In this document: in pieces, positions 1-64,000 of the stretch
How positions within the stretch are numbered: position 1 is the first letter of the stretch
Layout of the letters: the number at the start of each line of letters is the position of its first letter
Translations under genes and position numbers: made by a program
NCBI GenBank assembly: GCA_947460875.1
Contig: CANHGR010000003.1
Coordinates: 62,001 to 126,000, forward strand
Length of the DNA: 64,000 bases
Source of the DNA: Sphingobacteriaceae bacterium
GTDB lineage: Bacteria; Bacteroidota; Bacteroidia; Sphingobacteriales; Sphingobacteriaceae
Direction: 5' to 3'
The notes under the pieces: generated by a model
The model's database searches: none
The model's input: the letters and a program-made list of their open reading frames with translations, nothing else
What the model was told of the DNA's origin: nothing

Positions 1-97
1 GAGAGTCTGCAAAGGCTTTAAATGTAAATCCATTAATAAGCGCAGGAAATAGAATGCCAGCAGGTGCGGTTCTTCTTATAAAATCCCTCCTTTTCAT
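1..97 (-). CDS. DUF1501 family protein, N-terminal fragment
   Basis: This is the first 32 codons of a gene that continues off the left edge. The visible peptide begins MKRRDFIRRTAPAGILFPAL, a twin-arginine-like leader followed by a hydrophobic stretch, as is usual for DUF1501 proteins. Its ATG overlaps the TGA stop of the upstream DUF1800 gene by four bases (ATGA), so the two are almost certainly translationally coupled. DUF1800 and DUF1501 genes are very commonly paired in Bacteroidota and Planctomycetota; their biochemical role is not established. The family call rests on the leader and the partner gene, because the conserved body of the protein lies outside the window. Confidence 0.75.
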   Translation of the reverse strand, partial: MKRRDFIRRTAPAGILFPALINGFTFKAFADS

Positions 98-1725
98 GAT
101 AGCTGATATTCAGGGAGGTTCATAAGATATTTAAACAATGCTTGTAAACGGGTTAAGACAATTGTTCTGTTTGCTGCGATATTCACATTTGCTTTGTAAG
201 CTACCCATGCATCTGTCCAGTATGAATCTGTAGACTGGCCAGATAAAAGAATAGTTTTCAGGAAGCTTTTCACTTCCTTTGAAATTTCGATTGAATAAAT
301 TATTAAAAGACTGTCGAGGATCAGAATATTGGGATCCGCAGGGTTCGGTAAACTGTCAACAAATGCAAGTATGTCGATTTTTATATTCTTTCCATTTCTT
401 GTGTAGCCATTCCCAATCATCGTATCACTGAACTGATTCCGTCTTGGCAACGTATCTGCATTAATCCAGAGTTCATGAAATTGCGGCTCTTGATAATAAG
501 CAGACCATCCTGCAACACTTGGTGGATCTCCTAGGTTTTGCTGCATATTTGAAGCCTGCGTTCGAATATAGTCATGCATGTAGTAATGATTCGCTAAATC
601 AGCTGAAATTGGGAAAACTATGTTGAATTCTCTGCTTAAACCAACACAAAAATCAATAGGGCTTTTTATCATGCAGGCCCGGTTAACAGGGTCAAAGAAA
701 TGCTCGCTACCGAAGAGTGCTTTTAAAACCGGCTTTATTTCATAATTGCTATTCCTGAAAATAGTAGCAAGGGGAGCAATTACATTCGTTTCTGTTGCTT
801 CGTCAATATCGTAGTATATAAAAAAGCGATATAACCTACGACAGACATACAGAGCTGTTTCTGGCTGTTGAAAGATAATATTAATTAAATCATCTAACTC
901 GGATGCCCCGTTTACACCAGTTTTTCCTGTAATTAAAGCATTATTATAGAATGCAGAAAACTGTTTGTTTCCGGTGTCGTGTTTGTTGGGATCAAAAGCC
1001 GAAGAGATCGTTGTCGGATTGACAGTATATCCTGTTAAAACCCTTGCGGCTTGCTTTACATCACTTTCGGTATAATTTGACTTTGGACCTTTACCTAAAG
1101 TGAACAGTTCTTGCAATTCCCTTGCATAGTTTTCATCAGGCGAGGTTTTATTATTTAGATATCCATTAAGATACCTAAGCATCCCTGGATCGAGTGTTAT
1201 TTCTTTAACTAATGTCTTAAAATTGCCAAGTGCAAGACTTCTGATAAGCGCATTATGCTTGTAAGCATATCGTGCGTCATTAATATCGATGCTCTCTGTT
1301 GCAAAATGATTGTGCCAAAATAATACCATTTTTTCATGTATAGTAGTATTCTGATTCAACATCAGGCCAATCCACCATGATTTGAACGAAGTAATTCTAC
1401 GGCTAGTAGCATTTCCATCGTTAGGAGCCGTTACCCAAGATTGGCCCAATGGAACAACTGGGTCAGTATAGGAAGTATCATTGTAGTTATTAACCGGTGG
1501 AGCGGGAGTAGGATCGGCAACTAATAACAGATCGAGAACTACTTCCAGAGATTTGCCCTTAACTTTCGAAAGGTCTGCTTGCTTTACCCCAAAAAGTACC
1601 CTTTTAAACAAATGAGAAATTTCAGCAGTATCAAAGGGTGGTGAATAAGGAAACAATCCCGCATTTGTACGCTGTGAGGAAGCTCTTTTTGTAGAATTAG
1701 CCGTAATGAAACTTCGTCTATCCAT
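94..1725 (-). CDS. DUF1800 family protein
   Basis: The 543-residue product matches the DUF1800 family: an N-terminal segment of the type SHLFKRVLFGV, a central WHNHFATE stretch, the RELQELFTLG region, and a C-terminal segment with DPPSVAGWSAYY. Family members are large, probably exported proteins found next to DUF1501 proteins; proposed roles are only speculative. The start at MDRRSFIT is the only reasonable Met. A clear Sec signal is not obvious, although the MDRRSF start recalls a degenerate Tat-type leader. The gene is first of a two-gene unit with the DUF1501 gene that overlaps its stop. Confidence 0.85.
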   Translation of the reverse strand: MDRRSFITANSTKRASSQRTNAGLFPYSPPFDTAEISHLFKRVLFGVKQADLSKVKGKSLEVVLDLLLVADPTPAPPVNNYNDTSYTDPVVPLGQSWVTAPNDGNATSRRITSFKSWWIGLMLNQNTTIHEKMVLFWHNHFATESIDINDARYAYKHNALIRSLALGNFKTLVKEITLDPGMLRYLNGYLNNKTSPDENYARELQELFTLGKGPKSNYTESDVKQAARVLTGYTVNPTTISSAFDPNKHDTGNKQFSAFYNNALITGKTGVNGASELDDLINIIFQQPETALYVCRRLYRFFIYYDIDEATETNVIAPLATIFRNSNYEIKPVLKALFGSEHFFDPVNRACMIKSPIDFCVGLSREFNIVFPISADLANHYYMHDYIRTQASNMQQNLGDPPSVAGWSAYYQEPQFHELWINADTLPRRNQFSDTMIGNGYTRNGKNIKIDILAFVDSLPNPADPNILILDSLLIIYSIEISKEVKSFLKTILLSGQSTDSYWTDAWVAYKANVNIAANRTIVLTRLQALFKYLMNLPEYQLS

Positions 1726-2100
1726 TAAAAACTAAATATTCCTTTAAAGGGAAAGTTAATAAAAATCAATTTAATCTGTAATTATTGAAAAATAAGATAA
1801 TTTTTTGTTTTTCTATATGCCTAGATTATACTCTCTTATAGTTATACATGTCTTTTGTGTAGAATGAGTTTTAAGTTCACTTGTATCTTTGTTCATATCT
1901 TCTTCAATTTTACTTTCGACTTGGAATTGCAATTAGTTTGATAAGATTGAACGTGTTAGTGGTATTACTAAAGATATAAATAATGTTAATGAAGTACTAT
2001 ATAGGGAATTGCCAAACGCAACTAATAAAAGACATTGATGTTACTTATTATCAGGACGCAAAATACCATACTCTAAAAGTGAATTTGTTGACCCAGTTTA
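1726..2100. other. AT-rich spacer without a convincing gene
   Basis: The stretch is strongly AT-rich and has stops in all frames. A lone TAnnTTTG-type -7 box (TATCTTTG, 1884-1891) has no TTTG at the right distance. A 42-codon ORF (1983-2111, plus) runs into the left copy of the glmS-tail repeat and resembles nothing I recognise. I see no RNA gene here. Confidence 0.5.
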
Positions 2101-2213
2101 ATGGACATTAATCGGAACGTCTAAGCGACCGGCTGCCCTTTATAGGATGGCGGGCGTATTAACGCAGAAAGATTTCGGAAGCCAAAACGTAGAAATGATT
2201 ATTCCACCGTAAC
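2101..2213. repeat. Left copy of diverged direct repeat containing a displaced glmS tail
   Basis: Aligned without gaps to 3796-3908, this stretch matches at about 73 of 113 positions by hand count, rising to 29 of 35 over 2179-2213 against 3874-3908. Read on the minus strand, positions 2216 to 2199 encode S-V-T-V-E-stop, exactly the last residues of GlmS. Identity with glmS ends right there, so this is a second, cut-off copy of the glmS 3' end plus the sequence just downstream of it. Confidence 0.7.
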
Positions 2214-2354
2214 GGAATGTGAGCCATTAACCGTCGAGTAACCTCACCTTGTCACACGCTTTTCCGCCTAACACCTCCTATTTGTGTTAAAACTAAGGCA
2301 AATCGACTATTTATCGCTTTTTTTTCGTATCTTACATAAGATAACTTCCGTATC

Positions 2355-2990
2355 ATGAAAAAGTCACTTTTCACCTGTAGTTTTCTTTTTTTCTTTTTGG
2401 CTACAAGTTTTGCCCAAAACGATTCCACCATAACCGTTAACTTACTGCAAGACTTGTCGCTAGCAGATTCGAGCCAGGTGCAATTGTTACCAGACAAAAT
2501 GATTCCCAGCCAACGTTTATTATGGGGCCCAAAGGGTTTAATGAGACAATTTAATAGGTTTGAGTTAACGCCAGAAAAACGACAAAATGAATTGAAATTA
2601 CGCCGTTCCATGTTAGTTACACACCAAATATTGGGGTTTACGACCCTTGGCGGCATGGTAGCGCAAGGTATTATTGGGGGTAAACTATACAACGGCCGCT
2701 ACGATTTAAAAGATGCCCACGAAGCGCTAGGTGCTGCTGTGAATATAAGCTATTTTACTACGGCCTCTCTATCGCTATTTGCTCCACCCAAAGCACTCGA
2801 TGAGCGTAAAGGATATAGTAGTATTAAGCTGCATAAATGGTTGGCAGTTGTACACATGTCGGCTATGATTGCTACCAATGTATTAGCCGGTATGACAGAA
2901 GATCACCCTAATTTAAAAGCATACCACCGGGCAGCAGCCTATACTGCATTTGGTGCTTTTGCTGCTTCTATGATTGTGATAAAATTCTAA
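2355..2990 (+). CDS. Cytochrome b561-like membrane protein with signal peptide
   Basis: The 211-residue product has a cleavable signal peptide (MKKSLFTCSFLFFFLATSFA), a polar segment to about residue 90, then four hydrophobic segments. Histidines sit in or next to these segments: VTHQILG, KDAHEALG, KLHKWLAVVHMS and AYHRAAAY. This pattern fits a four-helix b-type haem protein of the cytochrome b561 kind, which would move electrons across or within the inner membrane. The YceI gene follows after three bases, and bacterial b561 proteins are often paired with YceI proteins, which supports the call. No haem-binding proof exists in sequence alone. Both genes lie within the islet flanked by glmS-tail repeats. 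Confidence 0.6.
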   Translation: MKKSLFTCSFLFFFLATSFAQNDSTITVNLLQDLSLADSSQVQLLPDKMIPSQRLLWGPKGLMRQFNRFELTPEKRQNELKLRRSMLVTHQILGFTTLGGMVAQGIIGGKLYNGRYDLKDAHEALGAAVNISYFTTASLSLFAPPKALDERKGYSSIKLHKWLAVVHMSAMIATNVLAGMTEDHPNLKAYHRAAAYTAFGAFAASMIVIKF

Positions 2991-2993
2991 CCT

Positions 2994-3539
2994 ATGAAAA
3001 ATATATTTTTCATACTGCTGTTCATTGGATTAGCCAGCAGTGCAATTGCACAAGATGCAGCCACTGTAAAAGTTTTTGCCGATAAAAAATTATCGAGTAT
3101 AACCTATACCATGCGCCATCCCTTACATACCTGGGATGGTACGAGCAAAGACGTGAATTCGGTTATTTTAACGAATGCCGACAAATCGCAACTCACACAA
3201 GTAGCAGTTAGTGTCAAATTGAGCTCTTTTGATAGCAAAAATGCCAACCGAGACTCGCACATGATTGAAGTGGCTGAAGGGTTAAAATACCCAACTATTA
3301 GTTTTTCTAGCACCTCCATTCAAACCCAAGGTGATATAATGGTGGTTAAAGGAAATGTAAGTTTCCATGGGGTTACCCAGCCCATCAACTTTGAAGCAAA
3401 ACGAAAAATGGCAGGAACTGATTTAGAAATAAGTGGTGCATTTACACTCAAAATGACCCAGTTCAAAATTGAGCCTCCTAGTTTGCTAGCTGTAGCCGCA
3501 GATGATGAGTTTAAACTTAACTTCAAGGTTGTTTATTGA
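2994..3539 (+). CDS. YceI family periplasmic lipid-binding protein
   Basis: The 181-residue product has a signal peptide ending near AIAQDAA and the YceI beta-barrel pattern: an early YTMRHPLHTW segment, SFDSKNANRDSHM in the middle (the family's D..NRD.H motif), a YPTISF stretch, GNVSFHGVTQPI, and a C-terminal F-L-F strand. YceI proteins are lipocalin-like folds that bind polyisoprenoids or other amphiphiles in the periplasm; some act near quinone-linked redox proteins. It follows the b561-like gene by three bases, so the two are one transcription unit. A short secreted-peptide ORF follows it. Confidence 0.85.
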   Translation: MKNIFFILLFIGLASSAIAQDAATVKVFADKKLSSITYTMRHPLHTWDGTSKDVNSVILTNADKSQLTQVAVSVKLSSFDSKNANRDSHMIEVAEGLKYPTISFSSTSIQTQGDIMVVKGNVSFHGVTQPINFEAKRKMAGTDLEISGAFTLKMTQFKIEPPSLLAVAADDEFKLNFKVVY

Positions 3540-3568
3540 TTGGCATTAGATTAAGCTTTATTCTTGGC

Positions 3569-3736
3569 ATGAAAAAAGTATTCGTGTTGGCAGTCAATTT
3601 TTTATGCTTAACCATGGCACAGGCTCAAGAGTGCAGCATAGATTGGCAATGCCACAGAAGCTGTAGAAGCTTGTACCCGGACACCATTCAGGCTATGCTT
3701 AAAGACATCGATATAGCTGTTGAGACCCTTAGATAA
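3569..3736 (+). CDS. Short secreted peptide or truncated exported protein
   Basis: The reading frame gives 55 residues starting MKKVFVLAVNFLCLTMAQAQ, a good Sec signal peptide, followed by only about 35 residues containing three cysteines (CSIDWQCHRSC). An upstream in-frame ATG overlapping the YceI stop is possible but would bury the signal peptide, so I prefer 3569. I do not recognise the mature part. It may be a genuine small secreted Cys peptide or the 5' remnant of a longer exported protein cut by rearrangement, since it ends only about 60 bp before the glmS-tail repeat. Confidence 0.35.
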   Translation: MKKVFVLAVNFLCLTMAQAQECSIDWQCHRSCRSLYPDTIQAMLKDIDIAVETLR

Positions 3737-3795
3737 AGACGAATAGTTTGTTTTAGTGCCACAATTTAAAGGTCAATTCAGCTGTCCCTTTGATA

Positions 3796-3908
3796 ATGGA
3801 TTATACGTGGGGCCGCCAACCGAGCCGACGCACTTCATGCCTTGGCGAGGGTACTAACCAACCTAATTTACGCAAGCCAAAATCCGGACATGATTATTCC
3901 ACGGTAAC
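3796..3908. repeat. Right copy of direct repeat, overlapping the glmS stop
   Basis: This copy covers the last five codons and stop of the intact glmS and about 98 bp downstream of it. It matches 2101-2213 without gaps. The best-conserved part (3874-3908) straddles the glmS stop codon at 3894-3896. Confidence 0.7.
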
Positions 3909-5729
3909 AGACTTTGCCAAATTTCTAGGTTGATCTACGTTGCATCCACGCATTACCGCTATGTGGTAAGCTAACAATTGTAGCGGGATTGTAGCGAGCA
4001 AGGGAAGAAAAATTTCGTCGGTATCAGGGATTTCGATTACAAAGTCGGCCATTTTCTTTACTTCAGTGTCGCCTTCGGTAACTATTGCAATAACGATTCC
4101 TTTTCTCGCTTTAACTTCTTGGATATTACTAATAACTTTTTCGTAAGACGAGTTCTTTGTAGCAATGAATATCACAGGCATCTCTTCATCTATTAATGCA
4201 ATCGGGCCATGTTTCATCTCAGCTGCAGGGTAGCCTTCAGCATGAATGTATGATATTTCCTTTAATTTTAGTGCGCCCTCTAATGCTACAGGAAATCCGG
4301 TTCCTCTTCCTAGAAATAAGAAATTCGAAGAGTCTTTAAACTCGGCAGCGATCGCTTTAACACTTAAGTTCGACTCAAGGCATTTTTCAACTAATCGTGG
4401 AATTTGGTCAAGCCCAGTTAAAAGACCTATTAACTCAGACTGTTTCATTGTTCCCCTTTGCTGTGCCATATATAGTGCCATCAATGTTAACACTGTAACC
4501 TGGGCGGTAAATGCTTTTGTTGATGCAACACCAATTTCTGGACCGGCATGCGTATATACGCCTGCATGGGTTAATCTTGGAATAGATGAGCCGACAACAT
4601 TACATATACCGAAGATAGTTGCCCCTCTACTTTTAGCAAGTTCAATTGCTGCCATAGTATCGGCAGTCTCGCCTGATTGGGATATAGCAATAACTAAATC
4701 CTTTTCAGAAATAATCGGATTTCTATATCTAAATTCTGATGCGTATTCGACTTCAACTGGCATTCTCGCATACTCTTCAATAAGATACTCGCCGACCAGG
4801 CCCGCATGCCAGGAAGTTCCACAAGCGACAATGACAATTCGATCAATGTTTTTTAGCTTCTCCGTATAATCTTTAATACCGCCAAGTTGAACATTTCCCT
4901 CATTCGGATAAATTCTACCACGTAAACAATCTTTAATTGACCGAGGTTGTTCAAATATTTCTTTAAGCATAAAATGATCATAACCTCCTTTTTCAAGCAT
5001 CTCTAGCTTTAACTCCAGTTCATGAATAGATGGAGTTTGTACTACATTGTCTATGTTCTTAATTAACAGCTCATTTTGCTCGATATAGACAATCTCATTA
5101 TCCTTTAAATAGATAACATTTTTAGTGTATTCAACAATAGGCGACGCATCTGATGCCACAAAATACTCTCCATTTCCTACGCCGATGAGCAAGGGACTAC
5201 CTTTTCTAGCAGCAATAAGCAGATCCGGTTCATCCTTACTTAAAATCACGATTGCATAAGCACCTATCACCGCATTTAATGCAACTCGTACAGCATCTCG
5301 TAGATCTAGATTATCTTGTTTCTTTATTTCTTCAATAAGATGTATTAGTACTTCAGTATCTGTATCGCTTCTAAAGATATGTCCCCTTTCTACTAGTTCC
5401 TCCTTTAAAACTGCATAATTCTCAATTATTCCGTTGTGAATAATCGCCAACTTTCCATCTCCGGACATATGGGGATGCGAATTAACGTCGGAGGGAATAC
5501 CGTGGGTAGCCCAACGGGTATGGCCCATGCCAATGCTACCTTCAATATTTTTATCTATAACAAACCGCTCAAGTTCACTTACTTTGCCAGCTTTCTTATA
5601 GATACTTAAGTTGCCGTTCATCAGCGCAACACCTGCACTATCATACCCGCGATATTCAAGACGATGCAGCCCTTTTATTATTACTTCCCAAGCCTTGCGA
5701 TGACCGATATAACCAACTATTCCACACAT
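3894..5729 (-). CDS. glmS: Glutamine-fructose-6-phosphate aminotransferase (isomerizing)
   Basis: The 611-residue enzyme makes glucosamine-6-phosphate from fructose-6-phosphate and glutamine, the first step towards UDP-GlcNAc for peptidoglycan and lipid A. Met1-Cys2 gives the N-terminal nucleophile (MCGIVGYIG), followed by the glutaminase motifs HTRWATHG and SDTDTEVL. Two SIS isomerase domains follow (CGTSWHAG, SQSGETADT), then the conserved EGALKLKEISY helix. The C-terminus NLAKSVTVE is the near-universal one. Length is normal. Downstream (to the left) lies the islet whose repeats copy this 3' end. DUF4270 and the GT5-like gene lie upstream in the same direction, with a 63 bp gap. Confidence 0.97.
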   Translation of the reverse strand: MCGIVGYIGHRKAWEVIIKGLHRLEYRGYDSAGVALMNGNLSIYKKAGKVSELERFVIDKNIEGSIGMGHTRWATHGIPSDVNSHPHMSGDGKLAIIHNGIIENYAVLKEELVERGHIFRSDTDTEVLIHLIEEIKKQDNLDLRDAVRVALNAVIGAYAIVILSKDEPDLLIAARKGSPLLIGVGNGEYFVASDASPIVEYTKNVIYLKDNEIVYIEQNELLIKNIDNVVQTPSIHELELKLEMLEKGGYDHFMLKEIFEQPRSIKDCLRGRIYPNEGNVQLGGIKDYTEKLKNIDRIVIVACGTSWHAGLVGEYLIEEYARMPVEVEYASEFRYRNPIISEKDLVIAISQSGETADTMAAIELAKSRGATIFGICNVVGSSIPRLTHAGVYTHAGPEIGVASTKAFTAQVTVLTLMALYMAQQRGTMKQSELIGLLTGLDQIPRLVEKCLESNLSVKAIAAEFKDSSNFLFLGRGTGFPVALEGALKLKEISYIHAEGYPAAEMKHGPIALIDEEMPVIFIATKNSSYEKVISNIQEVKARKGIVIAIVTEGDTEVKKMADFVIEIPDTDEIFLPLLATIPLQLLAYHIAVMRGCNVDQPRNLAKSVTVE

Positions 5730-5792
5730 ATGAAAGGGTTTTTGTTTGCTTCTAAGCTACAAATAAAGATTAAAAAAGAAATTACAATAAGG

Positions 5793-7199
5793 CTAGTCAA
5801 CCCTCGTATAGATAATATTTAACCTCATCCTTATATTAGGATTTAGACTATTCCCTCCGATAATTAATGACCGCCCTGCCGTAGCGGCAGTAGAAGATGC
5901 CTGCAGTGCCTGAGATGGATTACTTTTTGTGTAAATCGGCGCAATATAGGTGTCATATTGAGGAAGCTTTCCAGTTACCAAATCTTGTATATACGATGTT
6001 ATAACAAAAGTGTAGCGCTTTTTTACGGTATCATAAAAACCCCCAAATTCCAACTCGCTTAAAACTCTTTGATCCGATGTTCCGGTTTGGCCAAAATTAT
6101 TGTCTGGTACCGGTTGCCTTTGATCTGCAATATCGGTACGATATAATGTAATCCGTGGCGCGGTATTAAAAATATTATCAGAGCCTCCCTCAATGTACAT
6201 TTCCAGTTCTGCCTTATTGATCACTATTTTTCCCAAGTTTTTAAGCTTTTGGATATGAGGAAACGAAACTTTAGTACGAAGTCCGCCCATGGGCTGCAAG
6301 TAAACAGTGCTGAATTGTTGCAGAGGATTATTAAGTTGTGTTTTTACCGGCGGCGAATAATCATGGTATATACTAGAAGCGGCTGCGGTATTAACAATAT
6401 CAAAATGCATGAAATTAGTATCGATAGTGCCCGAGTTGTCATTCCGGAAATACAAATCTAATCCATTAACGCTAGCATCGCTTAGATCTAACAATATTAG
6501 CCCCCCCATTTGAGGCTGATTCTTTTTGACAGAAATATGAAGTCCCTTTATTAAATTATTAAATCTGGCTTGGTCCAAAAAATTATCACTTGCCGCTGTG
6601 AAAAAGTTCTTATTTATAAACGAGCTACTTATCGGAATACGTATTTGAGAGGCTACTAACTTTTGGGTGTCTACAGCACGCTTAACAATGGTAGTAATCC
6701 TCATACTATCTCCTAATACTGCAGGGTTGATTGTCTTTGAACCAATAATTTGAGAATTTACATCCCATTTTTTTGTATTGAAGTAAGATGATCCAGAATT
6801 AAACTTTTCGTTTAATTGGCGTACATCAATCGTGTAGGTGGAGGTGTAGTCGCCGTAGAACTCATTACCATACTTAAGCACTAATACAGCAGAATCTAAT
6901 AAAGACGCACTTCCAAAAGTTACGGCCGAAGCAGATAGTGTTAGTCCGGTAGAAAGATTTGCTTCAGTTGTACCGATAAGCGGATCCTGAAAAACGCCAA
7001 TAGGATTTAAAGACAAACCGATCGATACAAGAGAATCATCAAGTACCGTAACGGTTCTTACTGTAGAAGTATCTATTTTTCCGCTATTAACCTGATTAGC
7101 AGGATCAATGTCAAGCCCGATCTCATTGGGAGCTTCGCAACTTGTCAAAATAAAAAGACTTATCAACAGCGTTAATAAGTCTCGGGTGATATATTTCAT
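5793..7199 (-). CDS. DUF4270 family lipoprotein
   Basis: From the second Met the product is 468 residues: MKYITRDLLTLLISLFILTS followed by the lipobox cysteine, so it is a lipoprotein. The mature part matches DUF4270, which begins with the conserved NEIGLDIDP type motif and a VFQDPLIGTTEA segment and is mostly beta strands. DUF4270 proteins are Bacteroidota-specific, presumably outer-membrane lipoproteins of unknown function. I choose 7199 because AAGGAA lies just upstream of it and the signal peptide is then compact; the alternative ATG at 7214 overlaps the previous stop (TAATG) and adds five residues. It sits between the GT5-like gene and glmS, an arrangement I recall from other Sphingobacteriales. 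Confidence 0.85.
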   Translation of the reverse strand: MKYITRDLLTLLISLFILTSCEAPNEIGLDIDPANQVNSGKIDTSTVRTVTVLDDSLVSIGLSLNPIGVFQDPLIGTTEANLSTGLTLSASAVTFGSASLLDSAVLVLKYGNEFYGDYTSTYTIDVRQLNEKFNSGSSYFNTKKWDVNSQIIGSKTINPAVLGDSMRITTIVKRAVDTQKLVASQIRIPISSSFINKNFFTAASDNFLDQARFNNLIKGLHISVKKNQPQMGGLILLDLSDASVNGLDLYFRNDNSGTIDTNFMHFDIVNTAAASSIYHDYSPPVKTQLNNPLQQFSTVYLQPMGGLRTKVSFPHIQKLKNLGKIVINKAELEMYIEGGSDNIFNTAPRITLYRTDIADQRQPVPDNNFGQTGTSDQRVLSELEFGGFYDTVKKRYTFVITSYIQDLVTGKLPQYDTYIAPIYTKSNPSQALQASSTAATAGRSLIIGGNSLNPNIRMRLNIIYTRVD

Positions 7200-7213
7200 T
7201 TCTATTTCCTTCA

Positions 7214-8038
7214 TTAAGACAAAGACACGAGATCCTCGCTTGCAATTTCTTCGTAAAGGTTATAATAATTTTCGAAATCCAAAGTGGATTCGTAAGCTAA
7301 TACCTGTTTATTGGTGTTTTTAACATAATTTAACACCTCTGCCGAAAGGATAGGGCTTCCTAACACTACTGCATCAGAAAAGTTTACAGCACCAACATGC
7401 ATTGCATTACAATCGTTGGCATTAAACAATACGGTGTCTTCATCGGTCATTCCACTCATGATTGCCTTCTGAGAGAAGTTTGAGTTTAACTTTTCATCAA
7501 AACAATTTTCATAGATTGAATACACAACTTTAGAATGTTTGAATGTAGGGTCATTCTTGTATGTTGTCTTAAGATAGACAGGTACGAGTGCAGTCATCCA
7601 TCCGTGACAATGGATCACATCAGGCGCCCAACCTAGCTTTTTAACTGTTTCTAAGGCTCCTTTACAAAAGAAGATCAAACGCTCGTCATTATCCTCATAA
7701 AACTTACTGCTACCATCTCTGAAAACATGCTTCCGCTGAAAATACTCTTCGTTGTCCAAGAAATACACCTGCATACGTGCCGCAGGTATTGAAGCAACTT
7801 TGATGATAAGAGGGTTGTCGTTCTCGTTAATAATGATGTTCATTCCTGAAAGTCGTATTACTTCATGTAAACGATTTCGCCGTTCGTTGATGTTTCCAAA
7901 ACGAGGCATAAGAATTCGGATTTCAAATCCTTTATCCTGCATCGCTTGCGGAAGCTTACGAGTGATTTCAGAAATTTTAGTTAATTCGAGGAAAGGCGAC
8001 ATCTCGTGAGTAATAAACAATAACTTCGTTTTTGCCAT
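7214..8038 (-). CDS. Half-length starch/glycogen synthase-like protein (GT5 N-domain)
   Basis: The 274-residue product aligns with the N-terminal Rossmann domain of glycogen synthase: an opening KLLFITHEMSPF, the VIHCHGWMTALVP segment that corresponds to the family H-x-HDW region, and a VVYSIYENCF strand. The usual ADP-glucose loop K-x-GGLGDV near the start is replaced by ELTKISEITRKLP, and the whole C-terminal nucleotide-binding domain is absent. It is therefore unlikely to elongate glycogen as a normal GT5 enzyme. Such short homologues occur beside panC in Bacteroidota, so it is not a random truncation; its role is unknown. The ATG at 8038 is preferred over a TTG at 8044. It overlaps the downstream DUF4270 frame start by one base. 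Confidence 0.7.
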   Translation of the reverse strand: MAKTKLLFITHEMSPFLELTKISEITRKLPQAMQDKGFEIRILMPRFGNINERRNRLHEVIRLSGMNIIINENDNPLIIKVASIPAARMQVYFLDNEEYFQRKHVFRDGSSKFYEDNDERLIFFCKGALETVKKLGWAPDVIHCHGWMTALVPVYLKTTYKNDPTFKHSKVVYSIYENCFDEKLNSNFSQKAIMSGMTDEDTVLFNANDCNAMHVGAVNFSDAVVLGSPILSAEVLNYVKNTNKQVLAYESTLDFENYYNLYEEIASEDLVSLS

Positions 8039-8169
8039 CTCCAATAATGTTTTTTATTATTTTAAGAAAAAAATTTCGGACTGCAAATATAGGGATATAA
8101 TATGACATATCAATCAATTATGCAAATACTGTTGGCGGTTCTTAACATTATGTTCATTTTTGCCAGCGG

Positions 8170-9021
8170 ATGGCAAAAGAACAATTAAAGATTTTCACTA
8201 CTAAGAAGGAACTTTCCAATTATCTAGACTTCAACCGTAGAAATTCTAAAACAGTTGGCTTTGTTCCAACAATGGGGGCATTACATGACGGACATTTTTC
8301 ATTAATTAAACTTGCCGCTAAGAAAAGTGACATCATCGTATGTAGTATTTTTGTAAATCCCACCCAATTTAATGACCCAAAAGATTTAGAAAAGTATCCT
8401 CGACCGATAGAAGAAGACATCCGAAAGCTAAAACTAAGTTCCTGCAATGTGCTTTTTCTACCCGAAACTGCCGAAATGTATTCGACAGAAGAAAAATGGC
8501 ACGCAGATCTAGGAGAGATTGAAAATGCACTTGAAGGTCAGTATCGAATCGGCCACTATCAGGGTGTTACACAAATTGTAAAGAAGCTCTTCGACACAGT
8601 CCAGGCTGATTTCGCATTTTTTGGACAAAAAGACTATCAACAATTTTGTGTAATTCAAAAGATGGTAAGGCTATTCAATATTCCAATAAAACTTATCCTT
8701 TGTCCGACGGTACGCGAAAAGACCGGACTAGCGATGAGCTCAAGAAATATCTATCTTTCGGAAAATCAGCTTAAAAATGCCCTTAAACTGTCAGAAGTGC
8801 TTGAGTTAACAAAAAGGAACTTTAAGTTAAAGTCCTTAGAACAACTGAAAACAGAAGCATTTTCCATTTTAACAAAAGACGACGATATCAAACCTGATTA
8901 TTTTGAAATATGTACAATGGATGACCTGAAACCTGCTACGATGAAAGATAAGCCCCTAATCGCACTCGTAGCAGCCTATGTAGGCACCACACGTCTTATC
9001 GACAATATCATTTTAAACTAA
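8170..9021 (+). CDS. panC: Pantoate-beta-alanine ligase (pantothenate synthetase)
   Basis: The 283-residue cytoplasmic enzyme joins D-pantoate and beta-alanine with ATP to give pantothenate, the precursor of coenzyme A. The nucleotidyltransferase HIGH-type motif is HDGH at residues 39-42 within FVPTMGALHDGH, followed by VNPTQFNDPKDLEKYPR. QKDYQQ and the KMSKS-like AMSSRNIYLS are also present. Length is normal. panD, which supplies beta-alanine, follows 51 bp later in the same direction, so the two form a pantothenate unit. It is divergent from the GT5-like gene. Confidence 0.96.
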   Translation: MAKEQLKIFTTKKELSNYLDFNRRNSKTVGFVPTMGALHDGHFSLIKLAAKKSDIIVCSIFVNPTQFNDPKDLEKYPRPIEEDIRKLKLSSCNVLFLPETAEMYSTEEKWHADLGEIENALEGQYRIGHYQGVTQIVKKLFDTVQADFAFFGQKDYQQFCVIQKMVRLFNIPIKLILCPTVREKTGLAMSSRNIYLSENQLKNALKLSEVLELTKRNFKLKSLEQLKTEAFSILTKDDDIKPDYFEICTMDDLKPATMKDKPLIALVAAYVGTTRLIDNIILN

Positions 9022-9072
9022 GCATTTGTTGTTATTACTAATAGCAGCAAAAAGTTTTGCTAATTTTGCAGC

Positions 9073-9420
9073 ATGATAATTGAGGTTTTAAAATCAAAGA
9101 TACACCGTGCAAGGGTTACTCAAGCAGAACTTAACTATGTAGGAAGTATCACCATTGATGAAGACTTAATGGATGCCGCGAATATTATAGCAAATGAAAA
9201 AGTACAGGTAGTTAATAATAACAATGGGGCGCGATTTGAAACCTACGTAATAAAAGGCGAACGTGGATCAGCCATAATCTGCCTAAACGGAGCTACCGCT
9301 AGGCTAGCCCAGGTTGGAGATATCCTTATTATTATGTCATATGGCCATTTGACTTTAGAAGAAGCTAAAACACATGAGCCAATTCTTGTTTTTCCAGACG
9401 TTGATAACAGGTTGCCTTAA
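9073..9420 (+). CDS. panD: Aspartate 1-decarboxylase
   Basis: The 115-residue pyruvoyl enzyme converts aspartate to beta-alanine for pantothenate synthesis. The self-cleavage site is Gly24-Ser25 in NYVGSITID, so Ser25 becomes the pyruvoyl group. The INEKV-type segment ([10 protein letters not shown]), the [15 protein letters not shown]-like stretch and GD near residue 95 are all as expected. It follows panC closely. A TAATTTTG -7-like box at 9061-9068 ends only four bases before the ATG, so a separate near-leaderless transcript is possible, but no matching -33 element is seen. Confidence 0.96.
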
Positions 9421-9470
9421 TATCTATTGATATCATTCTCGATTTATTCGCTTTTTTCTTTCATTAGAAT

Positions 9471-9478
9471 TATTTTTG
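9471..9478 (+). promoter_or_regulatory. Putative -7 box for the rfaE2 gene
   Basis: TATTTTTG matches the Bacteroidota TAnnTTTG -7 element and lies 15 bp before the preferred ATG at 9494. No good TTTG is found 19-21 bp upstream, so the call is weak. Confidence 0.35.
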
Positions 9479-9493
9479 GATGTGCTGACTTAT

Positions 9494-9985
9494 ATGAGTA
9501 ATCTAAATTTGATAGAAAATAAAATCCTTACCGCGGAAAAGCTGGCTCCCCTTTTAAATATATGGCGATTTCAAGACAAAAAAATTGTTTTTACAAACGG
9601 ATGTTTTGATCTGCTACATCTTGGTCACATCGATTATTTGTCGAGAGCAGCAGATTTAGGGAACAAACTTGTCATAGGCTTAAATTCAGATCGATCAGCT
9701 TCTGAACTAAAAGGACCTAAGAGGCCAATAACCGACCAAAGGTCAAGAGCCTCAATCCTCGCGTCTTTATTTTTTGTAAATGCTGTTGTTCTTTTTGATG
9801 AACCGACACCATATGAATTAATCAGCTTTATAAAGCCCGATATCTTAGTAAAGGGCTCTGATTACAGCATAGATAAAATCGTTGGCGCTGATTTAGTTTT
9901 AAAAAATAAAGGCGAAGTAAAAACATTAAATTATATTGACGGATATTCAACTACGGCTATCGAAAAGAAGATTCGAGGTTTTTGA
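9494..9985 (+). CDS. rfaE2: Heptose-1-phosphate adenylyltransferase-like nucleotidyltransferase
   Basis: The 163-residue product is a single cytidylyltransferase-type domain with FTNGCFDLLHLGH (HxGH motif) near residue 40, the IGLNSDRSASELKGPKRPI stretch typical of RfaE domain II, and a C-terminal YSTTAIEKKI. The family adds AMP to D-glycero-D-manno-heptose-1-phosphate in LPS core synthesis. Here the kinase domain (RfaE1) is not fused, so it would be encoded elsewhere. I start at the ATG at 9494; a TTG at 9476 falls inside a promoter-like box. It is followed 34 bp later by the acyl-CoA dehydrogenase. The substrate is inferred from family similarity. Confidence 0.8.
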   Translation: MSNLNLIENKILTAEKLAPLLNIWRFQDKKIVFTNGCFDLLHLGHIDYLSRAADLGNKLVIGLNSDRSASELKGPKRPITDQRSRASILASLFFVNAVVLFDEPTPYELISFIKPDILVKGSDYSIDKIVGADLVLKNKGEVKTLNYIDGYSTTAIEKKIRGF

Positions 9986-10019
9986 TCGTCTGTCACCAAT
10001 ATATATTCAACTATATAAT

Positions 10020-11159
10020 ATGGACTTTGAGTTAACTGAAGAACATCTGATAATTCAAAAGGCCGCAAGAGATTTTGCTCAAAATGAGCTCCGGCCCGGA
10101 GTTATTGAACGCGATGAATACCAAAAGTTTCCTGAAGAGCAGATAAGAAAATTAGGTGAACTTGGATTTATGGGGATGATGGTTGATCCAAAATATAATG
10201 GAGCTGGCCTAGATAGCATTTCCTACGTGCTAGTTTTGGAAGAATTGGCAAAAATAGATGCATCAAGCGCGGTTATTGTATCAGTAAACAACTCACTTGT
10301 CTGTTTCGGACTTGAACAATATGGCACAGAAGAGCAGAAAGAAAGGCATCTAAAGCTCCTTGCATCAGGTGAAAAAATCGGCGCATTTTGCATCTCAGAA
10401 CCGGAAGCGGGTTCGGATGCAACTTCCCAGCAGACTACTGCAATTGATATGGGCGATCATTACCTGTTAAATGGCGTAAAGAACTGGATTACGAACGGCA
10501 ACTCAGCTTCATTTTACATTGTAATTGCTCAAACAAATCCAGGGAAACGACATAATGGCATAAACGCGCTTATTGTAGAAAAAGGAATGGAGGGGTTTAC
10601 TGTCGGCAAAAAAGAAAATAAACTTGGGATTCGAGCTTCGGACACACATTCATTGATGTTCTCGGATGTCAAAATTCCAAAAAAAAACCGCTTAGGCGAT
10701 GAGGGATTTGGTTTTCACTTTGCCATGAAAACACTTGAGGGAGGGCGCATTGGCATTGCGGCACAAGCATTAGGAATTGCATCGGGTGCGTTTGAGCTAT
10801 CCTTACAATATGCCAAGCAACGAAAGACGTTTGGAAAACCACTTGCCGAACACCAAGCAATTCAGTTCAAGTTGGCAGATATGGCAACAGAAATCGAAGC
10901 AGCGCGATTATTATGCTTTAAAGCTGCCTGGCTCAAGGACAATAATCTGCCTTATGCAAAAGCCAGTTCTATGGCCAAATTGTATGCATCACAGGTAGCA
11001 ATGGACACAACAATCGAAGCTGTTCAGATACATGGCGGGTATGGCTTTGTGAAAGAGTATCATATTGAACGTCTGATGCGTGACGCAAAGATTACCCAGA
11101 TTTACGAAGGAACTTCAGAAATTCAAAAAATGATTATCGGCAGGGAGATTTTAAAATGA
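10020..11159 (+). CDS. Acyl-CoA dehydrogenase
   Basis: The 379-residue flavoenzyme oxidises acyl-CoA to the trans-2-enoyl thioester. MDFELTEEHLIIQKAARDFA is the typical N-terminus, so I start here; upstream Mets would add 28 unrelated residues overlapping rfaE2. Visible motifs are the FAD-binding CISEPEAGSDA and NGVKNWITNG segments, QLAMAT-like QFKLADMATEIEAARLL, and the C-terminal IHGGYGFVKEYHIERLMRDAKITQIYEGTSEIQ, whose Glu in YEGTS is the usual catalytic-base position of short-chain enzymes. It is most like butyryl- or short/branched-chain types. Neighbours give no pathway clue. Confidence 0.93.
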   Translation: MDFELTEEHLIIQKAARDFAQNELRPGVIERDEYQKFPEEQIRKLGELGFMGMMVDPKYNGAGLDSISYVLVLEELAKIDASSAVIVSVNNSLVCFGLEQYGTEEQKERHLKLLASGEKIGAFCISEPEAGSDATSQQTTAIDMGDHYLLNGVKNWITNGNSASFYIVIAQTNPGKRHNGINALIVEKGMEGFTVGKKENKLGIRASDTHSLMFSDVKIPKKNRLGDEGFGFHFAMKTLEGGRIGIAAQALGIASGAFELSLQYAKQRKTFGKPLAEHQAIQFKLADMATEIEAARLLCFKAAWLKDNNLPYAKASSMAKLYASQVAMDTTIEAVQIHGGYGFVKEYHIERLMRDAKITQIYEGTSEIQKMIIGREILK

Positions 11160-11175
11160 TTATCGGAATTAAGCT

Positions 11176-12402
11176 ATGAAAAAAATACTTTCAATGTTTA
11201 CAATAGCTTCGTCGCTGTTATCCTGCAATTCTGCGGACATACCCTCTGGCATTTGGCGTGCGACCGTCAAAAATGAAACGGACGTAGAAATTCCCTTTAA
11301 CTTTATGTTTTCTGATTCTTCAGGCGTAAAACAGATATACCTGATTAACGGTGATGAAAAACTCAAAATTGATAGCATTGATACTTTCGATGATTCGATT
11401 CATTTCTTTATTCCATTATTCGATTGTGAAATTCGGGCAAGAATTAAAAACAACAAACTAACTGGCAAATCAATAAAGCACCTTGCAGATCATGATGTTG
11501 TGATGGCATTTAACGCCGAGTATAACATTCCTTGGAGGTTTATTGAAAATCCTAAAAAACCAGCAGCAAATATCTCTGGCAAATGGACCTCAGCATTTAT
11601 TGGTACAGACGGTATAAGTTCAACGCTCGTGGCGGAATTTTTGCAAGATGGAAATAAAGCCACAGGAACGTTCCTTTCTAGCACAGGCGACTATCGCTTT
11701 TTAGAAGGCGTAGTAACAGGCAATAATCTATTTCTTTCCGGCTTTACCGGATCTGACGCCTATTTATTTACAGCTACCCTTAAGAGCGATAGCGTACTTA
11801 CTGATGGCAAATTTTACTCCGGTTACAATACTTTTAAAACCTGGAGCGCCAAAAAAGATAAATTTGCTATGTTGGCTGATGCCTATTCGATTACAAAATT
11901 AAAGGCGAATTCGCAGAAAATATCCTTCAATTTCCCGGACCTTTACGGGAAAAAAGTTTCATTTCCTTCCCAAAAGTATGATGGAAAGATTACGATAGTC
12001 CAATTCCTGGGCTCTTGGTGTGCAAATTGTATGGACGAGACTAATTATCTAACTAAATTTTACGACAAATATAAAACTCAGGGAGTGGAAATCATCGGCA
12101 TTGCATATGAACGATCCACAGACTTTAATCGTTCCGCGAAATTGCTAATCGCGATGAAAAAAAGACTAAAAGTTAAATACGAAATTTTAGTTACAGGTTA
12201 TACCAATGATTCTGCAGATGTATTAAAAAGCATGCCAATGCTGAATAACTTTTCTGCATTTCCAACCACCCTGGTAATTGATCAGAAAGGAGTAGTACGC
12301 CTGATTCATACTGGTTTTAACGGTCCAGGTACCGGACGATATTATAAAGAGTTTACTAGTAATTTTGAAACAGCAATTGATCGACTATTAATAGAAAATT
12401 AA
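11176..12402 (+). CDS. TlpA-like thioredoxin-fold lipoprotein
   Basis: The 408-residue product begins MKKILSMFTIASSLLS with Cys next, a short lipoprotein signal, so it is likely membrane-anchored on the periplasmic side. Residues to about 240 form a beta-rich domain with no clear catalytic motif, as in many Bacteroidota TlpA-like proteins. The C-terminal third is a TlpA/ResA domain with the redox motif W281-C282-A-N-C285, a conserved DGK-x-TIVQFLGSW lead-in and a cis-Pro region at SAFPTTLVID. It probably reduces periplasmic disulfides, for example in cytochrome c maturation or stress defence. It starts 16 bp after the acyl-CoA dehydrogenase and precedes the M1 peptidase by 23 bp. Confidence 0.88.
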   Translation: MKKILSMFTIASSLLSCNSADIPSGIWRATVKNETDVEIPFNFMFSDSSGVKQIYLINGDEKLKIDSIDTFDDSIHFFIPLFDCEIRARIKNNKLTGKSIKHLADHDVVMAFNAEYNIPWRFIENPKKPAANISGKWTSAFIGTDGISSTLVAEFLQDGNKATGTFLSSTGDYRFLEGVVTGNNLFLSGFTGSDAYLFTATLKSDSVLTDGKFYSGYNTFKTWSAKKDKFAMLADAYSITKLKANSQKISFNFPDLYGKKVSFPSQKYDGKITIVQFLGSWCANCMDETNYLTKFYDKYKTQGVEIIGIAYERSTDFNRSAKLLIAMKKRLKVKYEILVTGYTNDSADVLKSMPMLNNFSAFPTTLVIDQKGVVRLIHTGFNGPGTGRYYKEFTSNFETAIDRLLIEN

Positions 12403-12425
12403 TCCGCTAAATATGACAGTGCATT

Positions 12426-14537
12426 ATGAATAGAAGTAACTTTTATTATTCTTTCGTTTTATTAGCATGCTTAACCGCTTGCTCGGCCCCAAATCGCGTG
12501 CTCGTAGATCAGGTACAAATAAGGGCAAATGCGCCCGGCTCTAATGTTTACCAGTCGAGTTACCCAAAAACTACAGACATTCTCCACACTAAACTAGAAT
12601 TAAGCTTTCATCTGGATAGTAATTACGCTTACGGAAAGGCATCAATTAGAGCTAGACCATATTTCTATCCTTCAAACAAAGTGGTCTTAAATGCGAAAGG
12701 ATTTAGAATAAACAGTGTGTTGCTTTTAAATGGTAGTTCAAAGCAAAGTCTCAAATATACTTACGATGGGCAGCTTCTCTCCATTCAATTAGACCGTCAG
12801 TACGCTAATAACGAAGAGTATACGTTGTTTATTGATTATGTTTCAATGCCATATAAACTAAAGATAGGTCGTGATATCTCCTCGTCCTCCGACCGAGGAT
12901 TATATTTTATAAACGCCGACGGAAGAGATAAGTCAAAGCCGCGCGAAATATGGACCCAAGGCGAAACTGAATGCAATTCTACTTGGTTTCCTACTATTGA
13001 TGGTCCACAGGAAAAAATGACGCAAGAGATCGTTTTAACTGTTCCAGACGATATGCTAACCCTTTCAAATGGTTTACTTACGCTGTCAGAAAAGAACCCA
13101 GACGGCACTCGTACCGATACCTGGAAACAGGATAAACCTCATTCTACATATTTAACTATGATTGCTGTGGGCGATTTTGTAGTTACTAAAGACCAATGGC
13201 GGGGTAAAGAAGTAAGTTATTATACCGAACAAAAATTTGCACCCTATGCGCGAATGGTTTTTGGCAAGACTCCGGAGATGATTGAATTTTTCTCAAATAA
13301 AATGGCGTTCGAGTATCCATGGGATAAATACTCTCAAATTGTCGTTCGGGATTTTGCTGGTGGCGCGATGGAAAATACTTCAGCGACTGTCTTTTTTGAA
13401 CGAATGAACATGACAGAAGGCCAGTTTATGGATCAGCCGAATGAAGATATTATTTCACATGAATTATTTCATCATTGGTTTGGCGATTTAGTCACGGCCG
13501 AATCATGGGCAAACCTCCCCTTAAATGAAGCATTTGCTACCTATGGTGAATACTTATGGAACGAATTTAAATATGGTCGCGACTATGCAGATTACTATGG
13601 CTTTGAAGATATGGTAGCCTATCTTCCTGGCGGTAAAACGATTAAAAAAGACCTAATAAGATTTGATTATGCAGACAGGGAACAAATGTTTGATGAAGTT
13701 ACGTATCAAAAGGGCGGCAGAATTTTACACATGCTTCGTAAAACTGTCGGTGACGAAGCATTCTTTAAAGCGCTAAACTTATATCTTACATCAAATGCGT
13801 ACAAAACTGCCGAAGTCCATGATTTGCGCTTAGCTTTTGAGGAGGTAACGGGTCAAGATCTCAACTGGTTTTTTAGCCAATGGTTCCTTGCTTCAGGACA
13901 CCCGGTTTTAAATATTCAAACAGGATATAACGCAATTAACGGCACCATAACCGTTAATATTAAACAATCGCAAGACAGGAGCAATACTCCCTTATATAAG
14001 CTTCCCATAGCCATTGACCTATACACTAACGGAAGTGTTCGAAGAGAAGAAATTATATTAGACATGGCAGACCAATCGTTCCAGTTTACTTCCTCTACTG
14101 AGCCTTTGCTTATAAATGTTGATGCGGAAAAATATCTGCTTGCAGAGAAAACTGAGAACAAATCTGTTTTGCAATATGCCTACCAATACGACATCGCACC
14201 ATTATTTATGGACAGATATGAAGCCATTAAAGCGTTGCAGGCTCTAAAAGCTGAAGAACCCGCACGAATTACCATAATAAGATCGTTAAAAGATAAAAAT
14301 TGGGCCATTAGAAAAATGGCGGTAGATTTTATCCCTCAGCTTACAGAAGAGGAGAAAAGATCCTTATATGAGACCGTAAAAGACATGGCACTGAACGATC
14401 CTAGATCCTATGTTCGAGCGGCGGCTATTATCCAGTTAAAGAAAACCTATGCTGCCCGCAGTAACAGAGAAATTTATAATTTAGCTTCGAAAGACAAAGC
14501 AATTAGTGTGATTGAAGCCCTTAATGCAAATGATTAA
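12426..14537 (+). CDS. M1 family zinc aminopeptidase (lipoprotein)
   Basis: The 703-residue product has a lipoprotein signal (MNRSNFYYSFVLLACLTAC). The M1 motifs are complete: GGAMEN with Glu at residue 316, and the zinc site HELFHHW starting at residue 345, with the second zinc ligand Glu in NEAFATYGEYLW. The Tyr-containing VTYQKGGRILHMLR segment follows. It trims N-terminal residues from peptides, here outside the cytoplasm. The last 100 residues look like HEAT-type helical repeats (KDKNWAIRKMAVDF, DPRSYVRAAAI). Its stop overlaps that of the opposite-strand holin-like gene by four bases. Confidence 0.95.
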   Translation: MNRSNFYYSFVLLACLTACSAPNRVLVDQVQIRANAPGSNVYQSSYPKTTDILHTKLELSFHLDSNYAYGKASIRARPYFYPSNKVVLNAKGFRINSVLLLNGSSKQSLKYTYDGQLLSIQLDRQYANNEEYTLFIDYVSMPYKLKIGRDISSSSDRGLYFINADGRDKSKPREIWTQGETECNSTWFPTIDGPQEKMTQEIVLTVPDDMLTLSNGLLTLSEKNPDGTRTDTWKQDKPHSTYLTMIAVGDFVVTKDQWRGKEVSYYTEQKFAPYARMVFGKTPEMIEFFSNKMAFEYPWDKYSQIVVRDFAGGAMENTSATVFFERMNMTEGQFMDQPNEDIISHELFHHWFGDLVTAESWANLPLNEAFATYGEYLWNEFKYGRDYADYYGFEDMVAYLPGGKTIKKDLIRFDYADREQMFDEVTYQKGGRILHMLRKTVGDEAFFKALNLYLTSNAYKTAEVHDLRLAFEEVTGQDLNWFFSQWFLASGHPVLNIQTGYNAINGTITVNIKQSQDRSNTPLYKLPIAIDLYTNGSVRREEIILDMADQSFQFTSSTEPLLINVDAEKYLLAEKTENKSVLQYAYQYDIAPLFMDRYEAIKALQALKAEEPARITIIRSLKDKNWAIRKMAVDFIPQLTEEEKRSLYETVKDMALNDPRSYVRAAAIIQLKKTYAARSNREIYNLASKDKAISVIEALNAND

Positions 14538-14872
14538 CTTCTTTGCAAAGAATTGAATGCCATTTTAATTACTGAAAGCAAGAGTGCAAAAATTAATGCG
14601 TCTAAAAAGCGTGTTGTTTCAAATCCCATCAACAAACTATCGACTAAAAGAACCATTAGTACAGTTATAATGAATGACATCAGGCCGAGAGTAATAAGAT
14701 TAATCGGAAAGGTCAAAACACGCAATAATGTTCCAATAGTGGCGTTTGCGATGGCAATTAAGAGCCCAGCAAAAATTGCACTCCAAAAACCATCTACCCA
14801 TACACCAGGTATCAAATACGCCACGACAGAAACGGCGACTCCTAACAATAATATTTCAACAAGAAACTTCAT
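14534..14872 (-). CDS. Phage holin family IV-like small membrane protein
   Basis: From MKFLVEILLLG the product has 112 residues and four hydrophobic segments, with the family's YLIPGVWVDGFWSAI turn, a NATIGTLLRVLTFPINLITLG loop between helices 2 and 3, and a charged tail. This is the widespread 'phage holin superfamily IV' (DUF360-type) protein of bacterial chromosomes, whose cellular role is unknown and is not tied to phage here. Longer starts upstream add a polar 28-residue extension that conflicts with the first helix, so they are rejected. Its start abuts the likely start of the plus-strand lipoprotein gene. Confidence 0.85.
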   Translation of the reverse strand: MKFLVEILLLGVAVSVVAYLIPGVWVDGFWSAIFAGLLIAIANATIGTLLRVLTFPINLITLGLMSFIITVLMVLLVDSLLMGFETTRFLDALIFALLLSVIKMAFNSLQRS

Positions 14873-15299
14873 TATATATAAATTTATAGCTTCAGCATTT
14901 TTATTCTTAATAGTCTGCTCCTGTCGTTCGAATTCCAACGATACAGCATCGTCCATTACAATAGAATTGAGTACCGATAGTACAAAAATCGTGCTAAAAG
15001 GTTTAGATAATGATATTGTTCAGTCTTTAAAAACAGACAGTGTGGATACTGATGTTTGGCAGCATCTCTTTTCAATCTATGCAGAAACCCTTGAGGATGA
15101 GTTGCAGTCAGACCCGATTATCGGAAAATATACAATTGAAGGAAATGAAATTATCTTTTTACCTGATTCTAGTTTTAAAGCAGGCGCTACCTATTCTGCC
15201 GTTTTTTATTACCCAAAGTATTATTCTTCCAACGATATTTTGAGCAACAAGTCCTTACCCGGCAGAGTTAATAGTTTAAGTCAGGAATTTAAGTTCTGA
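14871..15299 (+). CDS. Small lipoprotein with unclear start codon
   Basis: The open frame gives about 142 residues beginning KFIASAFLFLIVCSCRSN, a clear lipoprotein signal with lipobox cysteine, followed by a soluble domain rich in Asp and Ser and ending in FYYPKYYSS and LSQEFKF. I do not recognise the family. There is no ATG, GTG or TTG near the signal peptide; the first in-frame Met codons lie well inside the opposite-strand holin gene. Either a rare start (ATT near 14871) is used or the 5' end has changed. The coordinates mark the earliest sensible start, not a proven one. A terminator-like hairpin follows 73 bp after the stop. Confidence 0.5.
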   Translation: MIYKFIASAFLFLIVCSCRSNSNDTASSITIELSTDSTKIVLKGLDNDIVQSLKTDSVDTDVWQHLFSIYAETLEDELQSDPIIGKYTIEGNEIIFLPDSSFKAGATYSAVFYYPKYYSSNDILSNKSLPGRVNSLSQEFKF

Positions 15300-15329
15300 A
15301 ATTTCCTGATTTTACGAATTCCGAGATAC

Positions 15330-15360
15330 TTTGTTAACAAAATATATTTATATATATTTG
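15330..15360 (+). promoter_or_regulatory. Promoter of the rimP-nusA-infB operon
   Basis: TTTG at 15330-15333, a 19 bp spacer and TATATTTG at 15353-15360 match the Bacteroidota sigma-A consensus. Transcription would begin near 15365, only a few bases before the GC-rich hairpin at 15373. Confidence 0.65.
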
Positions 15361-15372
15361 CATCAATCTGAG

Positions 15373-15403
15373 AAGAGGGGGCCGCTGCCCCCTCTTTTGT
15401 TTT
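15373..15403 (+). terminator. Terminator-like hairpin in the rimP leader
   Basis: A perfect nine-pair stem, AAGAGGGGG (15373-15381) with CCCCCTCTT (15388-15396), encloses a six-base loop CCGCTG and runs into TTGTTTT. It could end transcripts of the upstream lipoprotein gene. Because it lies downstream of the apparent rimP promoter, it could equally act as an attenuator of rimP-nusA-infB. Confidence 0.65.
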
Positions 15404-15434
15404 ACCTGCTTTTTGAGCCGGGTTATTTTGACTT

Positions 15435-15893
15435 ATGAAAATTGAACCTCGCGTTAGTGAGTTAGTAGAAGAAAAAATTGCTGATCGGCCTGATCTTTTC
15501 CTTGTCGATGTAAAAATGCATCTTGACGGAAAACTGATTGTTTTAATCGATGGCGATAAGGGCGTAGCAATAGAAGACTGTGCAGCGATTAGTCGTTATG
15601 TTGGTTATATGTTAGAAGAAAATAATTATATCGAGCATGCCTATAATTTAGAGGTTTCATCACCAGGGATAGATACGCCACTCAAACAATTACGGCAGTA
15701 TCGAAAAAATATCGGACGAATAATAAGTATAAAAACCATCGATGGAAAGACAGCTGAAGGAACGTTAATTGAAGCGTCTGAATTCGAAGTACGAATAAAG
15801 GGAAAAGAAAAAGGAAGGAAAATTGAAGCAGAAACGGTGTTAATTCCTTTTGAGCAAATAACAGAAACTAGAGTGTTAATTTCATTTAAGTAA
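15435..15893 (+). CDS. rimP: Ribosome maturation factor RimP
   Basis: The 152-residue product helps mature the 30S subunit. It has the family pattern: the FLVDVKMHLDGKLIVLIDGDKGVAIEDCAAISRYVG segment at residues 24-60 in the N-terminal alpha/beta domain, VSSPGIDTPL near residue 75, and a C-terminal SH3-like barrel with the FEQITETRV ending. It opens the classical rimP-nusA-infB operon, with nusA starting one base after its stop. Confidence 0.95.
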   Translation: MKIEPRVSELVEEKIADRPDLFLVDVKMHLDGKLIVLIDGDKGVAIEDCAAISRYVGYMLEENNYIEHAYNLEVSSPGIDTPLKQLRQYRKNIGRIISIKTIDGKTAEGTLIEASEFEVRIKGKEKGRKIEAETVLIPFEQITETRVLISFK

Positions 15894-15894
15894 A

Positions 15895-17130
15895 ATGAGT
15901 AATATCAATTTGATTGAGTCATTTCAGGAGTTTAAGGACTTCAAGAATATTGACCGCCCAACTGTAATCAGCGTATTAGAAGAAGTGTTTCGCAGTATGA
16001 TTCGCAAAAAGTACAGTACGGATGAAAACTGCGATGTAATTGTCAATCCAGACAATGGGGATTTGGAAATTTGGCGCACGCGTCAAATAGTTGAAGATGG
16101 ATTTTCTGAAGATGATGATTTAGAGATTGAGCTTGCCGAAGCTCGAAAAACCGATGCTGATCTTCAGGTGGGGGATGAATTTATAGAAGAGATTACTCTT
16201 GAAAGTTTTGGCCGCCGGGCTATTTTAGCTGCCCGTCAAACTCTTGTTTCTAAAATTCTAGAGCTTGAAAAAGATGAAATATTCCGTAAGTATAAAGATC
16301 GTGTAGATGAAATCGTTACTGGAGAAATCTACCAAGTTTGGAAGAAAGAAACCTTAGTGCTAGACGACGAGGGCAATGAATTGATTCTCCCGAAAACCGA
16401 ACAAATTCCGGCAGATTATTTCAAAAAAGGAGATTCAATAAGAGCTGTAATTACAAAAGTTGAAATGATAAACAGCAATCCTAAAATTATTATTTCGCGT
16501 ACTGCGCCTGAATTTTTACAGCGACTTTTCGAAATGGAAGTGCCTGAAATTTTCGATGGCCTCATTACAATTAAAAAAATTGTCCGTGAACCTGGAGAAC
16601 GAGCTAAAGTAGCGGTAGAGTCATATGATGATCGGATTGATCCCGTAGGTGCCTGTGTTGGAATGAAAGGATCACGTATACATGGGATTGTGCGTGAGTT
16701 AAAAAATGAAAATATAGACGTTATTAATTATACTAATAACCTTTCTCTCTATATTCAACGTGCCTTGAGTCCGGCAAAAATTACAAGCATAAAGCTAGAT
16801 GATGTTGAGAAACGTGCTGCCGTTTACTTGAAACCTGATCAGGTTTCTCTGGCGATCGGACGAGGTGGTCATAATATCAAGCTGGCCGGCAAGCTGACAG
16901 GCTATGAAATAGATGTTTATCGTGAATCAGATGAAGGCGATGAAGATGTTGATATCGAAGAATTTGCAGATGAAATTGATGGGTGGATAATCGATGAATT
17001 GAAAAGAATTGGTCTAGATACAGCAAAATCTGTATTAGCATTATCAGCTGATGAACTTATAAAACGGACCGATCTTGAAGAAGGAACGGTAAAAGAAGTC
17101 CTTGAAATCTTAAAGGCCGAATTTGAGTAA
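15895..17130 (+). CDS. nusA: Transcription termination/antitermination protein NusA
   Basis: The 411-residue protein binds RNA polymerase and nascent RNA and controls pausing, termination and antitermination. Domains in order: N-terminal polymerase-binding domain (to about 130), S1 domain (about 135-200), KH1 with VGACVGMKGSRIHGI near residue 245, KH2 with LAIGRGGHNIKLAGKLTGYEIDV, and a short acidic C-terminus with one helix-hairpin-like region (LKRIGLDTAKSVLALSADEL). The extra C-terminal repeats of E. coli NusA are missing, which is normal for this phylum. It lies between rimP and infB. Confidence 0.97.
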   Translation: MSNINLIESFQEFKDFKNIDRPTVISVLEEVFRSMIRKKYSTDENCDVIVNPDNGDLEIWRTRQIVEDGFSEDDDLEIELAEARKTDADLQVGDEFIEEITLESFGRRAILAARQTLVSKILELEKDEIFRKYKDRVDEIVTGEIYQVWKKETLVLDDEGNELILPKTEQIPADYFKKGDSIRAVITKVEMINSNPKIIISRTAPEFLQRLFEMEVPEIFDGLITIKKIVREPGERAKVAVESYDDRIDPVGACVGMKGSRIHGIVRELKNENIDVINYTNNLSLYIQRALSPAKITSIKLDDVEKRAAVYLKPDQVSLAIGRGGHNIKLAGKLTGYEIDVYRESDEGDEDVDIEEFADEIDGWIIDELKRIGLDTAKSVLALSADELIKRTDLEEGTVKEVLEILKAEFE

Positions 17131-17176
17131 GGCTGCTTAGATATAGGCTTCGGCACGAATAACAAGATAAAAAACG

Positions 17177-17184
17177 TATTTTTG
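17177..17184 (+). promoter_or_regulatory. Putative internal promoter before infB
   Basis: A TATTTTTG -7 box stands 26 bp before the infB ATG in an 80 bp gap after nusA. The 18 bp TATTTTTGTATAAAATTA here is identical to the -7 region of the ompA-like gene at 25237-25254. A -33 TTTG at the right distance is not evident, so strength is uncertain. Confidence 0.45.
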
Positions 17185-17210
17185 TATAAAATTAGCGAAG
17201 AGAGTATTAG

Positions 17211-20093
17211 ATGTCAGAAGGTAAAAGCATAAACTTACTTAAAGCTGCAAAAGAGCTAAATATCGGTTTATCCACCGCTGTTGAGTTTTTAGGTAAAAAA
17301 GGATTTAAAGTAGACCCTAAGCCTAATACGAAACTCAATGAGCAGATGTATGACGTTCTTTTAAAGGAATATCAGGGCGATAAGAATGTAAAAGAAGAGG
17401 CAAAGCAGATCGCAATCGGAAAGATCCGTCGTGATGATTTGCCATCTTTACCACATGATAAACCGGAAAACATCCGCGCTAATGAGTTTGAGCAAGAGGA
17501 AATTTTAATCAAGAATGCTGGCTCATTCAGTCACCCTCCAGTTGAAAAACCAAAGCCTGTTATAGCGCCTTCTACGGAAAAAATAGAAACCACCGAGCCT
17601 GAAAAAGAAGATGACGGTGTATTGCCCGGTGTCAAAGTAATAGGAAGAATTAATCTTGATGAATTAAACGGCAAGAACCGTCCAGAAAAAAAGATCGAAG
17701 ATATTCCACCTGCAGCAACGATCGAAACTGCTCCAGAGATTACTTCGGAAGTATCTGAAATTCAAGTCACTGAACCAGTTGATATTACTCCTACGCTTCC
17801 TGGAATTCAAGACGAGCAGGATGAACCTGATACTCCGACAGCTGATACAGGCGAGGATGTGGTTAGAGCAAAGGCAGAACGCCTAACCGGACCAAATGTG
17901 ATTGGCCGGATTGACCTTTCGTCACATCAGCGACGCAAGGATCAACCGGTTGCTTCATCTTCCAATCTCTCTGCAAACGATCAAAAACGAAAACGAAAAC
18001 GAAAAGACGGTAACGTAAGCCCAGCTCCTAGTGGACAACGTCCTGCAGCCGCTCCTGGCGCATCGCCACAAGTGAATCGTCCTGACTTTAGAGGAAGTCG
18101 TCCGGCAGGTGGACCTACTGGAGCTCCTCGCCCTGATTTTCGAAATAAGACGCGCCCAGAAACACCTAAAGAAGAACCTTCAGATAAACAAATACAAGAT
18201 CAAATTAAAGCCACACTTGCACGTCTAAGCGGTGCTGGAAAGTCTGGAAAATTTGCTCAGCGAGCTAAGCTGCGTAGGCAAAAACGTGATGATGTAGCAC
18301 AATCTGCAGAAGAGGCTGCTATTGAACGTGAACTTCAGTCGAAAACAATTCGAGTAACAGAATTTGTTACGGCAAATGAGCTTGCAAGCATGTTAAATGT
18401 TCCTGTCACACAGATCATCTCTACTTGCATGAGTCTAGGAATGTTTGTTTCTATTAATCAACGATTAGATGCAGAAACACTAACAATAGTGGCTGACGAA
18501 TTTGGCCACGAAGTTGAATTTGTTAAGCCTGAAGATGAAGAAACAGGCTCATTAGACGAGCAGGATGAACCTGAAGATTTACTTCCTCGCGCACCGATAG
18601 TCACTGTTATGGGTCACGTCGATCACGGTAAGACTTCTCTTTTGGACTTTGTTCGCAAAACGAATGTAATCGCGGGTGAGGCGGGCGGAATTACTCAGCA
18701 CATTGGAGCATATGAAGTTACCCTTGAAAACAATAGAAAAATAACATTTCTAGATACACCAGGACACGAAGCCTTTACGGCGATGCGCGCGCGCGGAGCC
18801 CAAGTGACTGACATAGCAATCATTGTTATCGCAGCCGACGATAGCGTGATGCCGCAAACAAAAGAGGCTATTAACCATGCTCAAGCTGCCGGAGTCCCTA
18901 TCGTTTTTGCTTTCAGTAAAATAGATAAACCGGGTGCAAATACCGATAAAATACGCGAACAGTTATCTGCTATGAACATTCTTGTAGAAGAATGGGGCGG
19001 AAAATACCAGTCGCAGGAAATTTCCGGAAAGACCGGATTAAATATTGATTTATTGCTTGAAAAAGTACTTTTAGAAGCTGACCTTCTAGAGCTAACTGCT
19101 AACCCGAACAAAAGGGCAGTAGGTACCGTAATCGAAGCTGCACTCGATAAAGGTCGCGGCATTGTGACCACTGTTTTAATTCAAGCGGGTACCCTTAGTG
19201 TTGGTGATCCGATTCTGGCGGGATGTTATAGTGGACGTGTAAAAGCGCTTCACAATGAGCGTGGCCAAAAAGTAGATAAAGCCGGTCCTTCAACTCCTGT
19301 ACAAGTACTAGGCATGCAGGGTGCTCCAACTGCAGGGGATAAATTCAATTCGATGGAAAGTGAAGTTGAAGCACGCGAAATTGCGAACAAGCGTTTACAA
19401 TTACAACGTGAACAAGGACTTCGCACTCAAAAGCACATTACACTCGATGAAATTGGTCGTCGTTTAGCAATTGGTAATTTCAAGGAACTAAATATTATCG
19501 TGAAAGGTGATGTTGATGGATCAATTGAAGCCCTTGCAGATTCGTTGCTCAAATTATCGACTGAACAAATTCAAGTTAATATCATACATAAGTCAGTTGG
19601 TCAAATCTCCGAGTCAGATGTACTTTTGGCATCCGCTTCAGACGCCATTATCATAGGCTTCCAGGTTCGTCCATCTTCGAGTGCACGTAAATTGGCTGAA
19701 CAAGAAGAAATTGACATCCGACTATACTCGATTATATACGATGCAATAAACGAGGTAAAAGATGCAATGGAAGGCATGCTTGCGCCTGAGTTTGAAGAAA
19801 AGATTACTTCGAATGTTGAAATTCGAGAAGTATTTAAGATCACGAAAGTTGGAACCATTGCTGGCTGTATGGTTTTAGATGGAAAAATTACTCGAAATAG
19901 TAAAGTTCGTATTGTTAGAGATGGAGTAGTAGTTTACACCGGCGAACTAGCGTCGCTTAAACGTTTTAAAGATGACGTTAAAGAAGTGGCAACGGGATAT
20001 GAGTGCGGCCTAAATATTCACAACTTTAACGATATAAAAGTTGGCGACGTTGTAGAATCTTATGAGCAGGTGGAGGTGAAAAGAAAACTCTAA
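17211..20093 (+). CDS. infB: Translation initiation factor IF-2
   Basis: The 960-residue GTPase brings initiator fMet-tRNA to the 30S subunit. A short N-terminal IF2_N domain ([21 protein letters not shown]) leads into a long, low-complexity linker of about 300 residues with acidic and Pro/Arg-rich parts. A second IF2_N-type segment ([18 protein letters not shown]) precedes the G domain, with GHVDHGKTS from residue 468, then DTPGHEAF and SKIDKP. Domains II, III and IV follow ([18 protein letters not shown] near the end). A 20 bp exact repeat inside the gene encodes an acidic DEQDEP motif twice. It has its own promoter-like box and converges with the ABC exporter gene 18 bp downstream. Confidence 0.97.
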
Positions 20094-20111
20094 ACCTTAC
20101 ATTCAGGAGTT

Positions 20112-21935
20112 TCATTCAGTAAATGTTTGCATATCAATAAGCTTTTTATAGAGTTTATTATGAGCAATTAATTCTGAATGTGTTCCTTCTTCTACAATTT
20201 TTCCTCCTTCTAATACTACGATTTTATCGGCGTTTCTTATCGTACTTAAACGATGAGCAATAACCAAAGTTGTTCTATTTTTCATCAATTTGGTGATAGC
20301 GTCTTGTACCAATTTTTCTGATTCTGTATCCAAAGCAGAAGTTGCCTCATCTAAAAGCATAATTGGCGGATTAGCCAATACTGCCCTAGCTATATTTAGC
20401 CGTTGCTTTTGACCTCCAGAAAGCTTTAAACCTCTATCCCCGATATTCGTGTTGTATTGATATTCTGTTGCAAGAATAAATTCATGGGCATTGGCAATTT
20501 TAGCAGCCTCTTCAACCTCATCCATCGAGGCATCAGGTCTTCCTAGGGCGATGTTATTAAAAATAGTATCGTTAAATAATATGGATTCCTGATTTACAAT
20601 ACCCATTTGCGATCGAAGTGTTGCCATAGAGATACTCTTAATGTCAACGCCGTCAAGTAATATTTTTCCGCTCATTGGTTCTATAAACCGTGGGATAAGA
20701 TCAATCAAAGTCGATTTCCCAGCGCCAGAGGGGCCGACCAATGCAATAGTTTTGCCCTTCGGAATTTCAAGCGTGATCGCATTCAAAATTTTCTTGTCTC
20801 CGTAAGCAAACGTAACTTGATCGAAACTGACATTGTCGTTAAAGGTTGAAATATCTATTGCATTAGCCAAATCTGTTATGTCTGATTTTGTATCAACTAG
20901 CTCTAACACCCGTTCGCCGGCTGCTAGACCTGCATGGATATTACTAAACGCATCCGTAATCGCTTTGGCTGGTCTCATTATTTGCGAAAAAATGGCGATG
21001 TAGGTTATAAACTCGGCCGGCTTTAATTCTGAGCTGTTGTTGAGAATAAGGTAGCCTCCGTAAAGAACTATGCCTGTTACCATAAGCACGCTAAGAAATT
21101 CTGACACCGGAGAAGCCAATTGCTGACGTTTTGCCATAGACTTAAGTAGGCCAGAGTATCGCGCATTTTCCGTATTAAATTTCTCTTTAATTTTCTGCTC
21201 GGCATTAAATGCTTTAATGATCTTTATACCGGACAGAGCCTCATCCAAATAACTTATCATTAATCCCAAAGACTGCTGCGCACTTGTAGCCTGTTGCTTT
21301 AACCGCTCTACAATCCTTCCGATAATAAATCCAGCTATTGGTATAATCAGCAATGAATAAAGTGTCAATTTTGTAGAAATGGAGAATAGTACAGCCAAGT
21401 AGGCAATAATTTGTAGAGGCTCCTTAAAAACTACCTGCAAGGTTCCTGTTACCGAAAACTGAACCACCTGCACATCAGAGGAAACTTTCGAGATAATATC
21501 ACCCTTTCGCTTGTTATTAAAATAACCGATATGAAGGTTCATCACACTATTGAAAACCGTCTTACGTAGATTCAATAATGTATGTGCCCTCAAATTCTCC
21601 ATAATACGTTGGGATAGGTATCTAAACAGGTTAGCGAGGAAAACGGAAATAATAATAATCGAACAAACGATTTTTAACGTCCCCCATTCTTGATATTTTA
21701 TAATCGAATATTGAACGTAATAATTAAAAACTGCCATGATATCCAGCCAAGAATTTGGCGGGGCTAACTGCGTTTCGAAGTTCTGATTTTGGTTGAAAAG
21801 AGTTTCAAGTAAAGGTGCTAAAAGAGCAAAATTTAGGGTGTTGAATAGTATAGCAAGTATTGTTGAAGAAACATATGGGATCGCAAATTTTTCAATAGGC
21901 TTAGCAAAAGAAAGTAACCTAAAATAAGTCTTCAT
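20112..21935 (-). CDS. MsbA-type ABC exporter (fused membrane and ATPase domains)
   Basis: The 607-residue half-transporter has an N-terminal six-helix exporter domain (to about residue 320) and a C-terminal ATPase with Walker A GPSGAGKST, signature LSGGQKQR, Walker B IMLLDEATSALD and the switch AHRLS. Such homodimers flip lipids or drugs; closeness to MsbA is suggested by overall length and domain order, and the gene upstream is a glycosyltransferase, which would fit envelope glycolipid export. The substrate cannot be read from sequence, so no gene symbol is given. The glycosyltransferase gene lies 73 bp upstream in the same direction. Confidence 0.92.
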   Translation of the reverse strand: MKTYFRLLSFAKPIEKFAIPYVSSTILAILFNTLNFALLAPLLETLFNQNQNFETQLAPPNSWLDIMAVFNYYVQYSIIKYQEWGTLKIVCSIIIISVFLANLFRYLSQRIMENLRAHTLLNLRKTVFNSVMNLHIGYFNNKRKGDIISKVSSDVQVVQFSVTGTLQVVFKEPLQIIAYLAVLFSISTKLTLYSLLIIPIAGFIIGRIVERLKQQATSAQQSLGLMISYLDEALSGIKIIKAFNAEQKIKEKFNTENARYSGLLKSMAKRQQLASPVSEFLSVLMVTGIVLYGGYLILNNSSELKPAEFITYIAIFSQIMRPAKAITDAFSNIHAGLAAGERVLELVDTKSDITDLANAIDISTFNDNVSFDQVTFAYGDKKILNAITLEIPKGKTIALVGPSGAGKSTLIDLIPRFIEPMSGKILLDGVDIKSISMATLRSQMGIVNQESILFNDTIFNNIALGRPDASMDEVEEAAKIANAHEFILATEYQYNTNIGDRGLKLSGGQKQRLNIARAVLANPPIMLLDEATSALDTESEKLVQDAITKLMKNRTTLVIAHRLSTIRNADKIVVLEGGKIVEEGTHSELIAHNKLYKKLIDMQTFTE

Positions 21936-22008
21936 GGAAATTAATCTGTTTATTTACTTAATGATAGATTTAACTCACTATTACAACCACGCTACGATAG
22001 ACTATGAG

Positions 22009-22887
22009 CTACCGAATCAAACGGTAATTTTTATATTCCCCAAGTCTCCAACCGGTCCAGTCTTCTAATTTTTGAAGCATCCGTCGCCTTGGCGACATCT
22101 TCTTTTTTAATTCTACCGGATCGAAATTAAATTTCCAATTCAGCGCATCTATCCTCTTCTGCATGACAGAGGGGTGAGTGCCTACAAACTTGATCAGCCT
22201 ATCAGCATTTCCATAATCAAAATCCGTCCCTTTTGGTATATTCTTTTCCAACCAGTCATCGTTATGATAGAACTGATTAAAATTTACCACTTTATTGGTC
22301 AATCCTTTCGGAGGCTTTACCCAACCGTAGTGATAGATAAAGGCCTCGACGGGCTTTACTTTTATCTTTCTTGAGTCACGTCTAAATCCTTGGGCATCGC
22401 GATAGGAAGAAACTCCCGTTCTATATCTCAATACTCTTATCTCGTTCCTGTACCAACGTCTAGATGAGGCAGTAAAATCGTATGATCCATAAAAATGAAG
22501 ATATTTAAAAAGTAAACCTTCAACATTTTCATCACTGAGATGATCTTTCATGCTCTGTTTAATTACAGGAAGGTATTTTTCATGCACACATTCGTCTCCC
22601 TGGATGTAGAAAGCCCAATCGGTGTCGGCTGAAATTGCTGAATAGGCCTTATCTGTTTCGAGTGCAAAACTGCGACCACCTTCCCTTAAACCCGTTTCCC
22701 ACTCAGTTTCGATGATCCGGATTTTTTCAGAACCTATATTTCTGATCAACGATAGGGTATCATCGTCTGATCTTCCAATAGCGATTACGAATTCATCGCA
22801 AATAGGCAAAACGGACAAAATGGCTTCTACGACCGGATAGTCATTATTTATAGCGTTGCGAATAAAAGAAAATCCGGTTATTTTCAT
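22009..22887 (-). CDS. Family 2 glycosyltransferase
   Basis: The 292-residue product resembles GT2 proteins: a start MKITGFSFIRNAINNDYPVVEAILSVLP-type strand-helix, a VIAIGRSDDDTL segment for the nucleotide, DTDWAFYIQGDEC as the acidic metal/sugar site, and a basic C-terminus (PRRRMLQKLEDWTGWRLGEY). No membrane segments are seen, so it is cytoplasmic or peripheral. The likely role is sugar transfer onto an envelope glycan or lipid; donor and acceptor are unknown. It is upstream of, and co-directional with, the ABC exporter. The MeaB gene starts divergently 79 bp away. Confidence 0.82.
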   Translation of the reverse strand: MKITGFSFIRNAINNDYPVVEAILSVLPICDEFVIAIGRSDDDTLSLIRNIGSEKIRIIETEWETGLREGGRSFALETDKAYSAISADTDWAFYIQGDECVHEKYLPVIKQSMKDHLSDENVEGLLFKYLHFYGSYDFTASSRRWYRNEIRVLRYRTGVSSYRDAQGFRRDSRKIKVKPVEAFIYHYGWVKPPKGLTNKVVNFNQFYHNDDWLEKNIPKGTDFDYGNADRLIKFVGTHPSVMQKRIDALNWKFNFDPVELKKKMSPRRRMLQKLEDWTGWRLGEYKNYRLIR

Positions 22888-22965
22888 GTACTTTAGGCTA
22901 TGTTAGCGGTGCAAAGTTAAAAATAAACTTGTCTATTAATTATTCTGCTATTTACGATTTCTATA

Positions 22966-23859
22966 ATGCAAACTCCATTAGTTTCTTCTATAAAACCAGT
23001 CGATCATCGAAAAATAGCTCGCACTTTAACAATTGTAGAAAACAACTTGCCGGGTGCGGATGAAATTTTAAAGAACCTCAAAACATCAGCAGAAATTCCT
23101 GTTATAGGTATCACAGGGCCTCCGGGTGCTGGTAAAAGTACTTTAATAAATGTACTACTAAATAAACTCTCTGACTCTAAAAAACACGTCGCGGTAATTG
23201 CAGTAGATCCAACCTCCCCATTTACACAAGGAGCATTATTAGGAGACAGAATACGAATGAGCGACCAGTTTAATCAGGACTGGATATTTATTCGTTCAAT
23301 TGCAACAAGGGGCTATCTTGGCGGACTATCTGCTAAAATCATAGAGATGGTCGATGTGCTGAAGAGTTCCGGATTCGACCTAATCATTATAGAAACGGTC
23401 GGCGTGGGTCAATCTGAGGTGGAGATTGCTGGGCTCGCAGATACCACCTTGGTAATTCTAGTGCCGGAAGCGGGCGACGACATACAAAGTGTCAAGTCAG
23501 GCTTGATGGAAATTGCCGACGCATTTGTAATTAATAAATCTGATCGCCCGGGGGCAGATAAATTTGCGAACACTATCACGAAACTTGTACAGAGTAAAAA
23601 GAACGAAATTCCTGTTTTTAAAACCGTGGCATCAAAAAATGAAGGAATAGATCAAATTATATCCTTTCTATCAAAGCCTGCAAATAAAGATGAAGCTAAG
23701 AAACTCAATTTAAATATTGAAAAAGCCTTTAGAATTATTCAAGCAAGGCTATTGACACAGATTGATAAAGATCGTTTGCAACACGAAATTGCAAACTCAT
23801 ACCAGGAACCAGACTTTAATTTGTACCGAATCGTAGATAAATATACTAAGAGTTCATAA
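22966..23859 (+). CDS. meaB: Methylmalonyl-CoA mutase-associated GTPase MeaB
   Basis: The 297-residue G3E-type GTPase protects and loads adenosylcobalamin-dependent methylmalonyl-CoA mutase. Walker A is GPPGAGKST from residue 51, followed by AVDPTSPFTQGALLGDRIRM, ETVGVGQSEVEIA (switch II) and the guanine motif NKSDRPGA. The family is usually 310-340 residues, so the C-terminal dimerisation arm is somewhat short here, but the GTPase core is complete. Its 3' end overlaps that of the opposite-strand peptidase gene by 14 bases. No mutase gene lies in this window. Confidence 0.93.
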   Translation: MQTPLVSSIKPVDHRKIARTLTIVENNLPGADEILKNLKTSAEIPVIGITGPPGAGKSTLINVLLNKLSDSKKHVAVIAVDPTSPFTQGALLGDRIRMSDQFNQDWIFIRSIATRGYLGGLSAKIIEMVDVLKSSGFDLIIIETVGVGQSEVEIAGLADTTLVILVPEAGDDIQSVKSGLMEIADAFVINKSDRPGADKFANTITKLVQSKKNEIPVFKTVASKNEGIDQIISFLSKPANKDEAKKLNLNIEKAFRIIQARLLTQIDKDRLQHEIANSYQEPDFNLYRIVDKYTKSS

Positions 23860-25135
23860 TCTCTTCTATCTCGTCTGCTATAATAGGAATATCACTCATC
23901 AAGTCGACATTTCCATTTTGTGTAATTAGTATATTATTCTCTAGACGTATACCCAAACTCTCTTCCGGAATATAAATACCGGGCTCACAAGTCAGGAGAT
24001 TTCCCACTTCAAAAGGCTGGTATCTACTTGCGAAATCATGCACATCAAGCCCAAGATGATGACTCGTGCCATGCATGAAATACTTTTTATATAAGGGGTA
24101 GTTTGCGTTTTGCTTCGCGACATCATGCTTGTCGAGTAGACCGAGTCCTATGAGTTCAGACTCCATAACTTTGCCGACCTCGTTCTGATACTCATTCCAA
24201 ATTGTTCCTTTAACCAACATTTGCTTGGCTTCATTCATCACCCTTAATACGGCATTGTAGATGCTTCTTTGCCGTTTGGTGAATTTACCATTTACTGGCA
24301 CAGAACGACTCATGTCGGCATTGTAATTAGCATATTCTGCTCCAAAGTCAAACAGAATTACATCGCCACTTTTACAAATCTGGTTATTATCGTTGTAGTG
24401 TAGGATATTTGCATTCATGCCGGATGCGATGATGGGGGAATAAGCATGTCCCGTTGCGCCCTTCCTTATAAACTCATGAATAATTTCGGCTTCAATTTCA
24501 AATTCTTTAACACCGGGCTTGATAAATCTAAGCACTCGGGCAAAAGCATCTTTAGTAATTGCGCAAGCTCTTTTCGTCAACTCGATTTCATAATCGGATT
24601 TTATTGCTCTAAGTCTCCTAAGAATAGGAGCGCTTCGTTCGTAGTGATGAAGCGGGTATCTTTCCTTAACTTCTATGATAAAGCGTAAATCTCTATACGG
24701 TACGACACTTAGATACCTGTCGTTCTCGTTTGTGTTTAAAAAGATCGTTTCAGAATAGTGTATTACCGAATTAAGTATTGGCCAAAATTCGCTAAGCCAG
24801 TACACGCTTTTTATACCCGAAGCGTTGGAAGCGTCTTCTTTTGTGTACTTATGCCCTTCCCACACTTTAATCTGATCATTTGTCTGTCTTAAAAATAAGA
24901 CTTCCTTGTATTGGGAATTAGGACAGTCGGGAAAAAGCAATAAAATAGTTTCTTCCTGATTTATGCCAGTTAAGTAGAAAAGATCCGCGTTTTGCTTAAA
25001 AGGATGTGTCTGATCACCACTACGAGGAAATTCATCATTAGCATTAAAGATAGCTAATGACCCGTTTTTAAGCGATTTGGAGAAATTTTTTCGATTGTCA
25101 ACAAAAAATTGATTGCTTATGGGATTGTACTTCAT
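23846..25135 (-). CDS. Xaa-Pro aminopeptidase (M24B)
   Basis: The 429-residue product has an N-terminal creatinase-like AMP_N domain (GDQTHPFKQNADLFYLTG) and a pita-bread metallopeptidase domain. The metal ligands are visible in order: DFGAEYANYNADMSRS (two Asp), HGTSHHLGLDVHD (His), CEPGIYIPEE (Glu) and the last RLENNILIT (Glu). It removes N-terminal residues before proline from peptides. It has no signal peptide, so it is cytoplasmic. Its gene overlaps meaB tail to tail. Confidence 0.93.
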   Translation of the reverse strand: MKYNPISNQFFVDNRKNFSKSLKNGSLAIFNANDEFPRSGDQTHPFKQNADLFYLTGINQEETILLLFPDCPNSQYKEVLFLRQTNDQIKVWEGHKYTKEDASNASGIKSVYWLSEFWPILNSVIHYSETIFLNTNENDRYLSVVPYRDLRFIIEVKERYPLHHYERSAPILRRLRAIKSDYEIELTKRACAITKDAFARVLRFIKPGVKEFEIEAEIIHEFIRKGATGHAYSPIIASGMNANILHYNDNNQICKSGDVILFDFGAEYANYNADMSRSVPVNGKFTKRQRSIYNAVLRVMNEAKQMLVKGTIWNEYQNEVGKVMESELIGLGLLDKHDVAKQNANYPLYKKYFMHGTSHHLGLDVHDFASRYQPFEVGNLLTCEPGIYIPEESLGIRLENNILITQNGNVDLMSDIPIIADEIEEIMNS

Positions 25136-25213
25136 TAATGACTATTTTTGAAAATAAATCTCCATGAAAGGAATTAAATACGGTAACTTTAAATTGGAAC
25201 AATATTTGTTTTA

Positions 25214-25244
25214 TTTGGTGGAATCAAACTTATAATTATTTTTG
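25214..25244 (+). promoter_or_regulatory. Promoter of the OmpA-family gene
   Basis: TTTG (25214-25217), a 19 bp spacer and TATTTTTG (25237-25244) form a textbook Bacteroidota promoter 47 bp before the ATG. Confidence 0.7.
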
Positions 25245-25290
25245 TATAAAATTACGCAATTAAAAATTGTTTAACCTTAAAAAAAAAAGC

Positions 25291-26679
25291 ATGAATTATT
25301 CTACAATTAAGAAAATTGTTGCACTCTCTTTAGTGGGAATAGTCGGTTTAACTACCGCTAAAGCCCAGGATGCACCAAGCTCAACCGCCAAGATATTTGG
25401 TGGAACAGCGCAGTACAGAACCTGGTCGCTCGGAATTAATTCCGGGTTATTAGTCCCTCACGTAATAATCGGGGGCACAAATGATTATAATACATCGGAC
25501 GCTAGTCTCGGCTATGGTCTTACACTTCGTAAACAATTAGGCCATGCTTTCGGACTTGAATTAGCTGCTTTAAAAGGCCGTCTTTCAGGATCAAATGAGG
25601 CTAATGATGGTGTAACGAACAACAACATCAACAATGGGCCCCCTGTGCTAGGGAGCAACAAATCATTCAAAACTGACCTTAATCTAGCATTATCCCTTTC
25701 CGGAGTCGTTAATGTTGCAACTATTGATTTCCTACGCAGGGAAAATGCTGTAAACTTTCTCGTTAAAGCCGGCATGGGCATAGCCCACTACGCTCCGAGT
25801 TATGTAGCAGCAAGCGGTGTTACAGTAGACTGGACAAACCATGCAGGAGAGTATAATGGTACTGGCACCCGTAAGAACGTACATGAGCTATTTATTCCTG
25901 TGGGAGTTGGTGTGAAGTTCAAAGTATCAGACCGTGTTAACTTTGATTTAGGATACAATATGTATTTCTTAGATGGCGACAATCTTGACGCAACTTATGC
26001 TCCGGCAACTTATGCTCCGGGAAAACCTCTTGCGAAAGATAAGTGGTCTTATGCCTACGCTGGAGTTGAATTCTCTTTAGGATCGACAGCTAAACCAAAT
26101 TTAGATTGGGTTAATCCTGTAGCTATGATGTATGATGAATTGAACGATCCTACATTACGTCAGGAACTTGAAGCATTGAAAGGAAGAGTTAGCACTTTAG
26201 AAACTACTGTTGCTACACTTTCTGCTGACGCTGATGGAGACGGTGTATCGAACAAATTCGACAAATGTGCTGGAACTCCAGCAGGAACTGTTGTTGATGG
26301 TTCTGGTTGCCCAATTAAATTCCCTGAGCCTGTTGCCGCCGCTCCTGCTGCACCAGCTAGCTTCCCTGCTATTCAGTTTGAATTTGATAGCTCTGTACTA
26401 AGAACTTCTTCATATCCTACACTTGATCAATTAGCTTCTTCTTTGAAAGCTGCTAGCGGATCTGTAACGCTTGAAGGACATTCTTCAAACGAAGGAACTG
26501 ATAAATACAATCAGAGTCTTTCTGTTGATCGTTCAACCTCTGTGAAAACTTACCTAGTAAATGCCGGCGTAGACGCTAGCAGAATCAATACAGCAGGTTA
26601 TGGTGAAACTCGTCCATTAGCATCAAATGCTACTGAAGAGGGTCGTATCGCAAACCGTCGTGTTGAAATTAAAAAATAA
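25291..26679 (+). CDS. OmpA family outer-membrane protein
   Basis: The 462-residue product starts MNYSTIKKIVALSLVGIVGL with a signal peptide ending near AKAQ. Residues to about 275 are a beta-barrel-like N-terminal domain. A thrombospondin type 3-like calcium motif (DADGDGVSNKFDKC) links it to a C-terminal OmpA peptidoglycan-binding domain with IQFEFDSSVLRTSSYPTLD, LEGHSSNEGTDKYNQSLS and NRRVEI. It would anchor the outer membrane to peptidoglycan and is probably abundant, given the strong promoter and terminator. A 15 bp tandem duplication at 25990-26019 encodes ATYAPATYAP. The start codon is the ATG after the AAAAAAAAAAGC run; an upstream TTG is rejected because it precedes the signal peptide with charged residues. 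Confidence 0.93.
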   Translation: MNYSTIKKIVALSLVGIVGLTTAKAQDAPSSTAKIFGGTAQYRTWSLGINSGLLVPHVIIGGTNDYNTSDASLGYGLTLRKQLGHAFGLELAALKGRLSGSNEANDGVTNNNINNGPPVLGSNKSFKTDLNLALSLSGVVNVATIDFLRRENAVNFLVKAGMGIAHYAPSYVAASGVTVDWTNHAGEYNGTGTRKNVHELFIPVGVGVKFKVSDRVNFDLGYNMYFLDGDNLDATYAPATYAPGKPLAKDKWSYAYAGVEFSLGSTAKPNLDWVNPVAMMYDELNDPTLRQELEALKGRVSTLETTVATLSADADGDGVSNKFDKCAGTPAGTVVDGSGCPIKFPEPVAAAPAAPASFPAIQFEFDSSVLRTSSYPTLDQLASSLKAASGSVTLEGHSSNEGTDKYNQSLSVDRSTSVKTYLVNAGVDASRINTAGYGETRPLASNATEEGRIANRRVEIKK

Positions 26680-26701
26680 TATCTACTGATTTCAGTAGAT
26701 T

Positions 26702-26736
26702 AAAAGAGCCCCGCATTATTGTGGGGCTCTTTTTTA
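26702..26736 (+). terminator. Rho-independent terminator after ompA-like gene
   Basis: AAAAGAGCCCC (26702-26712) pairs with GGGGCTCTTTT (26723-26733) around a 10-base loop and is followed by a T run. It is a strong intrinsic terminator. Confidence 0.92.
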
Positions 26737-26754
26737 TTTTAGTAAATTGCGTTA

Positions 26755-26889
26755 ATGTATTTCTTTAGAAAAAAAGACCTCAATAGACCTGTCAGCTTTA
26801 ACCTAAAGGTGATGCATTTTATTAATGCCGTTGCAATTATTATATTTTTGGCGGGCTTGATCTTCAAGTTTTTTCAATGGTATCTTTAA
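26755..26889 (+). CDS. Small membrane protein, DUF6728-like (44 aa)
   Basis: A 44-codon frame encodes MYFFRKKDLNRPVSFNLKVM followed by a hydrophobic helix (NAVAIIIFLAGLIFKFFQWYL) that ends the protein. A basic N-terminus, the RPxxxNLKxMHxIN pattern and one C-terminal helix fit the small Bacteroidota family DUF6728 as I remember it; function unknown. It begins 19 bp after the ompA terminator and is followed, four bases after its stop, by ridA, so it likely heads the ridA-recG group. The tight spacing and typical composition support it as a real gene. Confidence 0.65.
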   Translation: MYFFRKKDLNRPVSFNLKVMHFINAVAIIIFLAGLIFKFFQWYL

Positions 26890-26893
26890 GATA

Positions 26894-27271
26894 ATGAAAC
26901 GTATAATCAATACAATGAATGCGCCTAGGCCTATAGGTCCATATAGCCAGGCGATAGAAGTTGACAATCTCTTATTCGTTTCTGGCCAAATTGCACTCAA
27001 CCCGCAGACAAATCAACTTATTATAGATTCAATATCTGGAGAGACGAAAATGGTCATGACAAATATTGTGGCGATTCTCAGCGAAGCCGGTTATACAACT
27101 GCTGATATCATCAAAACAACCATATTTCTAGTTAATATGTCTGATTTTGAACAGGTTAATGAAATTTATAGTGCCTATTTTAAAGCAGATTTCCCTGCGC
27201 GCGAAACTGTCGCCGTAGCCGGTCTACCTAGAAATGTGAATGTTGAGATTTCCGTAATCGCTAGTAAATAA
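26894..27271 (+). CDS. ridA: RidA family enamine/imine deaminase
   Basis: The 125-residue product hydrolyses reactive 2-aminoacrylate and similar enamines formed by PLP enzymes. The family marks are PRPIGPYSQA near residue 12, VSGQIALNP, the substrate-binding Arg103 in FPARETV, and the Glu118 in NVEIS. Length is as usual. It lies in a tight plus-strand row after the DUF6728-like gene and before recG. Confidence 0.93.
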   Translation: MKRIINTMNAPRPIGPYSQAIEVDNLLFVSGQIALNPQTNQLIIDSISGETKMVMTNIVAILSEAGYTTADIIKTTIFLVNMSDFEQVNEIYSAYFKADFPARETVAVAGLPRNVNVEISVIASK

Positions 27272-27297
27272 CCACTCCTGGGCAAGAATTAAAATAG

Positions 27298-29403
27298 TTG
27301 ACTAACCAGACTCTAATAACGCCTATTGAATACCTTAAAGGTGTCGGACCACATCGTGCAGATGTGCTGAGAAAAGAGTTAGCAATACACAATTATCAAG
27401 ACCTACTTCAACACTATCCATTTAGATATATTGATCGAACAAAATTTTATAAAATTAGTGAACTAAATGATGACCTGCCAGCGATCCAGCTAATAGCGAG
27501 GATTGTAACGGTAGAGACCGTCGGCGAAAAGAACAAAAAAAGATTAATTGCTCAGATAAAAGATGATACTGGCTCAATGGAACTTGTGTGGTTCCAAGCA
27601 ATTAAATGGTTAGAAAAAACAATAAAACCAGGATTGGTTTTTATCGTATTTGGCAAGCCAAGCACTTTTAACAATAAAACAACTATCTCTCACCCAGAAA
27701 TGGAACTGTTTAACCCCAGTGCGAGGAAAACCGGAAATCTTACACTTCAGCCAGTTTATGGCTCAACAGAGAAACTAAAATTGTTTTCATTAGACTCAAA
27801 GGGTATACAAGCCTTACAGGCTGCCCTTATTGACTCGGTATACGACCAGATTGACGAAACATTACCAATAAACCTTATAAATACTCATCACCTAAGCACC
27901 AAGCGCGAAGCAATAAAAAATATCCACTTCCCCACAGAGCCCACAATACTTAAAGCAGCACTTTATAGATTAAAATTCGAAGAGCTATTTTTCATTCAGC
28001 TTAAACTTCTACGAACTAAGCTGTTGCGAACCCAAAAGTTTAAAGGATTGGTATTTAGCAAAGTTGGTGAGGCATTCAATTCCTTCTATAATAATAGCTT
28101 ACCATTTGATCTTACTCAAGCTCAGAAGCGGGTACTTAAAGAAATAAGGCAAGACACGCAGCGAAATAGCCAAATGAATAGGCTTTTACAAGGCGATGTA
28201 GGAAGCGGGAAAACAGTAGTTGCCTTGATGAGTATGCTTATCGCGATAGATAATGGATATCAAGCCTGTATCATGGCTCCGACAGAGATTTTAGCCCAAC
28301 AACACTATAATTCTATTTGCCAGCTAATGGGCGATGGACGCATTAAAATAGCGTTATTAACCGGTTCTGTGAAGAAGAAAGATCGTAAAGTCTTACATGA
28401 AAATCTCGAATCTGGTGCGCTAAATATTCTGATTGGCACACATGCCTTGATTGAAGACGCAGTACAGTTTAACAATTTAGGCCTTGTGGTTATCGATGAG
28501 CAACATCGCTTTGGAGTTGAACAGCGTTCAAAACTTTGGCGAAAAAGTAAAATACCTCCTCATATACTGGTGATGACGGCCACGCCGATCCCTAGGACCT
28601 TAGCGATGACATTGTATGGTGATCTGGATGTTTCAGTAATAGATGAGCTTCCTGCAGGGAGAATGCCCATCAAGACTATCCACCTTTATGAAAGTCAGCG
28701 CTTGAGAATGTTCGGATTTATACGCGATGAAATTGAAAAAGGAAGACAGGTGTATATCGTTTATCCTCTTATTAAGGAAAGTGAGAAGCTTGACTTGCTA
28801 TATCTTGAAGCCGGAACTGAAGCAATATCAAAAGAATTTCCACTACCGGACTACAAAATAAGCATTGTTCATGGTAAGTTATCCTCTAAAGATAAAGAGT
28901 TCGAGATGCAACGGTTTGTAAAAGGTGAAACCCAAATAATGGTAGCTACAACCGTTATTGAGGTTGGTGTTAATATCCCGAATGCAAGCGTTATGATTAT
29001 TGAAAATGCAGAGCGCTTTGGCTTATCTCAATTACACCAATTGAGAGGCAGAGTGGGGCGAGGTGCCGATCAATCCTTCTGTATTCTGATGTCGGGCGCC
29101 AAATTAACTCGTGATGGAAAAATTAGGTTGGAGACCATGGTCAGAACAAACGATGGTTTCGAAATTTCAGAAATAGACATGCAACTGCGCGGCCCCGGCA
29201 ATATTGACGGAACACAACAAAGCGGTTCTCTCGATTTAAAAATAGCCAACTTAGCAGAGGATCAGCAAATCCTAATGGAAGCTCGACATGCAGCATTACG
29301 AATATTTGAAAAAGATCCCACGCTCAGCAGCCAAGAAAACGCCCTCTTGAGAGGGCATTTTGAACAAAATACTGCAGGCATTGGCTGGAATAAAATCTCC
29401 TAA
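27298..29403 (+). CDS. recG: ATP-dependent DNA helicase RecG
   Basis: The 701-residue helicase regresses stalled replication forks and migrates Holliday junctions. The N-terminal wedge domain starts LITPIEYLKGVGPHRADVL; the OB-fold covers about residues 60-150. Helicase motifs are Walker A GDVGSGKT from residue 299, DEQHRFG from residue 400, the TATPIPRT motif III and QLRGRVGRG motif VI. The start codon is TTG at 27298, chosen because the family-conserved N-terminus begins immediately after it and there is no earlier ATG. Confidence 0.96.
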   Translation: MTNQTLITPIEYLKGVGPHRADVLRKELAIHNYQDLLQHYPFRYIDRTKFYKISELNDDLPAIQLIARIVTVETVGEKNKKRLIAQIKDDTGSMELVWFQAIKWLEKTIKPGLVFIVFGKPSTFNNKTTISHPEMELFNPSARKTGNLTLQPVYGSTEKLKLFSLDSKGIQALQAALIDSVYDQIDETLPINLINTHHLSTKREAIKNIHFPTEPTILKAALYRLKFEELFFIQLKLLRTKLLRTQKFKGLVFSKVGEAFNSFYNNSLPFDLTQAQKRVLKEIRQDTQRNSQMNRLLQGDVGSGKTVVALMSMLIAIDNGYQACIMAPTEILAQQHYNSICQLMGDGRIKIALLTGSVKKKDRKVLHENLESGALNILIGTHALIEDAVQFNNLGLVVIDEQHRFGVEQRSKLWRKSKIPPHILVMTATPIPRTLAMTLYGDLDVSVIDELPAGRMPIKTIHLYESQRLRMFGFIRDEIEKGRQVYIVYPLIKESEKLDLLYLEAGTEAISKEFPLPDYKISIVHGKLSSKDKEFEMQRFVKGETQIMVATTVIEVGVNIPNASVMIIENAERFGLSQLHQLRGRVGRGADQSFCILMSGAKLTRDGKIRLETMVRTNDGFEISEIDMQLRGPGNIDGTQQSGSLDLKIANLAEDQQILMEARHAALRIFEKDPTLSSQENALLRGHFEQNTAGIGWNKIS

Positions 29404-29452
29404 GAAAAACGCCTTAAAATTAAATCGATTAAATTTGAAGTAAATCAAGGAA

Positions 29453-30742
29453 GTGTTTAGAATTATTGATGTGAAGAACGATACCCCCGAGCCAGCCAAA
29501 CACGATCCCTACGTCGCTTTACGTTATCCTGAATTTCGGGCATTTGTTGCCATGCGGTTTTTATTCACTTTTGGCTATCAGATCCAAGCTGTTATCATTG
29601 GATGGTTTATTTATCATTTAACAAAAGATCCTTTGTCTCTTGGGCTCATTGGGCTCGCCGAGGCGATTCCATCAATCAGTATTGCACTTTACGGCGGCTA
29701 CGTGGCAGATAAATCTGATAAAAAAGTACTGCTGAAGTGGATTTTAGCGGCTATGTTTATTTGTTCGGGGGCTTTATTATATGTAACAATGCCTTCGCTT
29801 GTCAATGATTGGGGACAAAAGAATATTATTCTGATTATTTATGTCATCATTTTTTGTTCCGGAATAGCCAGAGGTTTTCTTGCTCCGACGGTTTTTTCGT
29901 TAATGGGACAAATAATTAAAAAAGAACACTATCCGAATTCATCTACCTGGAATAGTACCAGTTGGATGATCGCCTCCATTATCGGTCCGGCTATCGGTGG
30001 TTTTATCTATGCCTACGCCGGAGTTACAGCAACTTTTGCAGTAGTATTAGCGTTCATTGCATCATCAATCCTCTGCTTACTTTTTATAACGAATAAACCG
30101 CCGCAGTTTGTTCCCAAAGAAAGTATTATGAAAAGCTTGGCCGAAGGAATACGTTTCGTTTTCAATAGCCGAATGCTTGTTGGAGCACTCAGCTTAGATC
30201 TCTTCTCGGTGTTTTTTGGTGGAGCTATTGCCCTAATACCGGTAATTGCGTCAGAGGTACTGCATGTCGGCGCTGAGCAGTTCGGGATGTTAAGAGCGGC
30301 ACCGGCATTAGGAGCAGTGCTAACGATGATCTTGATGGCTCGTTACCCACCCATGAATAAACCATGGAGAAACCTGCTTTTAGCCGTGACGGGTTTTGGT
30401 CTAAGCATTATATGTTTTGGATTGTCGACAAACTTCTATCTCAGTTTGTTCTTTCTATTTTTCGAAGGCGCTTTTGATAGTGTGAGCGTGATCATCCGCT
30501 CAACGATAGTACAATTATTAACACCAGACGAGATGCGCGGAAGAGTTTCTGCCGTTAATTCGATGTTCATAGGTTCATCAAACGAGATTGGCGCATTTGA
30601 ATCAGGCCTAACTGCGAAATTGATGGGAACAGTGCCAGCTGTAGTTTTCGGGGGAACGATGACTTTGTTTGTAGTTACAATAACGTATTTGAAAACAAAA
30701 AGATTGGTGCCTTTGAACCTTAAGCAGATAAATCCGCATTAG
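29453..30742 (+). CDS. MFS transporter (MFS_3/EntS-like)
   Basis: The 429-residue integral membrane protein has about 12 hydrophobic segments and the YPEFRAFVAMRFLFTFGYQIQ start typical of MFS_3 carriers. The inter-helix motif GGYVADKSDKK (loop 2-3) and DEMRGRVSAVNSMFIG (loop 10-11) fit EntS-like exporters. The substrate is unknown. Initiation is at GTG (29453) or at an in-frame GTG six codons later; no ATG precedes the first helix. It follows recG by 49 bp. The ABC exporter gene is on the opposite strand after a decayed fragment. Confidence 0.88.
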   Translation: MFRIIDVKNDTPEPAKHDPYVALRYPEFRAFVAMRFLFTFGYQIQAVIIGWFIYHLTKDPLSLGLIGLAEAIPSISIALYGGYVADKSDKKVLLKWILAAMFICSGALLYVTMPSLVNDWGQKNIILIIYVIIFCSGIARGFLAPTVFSLMGQIIKKEHYPNSSTWNSTSWMIASIIGPAIGGFIYAYAGVTATFAVVLAFIASSILCLLFITNKPPQFVPKESIMKSLAEGIRFVFNSRMLVGALSLDLFSVFFGGAIALIPVIASEVLHVGAEQFGMLRAAPALGAVLTMILMARYPPMNKPWRNLLLAVTGFGLSIICFGLSTNFYLSLFFLFFEGAFDSVSVIIRSTIVQLLTPDEMRGRVSAVNSMFIGSSNEIGAFESGLTAKLMGTVPAVVFGGTMTLFVVTITYLKTKRLVPLNLKQINPH

Positions 30743-30755
30743 GTATTGTCAATAA

Positions 30756-30965
30756 CTATACTGAGCGGTATCTGCCCCAAAATAACTAGAATAAAGAACG
30801 CAGCACAGGTGCAATCAAAATGATCAGGATCCAGAGCAGCTTGGTATTTTGCGGAGCATTATTTAAATACGTTATAAAGCGCGTAAACCTGCATTAAAAT
30901 CACCAAAACAACTATTATCGAACCGAAAAACCCGCTAATATTGCTAAATTTAAAATCTTAGTAGT
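30756..30965 (-). pseudogene. Decayed PLDc_N-type small membrane protein gene
   Basis: On the minus strand one frame reads AILAGFFGSIIVVLVILMQV and continues YALYNVFK to a stop. A second frame, shifted by one base, continues NAPQNTKLLWILIILIAPVL and then reaches an amber codon where a Tyr would be expected before LFWGRYRS. Together they rebuild a two-helix PLDc_N (cardiolipin synthase N-terminal) type protein with one frameshift and one nonsense mutation. No start codon is left. It sits between the MFS and ABC transporter genes. Confidence 0.5.
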
Positions 30966-30976
30966 AAAGATAAGAT

Positions 30977-32728
30977 CTAATACTCTAGTACACGCTCCCC
31001 GATCTGTTGCCTCCACATCGCATAATAAAGACCTTTTTCTTCAAGTAATTCAAAATGCTTCCCTGATTCAATAATAGTGCCTTTCTCCAGTACGTAGATA
31101 CGATCCGCATGCATAATCGTTGAAAGACGGTGAGCAATAAGAATAGTGATATGCTCATCCATGTCAGATACATCTCTGATGGTTCTTGTAATTTCTTCCT
31201 CAGTTATAGAATCTAAAGATGATGTTGCCTCGTCAAAAACGAGGATATCCGGGCGACGCAATAGTGCTCTAGCTATAGAAAGGCGTTGCTTTTCCCCACC
31301 TGAAACCTTTACTCCACCCTCGCCAATTACCGTATCTAAACCATTTTCTGCTCGCGAAAGCAAGGTGTGGCAAGAAGCCTTTTGCATCACTTCGAAACAC
31401 TCTTCATCGGTGGCGTCTGGCCGGACAAACAGTAAATTTTCTCTAATCGTGCCAGAAAATAACTGGGTATCCTGGGTTACAAAACCAATTTTTTCTCGTA
31501 ATTGATCCAAGTCTATCTCCTGATGCGAAATCTGATTGTAAAGCACATCGCCTTCTAAGGGCTGATAAAGTCCGACAAGCAATTTAACCAATGTAGTTTT
31601 GCCCGATCCAGATGGGCCGACGAAAGCAATTGTTTCTCCTTTAGCAACATTAAAGTTAATTCCACTGATGGCATTTTTTGTAGCCGTTCGATGCTTAAAG
31701 CTAACATCTTGAAATTCCAGACTATTTACCCGAGAAATATGCTCAGGTCTTATTGGTTTTACATCGATTGGAGTATTTAGAATGCTCTGAAAGTTTCCTA
31801 GAGAAACTTCCGCCTCGCGCCACGTCAATATCACATTTCCAAGTTCCTGTAAAGGAGCGAAAAGAAAGAAGGAATAGAAAAGAAAAGAGAAATATTGTCC
31901 CGGTGATATTGACCGCTCAAAGATTAGCAATAGCAATACAACTACCATTGTGCTACGAACAAGGTTAACGGTTGTACCCTGCACAAAACTCATACTTCTT
32001 ACATATTTAACTTTTCTGAGCTCAAGTCCGAGAATCTTGTAAGTAGTATCATTTAATCTCTTAATTTCTTGCTTCGCCAAACCTAGGCTTTTAACCAACT
32101 CTATGTTTCTTAAAGACTCAGTGGTTGAGCCTGACAGCGCTGTAGTTTCTGAAACAATCTTCTTTTGAATCGTCTTTATTTTACGGCTCAACAAAACGCT
32201 CACTATGGAAATGATTGGGATAGCCGCAAAATAGACTAATGTCACTTTATAACTTACGGTAATTGAGTAAGCGATGACGAAAATCATTCCGATGATACTT
32301 ACAAAAAGAACACTGATAAATGATGTAATAAATTTCTCGCTGTCTATACGAACTTTCTGAAGAATACCTAAAGTTTCACCACTTCGCTGATCTTCAAAAA
32401 CTTGATAAGGCAGCTCCAAAGAATGTTCTAGACCATCGGTGTACATGCGAGCACCAACTTTTTGAATGATGATATTTGTAAAATAATCTTGAAAGTTTTT
32501 TGCTATCCTCGATACCATCGCAGCGCCTACCGATAATCCAATTAGCATTAACACGCCGTTTGTAAACTCTGACTGACTTAAGGTATCACGCTTTTCTATG
32601 AAACCATCAACAACTCTGCCCGTAATATATGGATCTAAAAGTGAAAATCCCTGGTTAATGGCGGCCAGGAATAGAGCAAGTGCGACAACGCCTTTGTGGC
32701 GACTTAAATAGCTTAAAAGTAATTTCAT
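30977..32728 (-). CDS. ABC exporter, fused permease and ATPase
   Basis: The 583-residue half-transporter starts MKLLLSYLSRHKGVVALALF, with a six-helix membrane domain and an ATPase carrying GPSGSGKTT, the signature VSGGEKQRLS, Walker B ILVFDEATSSLD and AHRLS. It resembles multidrug or lipid exporters; the substrate is not evident. An upstream TTG three codons earlier is rejected in favour of the ATG. It is separated from frr by a terminator, so it needs its own promoter. It is the second ABC exporter of this type in the window and shares no adjacency with the first. Confidence 0.92.
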   Translation of the reverse strand: MKLLLSYLSRHKGVVALALFLAAINQGFSLLDPYITGRVVDGFIEKRDTLSQSEFTNGVLMLIGLSVGAAMVSRIAKNFQDYFTNIIIQKVGARMYTDGLEHSLELPYQVFEDQRSGETLGILQKVRIDSEKFITSFISVLFVSIIGMIFVIAYSITVSYKVTLVYFAAIPIISIVSVLLSRKIKTIQKKIVSETTALSGSTTESLRNIELVKSLGLAKQEIKRLNDTTYKILGLELRKVKYVRSMSFVQGTTVNLVRSTMVVVLLLLIFERSISPGQYFSFLFYSFFLFAPLQELGNVILTWREAEVSLGNFQSILNTPIDVKPIRPEHISRVNSLEFQDVSFKHRTATKNAISGINFNVAKGETIAFVGPSGSGKTTLVKLLVGLYQPLEGDVLYNQISHQEIDLDQLREKIGFVTQDTQLFSGTIRENLLFVRPDATDEECFEVMQKASCHTLLSRAENGLDTVIGEGGVKVSGGEKQRLSIARALLRRPDILVFDEATSSLDSITEEEITRTIRDVSDMDEHITILIAHRLSTIMHADRIYVLEKGTIIESGKHFELLEEKGLYYAMWRQQIGERVLEY

Positions 32729-32741
32729 GTAATACAAGAAT

Positions 32742-32780
32742 AAAAAAGGGAATGATGTATCTACCTCATTCCCTTTTATT
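32742..32780 (-). terminator. Rho-independent terminator after frr
   Basis: AAAAGGGAATGA (32744-32755) pairs with TCATTCCCTTTT (32766-32777) across a 10-base loop. Read on the minus strand it ends in a T run and lies just after the frr stop. Confidence 0.88.
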
Positions 32781-32795
32781 TGAAAAATTTCTAAC

Positions 32796-33359
32796 TTAAA
32801 CGGTCATGATATCTTTCTCTTTTACTTCAGAGAGCTTATCAACTCGAATTATATTAACATCCGTTAGCTTTTGAACTTCGGCCTCTCCTACTTTTATATC
32901 GTCTTCTGAAACTCCGTCTGTTTTTAACTTCTTTATTTTTTCATTCGCGTCTTTTCGAATATTGCGGATGGCTATCCTGCCTTTTTCAGCTTCTTCCTTA
33001 ACTCTTTTTACTAAATCGCGACGGCGTTCTTCGGTTAAAGGCGGGACATTCATCCGGATGATTGATCCATCGTTTTGCGGGTTCAATCCGACGTTAGAAT
33101 CAATAATAGCCTTTTCAATAACCTGAAGTAAATTCTTCTCCCAGGGTTGCACGACTATAGTACGAGCATCTGGGGTATTTACCGTACCCACCTGACTTAA
33201 GGGCGTGGGATTTCCATAGTAATCAACCATTATTCCGTCAAGCATCGAGGGCATTGCCTTACCGGCACGGATCTTAGCAACTTCGTTATCACAATGCTCG
33301 ATTGCCTTTTCCATAGTGCCTTTAGCATCGTCTAACTGTTTCTTTATAAGGTCATTCAT
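32796..33359 (-). CDS. frr: Ribosome recycling factor
   Basis: The 187-residue protein splits post-termination ribosomes together with EF-G. The family pattern is clear: [42 protein letters not shown] in the first third, [39 protein letters not shown]-like in the second, and a KLTD helix at the end. Length is normal. It follows pyrH on the minus strand with a 40 bp gap, the common pyrH-frr order, and ends at a terminator. Confidence 0.97.
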   Translation of the reverse strand: [187 protein letters not shown]

Positions 33360-33399
33360 CTTCTATCGATTTATATCCTAAATAGTATGTCACAACAAC

Positions 33400-34107
33400 T
33401 TAACCCTTTACTAGCGTCCCGATATGCTCCCCTTCAGTAATACGAATAAAATTACCCGGCTTGTTCATATCAAATACAATAATAGGGAGATTATTTTCCT
33501 GACAAAGCGTAAATGCAGTCATATCCATTACATTTAGCCCTCTTTCATAGACCTCCTGGAAGGTGATCCTCTCAAATTTAGTAGCGTTTGGATCCTTTTC
33601 CGGGTCAGATGTATAGATTCCATCAACTCGGGTGCCTTTTAGTACCACATCTGCCTGAATTTCAACGGCACGAAGAGACGCTGCTGTGTCGGTAGTAAAA
33701 TATGGATTTCCTGTGCCAGCACCAAATATTACAATTCTGCCTTTTTCTAAATGCCTTACCGCTCTTCGTCTGATAAAGGGCTCGCAAATTTGTTCCATTT
33801 TGATCGCCGTAAGTAATCGCGTTTTCAATCCGATCTTTTCAAGTGCATCTTGTAGGGCCATGCTATTGATAACAGTAGCAAGCATCCCCATGTAATCTGC
33901 CTGTACCCTGTCCATGCCTGCTTTTTCAGCACTCAATCCGCGATAAATATTTCCACCGCCAATCACAACGGCGACTTCAACTTTTTTATCATGCACCGCT
34001 TTAATGTCATTGGCATATTGAGCAACGCGGTCCATGTCAATGCCGTATTGCTTATCGCCCATTAAGGCTTCGCCGCTAAGTTTTAGTAAAATTCTTTTGT
34101 ATTTCAT
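33400..34107 (-). CDS. pyrH: Uridylate kinase
   Basis: The 235-residue kinase phosphorylates UMP to UDP for pyrimidine nucleotide supply. It shows the amino-acid-kinase-fold marks: the opening [26 protein letters not shown] for the phosphate loop, [17 protein letters not shown] for the UMP site, [13 protein letters not shown] and VFDMNKPGN. The arrangement rplM-rpsI-rpsB-tsf then pyrH-frr is the usual Bacteroidota order; here a terminator after tsf separates the two groups. Confidence 0.97.
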
Positions 34108-34206
34108 GCGGAAGAAGGTTTGTCAAAAATATTCAATAAAAGCCAGTCGCGAAAGAGATTTATTCAGACCACCAATACTCAATTTAGACGGCCCTTAAAT
34201 AAAGAC

Positions 34207-34240
34207 AAAAAAAATCCTCTCCGGTTTGGGAGAGGATTAA
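34207..34240 (-). terminator. Rho-independent terminator after tsf
   Basis: AATCCTCTCC (34213-34222) pairs with GGAGAGGATT (34229-34238) around GGTTTG. On the minus strand an eight-T run follows. It closes the rplM-rpsI-rpsB-tsf operon. Confidence 0.92.
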
Positions 34241-34247
34241 AATACTA

Positions 34248-35087
34248 TTAGGCTCCTAACTGGACCCGCTTAAATGCGGTAACGGTTAAACCTTTTTCAA
34301 CTTCATTTAAGAACTGAGAAACTGTCTTGGAAGAGTCTTTAACAAACTCTTGATTCAACAAAGTTGAATCTTTGTAAAATTTATTCAGTTTACCCACTGC
34401 AATTTTTTCAACCATTTCTTCAGGTTTTCCTTCAGCGCGTATCACATCTTTTGCAATTTCTAGTTCGCGTTCGATTGTTTTTGAATCTACATCGCCTTTG
34501 TCAATAGCCACAGGATTCATTGCCGCAATCTGCATGGCGACATCCTTTCCTGCTTCATCAGCACGGGCAGCATTAGCGCTAAGCGCAACCAGCACACCCA
34601 GACGGTAGTTACCGTGGATGTAAGCAATTACTTTTTCACCGGTTACTACTTCATACTTAGATACTCCAACCTTTTCACCAATTTTTCCTGTTTGATCCAG
34701 AATCACATCTGATAAAACAACACCATTTAGTGCTAATTGAAGAAGGCTCTCCAGAGATGATGCACTGTTTGCAATTGCCAAATCTATGACGCTATTTGCA
34801 AAAGCAACAAAATCAGCGTTTTTAGCAACAAAATCAGTTTCGCAATTTACCTCAACAACATAACCGATTTTGCCATCGCTGCTGGTTTTAGCAATCACCA
34901 CGCCTTCGTTAGATTCGCGATCCTGGCGACTTGCAGCAACTTTGGCACCTTTTTTACGTAGATAATCGATTGCAGCTTCAAAATCACCATTAGCTTCAGT
35001 TAAAGCTTTCTTGCAATCCATCATGCCAGCGCCAGTTTGTTGGCGCAATTTATTTACATCTGAGGCAGTAATTTGTACTGTAGACAT
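34248..35087 (-). CDS. tsf: Elongation factor Ts
   Basis: The 279-residue nucleotide-exchange factor recharges EF-Tu with GTP. The N-terminal UBA-like domain reads VNKLRQQTGAGMMDCKKALTEANGDFEAAIDYLRKKG; the core contains VVEVNCETDFVAKN near residue 75, followed by the dimerisation and C-terminal domains with HGNYRLGVLVAL. Length is normal. It follows rpsB after a 103 bp gap that contains a long hairpin. Confidence 0.97.
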   Translation of the reverse strand: MSTVQITASDVNKLRQQTGAGMMDCKKALTEANGDFEAAIDYLRKKGAKVAASRQDRESNEGVVIAKTSSDGKIGYVVEVNCETDFVAKNADFVAFANSVIDLAIANSASSLESLLQLALNGVVLSDVILDQTGKIGEKVGVSKYEVVTGEKVIAYIHGNYRLGVLVALSANAARADEAGKDVAMQIAAMNPVAIDKGDVDSKTIERELEIAKDVIRAEGKPEEMVEKIAVGKLNKFYKDSTLLNQEFVKDSSKTVSQFLNEVEKGLTVTAFKRVQLGA

Positions 35088-35127
35088 TTTAATCTTCTTT
35101 TAAATGTTAAAATTAATAGAGCAAGAA

Positions 35128-35182
35128 AGTCGGATTTTAGACTGACCCGGAAAATCCAACATCGTACGTCTGAAATCCGACT
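35128..35182. repeat. Long inverted repeat between rpsB and tsf
   Basis: AGTCGGATTTTAGAC (35128-35142) and GTCTGAAATCCGACT (35168-35182) form a 15-pair stem with a single G-U (or G-T) mismatch and a 25-base loop. It lacks a T run on either strand. Two partial ATCC(A/G)AC motifs in the loop and right arm suggest a short-repeat mosaic. It may act as an RNA processing or attenuation structure within the operon, or be a dispersed repeat unit. Confidence 0.7.
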
Positions 35183-35190
35183 CCTAGTAA

Positions 35191-36072
35191 TTATTCTTCG
35201 CTTTTCTCTGGTTCAGCAACTGCTGTATCCGCTTCAGCTATAACGGCATCGCCTGCTACAGATTTACGAACTCTTTTTCCCGCTTCGCGATCAGCTTTCG
35301 GAGCTACTTCTTCACTACTTACTGCATTATCAATTTTCGATTTTGCTTCAGCTGCTTCTTTTTCTGCTTCTGCTTCTTTATCTTGTTTGCGCTCATCTAA
35401 TCCTTCATGAATAGCTTTGATAATGATATCAACAACCAATGAAATTGATTTTGTCGCATCGTCATTTGCAGGAATTGGAAAATCGATATTCGACGGATCT
35501 GAATTAGTATCGACCATTGCAAAAGTTGGGATGTTTAATTTCATCGCTTCAGCAACAGATATATGCTCTTTTTTCACGTCGATAATGAATAATGCAGCCG
35601 GTAAACGGTTTAAATCAGCTATACCACCTAATAAGGTTTCTAACTTGATACGTTCACGCTGAATCATTAATTTTTCTTTTTTCGATAAAACATCGTAAGT
35701 GCCGTCTTTAGTCATCTTGTCGATGTTAGACATCTTTTTGATCGACTTGCGTACGGTAGCAAAGTTTGTTAACATACCACCTAACCAACGCTCGGTTACG
35801 AAAGGCATATTTACCGCTTTAGCTTGTTCGGCTAAAATATCTTTAGCTTGTTTTTTAGTTGCAACGAATAACACTTTACGACCTGATTTTACAATCTGTT
35901 TGATCGCGGCAGCTGCTTCTTCTAATTTTGTTAATGTTTTATTTAAATCTATAATGTGGATGCCATTACGCTCCATGAAAATGTACGGTGCCATTTTCGG
36001 ATCCCATTTGCGGGTAAGGTGACCAAAATGTACACCTGCATCCAATAAATCCTGATATGTTGTTCTTGCCAT
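35191..36072 (-). CDS. rpsB: 30S ribosomal protein S2
   Basis: The 293-residue protein starts TTYQDLLDAGVHFGHLTRKWDPKMAPYIF, with the FVTERWLGGMLTNF and MVDTNSDPSNIDFPIPANDDA segments of S2. The core ends near residue 235; about 55 further residues form a charged, Glu/Ala/Lys-rich tail that the E. coli protein lacks but Bacteroidota S2 often carries. It follows rpsI after 18 bp. Confidence 0.97.
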   Translation of the reverse strand: MARTTYQDLLDAGVHFGHLTRKWDPKMAPYIFMERNGIHIIDLNKTLTKLEEAAAAIKQIVKSGRKVLFVATKKQAKDILAEQAKAVNMPFVTERWLGGMLTNFATVRKSIKKMSNIDKMTKDGTYDVLSKKEKLMIQRERIKLETLLGGIADLNRLPAALFIIDVKKEHISVAEAMKLNIPTFAMVDTNSDPSNIDFPIPANDDATKSISLVVDIIIKAIHEGLDERKQDKEAEAEKEAAEAKSKIDNAVSSEEVAPKADREAGKRVRKSVAGDAVIAEADTAVAEPEKSEE

Positions 36073-36090
36073 TGTCTGATCCTCCTGAGA

Positions 36091-36477
36091 TTAACGTTTA
36101 CTAAATTGAAATTTCTTACGGGCTTTTTTACGACCTGGTTTTTTACGCTCAACCATCCGGTCATCGCGGGTCATAATACCTTTAGCTCTCAATGAAGGTT
36201 TTTTCTCTGGATCTAATTCAACAATCGCTTTCGCGATAGCTAAACGAACAGCTGATGCTTGTCCGGTTACACCGCCACCAGCAACATTCACAGTTACATC
36301 AAATAAGCCGGCTGAACCTGAAACTTCTGTCGCTTGAGTAACAATGTATTGCAAAGGCAATGTTGGAAAGTATTCCTTGTAATCTTTACCATTTACGGTA
36401 ATTGCCCCGTTCCCTTCTTTTAAGTAGATACGGGCAACTGCTGTTTTTCTTCTTCCCGAAGTGTTTGTAGTTGACAT
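36091..36477 (-). CDS. rpsI: 30S ribosomal protein S9
   Basis: The 128-residue protein has the family features: TSGRRKTAVARIYLKEGNGAITVNG at the start, GGGVTGQASAVRLAIAKAIVE in the middle and the basic C-terminal tail ERKKPGRKKARKKFQFSKR that reaches the ribosomal P site. It follows rplM after 14 bp, the universal rplM-rpsI pair. Confidence 0.97.
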   Translation of the reverse strand: MSTTNTSGRRKTAVARIYLKEGNGAITVNGKDYKEYFPTLPLQYIVTQATEVSGSAGLFDVTVNVAGGGVTGQASAVRLAIAKAIVELDPEKKPSLRAKGIMTRDDRMVERKKPGRKKARKKFQFSKR

Positions 36478-36491
36478 TTCTTTTCTCTTGA

Positions 36492-36935
36492 TTAAGGTTT
36501 AATAGTTTTTGGACTCTGAGCCGCATGAGGGTGCTCGCCCCCTGCATAAACGTGCAGGTTTTTGAAAATAGCTCTACCTAAACGATTTTTAGGCAACATG
36601 CCACGAACAGCTTTTTCAATCACACGTTGCGGGTGCTTAGCCATTAACTCCTTAGGAGAAATGAAACGCTGACCACCGGGATAGCCGGTATAAGAAACAT
36701 AAGTTTTGTCTGAAAACTTGTTTCCTGTCAGTTTTACCTTGTCTGCATTGATAACAATTACATTATCGCCGCAGTCTACGTGTGGGGTGAACGATGGCTT
36801 GTGTTTTCCACGGATCATCATCGCGATCTTGGAAGACAAGCGCCCCAGAATCTCGCCTTGAGCATCAACAACAACCCATTCTTTGTTGACGGTCTTTGAA
36901 TTGGCAGAGACAGTTTTATAACTTAACGTATTCAC
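36492..36935 (-). CDS. rplM: 50S ribosomal protein L13
   Basis: The 147-residue protein shows the L13 signature: WVVVDAQGEILGRLSSKIAMMIRGKHKPSFTPHVDCGDNVIVINA at residues 21-65 and the GMLPKNRLGRAIFKNLHVYAGGEHPH segment. It is the first gene of the rplM-rpsI-rpsB-tsf operon and has a consensus promoter about 55 bp upstream. Confidence 0.97.
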   Translation of the reverse strand: MNTLSYKTVSANSKTVNKEWVVVDAQGEILGRLSSKIAMMIRGKHKPSFTPHVDCGDNVIVINADKVKLTGNKFSDKTYVSYTGYPGGQRFISPKELMAKHPQRVIEKAVRGMLPKNRLGRAIFKNLHVYAGGEHPHAAQSPKTIKP

Positions 36936-36989
36936 TTGTTTGGTATTAAATTAATTAAACAATTGTATTACCCCTATTTTTAGGGACTG

Positions 36990-37020
36990 CAAAGATAGGG
37001 CTTTTTGTTAATTTGACAAG
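36990..37020 (-). promoter_or_regulatory. Promoter of the rplM-rpsI-rpsB-tsf operon
   Basis: On the minus strand CTTG (37020-37017), a 19 bp spacer and TATCTTTG (36997-36990) match the Bacteroidota consensus. The resulting leader of about 50 nt contains the self-complementary CCCTA...TAGGG pair (around 36972-36985), which might be a leader structure for ribosomal-protein feedback, although this is weak. Confidence 0.65.
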
Positions 37021-37183
37021 GGGAGAAAGAAGAAAAGATTTGTGCCCAAAACGTTTCCACAAGAAGATGTGGCATTAAACTGATACTTGTGGGAAGATAA
37101 GACACGTGATGGGCGTAGAAAAGGCGCAGTCAGGAAAGAGCTGTTTACTTAGCCTGCGAAGTATGGTGGTGCGACACGAGATC

Positions 37184-37690
37184 TTATTCCTTATCTTGAT
37201 TCGCAATTATAGAAACTGATTTTTGCAATAAAATTGAGTTTGGAATGCTGACAATCTCCTCATCTTTAGTTTTTACATAAACAAAGAAATAGGTCAAATC
37301 CGTAATTTCACCTTCAAAAGGATAGTCGTTATCCAATATTCTAATACGATCTCCGAGTTTTAAAGGATGATTAAAGAAAAGTATAATACTGGATGTGATA
37401 TTAGACAGCAAAGACCACTGCGCAAAGAAGGCTATTCCGAGAGCAGTCAAAATTGTACTTGCAAATACTGCAATTTCATTTTGCTCCAAACCCCACACTC
37501 CGGCGAGGACAATCACTACTGCGATAGAGGTAAAAAGATGGACTACTTTTATAATAATTTTTCTCCTAGTTCGCTGGAGCTGAGTGCTTTTTAATGCATT
37601 ATTAATTACCGTCTTCGTAACAAAAAAGGCAAGGACGTAAAACAGAATAATTGCTAAGGTTTCTATTAACTGTATTTCAAGCAGGGTCAT
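37184..37690 (-). CDS. Small MscS-type mechanosensitive channel protein
   Basis: The 168-residue membrane protein has two or three N-terminal helices (ETLAIILFYVLAFFVTKTVI, VVHLFTSIAVVIVLAGVWGL), a pore-lining helix with ALGIAFFAQWSLLSNITSSIILFFNHPLKLGDRIRI, and a short beta domain ending at a SIPNSILLQKSV segment. This is the MscS core without the large C-terminal vestibule. It may release osmolytes on osmotic downshock, or have another role as many short MscS-like proteins do. It stands alone between the ribosomal operon and a decayed spacer. Confidence 0.85.
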   Translation of the reverse strand: MTLLEIQLIETLAIILFYVLAFFVTKTVINNALKSTQLQRTRRKIIIKVVHLFTSIAVVIVLAGVWGLEQNEIAVFASTILTALGIAFFAQWSLLSNITSSIILFFNHPLKLGDRIRILDNDYPFEGEITDLTYFFVYVKTKDEEIVSIPNSILLQKSVSIIANQDKE

Positions 37691-38335
37691 AAGGTTTGTT
37701 TAAAAAGTATCTTGTAATTCTTTAGCTTTCATTCCAGCTGTTTCTTGATCGTTGCCTATTTTGCTACCAAACATACCCAACGATAGTCTGAATTATGTGT
37801 CAAAATTATATTGCAAATTCTAACTCAAATTATCGCTTTTAATAGAGTATACATCGGCTGTCGGATTGGTCAGACTGATGACTATACCAGCCTATCTTTT
37901 GCAAAGCGTACATTACTAAAGCTAAGGTAACAAATAGTCAGGTGTTGCCAACTAGCAAAGCCATATCCTAGATCCGGATACTGCCAAATGAACCGATAGA
38001 CGTACTGAATATACACGAAAACACCATCTCTTCCTTCTTATTTTAGAAATTGCTGATATCAATATTCCTATCAAGGCGACCGCCGAGACCGAAGCAAGCA
38101 GTTAATCAAAATCGATTTACTCTATGAAAGAGCGAGGGATGCCATACTTTACTGTCATCGCATTACCTATCGACGCGTATCGGAGAAGTTGCGCCATATT
38201 TCTATTGAATCTCCTGCAGTATTCAGGGTAAAATTTAGATTCCTAGTGATCAATGTCAGAAAACAATGCGAACAGTTAAATATCTTGTGCTGATCATCCA
38301 GATGACATGAAAGAACAGCGCAAACCCGTTACGTA
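37691..38335. other. Long spacer with apparently decayed coding sequence
   Basis: About 645 bp has no complete gene. A plus-strand frame from about 38090 to 38293 can be read as about 65 residues (including LYERARDAILYCHRITYRRV and VRKQCEQLNI) without a start, and upstream a second frame ends at 38104. This looks like a frameshifted remnant, but I do not recognise the family. No promoter, terminator or RNA gene stands out. Confidence 0.35.
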
Positions 38336-39283
38336 CTACACCACTCCATTTACCACCTTTCCATCCAAAAACCCTTTAATATTCTGCTCAGTAATATCCA
38401 TTACCCGTATTCTCGCCTCTTTACTAATCCAGGCGATGTGTGGGCTTAAGATGCAGTTTTTGGCATTCAGTAAAGGATTTCCAGGCGGCGGCGGTTCTTT
38501 GGATAATACGTCGAGCGCAGCACCAGCAATGATGTTTTGGTTAAGCGCATTGGCAAGGTCGAGTTCATTGATGAGCTGGCCCCGGGCAGTATTAATGATC
38601 ATCGCGCTAGTTTTCATTTTCAATAAAAGCTCTTTGTTTACAAAGCATTGATTATCAGCTGTTAATGGGCAATGAAGAGAAATAAAATCGCTTTTGGAAA
38701 ATAAGGTGTTTAGATCGCTGAAAACCGCAATATCTGTTTCTTTCTTTCGCGGGGTATGATAAATTACGTTCATGCCAAGTGCCTTGGCAATAAGGGCAAC
38801 TCTTTCGCCGATATTGCCAAAGCCTACCAGGCCGAGGGTCTTTCCCGCTAATTCTGTCACAGGCGCAACAGTATAACACCAATCGTCGGCCGTTTGCCAA
38901 TCTCCGGCGCCGGTTGATTGCACATGTTTGCCAACATTGTTGGCTAGCTCTAACAATAGTGCGATGGTATGTTGAGCCACAGAATCTGTTCCATAGGCTG
39001 GGGCGTTGCAGACCAAGACACCGCATTCTTTGGCGGCGGCCACGTCAATTACATTATAACCTGTTGCCAGTACCGAAATCATTTTTAGTTTTGGCAGCCG
39101 CCTTAAAGTTTCTTCTGTGAAGGGGACTTTGTTAGAAAGCACAACATCTGCATCCTCGCATCTTTTAACGATCTGGTCCATAGGGGTTCTATCGTAAACC
39201 ATGAGCTCGCCAAGGGCGCTAATCTTTTCCCAACTTAGATCTCCCGGATTTAGGGTATAGCCGTCTACACAAACAATTTTCAT
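38336..39283 (-). CDS. D-2-hydroxyacid (glycerate) dehydrogenase
   Basis: The 315-residue NAD(P)-dependent enzyme has the D-isomer hydroxyacid dehydrogenase pattern: VLATGYNVIDVAAAKECGV, the Rossmann motif GLVGFGNIGERVALIAKALGM, the Arg site in INTARGQLINE, the Glu-containing ALDVLSKEPPP and the catalytic His in SPHIAWISKEAR. The glycerate kinase gene starts divergently 84 bp away, so reduction of hydroxypyruvate or glyoxylate, or oxidation of D-glycerate, is the likely role. Exact substrate is inferred from this pairing only. Confidence 0.85.
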   Translation of the reverse strand: MKIVCVDGYTLNPGDLSWEKISALGELMVYDRTPMDQIVKRCEDADVVLSNKVPFTEETLRRLPKLKMISVLATGYNVIDVAAAKECGVLVCNAPAYGTDSVAQHTIALLLELANNVGKHVQSTGAGDWQTADDWCYTVAPVTELAGKTLGLVGFGNIGERVALIAKALGMNVIYHTPRKKETDIAVFSDLNTLFSKSDFISLHCPLTADNQCFVNKELLLKMKTSAMIINTARGQLINELDLANALNQNIIAGAALDVLSKEPPPPGNPLLNAKNCILSPHIAWISKEARIRVMDITEQNIKGFLDGKVVNGVV

Positions 39284-39367
39284 ATGAGCAAGATATTAGA
39301 ATAAATTGAAGATAGAAAATAGCTATTCTTGTATGGCCAAACACTTAATTTACGTTAATCAACAACA

Positions 39368-40510
39368 ATGCATATACTTATTGCCCCAAATGCTTTTAAA
39401 AATAGCCTGAATGCAGAAGATGCAGCCCTTGCTATCGAGAAGGGATTTATTTCGAGCAAGCTCGAGTGCAGCATAGAATGTTTCCCCGTAGGAGATGGAG
39501 GAGATGGTACGGCAGAGTTGATCGTTAAAAGATGCGCTGGATTACATGTTGTAGTAGAAGTGGCTAATCCTTTCGGGAGGAAAATAAATGCAGTGTTCGG
39601 ACTAATTGATGATGGTAAAACTGCAGTGATTGAAATGGCCAATGCCTCCGGCCTCAGATTATTGAAACCTCAGGAGCTAAACCCCTTGCGAGCACTTTCT
39701 ACCGGTACCGGTGAGCTGATAAAGTTTGCGCTGGAAAAAGGTGTAAAAAAGATCATCATCGGGATGGGCGGATCGGCGACGGTTGATGGTGGTGTCGGGA
39801 TATTAATGGCCCTCGGTGTAAGGTTCTTTGATCTGCGCGATGTTGAATTAACAAATCTGCCGGAAAGCCTTGTTGATCTTCAACGCATAGACTTATCGGC
39901 CCTGGACCAGCGTATCTTAGCTTGCGAAGTTTCCATCCTTTGTGATGTTGATAATTTTATGCTCGGCGAAACCGGAGCGGCGAAAGTGTTCGGACCGCAA
40001 AAAGGTGCCGATGCCGATGCAGTAAAAAAGCTTGAAGCAGCGCTTCAAAAGCTATCTAAGGTGATCAAAAATCAGATCGGAAAAGATATCATCTCAGTGA
40101 AGCGAGGAGGGGCGGCAGGCGGAGCCGCAGCAAGTTTACACGGACTAATCAATGCAAAGTTGTTGAATGGGATTGATCATTTTCTGGCGCTGACTAATTT
40201 CGATTTAGCGCTATCAAAAGCTGATATCGTCATTACCGGTGAGGGCAGCTTGGATGAACAAACACTGCAGGGCAAAGGACCGCAGGGCGTAGCGCAACGA
40301 GCCAGACTTAAGGGCTTACCCGTAATCGGGATTGCAGGTAAAGTCCCTTTACAGCCACAGGCTGAAATGCATCAATATTTCGATATTTTAATCCCAATAG
40401 GAAATGAACCAACCGATCTTTCAAATGCCATGCTGCATACTTCAAAGAATCTAACGAGGACATCGATTGCGGTCGCAAATTTATTAGCTTTAGGCAAACA
40501 AAGGGGCTAG
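39368..40510 (+). CDS. Glycerate kinase (GarK/GlxK family)
   Basis: The 380-residue enzyme phosphorylates glycerate to a phosphoglycerate, feeding glycolysis. Family marks are the start MHILIAPNAFKNSLNAEDAA, VGDGGDGTAELI, IGMGGSATVDGGVGILMALG, the Gly-rich GGAAGGAAASLHGLINAKL and TGEGSLDEQTLQGKGPQGVA. It is divergent from the glycerate dehydrogenase-like gene, forming a small glycerate module. The pterin dehydratase gene follows 18 bp later, probably co-transcribed. Confidence 0.93.
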   Translation: MHILIAPNAFKNSLNAEDAALAIEKGFISSKLECSIECFPVGDGGDGTAELIVKRCAGLHVVVEVANPFGRKINAVFGLIDDGKTAVIEMANASGLRLLKPQELNPLRALSTGTGELIKFALEKGVKKIIIGMGGSATVDGGVGILMALGVRFFDLRDVELTNLPESLVDLQRIDLSALDQRILACEVSILCDVDNFMLGETGAAKVFGPQKGADADAVKKLEAALQKLSKVIKNQIGKDIISVKRGGAAGGAAASLHGLINAKLLNGIDHFLALTNFDLALSKADIVITGEGSLDEQTLQGKGPQGVAQRARLKGLPVIGIAGKVPLQPQAEMHQYFDILIPIGNEPTDLSNAMLHTSKNLTRTSIAVANLLALGKQRG

Positions 40511-40528
40511 ATTTTTCTTAATATAAAT

Positions 40529-40765
40529 ATGGATTGGAAAATTGAAAACGGCCAGCTGACTAAGGAATTTGAATTTAATAACTTTATAGAGGCGGTAGCG
40601 TTTGTAAATAAAATTCTACCTCTGGCAGAAGGCATGAACCACCACCCCGATTTATTTATCCATTCATATAAAACGGTAAAAATTAATTTGTTTACTCACT
40701 CTGAAAAACAAATTACCAAGAAAGATCATACCCTTGCAGAGAGCATCGACAAGCTTGTCAATTAG
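40529..40765 (+). CDS. phhB: Pterin-4a-carbinolamine dehydratase
   Basis: The 78-residue protein has the PCD pattern: FIEAVAFVNKILPLAEGMNHHPDLFIHSYKTVKINLFTH at residues 20-58, including the active-site E-x3-HHP motif and the later H in THSEKQITKKDHTLA. It regenerates dihydropterin after aromatic amino-acid hydroxylation or acts in molybdopterin-related chemistry. It is shorter than the roughly 95-residue typical size, at the N-terminus. No aromatic amino-acid hydroxylase is nearby. Confidence 0.88.
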   Translation: MDWKIENGQLTKEFEFNNFIEAVAFVNKILPLAEGMNHHPDLFIHSYKTVKINLFTHSEKQITKKDHTLAESIDKLVN

Positions 40766-41635
40766 CTGGGGGCTCTAACAATTTTCTTAGTTCTTGAATA
40801 AATTAGGATAAACTTTATGTTGCAGTTAACTGTTATAAACCGAATTAAAGTACGAATTCCGATTTCCAACTAATCAGTCTATTTCATGAGGCATTTATTG
40901 ATTTATTAATTGCATGAAGAGTGTTAATAAACGCTAAATCGTAGATTGTAACTCTAACATTTTATCCCGATGTTGACATTCGTCAAAACACTCAAGCTAC
41001 TGTTTCCAGCTATCGCATTTATCTATATCAGCGGAACGGTTCTGGCTAAATAAATTACTACCATGGGAGCACCGGAACAGCTCGATATCCGACAGGCTAA
41101 AACAGCATTAGGATTACGCTAAAGCCGCTGAGTTTCACAGAAGATCCCTACACACGCGGGCTCTTGCCGACGACCGAGCATATAATTCCCCAACCATTAG
41201 TCTGCGCACTCTGGATAAAAGCTTAAAAAAGAAAGTGGGAATCGGATTATTGAGAACAAACAAAATCCGTTGGGATAGGAGAAAGGGGAATCGGGCGCAA
41301 GTCCCTCGCTGCTCACACGCCAAGGCTTCGAATTGTAAAGTGCCTCTCTATAAATCATTAACCAGTTATCAAATTCTATTTTAAAGTTCGGAGATCCCGT
41401 TCGAACTGAGTTGACGGTTTGAAGCAGTTTGGGCAATTGTTCCGAACCGTTCATGCTGGCGTTGTTAATTAAAAGATAAGCTACCGTCCTTAAACCGATG
41501 GCTGACGAAATCTGACCGTGGACTCAACCTACATAAAGGGTATAACAAATGAAAAGACAGCAAATCAACTAAGATAAGTTCATCCAGAAAAATGGTATAA
41601 TGAAGAAAATAAAGCTGCTAAATTTATAACAATTC
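40766..41635. other. 870 bp decayed spacer with leader and riboswitch-like remnants
   Basis: No intact gene is seen. A 27-codon plus-strand frame (40970-41053) encodes MLTFVKTLKLLFPAIAFIYI then SGTVLAK and a stop, a signal peptide with nothing behind it. Minus-strand frames at 41135-41323 and 41197-41454 have no recognisable family and overlap the riboswitch-like motif at 41285-41330. The region appears to be decaying accessory DNA. Confidence 0.4.
41285..41330 (+). promoter_or_regulatory. Cobalamin-riboswitch-like core, probably decayed
   Basis: GGGGAATCGGGCGCAAGTCC at 41285-41304, then CTCGCTGCTCACACGCCAAG, resembles the AdoCbl riboswitch core GGGAA-N-GGTG-AA-TCC....CTG-CCCGC. Several positions differ and I do not find the downstream GCCACTG B12 box. 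No gene lies downstream on this strand. I regard it as a possible relic; a covariance-model search would decide. Confidence 0.3.
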
Positions 41636-42121
41636 CTATTTCGATTTTTGCATGGGAAATTTTTGAAAACTGTTTTTACTGTCTTTAAGCCCGGATATCT
41701 CGGCTATTAGAGAATCCTCTGAAAGCTGTTGATAGCTGATTTTTTGCGGAAAATCATGATCGAGGTTTTCAAAAACAAGTAGCTTTTCTGCTGAAGATGT
41801 AAGTCTAAATTCGACAGGCTTGCCGGTACTTCTGTCTATGGAAATATAATATAAATCCTTGTCTATTTGCTTAATGTATACCTCATCAGAAAAAATAGTG
41901 TCCTGATCGACCACCATAAATCCCATTCCGACAAGGGTAGAATCATTTTCAGGAACCCAAAACTCAATCAAGTCTCCTTCGGGCAAACTATTTCGCCATT
42001 TTCCGAGTAGCCACTGAGCCTTCTCAAGTTCAGGATAATTTTTATTAGAATTCTTAGTAGCGCATGAAATCAAGATCAATGATATCAGGAAAAGTAACAA
42101 GTAACGAGATCGATAATCCAT
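41636..42121 (-). CDS. DUF6265-like lipoprotein
   Basis: The 161-residue product has a lipoprotein signal (LLLFLISLILISCATKN). The mature part reads AQWLLGKWRNSLPEGDLIEFW, GMGFMVV near residue 70, and FENLDHDFPQKISYQQLSEDSL near the end, the pattern I associate with DUF6265 (a small lipocalin-like fold with a W-L-x-G-x-W start and a HDFPQ-I-Y motif). The role is unknown. It lies alone, flanked by spacers, and ends next to the decayed region. Lipoprotein status is clear; the family name is from memory. Confidence 0.75.
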   Translation of the reverse strand: MDYRSRYLLLFLISLILISCATKNSNKNYPELEKAQWLLGKWRNSLPEGDLIEFWVPENDSTLVGMGFMVVDQDTIFSDEVYIKQIDKDLYYISIDRSTGKPVEFRLTSSAEKLLVFENLDHDFPQKISYQQLSEDSLIAEISGLKDSKNSFQKFPMQKSK

Positions 42122-42234
42122 TCCAAATTAATAGTCCACAAGAATAACGAAATACCTATAATTTAATCGAAAAAAACATTCTGCGCCCTGTTGCTCTTAA
42201 TATTTTTACCTTTAGTTTTCAAACCAGTAAAAAC

Positions 42235-42585
42235 ATGCAAGAAACAGTTATAATACCGTTTAAAGGCAAGAAAGATACCATTCTGGATGTGTTTTCAAAT
42301 TTGTCGTCTCGCATCGATTTGATTGAAGATCTGCTCATCAAATATCACTTTAATAAACGAGAAAAAGTGTTAAACGTGGTTGTTGAAGAAGGCACATTTT
42401 TTATTAATGACGACGGAATGGGCAAATTTACCGTTAATTATATTATCGGACTCTTCAATGCCTGCGCAGATATTGATTATGCGGAAAAGGCTAGGATGAA
42501 TATAGTGTTCAAAACCAATCTAAACGACCATCAGATTATTATAACAGGCGAATACATCCCCGAAAGGGAGCCGGATGAACTATAA
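42235..42585 (+). CDS. Hypothetical 116-residue protein
   Basis: The 116-residue product has no signal peptide or membrane segment. It reads as a small alpha/beta protein: a helix SNLSSRIDLIEDLLIKYH, strands KVLNVVVEEGTFFIND and NYIIGLFNACADI, and a final DHQIIITGEYIPERE. I recognise no motif. It starts 113 bp from the divergent lipoprotein gene. The even codon use and the clear stop suggest a real gene; a lineage-restricted family is likely. No function is proposed. Confidence 0.65.
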   Translation: MQETVIIPFKGKKDTILDVFSNLSSRIDLIEDLLIKYHFNKREKVLNVVVEEGTFFINDDGMGKFTVNYIIGLFNACADIDYAEKARMNIVFKTNLNDHQIIITGEYIPEREPDEL

Positions 42586-43182
42586 CGTTAATAAAGCCTG
42601 ATTATACTCTTCTTTTTAAGGGTGACAGGTACCCGTTCGGGTACTCTGGTTTCTGCAGATAAAATATCAAGAAGAAAATTTTTACCATCCTGCGAGCGAA
42701 AAAGACAACAACCTATTGTTTATCAGTTTCAACCAATCATTTTCAGGCTTTGTCCTCACCCCAAAAAACTATTAATCGAATCTCGTATTTAGGGAAACGC
42801 CCCAGTAGCGCCTATAAATAGCGTGCCCGCCCCCAGTAATAATGGCTAGGGTAAAAGTTTTGTTTACCGGTACCTCTTGAATGATCTTTAGAACTTGTAA
42901 AGCTGTATTATTAACGAGAAACTGATTTATTCATAAAAAAATTTCTTTCCGTGTACCGCCTGACAACTGTAAAAAAAGCTTCCCAAAGAAATAAGCATGA
43001 TCAGTAAATAAGCGAGTGAAAATAGCGTTTAGTATACGCAAGCCGCACCTATCCTTACTATTTGGGTCATTAAAGGCTAAAAATCAAGTGGACATTAAAT
43101 CCCAGGTATTTTTTGCTGATCGTCTATTAACACGCATGGCTTCTAAACATACAAAACCGGAAATCGTTTAAGAGTTAAAATT
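42586..43182. other. About 600 bp decayed spacer
   Basis: It contains an inverted repeat GTACCC-GTTC-GGGTAC near 42630-42645, a minus-strand frame that ends like an outer-membrane beta-barrel (see 42772-42924) and a plus-strand ORF of 27 codons at about 43090-43170 (VDIKSQVFFADRLL) without a recognised family. No intact gene is visible. Confidence 0.4.
42772..42924 (-). pseudogene. Possible C-terminal remnant of an outer-membrane protein
   Basis: An open minus-strand frame of about 50 codons without a start reads PVNKTFTLAIITGGGHAIYR and ends RYWGVSLNTRFD before a stop. A terminal strand with alternating residues and an aromatic near the end is typical of Bacteroidota beta-barrel C-termini. 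No upstream barrel is present. The call is tentative. Confidence 0.25.
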
Positions 43183-44397
43183 TTATCTCTTTGAGACGAT
43201 CAAAAGTTCAAGATCTTTAAGCGGCAAATTGAACCGGACTGCGATATCCTTATTTGTAAGTTGGCCTTGATATAAGTAGATAGCATTTCTAACACCGGGC
43301 TTCTCCCAAATAACATTCATAATGCCGCCCATTTCGCCGATGTCTAGAAGAATTGGAGTAAAAATGTTTGTAAGTGCATACGTGGCAGTTCGCGAAACTC
43401 GCGAGGCAATGTTCGGCACACAATAATGTATGACATCATATTTTCGAAAAACCGGGTGTTTGTGATTTGTAACTTCGGAGGTTTCAAAACAGCCGCCCTG
43501 ATCGATGCTCACATCAATGAGTACCGAGTGCGGTTTCATCTTACTAACCGTTTCTTCTGAGACAATGCAAGGACTTCGTCCATTTTCCGATCGGATTGCA
43601 CCAATTACCACATCGCAAGTAGTGATTGCCTTGTGGAGCACAATCGGCTGGATGACAGATGTAAAAACCCTTGTCCCGATACTATTCTGAAGCCTGCGTA
43701 GCCTGTAAACGGAACTATCAAAGACCTTAACTTCTGCTCCCAACGCTATTGCAGTACGCGTGGCAAATTCCCCTACAGTTCCGGCACCCAGAATTACTAT
43801 CTCTGTCGGCGGCACCCCAGTGATTCCACCTAGCATCAGTCCCTTTCCTTCAAACACATTACTAAGGTACTCAGCAGCTATAAGGATGGAAGTTGCCCCA
43901 ACAATTTCACTCATCGCTCTGACAACACTTAGAGAACCTCCTTCATCTTGTAAATATTCGTATGATAAGGCGGTGATTTTCTTTTTCATCATTGCCTTTA
44001 AATGCTCATCCTTGAGCGAAGACATTTGAAGGGTAGAAAAAAGCACCTGACCGGTTTTCATGATTTCGATCTCTTCCATGGTTGGCGGACCGATTTTTAT
44101 GATCAGATCTGCCTGAACGAAAACTTCTTTTTTGTCGAATACAACCTTGGCACCCTGCTCACTGTAATCCTGATCGCTAAAGTTTGCTGCTAAACCGGCA
44201 CCCGATTCGATGATCACATGATGCCCGTTATTGATCAGTAGGGCGACAGACAAAGGAGTTAGAGCGATACGATTCTCTTGAAAAGATGTCTCCTTTGGTA
44301 TACCTATGTAAAGGCTGTTTTTTCGTGACTTGGTTTCCAGCATTGCCTCCTGGGGTTGCATCAGGGCTTGCTTTGCGATATCGGAGAATCCGTTCAT
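43183..44397 (-). CDS. ald: Alanine dehydrogenase
   Basis: The 404-residue enzyme interconverts L-alanine and pyruvate with NAD. The N-terminal domain reads GIPKETSFQENRIALTPLSVALLINNGHHVIIESGAG, and the NAD domain has VILGAGTVGEFATRTAIALGAEV. The catalytic-domain stretch is VSIDQGGCFETSEVT. It carries about 25 extra residues at the N-terminus compared with the Bacillus enzyme, as other Bacteroidota homologues do. Transhydrogenase alpha subunits share the fold, but the complete single chain and GEMGGIMNVIW end favour Ald. tsaE lies 51 bp upstream on the same strand. Confidence 0.9.
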   Translation of the reverse strand: MNGFSDIAKQALMQPQEAMLETKSRKNSLYIGIPKETSFQENRIALTPLSVALLINNGHHVIIESGAGLAANFSDQDYSEQGAKVVFDKKEVFVQADLIIKIGPPTMEEIEIMKTGQVLFSTLQMSSLKDEHLKAMMKKKITALSYEYLQDEGGSLSVVRAMSEIVGATSILIAAEYLSNVFEGKGLMLGGITGVPPTEIVILGAGTVGEFATRTAIALGAEVKVFDSSVYRLRRLQNSIGTRVFTSVIQPIVLHKAITTCDVVIGAIRSENGRSPCIVSEETVSKMKPHSVLIDVSIDQGGCFETSEVTNHKHPVFRKYDVIHYCVPNIASRVSRTATYALTNIFTPILLDIGEMGGIMNVIWEKPGVRNAIYLYQGQLTNKDIAVRFNLPLKDLELLIVSKR

Positions 44398-44448
44398 TTT
44401 TTAATAAAATCAAACGTGAAGATAAGAAAATCTGCAAATGTAAACAGT

Positions 44449-44868
44449 CTATTTAGGGCTATAAAGCGTAATAGTTCTCTGATTCATCTCCCCTATCTCC
44501 AATTTTATCGTAAGAAGCTCATTCGGCAAAAGGTCAGGAATTTTTTCCGGCCACTCAATCAAGCAGTACTGGCCTGAATCGATATAATCCTCATAGCCGA
44601 TATCCAAAGCTTCAGCCTGACTTTTTATGCGGTAAAAATCAAAATGGTAAACCGATCCGTTTGGTGAAGAGTATTCATTTACGATAGAAAACGTTGGACT
44701 AGATACTGTATCCGTAACACCAAGTTCCTTGCAAATAGCTTTTATAAATGTTGTCTTCCCTGCTCCCATCTCGCCATAAAACGCAATTGTTTTTATTTCT
44801 CCAGCCATTTTAACAAGTACTTCAGCCACCCGGTGAAGGTCGCCAAGATCATTTATGTGAGCTATCAT
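44449..44868 (-). CDS. tsaE: tRNA threonylcarbamoyladenosine biosynthesis ATPase TsaE
   Basis: The 139-residue ATPase works with TsaB and TsaD to add threonylcarbamoyl to adenosine 37 of tRNAs reading A-starting codons. Walker A is GEMGAGKTT from residue 32, preceded by TIAFYG; SSPTFSIVNEY is switch I and HFDFYRI the Walker B region, followed by the GYEDYIDSGQYCLIEWPEK segment. Length is normal. It begins two bases after the porX stop, so porX-tsaE(-ald) form one unit. Confidence 0.96.
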   Translation of the reverse strand: MIAHINDLGDLHRVAEVLVKMAGEIKTIAFYGEMGAGKTTFIKAICKELGVTDTVSSPTFSIVNEYSSPNGSVYHFDFYRIKSQAEALDIGYEDYIDSGQYCLIEWPEKIPDLLPNELLTIKLEIGEMNQRTITLYSPK

Positions 44869-44870
44869 TG

Positions 44871-46433
44871 TCAGGAAAACTGAATTGGACTATAAGTTGC
44901 GTAAGGAACAATCATTTCTTCTAATGAAATACCTCCATGCTGGAAAGTCTCATTGTAGTAATTTACAAAATGATTGTAGTTATTAGGATAAACAAAAAAT
45001 ATGTCTTCTTTTGCGAAAATGAAGCTAGAACTCATGTGAAGCTTGGGCAAATTAGCATCATGCGGATTTTTAATATGAAAGACATCTTTAGGTGGAAAAT
45101 TTAAGTTTTTGCCTTGCTTATAGCGCAGATTCGTGTTCGTATTTCTATCGCCAATTACTTTGCTGGGATGCTTAACCCTGATTGTTCCATGATCGGTAGT
45201 GATAACTAGTTTAATATCCTTTTGAGATATTTTTTTTATCATGTCCAGCAGAGGAGAATGTTCAAACCACGACAGGGTTAAAGAACGATAAGCGGCCTCA
45301 TCATTCGCTAGCTCACGGATCATCGCCATATCTGTTCGGGCATGCGATAACATGTCAACAAAGTTATATACAATTACATTCAAGTCGTTTCCGAGTAGGT
45401 TATAGATATTTTCTGTAATACTGCGTCCTTGCTCAAAAGTGAGAATTTTATGGTAACTATACTTACATTCTTTACGCATTGTTCTCTTAATCTGATCGGC
45501 AAGAAATTGCTCCTCATATAAATTCTTACCCCCTTCATCTTCATCATTCTGCCACATTTCCGGAAACCGCTTTTCCATTTCAACGGGCATCAAACCTGAA
45601 AAAATTGCATTTCTGGCATACTGAGTTGCCGTTGGGAGGATGCTGTAATAGCTATCTTCCTCTTCAAGACGGAAATATTCTGTGATACTGGAATTAATAA
45701 TTTTCCATTGATCGTAACGCAAATTATCTATCAGGATAAAAAATGTGGGCTTATTAGGTTTTAGTTCAGAGAGTAATTTTTTCTTCAATAATTGATCAGA
45801 TGTAACTGGTCCTGTTTCAGGCTTTTTCATCCAACCGAGGTAATTTTTTTCAATGAACTTAGAAAATTGCTTGTTTGCCTCCGCCTTTTGCATGGTTAAG
45901 ATCTCATGCATTCCTTCATCCTCTAGCTTTTGTAATGACAACTCCCAATACACGAGTTTTTTATAGATATCAACCCACTCCGTATGTGTCAAATTATCAT
46001 TCAGTGTCAGTCCCAGAATACGAAAATCCTGCTGATAAGCCATTGATGTCTTTTCACTGATTAGACGCTTATTTTCAGTCAACCTCTTGATGGTCAAGAG
46101 AATTTGCTTTGGATTTACTGGCTTAATTAGATAATCGTCAATCTTTGAACCAATTGCATCCTCCATCAAATATTCCTCTTCGCTCTTAGTTATTAGAACG
46201 ATAGGAATATCAGGATTAATATTTTTTATCTGAGCAAGCGTTTCCAAGCCGGTTAGACCGGGCATGTTTTCATCTAAAAATACAAGATCAAAGTATTGAG
46301 ATTTGAAAGTGTCTATTGCGTCGCTACCGTTTGTAACCGTCGTTACTTGATAGCCCTTTTCATTCAAGAAAAGTATATGGGGTTTTAGAACATCAATTTC
46401 ATCATCCGCCCACAATATGGTAGTTCCCAGCAT
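44871..46433 (-). CDS. porX: PorX: response regulator with PglZ phosphodiesterase domain
   Basis: The 520-residue protein is the response regulator that, with the histidine kinase PorY, controls type IX secretion and gliding genes in Bacteroidota. The receiver domain has the acidic pair Asp10-Asp11, the phosphoacceptor Asp54 in VFLDENMPG and Lys in YLIKPVNP. The C-terminal PglZ (alkaline-phosphatase superfamily) domain shows FFILIDNLRYDQWK, SILPTATQYARN, FVDMLSHARTDM and ITTDHGTIRVKHPSKVIGDRNTNTN, covering the expected metal ligands. PorX homologues with this domain act as zinc-dependent phosphodiesterases in published work. It is co-directional with tsaE and divergent from the HD gene. Confidence 0.95.
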   Translation of the reverse strand: MLGTTILWADDEIDVLKPHILFLNEKGYQVTTVTNGSDAIDTFKSQYFDLVFLDENMPGLTGLETLAQIKNINPDIPIVLITKSEEEYLMEDAIGSKIDDYLIKPVNPKQILLTIKRLTENKRLISEKTSMAYQQDFRILGLTLNDNLTHTEWVDIYKKLVYWELSLQKLEDEGMHEILTMQKAEANKQFSKFIEKNYLGWMKKPETGPVTSDQLLKKKLLSELKPNKPTFFILIDNLRYDQWKIINSSITEYFRLEEEDSYYSILPTATQYARNAIFSGLMPVEMEKRFPEMWQNDEDEGGKNLYEEQFLADQIKRTMRKECKYSYHKILTFEQGRSITENIYNLLGNDLNVIVYNFVDMLSHARTDMAMIRELANDEAAYRSLTLSWFEHSPLLDMIKKISQKDIKLVITTDHGTIRVKHPSKVIGDRNTNTNLRYKQGKNLNFPPKDVFHIKNPHDANLPKLHMSSSFIFAKEDIFFVYPNNYNHFVNYYNETFQHGGISLEEMIVPYATYSPIQFS

Positions 46434-46531
46434 TACTTTGTCATTTTAATTCGATTTGCAAGTCTATAACAAACTAATTTGCTATTTGTCATGAAAATTA
46501 ACAATTTTTGTGCTACGCGGTATTTTATATT

Positions 46532-47764
46532 TTGAATAAAAAGAAAATCATTAATGATCCGGTGTACGGATTTATTAACATCCCTTCCGAACTGATCTTT
46601 GATCTTATTCAACATCCATTTTTTCAGCGACTAAGAAATATAAAGCAGCTGGGCATGACACACCTCGTCTATCCCGGCGCCTTACATACACGTTTTCATC
46701 ATGCTCTTGGTGCAATGCACCTGATGGGGCTCGCTGTTAAGACACTACGCGACAAGGATCATCAAATATCTTTTGCTGAAGAGGAAGCTGTAACTATTGC
46801 TATTTTGTTACATGACATTGGACATGGTCCATTTTCACATGCGCTTGAACATACTATTGTCGAAGGAATCACTCACGAGGACATTTCATCGCTTCTTATC
46901 AACGATCTAAACAAGACTTTCGATGGGAGACTTTCTGAAGCACTCGAGATATTTAACAAAAAACATCCTAGAAAATTTCTAAATCAATTGGTTTCGGGTC
47001 AGCTTGATATCGATAGAATGGACTATTTGAACCGAGACAGCTATTTTACAGGAGTATCTGAAGGCGTAATAAATTCCGACCGAATAATAAAAATTCTAAA
47101 TGTTGTTGATGATCAGCTCGTTGTAGATGAAAAAGGGATTTATTCTATAGAAAAATTTCTTGTTGCAAGGCGATTAATGTATTGGCAAGTCTATTTACAC
47201 AAGACTGTAATCTCGGCAGAACAGATGCTGGCAAAGATACTGGAGCGTGCAAGAGACCTGGCGCTGGATGGAAAAAAATTATTCGCCACACCAAATTTTT
47301 CGCACTTTTTATATAATTCGGTTACTAAAGAGGATTTCAAGCAAAATCCCGAACATTTAGAACGGTTTTCACAATTAGATGATTATGATATCTACACCTC
47401 CATCAAAGTATGGGTGGACGACGACGATTTTATTTTATCGACACTTTGTAACTTTTTAACCTCGCGTAATCTCTATCAAGTAGAAATCACGAACGAGCCG
47501 CCGTCGCAAGAAAAAATTAATGACCTTGTCGATAGGCTAATTGATAAGTATGGAATTGACGAAGACGATGCTTCCTATTTTGTTTTTAGCGATACCATAA
47601 AAAATAACGCTTACAATGTAGGAGATGGTAGTATAAGGATATTAATGAAGGATCAATCTATACAGGATATTACCGCCGCGTCTGACAATTCAAACCTCGA
47701 AGCATTGGCGAAAACCGTTGAAAAGCACATTCTTTGTTATATTAAAGAGTTGAAAATCCTTTAG
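46532..47764 (+). CDS. HD domain phosphohydrolase (dNTPase-like)
   Basis: The 410-residue product starts NKKKIINDPVYGFINIPSELIFDLIQHPFFQRLRNIKQLG and contains HTRFHHALGAMHLMG (HD-His), LLHDIGHGPFSHALEH and SGQLDIDRMDYLNRDS, the metal-binding HD motifs. It belongs to the YdhJ/SAMHD1-like group, with likely dNTP or phosphate-ester hydrolysis; the substrate is untested. I start at the TTG at 46532, giving the family's N-terminus; a TTG eight codons further upstream is possible, and no ATG precedes it. Confidence 0.85.
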   Translation: MNKKKIINDPVYGFINIPSELIFDLIQHPFFQRLRNIKQLGMTHLVYPGALHTRFHHALGAMHLMGLAVKTLRDKDHQISFAEEEAVTIAILLHDIGHGPFSHALEHTIVEGITHEDISSLLINDLNKTFDGRLSEALEIFNKKHPRKFLNQLVSGQLDIDRMDYLNRDSYFTGVSEGVINSDRIIKILNVVDDQLVVDEKGIYSIEKFLVARRLMYWQVYLHKTVISAEQMLAKILERARDLALDGKKLFATPNFSHFLYNSVTKEDFKQNPEHLERFSQLDDYDIYTSIKVWVDDDDFILSTLCNFLTSRNLYQVEITNEPPSQEKINDLVDRLIDKYGIDEDDASYFVFSDTIKNNAYNVGDGSIRILMKDQSIQDITAASDNSNLEALAKTVEKHILCYIKELKIL

Positions 47765-47794
47765 CTGAACCTTTGACCAATGAGAAAAATCGAG

Positions 47795-47825
47795 TTTGCT
47801 GGTTCATTTTTAACGACTAAATTTG
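47795..47825 (+). promoter_or_regulatory. Promoter of the lpxD operon
   Basis: TTTG (47795-47798), a 19 bp spacer and TAAATTTG (47818-47825) match the Bacteroidota consensus. The box ends only four bases before the lpxD ATG, so the transcript would start at or near the start codon. Confidence 0.7.
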
Positions 47826-47829
47826 TAAA

Positions 47830-48873
47830 ATGCAATTTACTGCCAAACAGATAGGGATCTTATTGAATGGAACCATTGAAGGAGATCCTGAAGTGACAGT
47901 AGAAATGTTGGCCAAGATAGAAGAAGCAACGTCCGGCTCTTTGTCTTTTCTCGCTAACCCCAAGTACGAAAGCTATCTTTATCAAACTAAAGCTTCTATT
48001 GTAATTGTTAATACTGATTTCAAACCTATACAGCCGGTAGATGCTACATTAATTCGCGTAAGCGATCCTTACAGCGCTTTTTCAATTCTACTGGAAAAAT
48101 ATAATACAATCAAGTTAGCGAAGAGCGGCATAGAACAACCATCATTTATACACCCAACTGCTAAAATTGGAAAGGATGTTTATATTGGGGCGTTTGCATA
48201 TGTAGGTCCAAATGTAACTATAGGCGACCGAAGTAAAATTTATCCCCAAGTGTATTTGGCTGATAATGTATCTGTAGCAAAAGACTGCACCCTATTTTCT
48301 GGAGTAAAAGTGTATTTTGATTGTAAAATAGCTGACAGAGCGATTATCCATTCAGGTGCAATCATCGGTAGCGACGGTTTTGGTTTTGCACCGCAAAACG
48401 ACGGAAGCTACAACAAAATAAGCCAGATTGGCAACGTAATTATAGAAGAGGATGTTGAAATAGGTGCCAATACAACGATAGATAGAGCGACAGTCGGATC
48501 AACTATTATTCGAAAAGGAGTAAAGTTAGACAACTTGATTCAACTCGCTCACAATGTGGAAATTGGTGCTCACACAGTTATCGCCTCACAGACCGGGATT
48601 TCAGGTAGTGCAAAGATCGGCGAAAACTGTATTATTGGTGGACAGGTGGGAGTCGTTGGGCATATTTCCATTGCGAAAGGATCACAAATTCAGGCGAAAG
48701 CAGGTATCAACCGAACTATCGAACTGGAAGGCAAAAAATGGGCGGGCGCGCCGGCAACGACATTCCAACAAAATATGCGCGCCCAAGTAGTTTTACAGCG
48801 CCTGCCCGACCTGGAAAGAAAAATTGAACAGCTAGAAAATAAGCTGAAAAACAACGATAGCATTAGTCAATAA
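47830..48873 (+). CDS. lpxD: UDP-3-O-(3-hydroxyacyl)glucosamine N-acyltransferase
   Basis: The 347-residue enzyme adds the second hydroxyacyl chain in lipid A synthesis. The N-terminal domain (AKQIGILLNGTIEGDPEVTVEMLAKIEEATSGSLSFLANPKYE) is followed by a left-handed hexapeptide-repeat helix (from residue about 105: HPTAKIGKDVYIGAFAYVG) with the His-containing AHNVEIGAHTVIASQTGISGS active-site region, and a C-terminal helix. It opens the lpxD-lpxC/fabZ-lpxA operon, 18 bp before lpxC/fabZ. Confidence 0.96.
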   Translation: MQFTAKQIGILLNGTIEGDPEVTVEMLAKIEEATSGSLSFLANPKYESYLYQTKASIVIVNTDFKPIQPVDATLIRVSDPYSAFSILLEKYNTIKLAKSGIEQPSFIHPTAKIGKDVYIGAFAYVGPNVTIGDRSKIYPQVYLADNVSVAKDCTLFSGVKVYFDCKIADRAIIHSGAIIGSDGFGFAPQNDGSYNKISQIGNVIIEEDVEIGANTTIDRATVGSTIIRKGVKLDNLIQLAHNVEIGAHTVIASQTGISGSAKIGENCIIGGQVGVVGHISIAKGSQIQAKAGINRTIELEGKKWAGAPATTFQQNMRAQVVLQRLPDLERKIEQLENKLKNNDSISQ

Positions 48874-48890
48874 AAACTGATTAAGACCCT

Positions 48891-50297
48891 ATGAATGTAA
48901 AGCAAAAAACGATTAAAGCAGATGTCGAGGTATCGGGATCCGGTTTACATACCGGCCAACCAGTTACCATGACGTTTAAACCTGCGCCAGAAAACCATGG
49001 ATTTAAGTTTAAACGTGTTGATATTGACGGGCAACCTGTAATTGATGCAGATGTTGATAATGTTATTGATACATCGCGCGGTACCACGCTTGCACAAAAT
49101 GGAGCAAGCGTGAATACTGTAGAGCATGTTCTTGCGGCCCTCGTGGGGATGGATCTGGATAATATACTTATTGAATTGGATGGCCCCGAAACACCGATCA
49201 TGGATGGTAGTTCAATTACATTTATTGAGGCAATCGAAAGAGCAGGCACTAAAGAACAATCTGTAGACAGAGAATATTATAGTATCCCTTATAATATCCA
49301 TTATTCTGAGCCTGACCGTAAAGTAGAAATGGTAGCAATGCCGCTAGATGACTATCGCTTCACGTGCATGATTGATTACAATTCTCCTGTATTGGGAAGC
49401 CAGCATGCGGCAATTTCTACCATATCAGAATTCAACAAGGAAATATCATCAAGCCGTACCTTTTGTTTTTTACATGAACTGGAGGCCTTGCTTGAAAACA
49501 ATTTGATTAAGGGCGGAGATCTGAACAATGCGATCGTTGTAGTTGACAAAGAAGTAAGCAAAGATGAATTAAAGCATTTGGCCAAAATATTTAACCGCGA
49601 TGATATCGATGTTGCGAAGGAAGGCATTCTAAATAACATTGAACTGAGACATCAAAATGAACCTGCTCGTCATAAGCTATTAGATATGATCGGCGATCTT
49701 GCTTTAGTTGGTGTGCCCCTAAAAGGACATATAATGGCCGCCAGACCCGGTCATGCGGCAAACGTGGCCTTTGCCAAAAAAATTAAAGCACAAATCAAGA
49801 AAGAAAGAAGTAAAAAACACGTTCAGATTTATAATCCGAATGCTACTCCGGTTTATGATACGGTGCAGATTATGAATATGTTGCCCCATCGTCCTCCATT
49901 TTTGCTAATTGATAAAATAATTGAGCTAACCAAAACCTATGTCGTTGGTGTAAAATGTGTAACCATCAATGAGCCATTTTTTGTGGGGCATTTCCCTGGA
50001 GCACCAATAATGCCAGGAGTGTTGCAAGTTGAGGCTATGGTTCAAACAGGCGGAATACTAGTGCTAAACACTGTTCCTGATCCTGAAAATTATCTGACAT
50101 TATTTTTAAAAATCGAGAACGCTCGTTTTAAAGATAAGGTGGTTCCCGGGGATACGTTAATTTTCCGTTGTGATCTTCTAGCACCAATAAGACGCGGAAT
50201 TGCACAAATGAAAGGTGTTGGGATGGTGGGCGAGCGTATTGTTGTGGAGGCAGAACTGATGGCGCAAATTGTCAAGGTAAAAGGAACAGAATTATGA
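48891..50297 (+). CDS. lpxC/fabZ: Bifunctional LpxC deacetylase / FabZ dehydratase
   Basis: The 468-residue fusion joins two fatty-acid/lipid A enzymes. Residues 1 to about 305 are LpxC (UDP-3-O-acyl-GlcNAc deacetylase): [23 protein letters not shown] with the zinc His, and the [30 protein letters not shown] segments. From about residue 325 FabZ begins: [14 protein letters not shown] (His), [26 protein letters not shown] (Glu). The fusion is typical for Bacteroidota and couples lipid A commitment to fatty-acid supply. It overlaps the lpxA start by four bases. Confidence 0.96.
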   Translation: [468 protein letters not shown]

Positions 50298-51079
50298 TAC
50301 AGCCTTTAGCATACATACATCCACAGGCAAAAATTGCAGATAATGTTGTAATAGAGCCATTTGTGACTATTCATAAGGATGTTGTGATCGGCGAAGGGAC
50401 CTGGATTGGCTCTAATGTTACCATTATGGATGGCGCGAGGATAGGTAAAAATTGTCGAATTTTTCCAGGTGCGGTTGTGTCTGCGCCCCCGCAGGATATG
50501 AAATATCAGGGCGAACCAAGCACCGTTACCGTTGGCGATAACACCATTATCCGCGAATGCGTAACGCTTAATCGTGGTACGGCTTTAGATAAAAACACAA
50601 CTACAATAGGTAAAAATTGTCTTTTAATGGCTTATGTGCATGTGGCTCATGATTGTATCATTGGCGACAATGTAATCATTGCCAACTCTGTGCAGCTTGC
50701 CGGGCATATTGAAGTTCAAAATTTTGCCTTTATCGGCGGAACCTCTGCGGTGCATCAGTTTGTTTGTATTGGTGCTCATTCAATTATTTCAGGCGGTTCA
50801 TTAGTTCGAAAAGACGTACCTCCGTATACGAAGGCCGGTCGAGAACCACTGTCTTATGTAGGTATCAACTCAGTTGGTCTTCGCCGTCGCGGTTTTACCT
50901 CCGAACAAATTAATGAGATTCAAGAAATCTATCGAATCATTTATTTAAGGAAACATAATACAACAAAAGCTTTAGATATTCTTGAAGCTGATCGTGAGCC
51001 CACAGAGATCCGTGATGAAATTATAGATTTTATCCGTAACTCGAATCGGGGTATTATGAAGGGCTTTGGAAGCACGTAA
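50294..51079 (+). CDS. lpxA: UDP-N-acetylglucosamine O-acyltransferase
   Basis: The 261-residue enzyme performs the first acylation of lipid A synthesis. It is a left-handed beta-helix of hexapeptide repeats (PQAKIADNVVIEPFVTIHKDVVIGEGTWIGSNVTI) with the catalytic His in MAYVHVAHDCIIGDN and the GGTSAVHQFVCIGAHSIISGGS segment. The C-terminal helical domain (ERRGFTSEQINEIQEIYRIIY-like) is complete. It starts within the lpxC/fabZ stop (ATGA overlap), showing translational coupling. Confidence 0.97.
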   Translation: MIQPLAYIHPQAKIADNVVIEPFVTIHKDVVIGEGTWIGSNVTIMDGARIGKNCRIFPGAVVSAPPQDMKYQGEPSTVTVGDNTIIRECVTLNRGTALDKNTTTIGKNCLLMAYVHVAHDCIIGDNVIIANSVQLAGHIEVQNFAFIGGTSAVHQFVCIGAHSIISGGSLVRKDVPPYTKAGREPLSYVGINSVGLRRRGFTSEQINEIQEIYRIIYLRKHNTTKALDILEADREPTEIRDEIIDFIRNSNRGIMKGFGST

Positions 51080-51093
51080 ATCTACATTCCAAA

Positions 51094-51726
51094 ATGAAAA
51101 TTTTTCTCGAAAACATCGGCCGCCGTTATAACCGTGAGTGGATATTTCGGGGGATAAATTACACCTTTGAGCAAGGAAAGTCTTATGCTATTCTTGGCGC
51201 AAATGGTTCCGGAAAATCTACTCTTTTACAAGTCATATCTGCAAGTCTAACCCCCTCATACGGCACCATCAGCTACCTTAAGGAAGGTAAAATAGTTGAT
51301 ATTGATACCGCTTTCAGGCAATTGAGCGTTGCGGCACCCTACCTAGAGCTAATTGAGGAGTTCACTTTACAAGAGCAGATCGACTTTCATTTTAGCTTTA
51401 AAAATTATCAAAAAGGTTTAGATGGCGGCAACGTAGTGGAGATTCTCGGCTTTGAGAGTTCGCGAAATAAGGCTATCAAGTATTTTTCTTCAGGCATGAA
51501 ACAACGTACCAAACTGGCGTTGGCATTTTGTTCAGACACGCCTATACTGTTGCTGGATGAGCCGGCTTCGAATCTTGACAAAAGCGGAATGGCTTGGTAT
51601 TTAGATCTGATAGCAAAATTTACTGCAGATCGAATGGTGATCATTGGCTCCAATCAAGAGCAAGAGTATAACTTTTGTGAAAACGAACTGCACTTGTCAG
51701 ATTATAAAGATACCAAGCGCAGTTAA
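51094..51726 (+). CDS. Lone ABC transporter ATP-binding protein
   Basis: The 210-residue ATPase has Walker A LGANGSGKSTLLQVI, the signature KYFSSGMKQRTKLALAF, Walker B PILLLDEPASNLD and the switch His replaced: the family H-loop region reads VIIGSNQEQ, with Asn in place of the usual His. Such ATPases form heterocomplexes with separate permeases; none is adjacent. It is 14 bp after lpxA and co-directional, so it is part of the lipid A operon, hinting at an envelope transport role. The altered H-loop needs checking but may be a true family feature. Confidence 0.8.
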   Translation: MKIFLENIGRRYNREWIFRGINYTFEQGKSYAILGANGSGKSTLLQVISASLTPSYGTISYLKEGKIVDIDTAFRQLSVAAPYLELIEEFTLQEQIDFHFSFKNYQKGLDGGNVVEILGFESSRNKAIKYFSSGMKQRTKLALAFCSDTPILLLDEPASNLDKSGMAWYLDLIAKFTADRMVIIGSNQEQEYNFCENELHLSDYKDTKRS

Positions 51727-51736
51727 TCTAAACAGC

Positions 51737-52639
51737 TTATTCAACCCCTCTAACCTTCATTTTCAAAGTAAAAACAGAATCGGAGGCGGTGATAAACAAT
51801 ATATCTCTATCCTTTCCTCCGAAACACGCATTGGCAGTCCATCCAGCACGTACCGGAATCATCCCTATTTTCTTTCCTTCAGGATCGTACACATGCACGC
51901 CTCCGGTTGAACAGAAGTAGATATTTCCGCTGGCATCCATTGTCATTCCATCAGAACCCTGAGAGGCAAAAAGCTGTTTGTTAGACAATGTGCCATCAGG
52001 GTTAATTGAATACTTATAGGTTTTATTTCCCTTGATGTCTGCTATAAAGATTGCTTTGCCGTCGGGTGTGCCTAAAATGCCATTTGGTTGGGTAAGATCT
52101 GATGCTATAATTGTTGGCTGTTGTGCCCCCTTCGCTAAATAATAAACCCTTTGCCCATCTAGGTCGGATTTTTTTCTAGTCCAGTATTCACGCTGGTAGT
52201 AGGGGTCTGTAAAATAGATACCACCCTTTTTATCAATCCAAAGATCATTAGGACCGTTAAGTTGCTTACCGCCTAAATCATTTAAAAGCACGGTAATTTT
52301 ACCCTTGCGATTAATAGAGAGTATCTGACCTTTTTCATCGGCACAGGTGATCAAGTTATCCTTTTTATCAAAATATGTGCCGTTAGAACGACCTGTTTTA
52401 TCTACGAACACTGAGAATTTTCCTTCAGTATCGTATTTCCAGATTTTATCATTGGGCTGGTCAGTAAAGAAGATATTCCCCTTTTTATCGGGCGAAGGGC
52501 CTTCGGTGAATTTGAACTCCTTAGACACAAGGACCGGAATCGGTTCTGCAACTACGAGATCTGACAATTTAACTGTTGATTGCTGACTAAAAGCAGTCAA
52601 CGGCAGCAAGAAGAAAATGAGGAATTTCTTAGTTTTCAT
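51737..52639 (-). CDS. SMP-30/gluconolactonase family protein
   Basis: The 300-residue product has a signal peptide (MKTKKFLIFFLLPLTAFSQQ), so it works outside the cytoplasm. The six-bladed propeller family shows EGPSPDKKGNIFFTDQPNDKIWKYD near residue 45, NGPNDLWIDKKGGIYFTDPYY near residue 130, TQPNGILGTPDGKAIFIADIKGNK and GSDGMTMDASGNIYF. The metal ligands of SMP-30 are matched (Glu, Asn, Asp). It likely opens a sugar lactone. It stands alone on the minus strand, converging with the ABC ATPase gene. Confidence 0.88.
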   Translation of the reverse strand: MKTKKFLIFFLLPLTAFSQQSTVKLSDLVVAEPIPVLVSKEFKFTEGPSPDKKGNIFFTDQPNDKIWKYDTEGKFSVFVDKTGRSNGTYFDKKDNLITCADEKGQILSINRKGKITVLLNDLGGKQLNGPNDLWIDKKGGIYFTDPYYQREYWTRKKSDLDGQRVYYLAKGAQQPTIIASDLTQPNGILGTPDGKAIFIADIKGNKTYKYSINPDGTLSNKQLFASQGSDGMTMDASGNIYFCSTGGVHVYDPEGKKIGMIPVRAGWTANACFGGKDRDILFITASDSVFTLKMKVRGVE

Positions 52640-52713
52640 AATGGATTTTAACGCTAATTTAAGACATTAAATTTTAAAAATCTCCTATCTTTACTGCTAG
52701 GAAAAATAATGTT

Positions 52714-53274
52714 ATGGCTAAGGCATCAGATGTTAAAAATGGCAATATCTTAAGATTTAACGGTGATCTTGTTACTGTTGAAGAGTTTCTTCACCGGACA
52801 CCGGGTAATTTAAGAGCATTTTACCAAGCCAGAATGAGGAACGTAAAGACAGGCAAGTTGGTCGAATATCGTTTCCGTACTGAGGAAGAAGTTGAGATAT
52901 GTAGAGTTGAGACCAATGATTATCAATACCTGTATGAGGACGGTGATTCATTCGTAGTGATGGATAATAATACTTTCGAACAGTTTAATATTCCTAAATT
53001 TCTATTTGGTGATGCAGTTCGTTTTATGAAAGAGGGAATGAATGTAATTGTTGCTTTTGAAAGCGATGAACCAATCATGGCTCAAGCTCCATTTACAGTT
53101 GATCTATTGGTTACTTATAGTGAGCCTGCCGTTAAAGGTGATACCTCAACCAATGCTTTAAAATCAGCGACAGTTGAAACAGGCGTTGAAATAAAAGTGC
53201 CGATGTTTGTAAATGAGGGGGATAAGATAAAAGTTGACACCCGCACAGGCGCTTATATAGAACGTGTAAAATAA
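52714..53274 (+). CDS. efp: Elongation factor P
   Basis: The 186-residue protein relieves ribosome stalling at consecutive prolines. It has the three-domain pattern: N-terminal ASDVKNGNILRFNGDLVTVEEFLHRTPGNLRAFYQARMRN, an OB domain and the C-terminal GDKIKVDTRTGAYIERVK. At the tip loop, where E. coli has the modified Lys34 in KPGKG, the sequence is TPGNLR with Asn32, so the usual lysine is missing. Such lysine-free tips occur in some Bacteroidota EF-Ps as I recall. It starts 74 bp from the divergent lactonase gene. Confidence 0.95.
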   Translation: MAKASDVKNGNILRFNGDLVTVEEFLHRTPGNLRAFYQARMRNVKTGKLVEYRFRTEEEVEICRVETNDYQYLYEDGDSFVVMDNNTFEQFNIPKFLFGDAVRFMKEGMNVIVAFESDEPIMAQAPFTVDLLVTYSEPAVKGDTSTNALKSATVETGVEIKVPMFVNEGDKIKVDTRTGAYIERVK

Positions 53275-53309
53275 CATAATCGATAATAAAGTGCATAAGA
53301 ACGGCTTTA

Positions 53310-53879
53310 TTGGAAAAATCAGCCTTACGAAAACTGTATCTCCAAAAGAGAAATGAACTTAGCGCTAACGAAATCGTCAGATTAACCGGCGCTATCTCAG
53401 AGCATTTTTTTAATCTTGACTTTTCTGGGGTAAAATATTTACATCTGTTCTATGCAATACCCGAAAAACTTGAGTTCGACACTTTGATCCTAGCCGATTG
53501 GATTCGGAAGAATCATCCTGAAATTAAACTGGTATTATCAAAAAGCGATTTTGAAACCCAGAGATTAACTCATTATATATGGGATGCAGATACCCTGCTT
53601 TCCAAAAATAAATGGGGCATAACAGAACCTTATTCTGGAGCAATTGTACCTCCTCAACTTTTGGATATGATACTTGTGCCCTTGCTTGTTTTCGATTCTA
53701 ATGGAAATCGAGTGGGATATGGCAAGGGCTTCTATGATAGATTTTTAGCAGAATGCAGATCAGATGCCCAAAAAGTTGGGATTTCTTTTTTTGAGCCGGT
53801 TGAAGAAATAGAAGACATCGATGCCTTCGATATTACCCTTGATAGATGTTTAAGTCCGGATCACATCTGGGATTTTTAA
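53310..53879 (+). CDS. 5-formyltetrahydrofolate cyclo-ligase
   Basis: The 189-residue enzyme turns 5-formyl-THF into 5,10-methenyl-THF with ATP. Marks are the start KSALRKLYLQKRNELS, an IPEKLEFDT substrate region, KNKWGITEPYSG, and the ATP motif LLVFDSNGNRVGYGKGFYDRFL. Length is normal. The start is TTG at 53310, since no ATG is near and the family's N-terminus begins there. It is 35 bp after efp and co-directional. Confidence 0.93.
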   Translation: MEKSALRKLYLQKRNELSANEIVRLTGAISEHFFNLDFSGVKYLHLFYAIPEKLEFDTLILADWIRKNHPEIKLVLSKSDFETQRLTHYIWDADTLLSKNKWGITEPYSGAIVPPQLLDMILVPLLVFDSNGNRVGYGKGFYDRFLAECRSDAQKVGISFFEPVEEIEDIDAFDITLDRCLSPDHIWDF

Positions 53880-54022
53880 ACTTTTGGTCGAAGAGTTTAC
53901 ATTAGCCTCCGAGAATCGATAAAATTTTCGTTAACATCCTCCAAAAAATTTAGTTTGCGCTAGCTGTTAAACTATCTCATTTATTTATACTCCAACAATC
54001 AAAGACTAATTCAACATTGATA

Positions 54023-55546
54023 ATGACAAAGAGATTTTCTGTTTCCCTGATTATTGGTTTCGCACTGCTTATCCTCAATGGCGGTGCTATTGAATCGCCG
54101 GCAAGCAAAAGTCGGATGTTTGTTTCAAACTTCGAAAACGTTCTAGGAACATCCATGGAAATTAAGTTTCAGGCAATGAACGGAAAGGATGCTGAAATAG
54201 CTGAAAATAAAACGCTTGAAGAAATTGACAGACTTTCAAAAATTTTAAGTGCATACGACAAAGAAAGTGAATTCAGTATTTGGATAAAATCCAGAAACGC
54301 GCAAGTAAAGGTATCATCTGAACTTTTTGAGGTTTTAAGCCTGTTTGACAAGTGGAAACTACTTACAAATGGAGCACTAGATGCATCGGCAGAAACAGTG
54401 AGCAGAGTTTGGAAAGAAGCGGTACTAAAACAAGAGCTCCCTTCTGATCTTTCTTTAAGCTTGGCAGTTGAGAAAGTGAAGCAAAAGCATTGGAGCCTTG
54501 ACTACAATAATAAAACGGCTACCCATTTAGATGATTCGCCACTTATTCTAAATTCATTTGTAAAAAGTTATATCATCAATAAAGCAGCCGATGCAGCCCT
54601 AAAAGAACAGAACATCAGCGCAGTCGTCATTAATATTGGAGGAGATATTGTTGTGAAAGGAGCTTTAAACGAAACTGTGCAGATAAGCGATCCGAATGCA
54701 AGTGCCGAAAATGATATGCCTCTTTCGAAATTGATGATTCAAAACAGAGCGGTTGCAACTAGTGGAAATTATAAAAGAGGATTTCAAATTGGAAATACCT
54801 GGTACTCGCACATTGTAGATCCACGGACCGGCAAACCAGCAGGAAATATTATCAGCGCAACCGTCGTTGCTCCCAATGCCAGCGACGCCGGGGCCCTGGC
54901 CACAGCTTTAAATGTTTTGGATCCTGAAGAAGGTTTAAAGCTGGCGTCATCCATTCCTAACGTAGAAATGATGTTAATTACGAAAGATGGAAAACGATTG
55001 GAGACCAAAGGCTGGCAGGCCCTGGAACTTCCCTTAGATCAAGCTCGTTCATCTGCCCTTGAAACAATTAATTCTGCACAGCCAAAGTGGAATCCAAATT
55101 TTGAGCTAGCAATAAATTTAGAAATAAACACCATTAGCGGCTACAGAAGCAGGCGCCCTTTCGTAGCAGTGTGGGTAGAAGATGAAAACAAAAAGCTGGT
55201 TAGAAATATTGCCGTTTGGTTTGATAAAGATCGCTATTTAAATGAACTCAGATCTTGGGCACGCGTCACCAATGGCTTTGCAAATACTAATTTCAGTTCA
55301 ATCAGCAGTGCTACCAGATCTCCGGGAGCGTATAGCCTGAAATGGGATGGAAAAGATGATAACGGCTCTTTCGTTAAAGCCGGAAAGTACACAGTAGTAA
55401 TAGAAGCGGCCAGAGAACATGGCACGCATCAATTAATGAGCCAAGAGATTAATTTTAATGCGACGGCTGCACAGTTTAAATTGCCCGGTAATGTTGAAAT
55501 TGCATCTGTTGCGTTCGACTACAAAAAGGAATCATCTACAAAATAG
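54023..55546 (+). CDS. FAD:protein FMN transferase (ApbE) fused to a DUF2271 domain
   Basis: The 507-residue product has an N-terminal signal anchor (TKRFSVSLIIGFALLILNGG). Residues to about 340 form ApbE, which attaches FMN covalently to threonine in flavoproteins such as Rnf and Nqr subunits: the motifs are LGTSMEIKF, NLGGDI-like INIGGDIVV, ATSGNYKRGF, and HIVDPRTGKPA with the metal Asp/His. The C-terminal 150 residues are a DUF2271 beta domain (PFVAVWVEDENKKLVRNIAVWF, YSLKWDGKDDNGSFVKAGKYTVVIE). The fusion, with the PepSY-type gene 13 bp after it, is a repeated Bacteroidota arrangement for periplasmic flavin chemistry. The start is the ATG at 54023 after TTGATA. Confidence 0.88.
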   Translation: MTKRFSVSLIIGFALLILNGGAIESPASKSRMFVSNFENVLGTSMEIKFQAMNGKDAEIAENKTLEEIDRLSKILSAYDKESEFSIWIKSRNAQVKVSSELFEVLSLFDKWKLLTNGALDASAETVSRVWKEAVLKQELPSDLSLSLAVEKVKQKHWSLDYNNKTATHLDDSPLILNSFVKSYIINKAADAALKEQNISAVVINIGGDIVVKGALNETVQISDPNASAENDMPLSKLMIQNRAVATSGNYKRGFQIGNTWYSHIVDPRTGKPAGNIISATVVAPNASDAGALATALNVLDPEEGLKLASSIPNVEMMLITKDGKRLETKGWQALELPLDQARSSALETINSAQPKWNPNFELAINLEINTISGYRSRRPFVAVWVEDENKKLVRNIAVWFDKDRYLNELRSWARVTNGFANTNFSSISSATRSPGAYSLKWDGKDDNGSFVKAGKYTVVIEAAREHGTHQLMSQEINFNATAAQFKLPGNVEIASVAFDYKKESSTK

Positions 55547-55559
55547 CTAAACGTTTCAG

Positions 55560-56195
55560 ATGAGATCTCCAAAGAAAGTTGTAGCTAAAGAACGGCCAAA
55601 AACTGCATTTGAAAAAAGCACGGCATCAATTGCACGCTGGATTCATATTTACCTTTCGATGGTCAGCTTTGCAATTTTATTTTTCTTTGCAGTTACCGGA
55701 CTAACATTGAACCATGCCGACTGGTTTTCGGGCGCCGAGCAGGTAACTGAATTTACCGGCAAAGTCAAATCTGAATGGGTAAACCAGGCAGATACGAGCA
55801 AAATTAGCAAGCTTGAGCTTGTTGAGTATTTACGAATCACACATGGCATAAAGGGCTACGTCAGTGAATTTCGGATCGAAGAAAGGGAATGTGCTATTTC
55901 ATTCCGGGGGCCTGGTTACTCTTCTGATGCTTATATTGATAGAGATTCAGGACAATATGAATTATCCGAAACGCGATTAGGTTTGATGGCTATCATGAAC
56001 GATCTACACAAAGGCCGTGATACCGGTTCTGTTTGGTCTGTTGTTGTCGATGCGTCTGCCATTTTATTGGTTTTAGTTTCCCTTACGGGAATGATCATGA
56101 TTTTCTTCATTAAAAAGAAGAAGAAGAGTGGATTATTTATGGCACTTATAGGCTTAGCTATCGCGTTAGCACTTTACATCATCTTTGTCCCCTAA
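55560..56195 (+). CDS. PepSY-associated membrane protein
   Basis: The 211-residue product has a first helix ARWIHIYLSMVSFAILFFFAVTGLTLNHADWF, a periplasmic segment of about 95 residues including a GYVSEFRIEERECAISFRGPGYSSDAYIDRDSGQYEL PepSY-like part, a LMAIMNDLHKGRDTGSVWSVVVDASAILLVLVSLTGMIMIFF helix with conserved H-K-G-R, and a last hydrophobic helix. It resembles PepSY/TM reductases that pass electrons to periplasmic partners (ferric-chelate-type). Immediately after the ApbE-DUF2271 gene, so the pair probably works as one unit; the substrate is unknown. Confidence 0.85.
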   Translation: MRSPKKVVAKERPKTAFEKSTASIARWIHIYLSMVSFAILFFFAVTGLTLNHADWFSGAEQVTEFTGKVKSEWVNQADTSKISKLELVEYLRITHGIKGYVSEFRIEERECAISFRGPGYSSDAYIDRDSGQYELSETRLGLMAIMNDLHKGRDTGSVWSVVVDASAILLVLVSLTGMIMIFFIKKKKKSGLFMALIGLAIALALYIIFVP

Positions 56196-56325
56196 TCATT
56201 CGAAAACTAGTTAACCTTCATTGCAACGGTAAGGATGTTGCTGCTTAATCCTAAAATAGTTTTGGCAAATTGAACTGAAACTCTCGAAAATAAAATGAGG
56301 CTTAAATTGTGGGTGTTCTGAGAAT

Positions 56326-57093
56326 CTAAAAACCCAATTCCACCAATACCGGACAATGATCAGAATGCCTTGCCTCAGGCAAAATCGCCGCCCGTTTTAG
56401 ATTGATTTTCAGATCATTACTGACCATGTTATAGTCGATCCGCCAGCCCAGATTTTTGGCTCTTGCATTTGCCCGGTAGCTCCACCAAGTATAGTGATGC
56501 GGATCTGAATTAAAATGCCGGAATGAATCTGTAAAGCCGGAAGTGATAAAATTTTCCATCCATTCTCGTTCAGCTGGCAGAAAACCTGATGAATTGGCAT
56601 TAGACTTAGGATTGTGAATGTCAATCGGCCGGTGACAAATATTGTAATCGCCTGAAATGACCAGCTTCGGGCAGCGTATTTTTAGCCAGTCGATATATTC
56701 CTGAAAATGGTCAAGAAAAAGGAATTTGAAGCCTTGTCGTTCCTCGCCGCTTGATCCGGAAGGAAAGTAGGAACTCATCACTGAAAAGTCTTCAAAATCA
56801 GCACGAATAATACGACCTTCCACGTCGTACTGCTCAATTCCACAACCATACTCAACATGTTTGGGTGTATGTTTTGTGAGTATCGCAGTGCCGCTATATC
56901 CTTTTTTAACTGCGGGATACCAGTAATGCTGGTAACCCATTTGCTCTATCAGATAGATATCGGTAATCTGATCGGGAGTTGCCTTAATTTCCTGGAGGCA
57001 TACAATATCGGCATCAGTTGCTTGTAACCAGCTGAGCCAATTTTTACTTAGCGCGGAGCGAATCCCATTGACATTATAAGAGATGATTTTCAT
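56326..57093 (-). CDS. xth: Exodeoxyribonuclease III
   Basis: The 255-residue endonuclease/exonuclease-phosphatase family enzyme nicks abasic DNA sites in base-excision repair. Motifs: MKIISYNVNGIRSALSKNW, VCLQEIKA (metal Glu), YSGTAILTKH, DYNICHRPIDIHNPK (catalytic Asp/Asn), WWSYRANARAKNLGWRIDY and the final SDHCPVLVEL. Length is normal. It ends against the 3' side of the PepSY gene with a 130 bp spacer and starts three bases after the cyclophilin stop. Confidence 0.96.
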   Translation of the reverse strand: MKIISYNVNGIRSALSKNWLSWLQATDADIVCLQEIKATPDQITDIYLIEQMGYQHYWYPAVKKGYSGTAILTKHTPKHVEYGCGIEQYDVEGRIIRADFEDFSVMSSYFPSGSSGEERQGFKFLFLDHFQEYIDWLKIRCPKLVISGDYNICHRPIDIHNPKSNANSSGFLPAEREWMENFITSGFTDSFRHFNSDPHHYTWWSYRANARAKNLGWRIDYNMVSNDLKINLKRAAILPEARHSDHCPVLVELGF

Positions 57094-57096
57094 AGG

Positions 57097-57816
57097 CTAG
57101 GACCGCATGACCAGCTTCTTTCTAAATGCTTCTTGCAAAAGCTCTTTTTCCAAATTCTTGACCTCTTTTTTCTTTAGGATACTAACTTCCATCCGTACAT
57201 CGACTTTTGGCCGGTCATTAGCATCTTTCTCTGCTATCGCGATCGCATCGATCATTTCTATGCCCCTTACCACCTCTCCATAAACTGTATAGTTTTGATC
57301 AAGATGAGGCACGCCACCTATGGTTTTATAAACCTCGCGTTGCCAGATAGGAATTTTGCGCATCAACCGTTCTTTTTCTAAACGATCCAAATCTGTGTCA
57401 TTCAAGACCTTCCCATGTACAAGGTAGAACTGACTAGCACTTGATGATTTATTAGGATTATCATCCCTTGCTGCGGCAAGAACACCCTTTTTATGAAATA
57501 GGCTATCGCGAAACTCCGCGTCTATCGTATAGCCTAAATCGCCTTCACCTAACAGATTTCCTGCTTTTGCAGTTTTAGAATCTGGATCACCGCCTTGAAT
57601 CATAAAGTTATTGATCACCCTGTGAAACAAGGTACCATTATAAAATCCCTCTTTGGCGAGCTTTAAAAAATTATCACGATGCTTAGGAGTTTCATTATAA
57701 AGCAAAACGATACATTCACCTTTAACAGTTTTAATACGTACGTAGCTGTGCAAAGGGCTCTTGGCAAAAGTGCATAGCGAAGCTACTATCAACAATGCGG
57801 AAATAAAATTTTTCAT
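57097..57816 (-). CDS. Exported peptidylprolyl isomerase (cyclophilin)
   Basis: The 239-residue product has a signal peptide (KNFISALLIVASLCTFAKSP) and a cyclophilin fold: VRIKTVKGECIVLLYNETPKHRDNFLKLAKEGFYNGTLFHRVINNFMIQGGDPDSK at residues 28-84, GEGDLGYTIDAEF, and SSASQFYLVHG; the family Trp in the second half is not obvious. It isomerises prolyl bonds in the periplasm. I use the ATG at 57816; a TTG two codons earlier is less likely. It precedes xth on the same strand. Confidence 0.92.
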   Translation of the reverse strand: MKNFISALLIVASLCTFAKSPLHSYVRIKTVKGECIVLLYNETPKHRDNFLKLAKEGFYNGTLFHRVINNFMIQGGDPDSKTAKAGNLLGEGDLGYTIDAEFRDSLFHKKGVLAAARDDNPNKSSSASQFYLVHGKVLNDTDLDRLEKERLMRKIPIWQREVYKTIGGVPHLDQNYTVYGEVVRGIEMIDAIAIAEKDANDRPKVDVRMEVSILKKKEVKNLEKELLQEAFRKKLVMRS

Positions 57817-57841
57817 ATGCAAATTAACGTAATTACGGATG

Positions 57842-58222
57842 TTATCTTATATCCATTTCTTCGAAATAACTCACGATCAGTGTTTTCATCAATAGTTCTT
57901 GTTCCAGCAAGCTATAACTGGGGATTGCCTTCACAAGTTTCCAATGCGGCCAACCATCTTGGTCAGACCCTTCGAGCTCATAAAAGCCCAGCTCGCTCAA
58001 CAATCGGCAGGTTGCGATGTGCATCAATTCCTCTTTCTGTCTTTTGCTGAACTTTTGCGGTCCTTGTCCAAGCTCTTGAACGCCAATTAAAAATAAGACT
58101 ACTTTAATGTCAGGCTTATCTGTATCAAAATCTGTAGAGATACGTTGTTGTAATTGTGTCCACTTAAAATTTACTTCGGCCGGAGTCATGCTCCAAAGAT
58201 AGGAATTGAAATATCTACGCAT
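57842..58222 (-). CDS. Hypothetical 126-residue protein
   Basis: The product begins MRRYFNSYLWSMTPAEVNFKW and lacks signals or helices crossing the membrane. It contains KVVLFLIGVQELGQGPQKFSKRQKEELMHIATCRLLSELGFYELEG and a GWPHWKLVKAIPSYS segment. I do not recognise the family; similar small proteins seem common in Bacteroidota from memory, but no function is known to me. It precedes the cyclophilin gene and is divergent from the His/Cys-rich gene at 58315. Confidence 0.65.
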   Translation of the reverse strand: MRRYFNSYLWSMTPAEVNFKWTQLQQRISTDFDTDKPDIKVVLFLIGVQELGQGPQKFSKRQKEELMHIATCRLLSELGFYELEGSDQDGWPHWKLVKAIPSYSLLEQELLMKTLIVSYFEEMDIR

Positions 58223-58314
58223 TTATGAATTACGCATTTATTTAACACCATAATAATGTTAATAGAAAAAAGATCTTTACGTTTTAATAAATAAAATACA
58301 GTATTTTTAACAAA

Positions 58315-58659
58315 ATGATAAATAAAGCAAAAATATCTTCAGCCTTTATCTCGCTGCTACTTTTGCTGGCTTTTTCACTTACTATCGTTCCACTTGATCT
58401 TTTTCACGATCACCATACTCGTCCCACTCTTTGCAAAACCGCAGACAAAACGGGCTCATGCCAGCACAAACTACATCTCGCAGAAAAGCCTGCAAAATGT
58501 TGGATATGTGGAATTCATTACGACAAAGTCTTCACGAAACCTCTCGTACCCGAGAAATCAATAGCCAATAGCACTACAACCAGGTATTTGGAAAAAGGAG
58601 CAGAAAGCTATTACACCCGACTGATTTTTTCTTCATTACGCGGTCCACCCATAGGATAA
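58315..58659 (+). CDS. Small His/Cys-rich membrane-anchored protein
   Basis: The 114-residue product has one N-terminal hydrophobic segment (about residues 8-28), then a metal-ligand-rich region: His31, His33, His34, Cys40, Cys49, His51, His54, the Cys62-x-x-Cys65 pair and His68, and the C-terminus SLRGPPIG. The spacing suggests binding of zinc or another soft metal in the periplasm. It is 65 bp upstream of the ZnuD-like TonB receptor (from the preferred receptor start), so the two probably share a transcript. I know of no named family. Confidence 0.75.
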   Translation: MINKAKISSAFISLLLLLAFSLTIVPLDLFHDHHTRPTLCKTADKTGSCQHKLHLAEKPAKCWICGIHYDKVFTKPLVPEKSIANSTTTRYLEKGAESYYTRLIFSSLRGPPIG

Positions 58660-58724
58660 ATTTTTGATCTGTACCATCCAGCATACTAGCGAGGATGCAT
58701 TTATTCATTAAAAATTTATCAGAC

Positions 58725-61010
58725 ATGACATTTAAAGCAATTTACACCATTCTTATATGCCTGCTATTTTCAGTGGCGGCACAAGCAAAAGTTTTAGTTT
58801 ACAGTGGCAAAGTAATCGATTCCAGTACAAAATTGCCACTTCCAGGTGCTGCGGTTTCCATACCAGATCTTAGAATATCTGGAATTACAAATCAAAATGG
58901 CGAGTTCACGTTCAACAATACACCGGCTCAAGGCCGTTTCTTAATAGAAATAAAATATATCGGATACAAAACGCTTACTCAGCTGCTTGATTTTTCAAAT
59001 CCCGTGTCAGATTTTTTGCTTCAACCTAGTGTTATTGAGGCTGCAGAAGTAGTCGTTACGGGTTCGGCCTTTAGCTCAGATAGTAAAAAGAATAGTACGT
59101 CAGTTTCATCCGTTACAAAAGATCAATTGGTTAACAGGCCATCAACAAACTTGATAGATGCGATCTCAAAAATACCTGGCGTTTCCCAGGTGACTACCGG
59201 CGGCGGCATTTCAAAACCCGTAATCCGCGGATTGAGTTATAATCGAGTGCTCACGCTTGTCGACGGAACGAAACAAGAAGGTCAGCAGTGGGGTGATGAA
59301 CATGGCATTGAAGTAGATCAGTATGGTGCAGAGCGTATTGAAATTCTTCGGGGAGCCGCTAGTTTACTTTATGGTTCCGACGCCCTGGGGGGAGTAATTA
59401 ATGTCTTAGATGCCATCCCTCCAGCCGATGGCGATATCAGAGGAGAAGTTCTTTCCAACTTTGCTACTAACAACGGAATGAGCTCCAGTTCTGCCATGCT
59501 GCAAGGTAATTCAAGTGGACTTGTCTGGCGTGCTAGAAGCACCTACAAGAGTGCATTTGCTTACAATACACCAGAAGGACGCATCCCAAATACGGGATAT
59601 AAAGAAAACGCTTATAGCGGCGAAATCGGCCTAAATAAACAATGGGGATACAGTCATTTAAATTTATCCAGTTTTAGAACTGACCTTGGTCTTCCGGATT
59701 TTGAAAGAAACGGCGCCGGGCAGTTTAAAGATGAGAATGGCAATGTTTTCTCTTCTTCGCAGCTAAAAAGTCGAGAGATGTTGCTGCCCTATCAGAACGT
59801 CCGCCATTATAAGGCGGCACTCAATAGCAATATACTATTAGGCCCTACTCATCTACGTTCAACTTTTTCTTTCCAGAATAACCAACGACGAGAGTTTGAA
59901 GCAAGTACGGTCGATCCAACGCTATTTTTCGATTTAAAAACTTACAGCTTTGATCTTAAATACTATCTTCCGGAAGCTAAAGGATGGGAAAAAGTTATTG
60001 GAGCGTCTGGGGCAAGCCAAAGCAGCAGAAACAAGGCAGAAGAGCTGCTGATTCCTGATTATGACGCATTAAATTATGGGATTTTTACCTACGCAAAAAA
60101 GACTTGGAAAAAGTCCACTTTCAATCTTGGTGCGCGATTCGACTATCGGCAAATTCAAGGCATTGAGATGGAGGAGGAGGGATCACCAAAATTTTCTGAT
60201 TTCAAAAACGATTTCTCAAATGTTAGTGGCGCACTAGGCTTTACGCATGAGTTTACCGATAAACTTAATCTTAAATCAAACTTAGGAACAGCATTCAGAG
60301 CCCCGAACATTGCCGAGTTAAGTTCTGAGGGAGTGCATGAAGGCACATTTAGATATGAGTTAGGTAATGTAGCCCTCAAACCTGAATACAGCTACTATGG
60401 TGATGTTTCTTTAGAGTATAATACGGGTACTCTAAGCGCAGGATTAAATTTTTACTATAATTCAATAAATAACTATATCTACAACAGGCAAGATAATAAT
60501 GAGACCATCATTGCAGAAGGTGATTTATTACCTTTCTATCGGTATGTTCAAGACAACGCAACTCTCTATGGAACTGAGGCGACGCTAACCCTTCATCCGG
60601 TAGAGTTGATACACTTTGAAAATAGTTTCTCGTTCACCCGTGCTCAAAATAAAGCTACAGGAAACCCTCTTCCCTTTATTCCGGCTGCCACCCTAAGAAA
60701 TGAATTACGTATTGAACCTGGAGCAGAGAATAATTCAAGGCACAACTATTTTTCTATAGAGCTTCAAAATTCATTTAGACAAAATAGGATTGATAAATTT
60801 GAAACTCAAAATCCTGCTTACACCCTCGTAAACATAGCCGCCGGCACAAGCTTCAACTTAAATAAGCAAACAATACGGTTTAATCTTTCTGCTAACAATC
60901 TGTTTGATAAGGCTTATACCGAACACCTCAGTCGCTTAAAATACGTAGGGATTTTAAATCAAGGTAGGAATATATCATTTGGGATATATGTTCCGCTATC
61001 ATTGCAATGA
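58725..61010 (+). CDS. ZnuD-like TonB-dependent outer-membrane receptor
   Basis: The 761-residue receptor starts MTFKAIYTILICLLFSVAAQ (signal peptide), then a CarboxypepD_reg-like domain (VYSGKVIDSSTKLPLPGAAVSI) at residues 25-100. The plug follows (VVVTGSAFSSDSKKN, AISKIPGVSQVTTGGGISKPVIRGLSYNRVLTLVDG, QWGDEHGIEVDQYGAERIEILRGAASLLYGSDALGGVINV) and a beta-barrel with FRAPNIAELSSEGVHEGTFRYELGN and YVQDNATLYGTEA, patterns shared with the zinc receptor ZnuD. A longer start at 58695 adds ten residues. The upstream His/Cys protein supports a metal substrate. A terminator follows the stop. Confidence 0.88.
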   Translation: MTFKAIYTILICLLFSVAAQAKVLVYSGKVIDSSTKLPLPGAAVSIPDLRISGITNQNGEFTFNNTPAQGRFLIEIKYIGYKTLTQLLDFSNPVSDFLLQPSVIEAAEVVVTGSAFSSDSKKNSTSVSSVTKDQLVNRPSTNLIDAISKIPGVSQVTTGGGISKPVIRGLSYNRVLTLVDGTKQEGQQWGDEHGIEVDQYGAERIEILRGAASLLYGSDALGGVINVLDAIPPADGDIRGEVLSNFATNNGMSSSSAMLQGNSSGLVWRARSTYKSAFAYNTPEGRIPNTGYKENAYSGEIGLNKQWGYSHLNLSSFRTDLGLPDFERNGAGQFKDENGNVFSSSQLKSREMLLPYQNVRHYKAALNSNILLGPTHLRSTFSFQNNQRREFEASTVDPTLFFDLKTYSFDLKYYLPEAKGWEKVIGASGASQSSRNKAEELLIPDYDALNYGIFTYAKKTWKKSTFNLGARFDYRQIQGIEMEEEGSPKFSDFKNDFSNVSGALGFTHEFTDKLNLKSNLGTAFRAPNIAELSSEGVHEGTFRYELGNVALKPEYSYYGDVSLEYNTGTLSAGLNFYYNSINNYIYNRQDNNETIIAEGDLLPFYRYVQDNATLYGTEATLTLHPVELIHFENSFSFTRAQNKATGNPLPFIPAATLRNELRIEPGAENNSRHNYFSIELQNSFRQNRIDKFETQNPAYTLVNIAAGTSFNLNKQTIRFNLSANNLFDKAYTEHLSRLKYVGILNQGRNISFGIYVPLSLQ

Positions 61011-61045
61011 TACATACGGAAAATCCTCTTAGACCTTTTTAGATG

Positions 61046-61082
61046 AAAAGCAGTAATTCTCATACGGGAATTGCTGCTTTTT
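61046..61082 (+). terminator. Rho-independent terminator after the TonB receptor gene
   Basis: AAAAGCAGTAATTC (61046-61059) pairs with GAATTGCTGCTTTT (from 61068, with one T-G pair) around an 8-base loop and runs into T. Confidence 0.88.
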
Positions 61083-61154
61083 GAAACCTAAAGACGCGTG
61101 TTTTTATCCCCGTCCAAATTTTGAAGTTAAAACACACTTTGATTAGTCGTCGGC

Positions 61155-61438
61155 TTACATGTCGTCTTCTCTAATTACCTGCTTTGTAGAAGTAACCCGA
61201 TCTACTCTTCCGCTACTCGCGCCGAGAGTTAGGGCAATAATTATAATCATTAATACAGCCGCACCAAGTACCCAAACCCATGGTTCGGCAAACCAAGTTG
61301 TGGCTTTGTAGTCACAGTTGAGTTGGATTTGCTACTTTCAACAGCGCTGTGTTGTCCGAATGCTGCCATCTGCAACAAACTCAATAAAAGGCTCGGCATG
61401 ATAAGTTTTAGATACGAGGAGTTCATAATTTGTTTCAT
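61155..61438 (-). pseudogene. Frameshifted small membrane protein gene
   Basis: The first frame gives MKQIMNSSYLKLIMPSLLLS, a signal peptide and the start of a mature region, then runs out of frame near 61320. A second frame continues DYKATTWFAEPWVWVLGAAV and LMIIIIALTLGASSGRVDRV to a stop at 61155. Together they make a small exported protein with one membrane helix. One single-base indel explains the break. It may be a real pseudogene or an assembly error. Confidence 0.6.
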
Positions 61439-61541
61439 GTTAAGTAGATTAAATAGTGTAATTCTTAAACAAGCGCTTAATTAAAATGTTTTAGTCTAAG
61501 AAACAATGAAAGCTTTACATTTGTTCAAATTATCAATATCT

Positions 61542-62627
61542 ATGACTGTTCTTAAAAAGCCTATAATTTCTATTCTAGGCCTAACTTTAGCATTAAATTT
61601 GTCATGTACATCGGGTGAGGGTAAATCAGCAGGGATCAGTAATGCTGATTCTGCTTCAGATTCCGCTGCTGAAGACAGCGCTCAAACGGTCTCGGTTAGT
61701 AGCTATGAAGCAAAGAAATTTATTCCTAATGAGCTTGGAAAAGTAATGGTACTTGAATACCATTTAATAGGAGAACCGGAAGATCGATGGAGACGCACAC
61801 CCGCCAACTTTAGAAAAGACATGCAATTTTTATATGATAATAATTTTTATCCGGTTTCTGTTTTAGACTTAGGCGCGGGTAACTTAAATGTACCAGCGGG
61901 CAAAACACCCTTTGCCATTACCCTCGACGATTCAAGCGCCGGGCAGTTCCGTTTCATCAACAAAAATGGAAAGCTTGAAATAGACCCCCAATGTGCCCTG
62001 GGCATTATGGAAGATTTTAAAAAGAAGCATTCTGATTTTCCGCTAACAGCAACCTTTTATGTATTGCCAGCCATTAAACCAAACCTACGTTTGTTTGCCC
62101 AACCAGAAAATAAAAAACAGAAACTGGAGTGGTTGATTAAGAATGGTTATGAAGTAGGCAGTCATAGCTGGTATCATGTTCCGCTAAGTAAATTGAACGA
62201 CGCTGAAACGCAGAAACACCTTGGCATGTTTGTGAAAGAAATCAAAGAATTTCTTCCGAAGTACGAAGTTCAAAGCCTTGCCTTGCCACTAGGTGAGCGC
62301 GCTAAAAACAAAAGTCTTGAGTCAAAAGGTTCGTTCGAAGGAACAAAATATAACCACAAAGTGGTCCTGTTGGTTGGATCGGCAACTTCATCATCGCCCT
62401 ATTCCAAAAAGTTTTCTCCGCTTGCGGTGCAACGCGTTCAGGCCGGCGACATGGATTGGGGCATCATCGCATTTGCAGATCAAATGGTCAAAAACAAGAC
62501 AAGATTTATTAGCGATGGCGATCCGAAAACTATTACGGCTCCTGCGAAACTGAAAGAAGACCTGAACCCGGCTTTGGCTTCAAAATATAAGATTCAATGG
62601 GTGGCCGACACGGCGAGTACAAAATAG
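61542..62627 (+). CDS. Polysaccharide deacetylase family lipoprotein
   Basis: The product (361 residues from MTVLKKP) has a lipobox (LALNLSCTSG) and an acidic linker, then a NodB-like CE4 domain: KVMVLEYHLIG, FAITLDDSSAGQFRF (motif 1 Asp), GYEVGSHSWYHVPLS with the HSxxH metal motif, and LALPLGERA near the end. CE4 enzymes remove acetyl groups from chitin- or peptidoglycan-type sugars. Here the enzyme is anchored outside the cytoplasm. A start at 61506 adds 12 residues before the signal. It follows the frameshifted gene divergently. Confidence 0.85.
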   Translation: MTVLKKPIISILGLTLALNLSCTSGEGKSAGISNADSASDSAAEDSAQTVSVSSYEAKKFIPNELGKVMVLEYHLIGEPEDRWRRTPANFRKDMQFLYDNNFYPVSVLDLGAGNLNVPAGKTPFAITLDDSSAGQFRFINKNGKLEIDPQCALGIMEDFKKKHSDFPLTATFYVLPAIKPNLRLFAQPENKKQKLEWLIKNGYEVGSHSWYHVPLSKLNDAETQKHLGMFVKEIKEFLPKYEVQSLALPLGERAKNKSLESKGSFEGTKYNHKVVLLVGSATSSSPYSKKFSPLAVQRVQAGDMDWGIIAFADQMVKNKTRFISDGDPKTITAPAKLKEDLNPALASKYKIQWVADTASTK

Positions 62628-62788
62628 CAACACGATTTTAAGAAAAGCAGAGCCACTGATTCTTTGGTTAATGCAGTCCTGCTGTAGTTTTCCCAGATCA
62701 ATCCCCTGACAGAAAACTGCCGCGTCAATCAGGTTTAAATTGAAAAATCCGTGGTTCTTCGGATAAATCTACTTCTGAAATTACCCGT

Positions 62789-64000
62789 TTAAAATTTACC
62801 GGCCAGGTGCTTGATAATATCTTCAATACCAACTTTCTTTTGTTCGCCACTCTGCATATTTTTCAATGTCAGCTTTCCAGATGCAATTTCATCACTGCCA
62901 ATTAAGATCACAAATGCAATTTTTTTATCGTTGGCATAGTCCATCTGTTTTTTGATTTTGGCTTGCTTGGGGTATAATTCTGAAGCAATCCCCGCATCTC
63001 TTAGTTGTTGAAGAACCGGCAATGCATATCGTTCTGACTCTTCATCGAAATTAACAATCATTGCTTTGGTAGTCTGTTCTGAACTCTCAGGAAAAAGACT
63101 AAGCTCCTCCAAAACGTCGTAGATCCGGTCTGCACCAAATGATATTCCCACCCCCGTCAATCCCTTTAATCCGAACATACCGGTAAGATCGTCATACCGG
63201 CCTCCGCCGCCAATGCTGCCCATCGAAACTTCATTGGTCTTTACTTCAAAAATAGCTCCAGTGTAGTAATTAAGGCCGCGGGCAAGGGTGATATCAAGGC
63301 TGAGGCATGAGGTCTGAGGTCTGAGTTGATTTACAAATGAAAAAATAGTTTCTATTTCGGCTATTCCTTTCAGCCCGGCCTCAGACGATGCCAGAACGGT
63401 TTTCAAAGTGCTTATTTTTTCATCGTTTGATCCTTCGAGTAAGATGATTGGTTTTAGTTTTTCAATATCAGCCGTCGTAAAACCTCTTTCTATAAGCTCT
63501 TTTGAAACTCCGTCTAATCCAATTTTATCTAACTTATCAATAGCTACGGTCATTTCAACGATTAGCTCCGGTTTGCCAATAATTTCTGCTATCCCCGAAA
63601 GGATTTTTCGGTTATTAATTTTTATGGTAAATTCCTTTAAGCCTAACTTGCTAAGCGCTTCCTGATAGATCAGTATAAATTCTGCTTCATTTAGCAAACT
63701 ATCTGATCCTACAACATCGGCATCACATTGAAAAAATTCGCGATATCGACCCTTTTGCGGCCTATCTGCGCGCCATACCGGTTGAATTTGAAAACGCTTA
63801 AATGGCAGGGTGATATCATTTTGATGCATCACCACATAACGGGCAAAAGGAACCGTGAGATCGTAGCGGAGAGCCTTTTCAGAAATCAAGGGTGTGATGA
63901 CCTGCGAGTTAAGAGTTGTGAGGTCTGGAGCTTTGGATAAAAAATCACCACTATTCAAAATTTTAAAAATCAGCTTATCGCCTTCGTCTCCATACTTCCC
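62789..64000 (-). CDS. hisS: Histidyl-tRNA synthetase, N-terminus beyond window
   Basis: The visible 400-odd residues lack only the enzyme's N-terminus, which lies off the right edge. Motif 2 is intact ([51 protein letters not shown]), followed by the HisA-signature [19 protein letters not shown], motif 3 [29 protein letters not shown], and a C-terminal anticodon-binding domain ([23 protein letters not shown]). Two stretches in the gene are arrays of a heptanucleotide (GAG-type units at 63302-63329 and 63906-63926) that translate into atypical residues; the frame and key motifs remain intact. Confidence 0.93.

Follow-up and report, generated by a model that had tools for sequence, protein, structure and literature searches.

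Tn7 inserts past the stop codon of glmS and leaves a single tail of the gene, which it is not known to copy; integrative islands of the tyrosine-recombinase type rebuild the 3' end of the gene that they target. An island with Tn7 genes lies right after glmS in B. cereus, according to the part of that report available to us (PMC2359905), and the target selectors of Tn7 are the subject of another report, likewise available in part (PMC10293859). For freshwater Methylophilaceae, the available part of a third account (PMC10872708) describes additive islands that have the final 20 bp of a gene as direct repeats. The literature that we searched, some of it in partial text, yielded no report of glmS-tail copies in Bacteroidota.

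Here we describe the DNA downstream of glmS in a freshwater member of the Sphingobacteriaceae (genus g1, of which a second member was not found among 201 family genomes), within a window of 64,000 bases, by which we mean the whole stretch of DNA analysed. The region between the tail copies is probably what is left of a small, eroded genomic island.

Layout of the glmS 3' locus

The features of the locus, in window coordinates, are as follows.

2101–2213, minus strand: left 113-base repeat, a second glmS tail (SVTVE-stop, 2216–2199) with similar post-stop bases
2214–2226, no strand: 13 bases, read directly, that separate the left repeat from the third tail, which is inverted
2227–2241, plus strand: third glmS-tail copy (LTVE-stop), at the donor-glmS end of the islet and inverted to the other two
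2230–3720, plus strand: acquired segment, homologous to DNA just past glmS in two genomes of genus g6 and reversed relative to glmS
2355–2990, plus strand: intact, acquired gene for a 211-aa protein (p211) with no Pfam or NCBIfam match
2994–3539, plus strand: intact, acquired YceI-family gene (PF04264, E 1.1e-22)
3569–3736, plus strand: truncated 5' part of a GDPD gene, with homology to ~3722 (the GDPD of locus L039 has 298 aa)
3721–3795, no strand: stretch that separates the broken GDPD start from the right repeat, with only short weak matches (the site searches for homology also took in 3740–3795)
3796–3908, minus strand: right 113-base repeat, the glmS tail and ~95 bases past its stop
3894–5729, minus strand: glmS, intact and the recipient's own, with SIS and GATase domains; its last codons (3911–3894) form the right tail core

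The first-pass annotation had aligned the two outer sites without gaps at about 65%, and the recount agrees: 73 of 113 positions are identical, six mismatches fall in the last 35 columns, as its core figure of 29/35 implied, and the left copy does read S-V-T-V-E-stop on the minus strand, with similarity ending at the S codon. The right copy is the true end of glmS. The islet is thus flanked by direct repeats of the end of its target gene, in two imperfect copies. The next best placing of the left copy in the window, on either strand, reaches 52/113 (mean 28.7, sd 4.6, leaving aside placings within 150 bases of the left copy itself). Outside the core the repeats match at 53/89 positions, compared with a maximum of 38 in 5000 first-order Markov simulations, and a model built from both copies finds no places but these two in the host's own genome at E ≤ 10. 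Their G+C content is 46 and 51%, against 26% in the left intergenic flank and 39.5% in the window.

Several identities for these sites were considered. One reading frame is open in both, with 14, 10 and 16 mismatches at its three codon positions, a spread without clear codon constraint, and coding was rejected. A remnant of the LysR-type gene that lies between glmS and SOD in L049 gave no match. Stable folding of the attC type was not detected in the sites as single-stranded DNA (z-scores 0.46, −0.17, 0.64 and 0.69), and there was no Rfam match at E ≤ 1. In tblastx on the fetched DNA of relatives, each repeat copy found only the other, among the matches listed.

The interval between the repeats had been annotated as holding three plus-strand genes; two of these are intact and the third is a truncated, decayed GDPD start, comprising the first ~54 codons. 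Homology to g6 stops at ~3720, inside the gene. In the stretch QGHRGCRGLYPENT, which we take to be the active-site region of the family, three glycines are altered and one codon is missing. Of the 54 codons, 13 differ synonymously and 9 non-synonymously from L039, and 10 and 12, respectively, from L040, whereas L039 and L040 differ from each other by 11 and 3. No other match to this GDPD was found in the host's own genome at E ≤ 0.001. By comparison, p211 and YceI together differ from L039 by 70 synonymous and 41 non-synonymous codons of 394, both frames being open; such a pattern is to be expected from constraint, part of which acted in the donor line. The gene for p211 immediately precedes that for YceI in 13 of 13 loci (L081–L093) from Sphingobacteriaceae and Chitinophagaceae, and p211–YceI is a conserved two-gene unit. 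Neither gene was confirmed on viral contigs.

Origin of the acquired segment

The segment 2230–3720 was almost certainly acquired horizontally, by transfer between genera. It is 87.6% identical (1495 columns) to the DNA directly past glmS in L039 (genome G068) and 87.4% identical (1496 columns) to that in L040 (genome G005); both genomes belong to g6, another genus of Sphingobacteriaceae than the host's. Islet identity at fourfold sites is 110/148 with L039 and 106/147 with L040 (72–74%), and the two g6 loci agree with each other at 129/161. The corresponding values for glmS are 24.5% and 26.7%, and those for flanking genes against L039 are 24/66 (SOD), 24/81 (TerC) and 30/110 (methyltransferase, MT). 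At the protein level, p211 is 91–92% identical to its counterparts in L039 and L040 and 75–76% to those in two further g6 loci, L050 and L054; YceI is 88% identical to that of L039, 90% to that of L040 and 62–66% to those of L050 and L054.

Phylogeny points the same way. In trees of 14 rows each, the window's p211 and YceI join L081 (MAG TE-08apr19-169) and L082 (a Lake Pavin MAG), presumably the L039/L040 loci, with support of 96/95 and 97/98; the window's end branch is longer in the p211 tree (0.056) and very short in the YceI tree (0.0037), for which the program issued a warning about meeting long branches. In the GlmS tree (30 rows), the six g6 sequences form a clade (support 99/98) that excludes the window's GlmS, whose own place within the other genera lacks firm support. 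It is this discordance of the islet, in phylogeny and in fourfold identity, with glmS and the flanking genes that indicates transfer. We infer that the direction was from g6 to this species, because the arrangement is intact in g6 and broken here.

The gene order in L039 and L040 is glmS, p211, YceI, GDPD (298 or 295 aa), gamma-glutamyltranspeptidase, a small ORF and SOD. L050 and L054 likewise carry p211 and YceI downstream of glmS, and in another g6 genome (G078, L010) the first 60 residues of p211 follow glmS before the contig ends. The first-pass annotation had asked whether the islet is missing from some relatives, and 36 of 40 relatives' flanks carry neither p211 nor YceI in the DNA fetched (3.5 kb for L044, ~15 kb for the others); the 4 that carry both are all from g6. 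It had also named, as an outcome that would count against its reading, that all relatives hold the genes without a second glmS tail, which is true of the four g6 carriers, the donor-side lineage, and not of the other 36.

Donor and recipient loci are orthologous. Beyond genes for DUF1800 and DUF1501 proteins, the host's genome continues with genes that we take to be SOD, tadA, the methyltransferase, TerC, a NadR-like gene and PnuC. Relatives show these genes in the same order, and the agreement over SOD, tadA, MT and TerC establishes the orthology; SOD lies downstream of glmS in 25/40 of the relatives' fetched flanks. Either homologous anchoring or site-specific targeting could account for the orthologous position.

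The glmS–SOD interval itself varies within genus g6: it spans ~9 kb in L050 and L054, where it carries PepSY and, in L050, photolyase, among others, compared with ~4.5 kb in L039 and L040. In genus g22 the intervals are ~11 kb (L042) and ~8.5 kb (L046). In the host's genome, the DUF1800 and DUF1501 genes (94–1725; L079:18505–19944) separate SOD from the left repeat; that for DUF1800 matched nothing in the glmS flanks of the 40 relatives, and this stretch may be a second acquired unit. A Pfam scan of 70 of the 142 ORFs downstream of glmS showed no integrase or transposase among the best 25 of 80 families.

The genome is in 26 contigs, so a junction made by assembly or binning has to be considered. 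We regard such an artefact as very improbable: the islet lies within one contig of 234,673 bases, contamination is 0.03%, the repeats are too dissimilar to mislead an assembler easily, and the GDPD start is decayed, unlike that of a fresh chimaera.

Orientation, junctions and candidate mechanism

The segment runs with the glmS direction in g6 and against it here. Its homology to g6 begins within the final three sense codons and the stop of glmS. Read on the plus strand, the left end of the segment (2227–2241) gives LTVE-stop, so that the segment seems to start in its own glmS tail. This third tail faces the left, recipient-type tail across a few bases. At 9 of its 12 final bases it agrees with L040, the three differences being at third positions; taken by itself, it could be chance. 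The locus gives a clear transfer between genera resolved to a gene's last codons, with cargo drawn from the orthologous locus, reversed, and starting in the glmS tail.

Our preferred reading, to which we assign a probability of about 0.45, is that a small genomic islet, now decayed, was exchanged at the tail of glmS and then inverted. A 1.49-kb piece of g6 DNA, carrying the donor glmS tail, p211, YceI and the GDPD start, would have entered the orthologous glmS 3' locus. The exchange would have taken place at the last 12–18 bp of glmS, serving as the attachment core for a site-specific recombinase that has since been lost. The piece would then have been reversed when the stretch between the true glmS tail and an oppositely placed one was inverted. 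Flipping 2227–3911 back would give the g6 order of glmS stop, CCTCACC, p211, YceI and GDPD start, and one inversion between the tails at 2227–2241 and 3894–3911 is therefore the simplest route to the present arrangement from a g6-like one. The repeats would in that case become inverted arms round a 13-base centre, like abutted element ends.

Site-specific exchange is favoured because the left copy and the g6 homology are both cut at the glmS tail; taking all its forms together, we rate it as close to an even bet, perhaps slightly better. When the last 245 bases of the recipient's glmS are compared in 40-base blocks, no clear donor tract is seen further into the gene, which mildly favours site-specific targeting. 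The blocks match L039 at 26 to 31 positions and the very last block at 34/40, so that a very short homologous anchor is possible. The first-pass annotation had proposed an element that inserted in the glmS tail and then lost its recombination genes. The foreign DNA, the extra tail and the missing recombination gene are in keeping with this, but a single clean insertion is not supported, because the cargo comes from the same locus of another genus, is inverted and is accompanied by a third tail.

Against the islet reading stand the missing recombinase, the lack of relatives of the 113-base sites in the DNA searched, which makes them only putative element ends, and the count of convincing second tails among relatives (0/40). 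No recombinase domain (Pfam) occurs in the islet's three ORFs, and the contig that carries glmS holds no tyrosine recombinase (PF00589, E ≤ 1e-5), either here or in G005, G029, G046 and G068. The genome-wide search, which covered PF00589 and TniQ, found three PF00589 matches elsewhere in the host's own genome (open frames of 333, 302 and 132 aa). Conceivably the repeats act as non-autonomous ends on which a recombinase works in trans, such as the host's own tyrosine recombinases, and the glmS tail is an exchange and inversion site by which segments from downstream of glmS move between genera at one locus with no recombinase carried by an element, an idea that we consider improbable.

A more serious competitor, which we consider possible though not probable, is illegitimate capture, in which a g6 fragment was joined through microhomology or template switching in inverted glmS tails with no dedicated recombinase, and a back-slip duplicated the tail with 95 bases. 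The absence of a tyrosine recombinase from the contig fits this, as does a right end that lies within GDPD at no visible site; the tail homology at the left junction is very short, and the V-T codons (GTNAC) are palindromic in themselves. Yet two boundaries coincide, to within a few bases, at the same codons, and duplicates made at the time of capture should barely exceed the divergence between islet and donor. The repeats outside the core match at 60% without a gap, compared with 86/112 and 3–4 gap columns for the islet leader against g6. The greater divergence of the repeats suggests that they were perhaps already unlike when the islet arrived, and that they may not stem from the islet's event at all.

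Another rival is accretion, in which two related elements with similar ends abutting glmS integrated in succession, the reversed islet being the cargo of the second. Two direct copies comprising the tail and similar post-stop sequence would suit such a history, as would their G+C content, higher than that of the left flank. Accretion alone leaves the reversed donor tail unexplained, however, and its ends have no further copies, save short weak matches, in the host's own genome, the family and class draws, phages or plasmids; we hold it unlikely.

The right site, compared with the host's own genome, 399 family and 395 class genomes (the host's being included in each draw), found nothing else but short weak matches, and the left site found no further copy in 121 family genomes with the same exception. 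A model of the two sequences, run on 16 genomes, returned the two copies and weak matches. Viral contigs (by pattern search), phages (right site only) and plasmids gave only short weak matches, among them one of 28 bases in plasmids (E 0.5). Larger elements with the same ends, for which the first-pass annotation had proposed a search of related genomes, did not emerge from the family and class draws, phages or plasmids. Ten of 14 weak loci in other genomes were opened, and three proved to be glmS tails and seven chance-like. The weak model matches in G005 (E 0.20) and G076 (E 0.34) are both gapped; that in G076, 12 kb from glmS, is taken as chance because it sits in an open frame of 341 codons and, at a score of 19, is equalled by other relatives' flanks, which reach up to 20.

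The 40 flanks, all from other genera, have a single clear tail each and show no convincing second tail near glmS in the fetched DNA; the one tail-like match, in L045, has 3 mismatches over 18 bases and lies 13.9 kb away from glmS. With a strict tail pattern applied to 399 genomes, the host's own genome has two matches 1.7 kb apart, and no other genome has two as close together, among the matches listed.

Comparison with known systems

The first-pass annotation had also invoked attTn7. Tn7 targets the 3' end of glmS, and the B. cereus island sets a precedent, but a Tn7-like insertion is scarcely credible here: Tn7 would not be expected to copy the tail, whereas a second clear and a third short tail are present, and the host's own genome has no TniQ match at E ≤ 1. 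In four g6 genomes, TniQ gave nothing over the cut-off and two broken sub-threshold matches, both in G029; in all five genomes the contig with glmS is free of TniQ matches.

If a recombinase was responsible for the islet, glmS would be a tail-copying integration site as well as a Tn7 address, and islets at the ends of protein genes could be found through repeated gene tails. Otherwise, the locus would be a worked example of an integrase-less islet arising by illegitimate capture.

With Tn7 and Tn7-like islands at attTn7 the islet shares its chromosomal address; it differs in having no TniQ match or recognised ends, and in that the tail itself is copied. Like islands of the tyrosine-recombinase type, it has direct gene-tail repeats around foreign DNA, but it has no recombinase, its repeats are imperfect and a third core is inverted. 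The tRNA-Lys islands of Ca. Methylopumilus, as far as the available part of the report describes them (PMC10872708), likewise combine a freshwater host, direct repeats of a host gene's end and variable cargo, theirs being 330 bp–42 kb. Compared with those islands, the islet lies at a protein gene, glmS, and not at a tRNA gene, its direct repeats are two imperfect copies, and its cargo is reversed and begins with its own donor tail.

Follow-up and report, generated by a model that had tools for sequence, protein, structure and literature searches.

The control of metal homeostasis by the stalling of nascent chains has, in the literature that we found, been shown for copper only. In Bordetella pertussis, CruR is encoded by a small exported first ORF ahead of a TonB receptor and carries a CxxC motif that lies 45 intervening residues from an RAPP motif; copper control needs this spacing and both motifs, and acts via Rho (PMC9426467). 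Translation of CruR arrests in vitro at RAPP, the P and A sites then being occupied by the two Pro codons; more generally, proteomes avoid RGPP and RAPP, both of which arrest ribosomes in a wide range of settings, and among the RAPP-like motifs tested RGPP arrests most strongly (PMC12992588). CutF of Rhodobacter capsulatus precedes a multicopper oxidase, which it switches on with copper, a sign opposite to that of CruR; its locus has a stem-loop over the start of the next gene. Its proline motif gave no strong stalling in a SecM-type test, which counts against the proposal made below (PMC9973294, 2023). The same work catalogued 5,334 CutF-like proteins, of which 19% belong to Bacteroidota, some with TonB-like neighbours, and proposed Ni/Co as ligand for a His-only subgroup. 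RxPP ORFs ahead of TonB genes have been reported from all Gram-negatives by a survey based on the motif only, in which the copper-related ones were absent from Bacteroidota (PMC12992588). Zinc goes unmentioned in the former study, as do zinc and ZnuA in the latter, and we found no description of a zinc arrest peptide in the open-access literature.

The locus described here lies in the window, i.e., the whole stretch of 64,000 nucleotides that was analysed, and consists of a 114-aa ORF followed by a TonB-dependent receptor gene (Table 1). An earlier note, made from the sequence alone, had regarded it as an undescribed two-gene metal-acquisition unit with a His/Cys-rich small protein as periplasmic metal acceptor or sensor. 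That the pair is undescribed needs qualification in view of the CutF-like proteins with TonB-like neighbours and of the R[GA]PP ORFs before TonB receptors cited above, whereas the zinc link of this leader type appears new. We propose, from sequence and by analogy, that the ORF is probably a regulatory upstream ORF (uORF) of the CruR/CutF kind, whose nascent product would sense a metal, probably Zn(II), and control the ZnuD-type receptor.

Table 1. Coordinates of the features of the locus, numbered from the first nucleotide of the window.
Feature	Position	Strand	Basis or remark
Upstream ORF of 114 aa, a putative CruR/CutF-like arrest peptide that senses metal	58315..58659	+	
N-terminal hydrophobic helix, ~residues 4-30; signal or membrane anchor	58324..58404	+	sequence; AF2 helix 4-30
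H31-D-H33-H34, predicted metal ligands	58405..58416	+	H31 and H33 near-invariant
C49-x-H51-x2-H54, accessory ligands	58459..58476	+	absent from some members
C62-x2-C65-x2-H68, predicted metal ligands	58498..58518	+	C62 and C65 invariant
L108-R109-G110-P111-P112, predicted arrest motif	58636..58650	+	motif biochemistry, PMC12992588
Candidate switch hairpin, 58655-58668 (over the uORF stop) with 58707-58720 (-18 to -5 from ATG 58725)	58655..58720	+	
ZnuD-type TonB-dependent receptor, 771 aa	58695..61010	+	likelier start ATG 58725
Intrinsic terminator hairpin, 17 bp with U-run, behind the receptor	~61045..61082	+	z = -6.6

Sequence features and conservation of the small ORF

The 114-aa ORF is a real gene, since a broader profile (E ≤ 0.001) detects homologues in no fewer than 113/395 genomes and 57/171 genera of Bacteroidota, both counts being lower bounds for which part of the candidates were scored. 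Among closer organisms, homologues occur in 40/60 relatives (sequence search with a loose cut-off) and in 83/151 genomes of the family (E ≤ 0.01), and some genomes hold the leader ORF in two or three copies. A related-locus search with closer sequences returned 12 named loci, mostly from Sphingobacteriaceae; the same search with a divergent alignment or with the single protein returned none. A TonB receptor is encoded within the first two downstream genes of 93/109 survey ORFs, in many Bacteroidota families, which bears out the two-gene unit of the earlier note. Of the 14 receptors of this genome only one is preceded by a leader ORF, which likewise counts in favour of the proposal.

All of the ligands listed in the earlier note (HxHH, C, CxHxxH and CxxCxxH) are present in the ORF, the lone Cys being C40, between the first and third groups, but conservation across the family is limited to H31, H33, C62 and C65, whereas some members do without C40 and CxHxxH, which are dispensable. 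HxH is found in 51/52 non-redundant homologues, a conservation equal to that of CxxC, and the two motifs together make a four-ligand His2Cys2 set. What the note, otherwise correct in its sequence facts, overlooked is the most conserved part of the protein, namely LRGPP within its C-terminal end SSLRGPPIG, two residues ahead of the stop codon. Its RGPP is the only R[GA]PP among the ORFs of at least 60 aa in the 64-kb window, and by analogy with CruR the P111 and P112 codons are predicted to occupy the P and A sites, respectively, of the stalled ribosome. The C-terminus carries [RK][GA]PP in 52/52 non-redundant homologues (RGPP in 40, RAPP in 9, KGPP in 2 and KAPP in 1), with 2-8 residues between motif and stop, and [RK][GAS]PP is found in 109/109 survey ORFs. 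The distance from CxxC to Arg is 42-46 residues, with a mode of 44 (33/52), and is spanned by a near-random chain: column entropy is 3.1-3.8 bits over the 29 residues ahead of the conserved Leu, versus 1.25 bits at this Leu, 0.32 at R, 0.71 at G/A and 0 at both prolines. Throughout the family, conservation reaches ≥90% at seven residues only (H31, H33, C62, C65, R109, P111 and P112). Since every synonymous codon occurs at the motif (four for either Pro, six for Arg), it is the peptide, and not the RNA, that is under selection. As the earlier profiles had held the motif, a control profile was made with the C-terminus cut off; it matched in 73/151 genomes, and 30/30 of the ORFs read end in RGPP, which rules out motif conservation as a search artefact.

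A hydrophobic N-terminal segment is present throughout the family. Outside this helix the AF2 model (pLDDT 69.5) has no confident fold, as was likewise reported for CruR. Neither the window protein nor its 23 aligned relatives match PF11162 (DUF2946) at E ≤ 1; a PF11162 scan of Bacteroidota weakly recovers family members, such as the G080 locus, that the family profile finds too, together with further RxPP ORFs ahead of ZnuD-like receptors, so that a remote kinship with DUF2946 is likely from these matches. Filing the family under DUF6769 (PF20558) was rejected as too narrow: this model distantly matches a few members (best 28.6 bits versus a cut-off of 27), was found in 2/198 genomes, neither above cut-off, and does not match the window protein.

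RNA structure around the gene junction

The receptor begins 35 nt after the ORF, or 65 nt after it at the likelier ATG. The duplex of the candidate switch hairpin has a free energy of -18.0 kcal/mol versus -6.8 (sd 2.2) for shuffled sequences, none of 3000 shuffles being as low, whereas the leader region as a whole folds only slightly better than its shuffles (z -1.6). Pairing of this type reaches p<0.05 in 13/78 relatives (binomial p ~1e-4) and falls below the median in 54/78. The pairing, strong at the window locus, is thus enriched in relatives but only modestly and not generally, which is a counterpoint to the proposal; no universal leader structure was found, and fold z-scores vary widely from locus to locus. 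Control by a CutF-like hairpin is plausible at the window locus, with Rho control as in CruR as a possible alternative. Between 57800 and 61500 nothing matched Rfam at E ≤ 1, and a known riboswitch was rejected on this ground. The terminator that the earlier note had seen behind the receptor is indeed there (Table 1); a simple consensus scan misses it.

The downstream receptor

The receptor consists of CarbopepD_reg_2, plug and barrel domains. Among NCBIfam models it ranks ZnuD highest (164.8 bits), followed by heme (157.6), siderophore (99.8), B12 (90.1) and copper (TIGR01778, 74.8) receptors, although it passes no cut-off, that of the ZnuD model NF038289, an exception-type model, being 950 bits; for other linked receptors the ZnuD and heme models alternate as best match. 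The solved fold closest to the AF2 model of the receptor (pLDDT 86) is ZnuD (Foldseek 1.2e-36; VIA Z 40.6), with OprC (copper, 38.2), ChuA (heme, 37.9) and BtuB (36) lower by VIA Z, the VIA lists serving as a second look only, in which absence carried no weight. The modelled fold is therefore also near to copper and heme receptors, a further counterpoint. Siderophore and B12 receptors (TIGR01783, TIGR01779, BtuB) are not the best match by these scores, both models being below ZnuD and heme and BtuB having the lower Z. When the PDB is searched with a profile of 37 linked receptors and a threshold of E ≤ 1e-60, ZnuD alone is retrieved (1.2e-90).

The zinc ligands of ZnuD are Asp99, His100, Glu340 and His499 (PMC4557270; chain residues 113, 114, 354 and 513 minus a 14-residue offset), and in the profile alignment receptor residues E202, H203, E400 and H548 align with them. 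Across the 37 linked receptors, column 202 is D/E in 37/37, H203 and E400 are invariant, and H548 is kept in 35/37. The combination [DE]HEH, found in 0/13 of the genome's other receptors, occurs in 80/98 survey receptors, with DHEN in 8/98. The only Cys of the receptor lies in its signal peptide, and conserved Met is absent. The ZnuD-like character claimed by the earlier note thus holds, and the alignment predicts a zinc site in a ZnuD-type receptor.

Genomic context of the leader family

The leader ORF heads ZnuA operons at four loci; two of these, followed further downstream, continue with an ABC-3 permease, and one of the two also with the ATPase. ZigA lies behind the leader at two loci, one copy scoring 608.2 bits versus a cut-off of 600, and an AztD-like protein is found at five loci (E 1.4e-18, under the curated cut-off). 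Copper-homeostasis families were absent from the neighbours scanned, which included singletons in part, and so were copper chaperones, Sco, PCuAC and multicopper oxidases. At six loci (L197, L199, L203, L204, L205 and L210) the leader precedes an ABC ATPase, together with a TonB receptor of the siderophore type and a pair of ABC-2/DUF3526 permeases, resembling in layout the Zur-regulated znuK/znuGHI of Caulobacter (PMC4176598). Exceptions at a few loci, which speak against the proposal, comprise this siderophore-type receptor with ABC-2 permeases, an HmuY/CobN neighbourhood and a P-type ATPase. L115:1506-1880 is a KGPP-ending outlier that adjoins HmuY-like and CobN-like genes and whose receptor has no ZnuD ligands; perhaps its ligand is different. 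At L120:1700-3655 (-), an E1-E2 (P-type) ATPase is encoded two genes downstream of the leader.

Unnamed His-rich or acidic lipoproteins occur at many loci, the largest cluster comprising 39 genes, and these travelling lipoproteins are candidate outer-membrane or periplasmic zinc carriers. The families 'NEEELITT...', 'EHFEAxG...' and DUF4625 accompany leader and receptor (L101-L119, L138 and survey loci), most having no Pfam family (e.g., L105:4309-4878 and L112:2181-2663); L108:4221-4556 (+) is a second leader within one locus, with an RAPP end, directly ahead of DUF4625 lipoproteins. Elsewhere in the window, an ApbE-DUF2271 fusion followed by a PepSY_TM-like protein (54017-56195) is likely a flavin-dependent periplasmic reduction unit. 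PepSY_TM genes stand behind CruR-controlled receptors in Bordetella, whereas in the window the PepSY_TM-like gene is apart from the receptor.

The single Fur-family protein of this genome scores 75.9 bits as Fur versus 29.7 as Zur, and a dedicated Zur is therefore taken to be absent; a Zur link is unlikely in this genome on these scores, and a Zur regulon was set aside on that basis.

Proposed mechanism and competing explanations

The invariant [RK][GA]PP, the fixed distance to CxxC, the unconserved chain between them and the first-gene position fit a nascent-chain arrest peptide acting in cis. What is observed is the motif with its spacing and conservation, the order of the genes, the zinc-site residues of the receptor and the zinc neighbours; stalling, release, zinc as ligand and the sign of regulation we infer, as follows. 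The ribosome would stall at R-G-P-P, two residues short of the stop, with CxxC, 44 residues from Arg109, just beyond the exit tunnel and HxH ~78 residues from Arg109, so that both would be free for metal. At low zinc, the stalled ribosome would keep the leader open and the receptor would be made: either the ribosome covers the 5' arm of the switch hairpin 58655/58720 (at P111/P112 it should reach ~58660, judging from its usual footprint, and hold this arm open), or it keeps Rho from acting, as happens with CruR. Zinc binding to the His/Cys set would make the nascent chain fold and pull free, upon which the ribosome would leave, receptor synthesis would be shut down by hairpin or Rho, and the short peptide would be discarded.

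The same architecture could serve copper, with copper as the ligand of the arrest peptide and as the cargo of the receptor. All characterized relatives respond to copper, CxxC is a classic Cu(I) motif, most Cys-containing CutF-like proteins adjoin copper genes (PMC9973294), and OprC is close in fold; but the receptor carries the ZnuD ligand signature, lacks conserved Met as well as any Cys outside the signal peptide, and scores lower with TIGR01778 than with ZnuD, the neighbours found are ZnuA, ZigA and AztD-like proteins, with no copper family among the genes scanned, and copper-related uORFs were reported missing from Bacteroidota (PMC12992588). We therefore regard copper as an unlikely ligand, if one to be taken seriously. 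Two His and two Cys also suit Zn(II), and the receptor ligands, the neighbouring genes, the lack of copper families among the neighbours scanned, the His2Cys2 set and the absence of Zur from this genome together favour zinc, without proving it.

Other readings differ on what the small protein does. That it is a stable periplasmic acceptor or chaperone, passing metal from or to the receptor, would account for its export signal, its His/Cys ligands and its adjacency to the receptor, but would leave the invariant RGPP, the fixed CxxC spacing and the near-random chain between them unexplained; AF2 gives no fold beyond the N-terminal helix, and the separate lipoproteins at many loci are better suited to such a role. 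We consider it improbable, so that of the earlier note's two suggestions the metal sensor is retained and the acceptor is not. At least as improbable is an arrest peptide with a monitoring role in Sec export or the biogenesis of the outer membrane, in the manner of SecM/ApdP, its His and Cys serving disulfide chemistry instead of metal: a signal sequence with RGPP does resemble the Sec/YidC monitors (PMC10987492, PMC12992588), yet HxH is conserved as much as CxxC, and zinc-uptake rather than sec genes lie downstream. An unrelated small secreted protein that neighbours the receptor by chance is already contradicted by the gene order kept across the survey and deserves practically no credence.

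Returning to the zinc-sensing uORF, we would tentatively entertain, as a possibility rather than an expectation, that in Bacteroidota without Zur nascent His2Cys2 zinc-arrest leaders govern ZnuD-type receptors, ZnuABC, ZigA and AztD-like genes phylum-wide, partly replacing Zur. If the family reads zinc, it would constitute a translation-level zinc switch for outer-membrane uptake in a phylum where zinc regulation is poorly known, and would provide functions for two unnamed sets of proteins, the leader peptides and the accompanying lipoproteins.

Comparison with known systems

The receptor shares its fold and four metal ligands with ZnuD of Neisseria (4RDR), but has an extra CarbopepD_reg_2 domain, and the His-rich clusters of loop 3 are not seen. 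As for the leader, CruR (DUF2946, PF11162) likewise is a small exported first ORF ahead of a TonB receptor, with CxxC and a C-terminal R[GA]PP, the second Cys being 46 residues from the Arg in CruR and 44 in the window ORF. Differently from CruR, the window ORF does not match DUF2946 and has an extra invariant HxH; its receptor is of the ZnuD and not the OprC/CrtA type and lies 65 nt away as opposed to 162 nt, no PepSY_TM gene follows, and the context is that of zinc. CutF resembles the window ORF, as proposed here, in being a nascent exported metal sensor acting in cis with a stem-loop over the start of the next gene; set against CutF-like features, the window ORF is 114 aa long and has a hydrophobic helix near its N-terminus, PP at 111-112 and a receptor 35-65 nt away. 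The RAPP/RGPP uORFs of PMC12992588 share with it the C-terminal RGPP and the position of a small secretory ORF ahead of a TonB gene. The kind, a metal-sensing arrest leader, is thus already known; what appears new is the receptor with its predicted zinc site, the setting among ZnuA/ZigA/AztD genes and the His2Cys2 set of the sensor.
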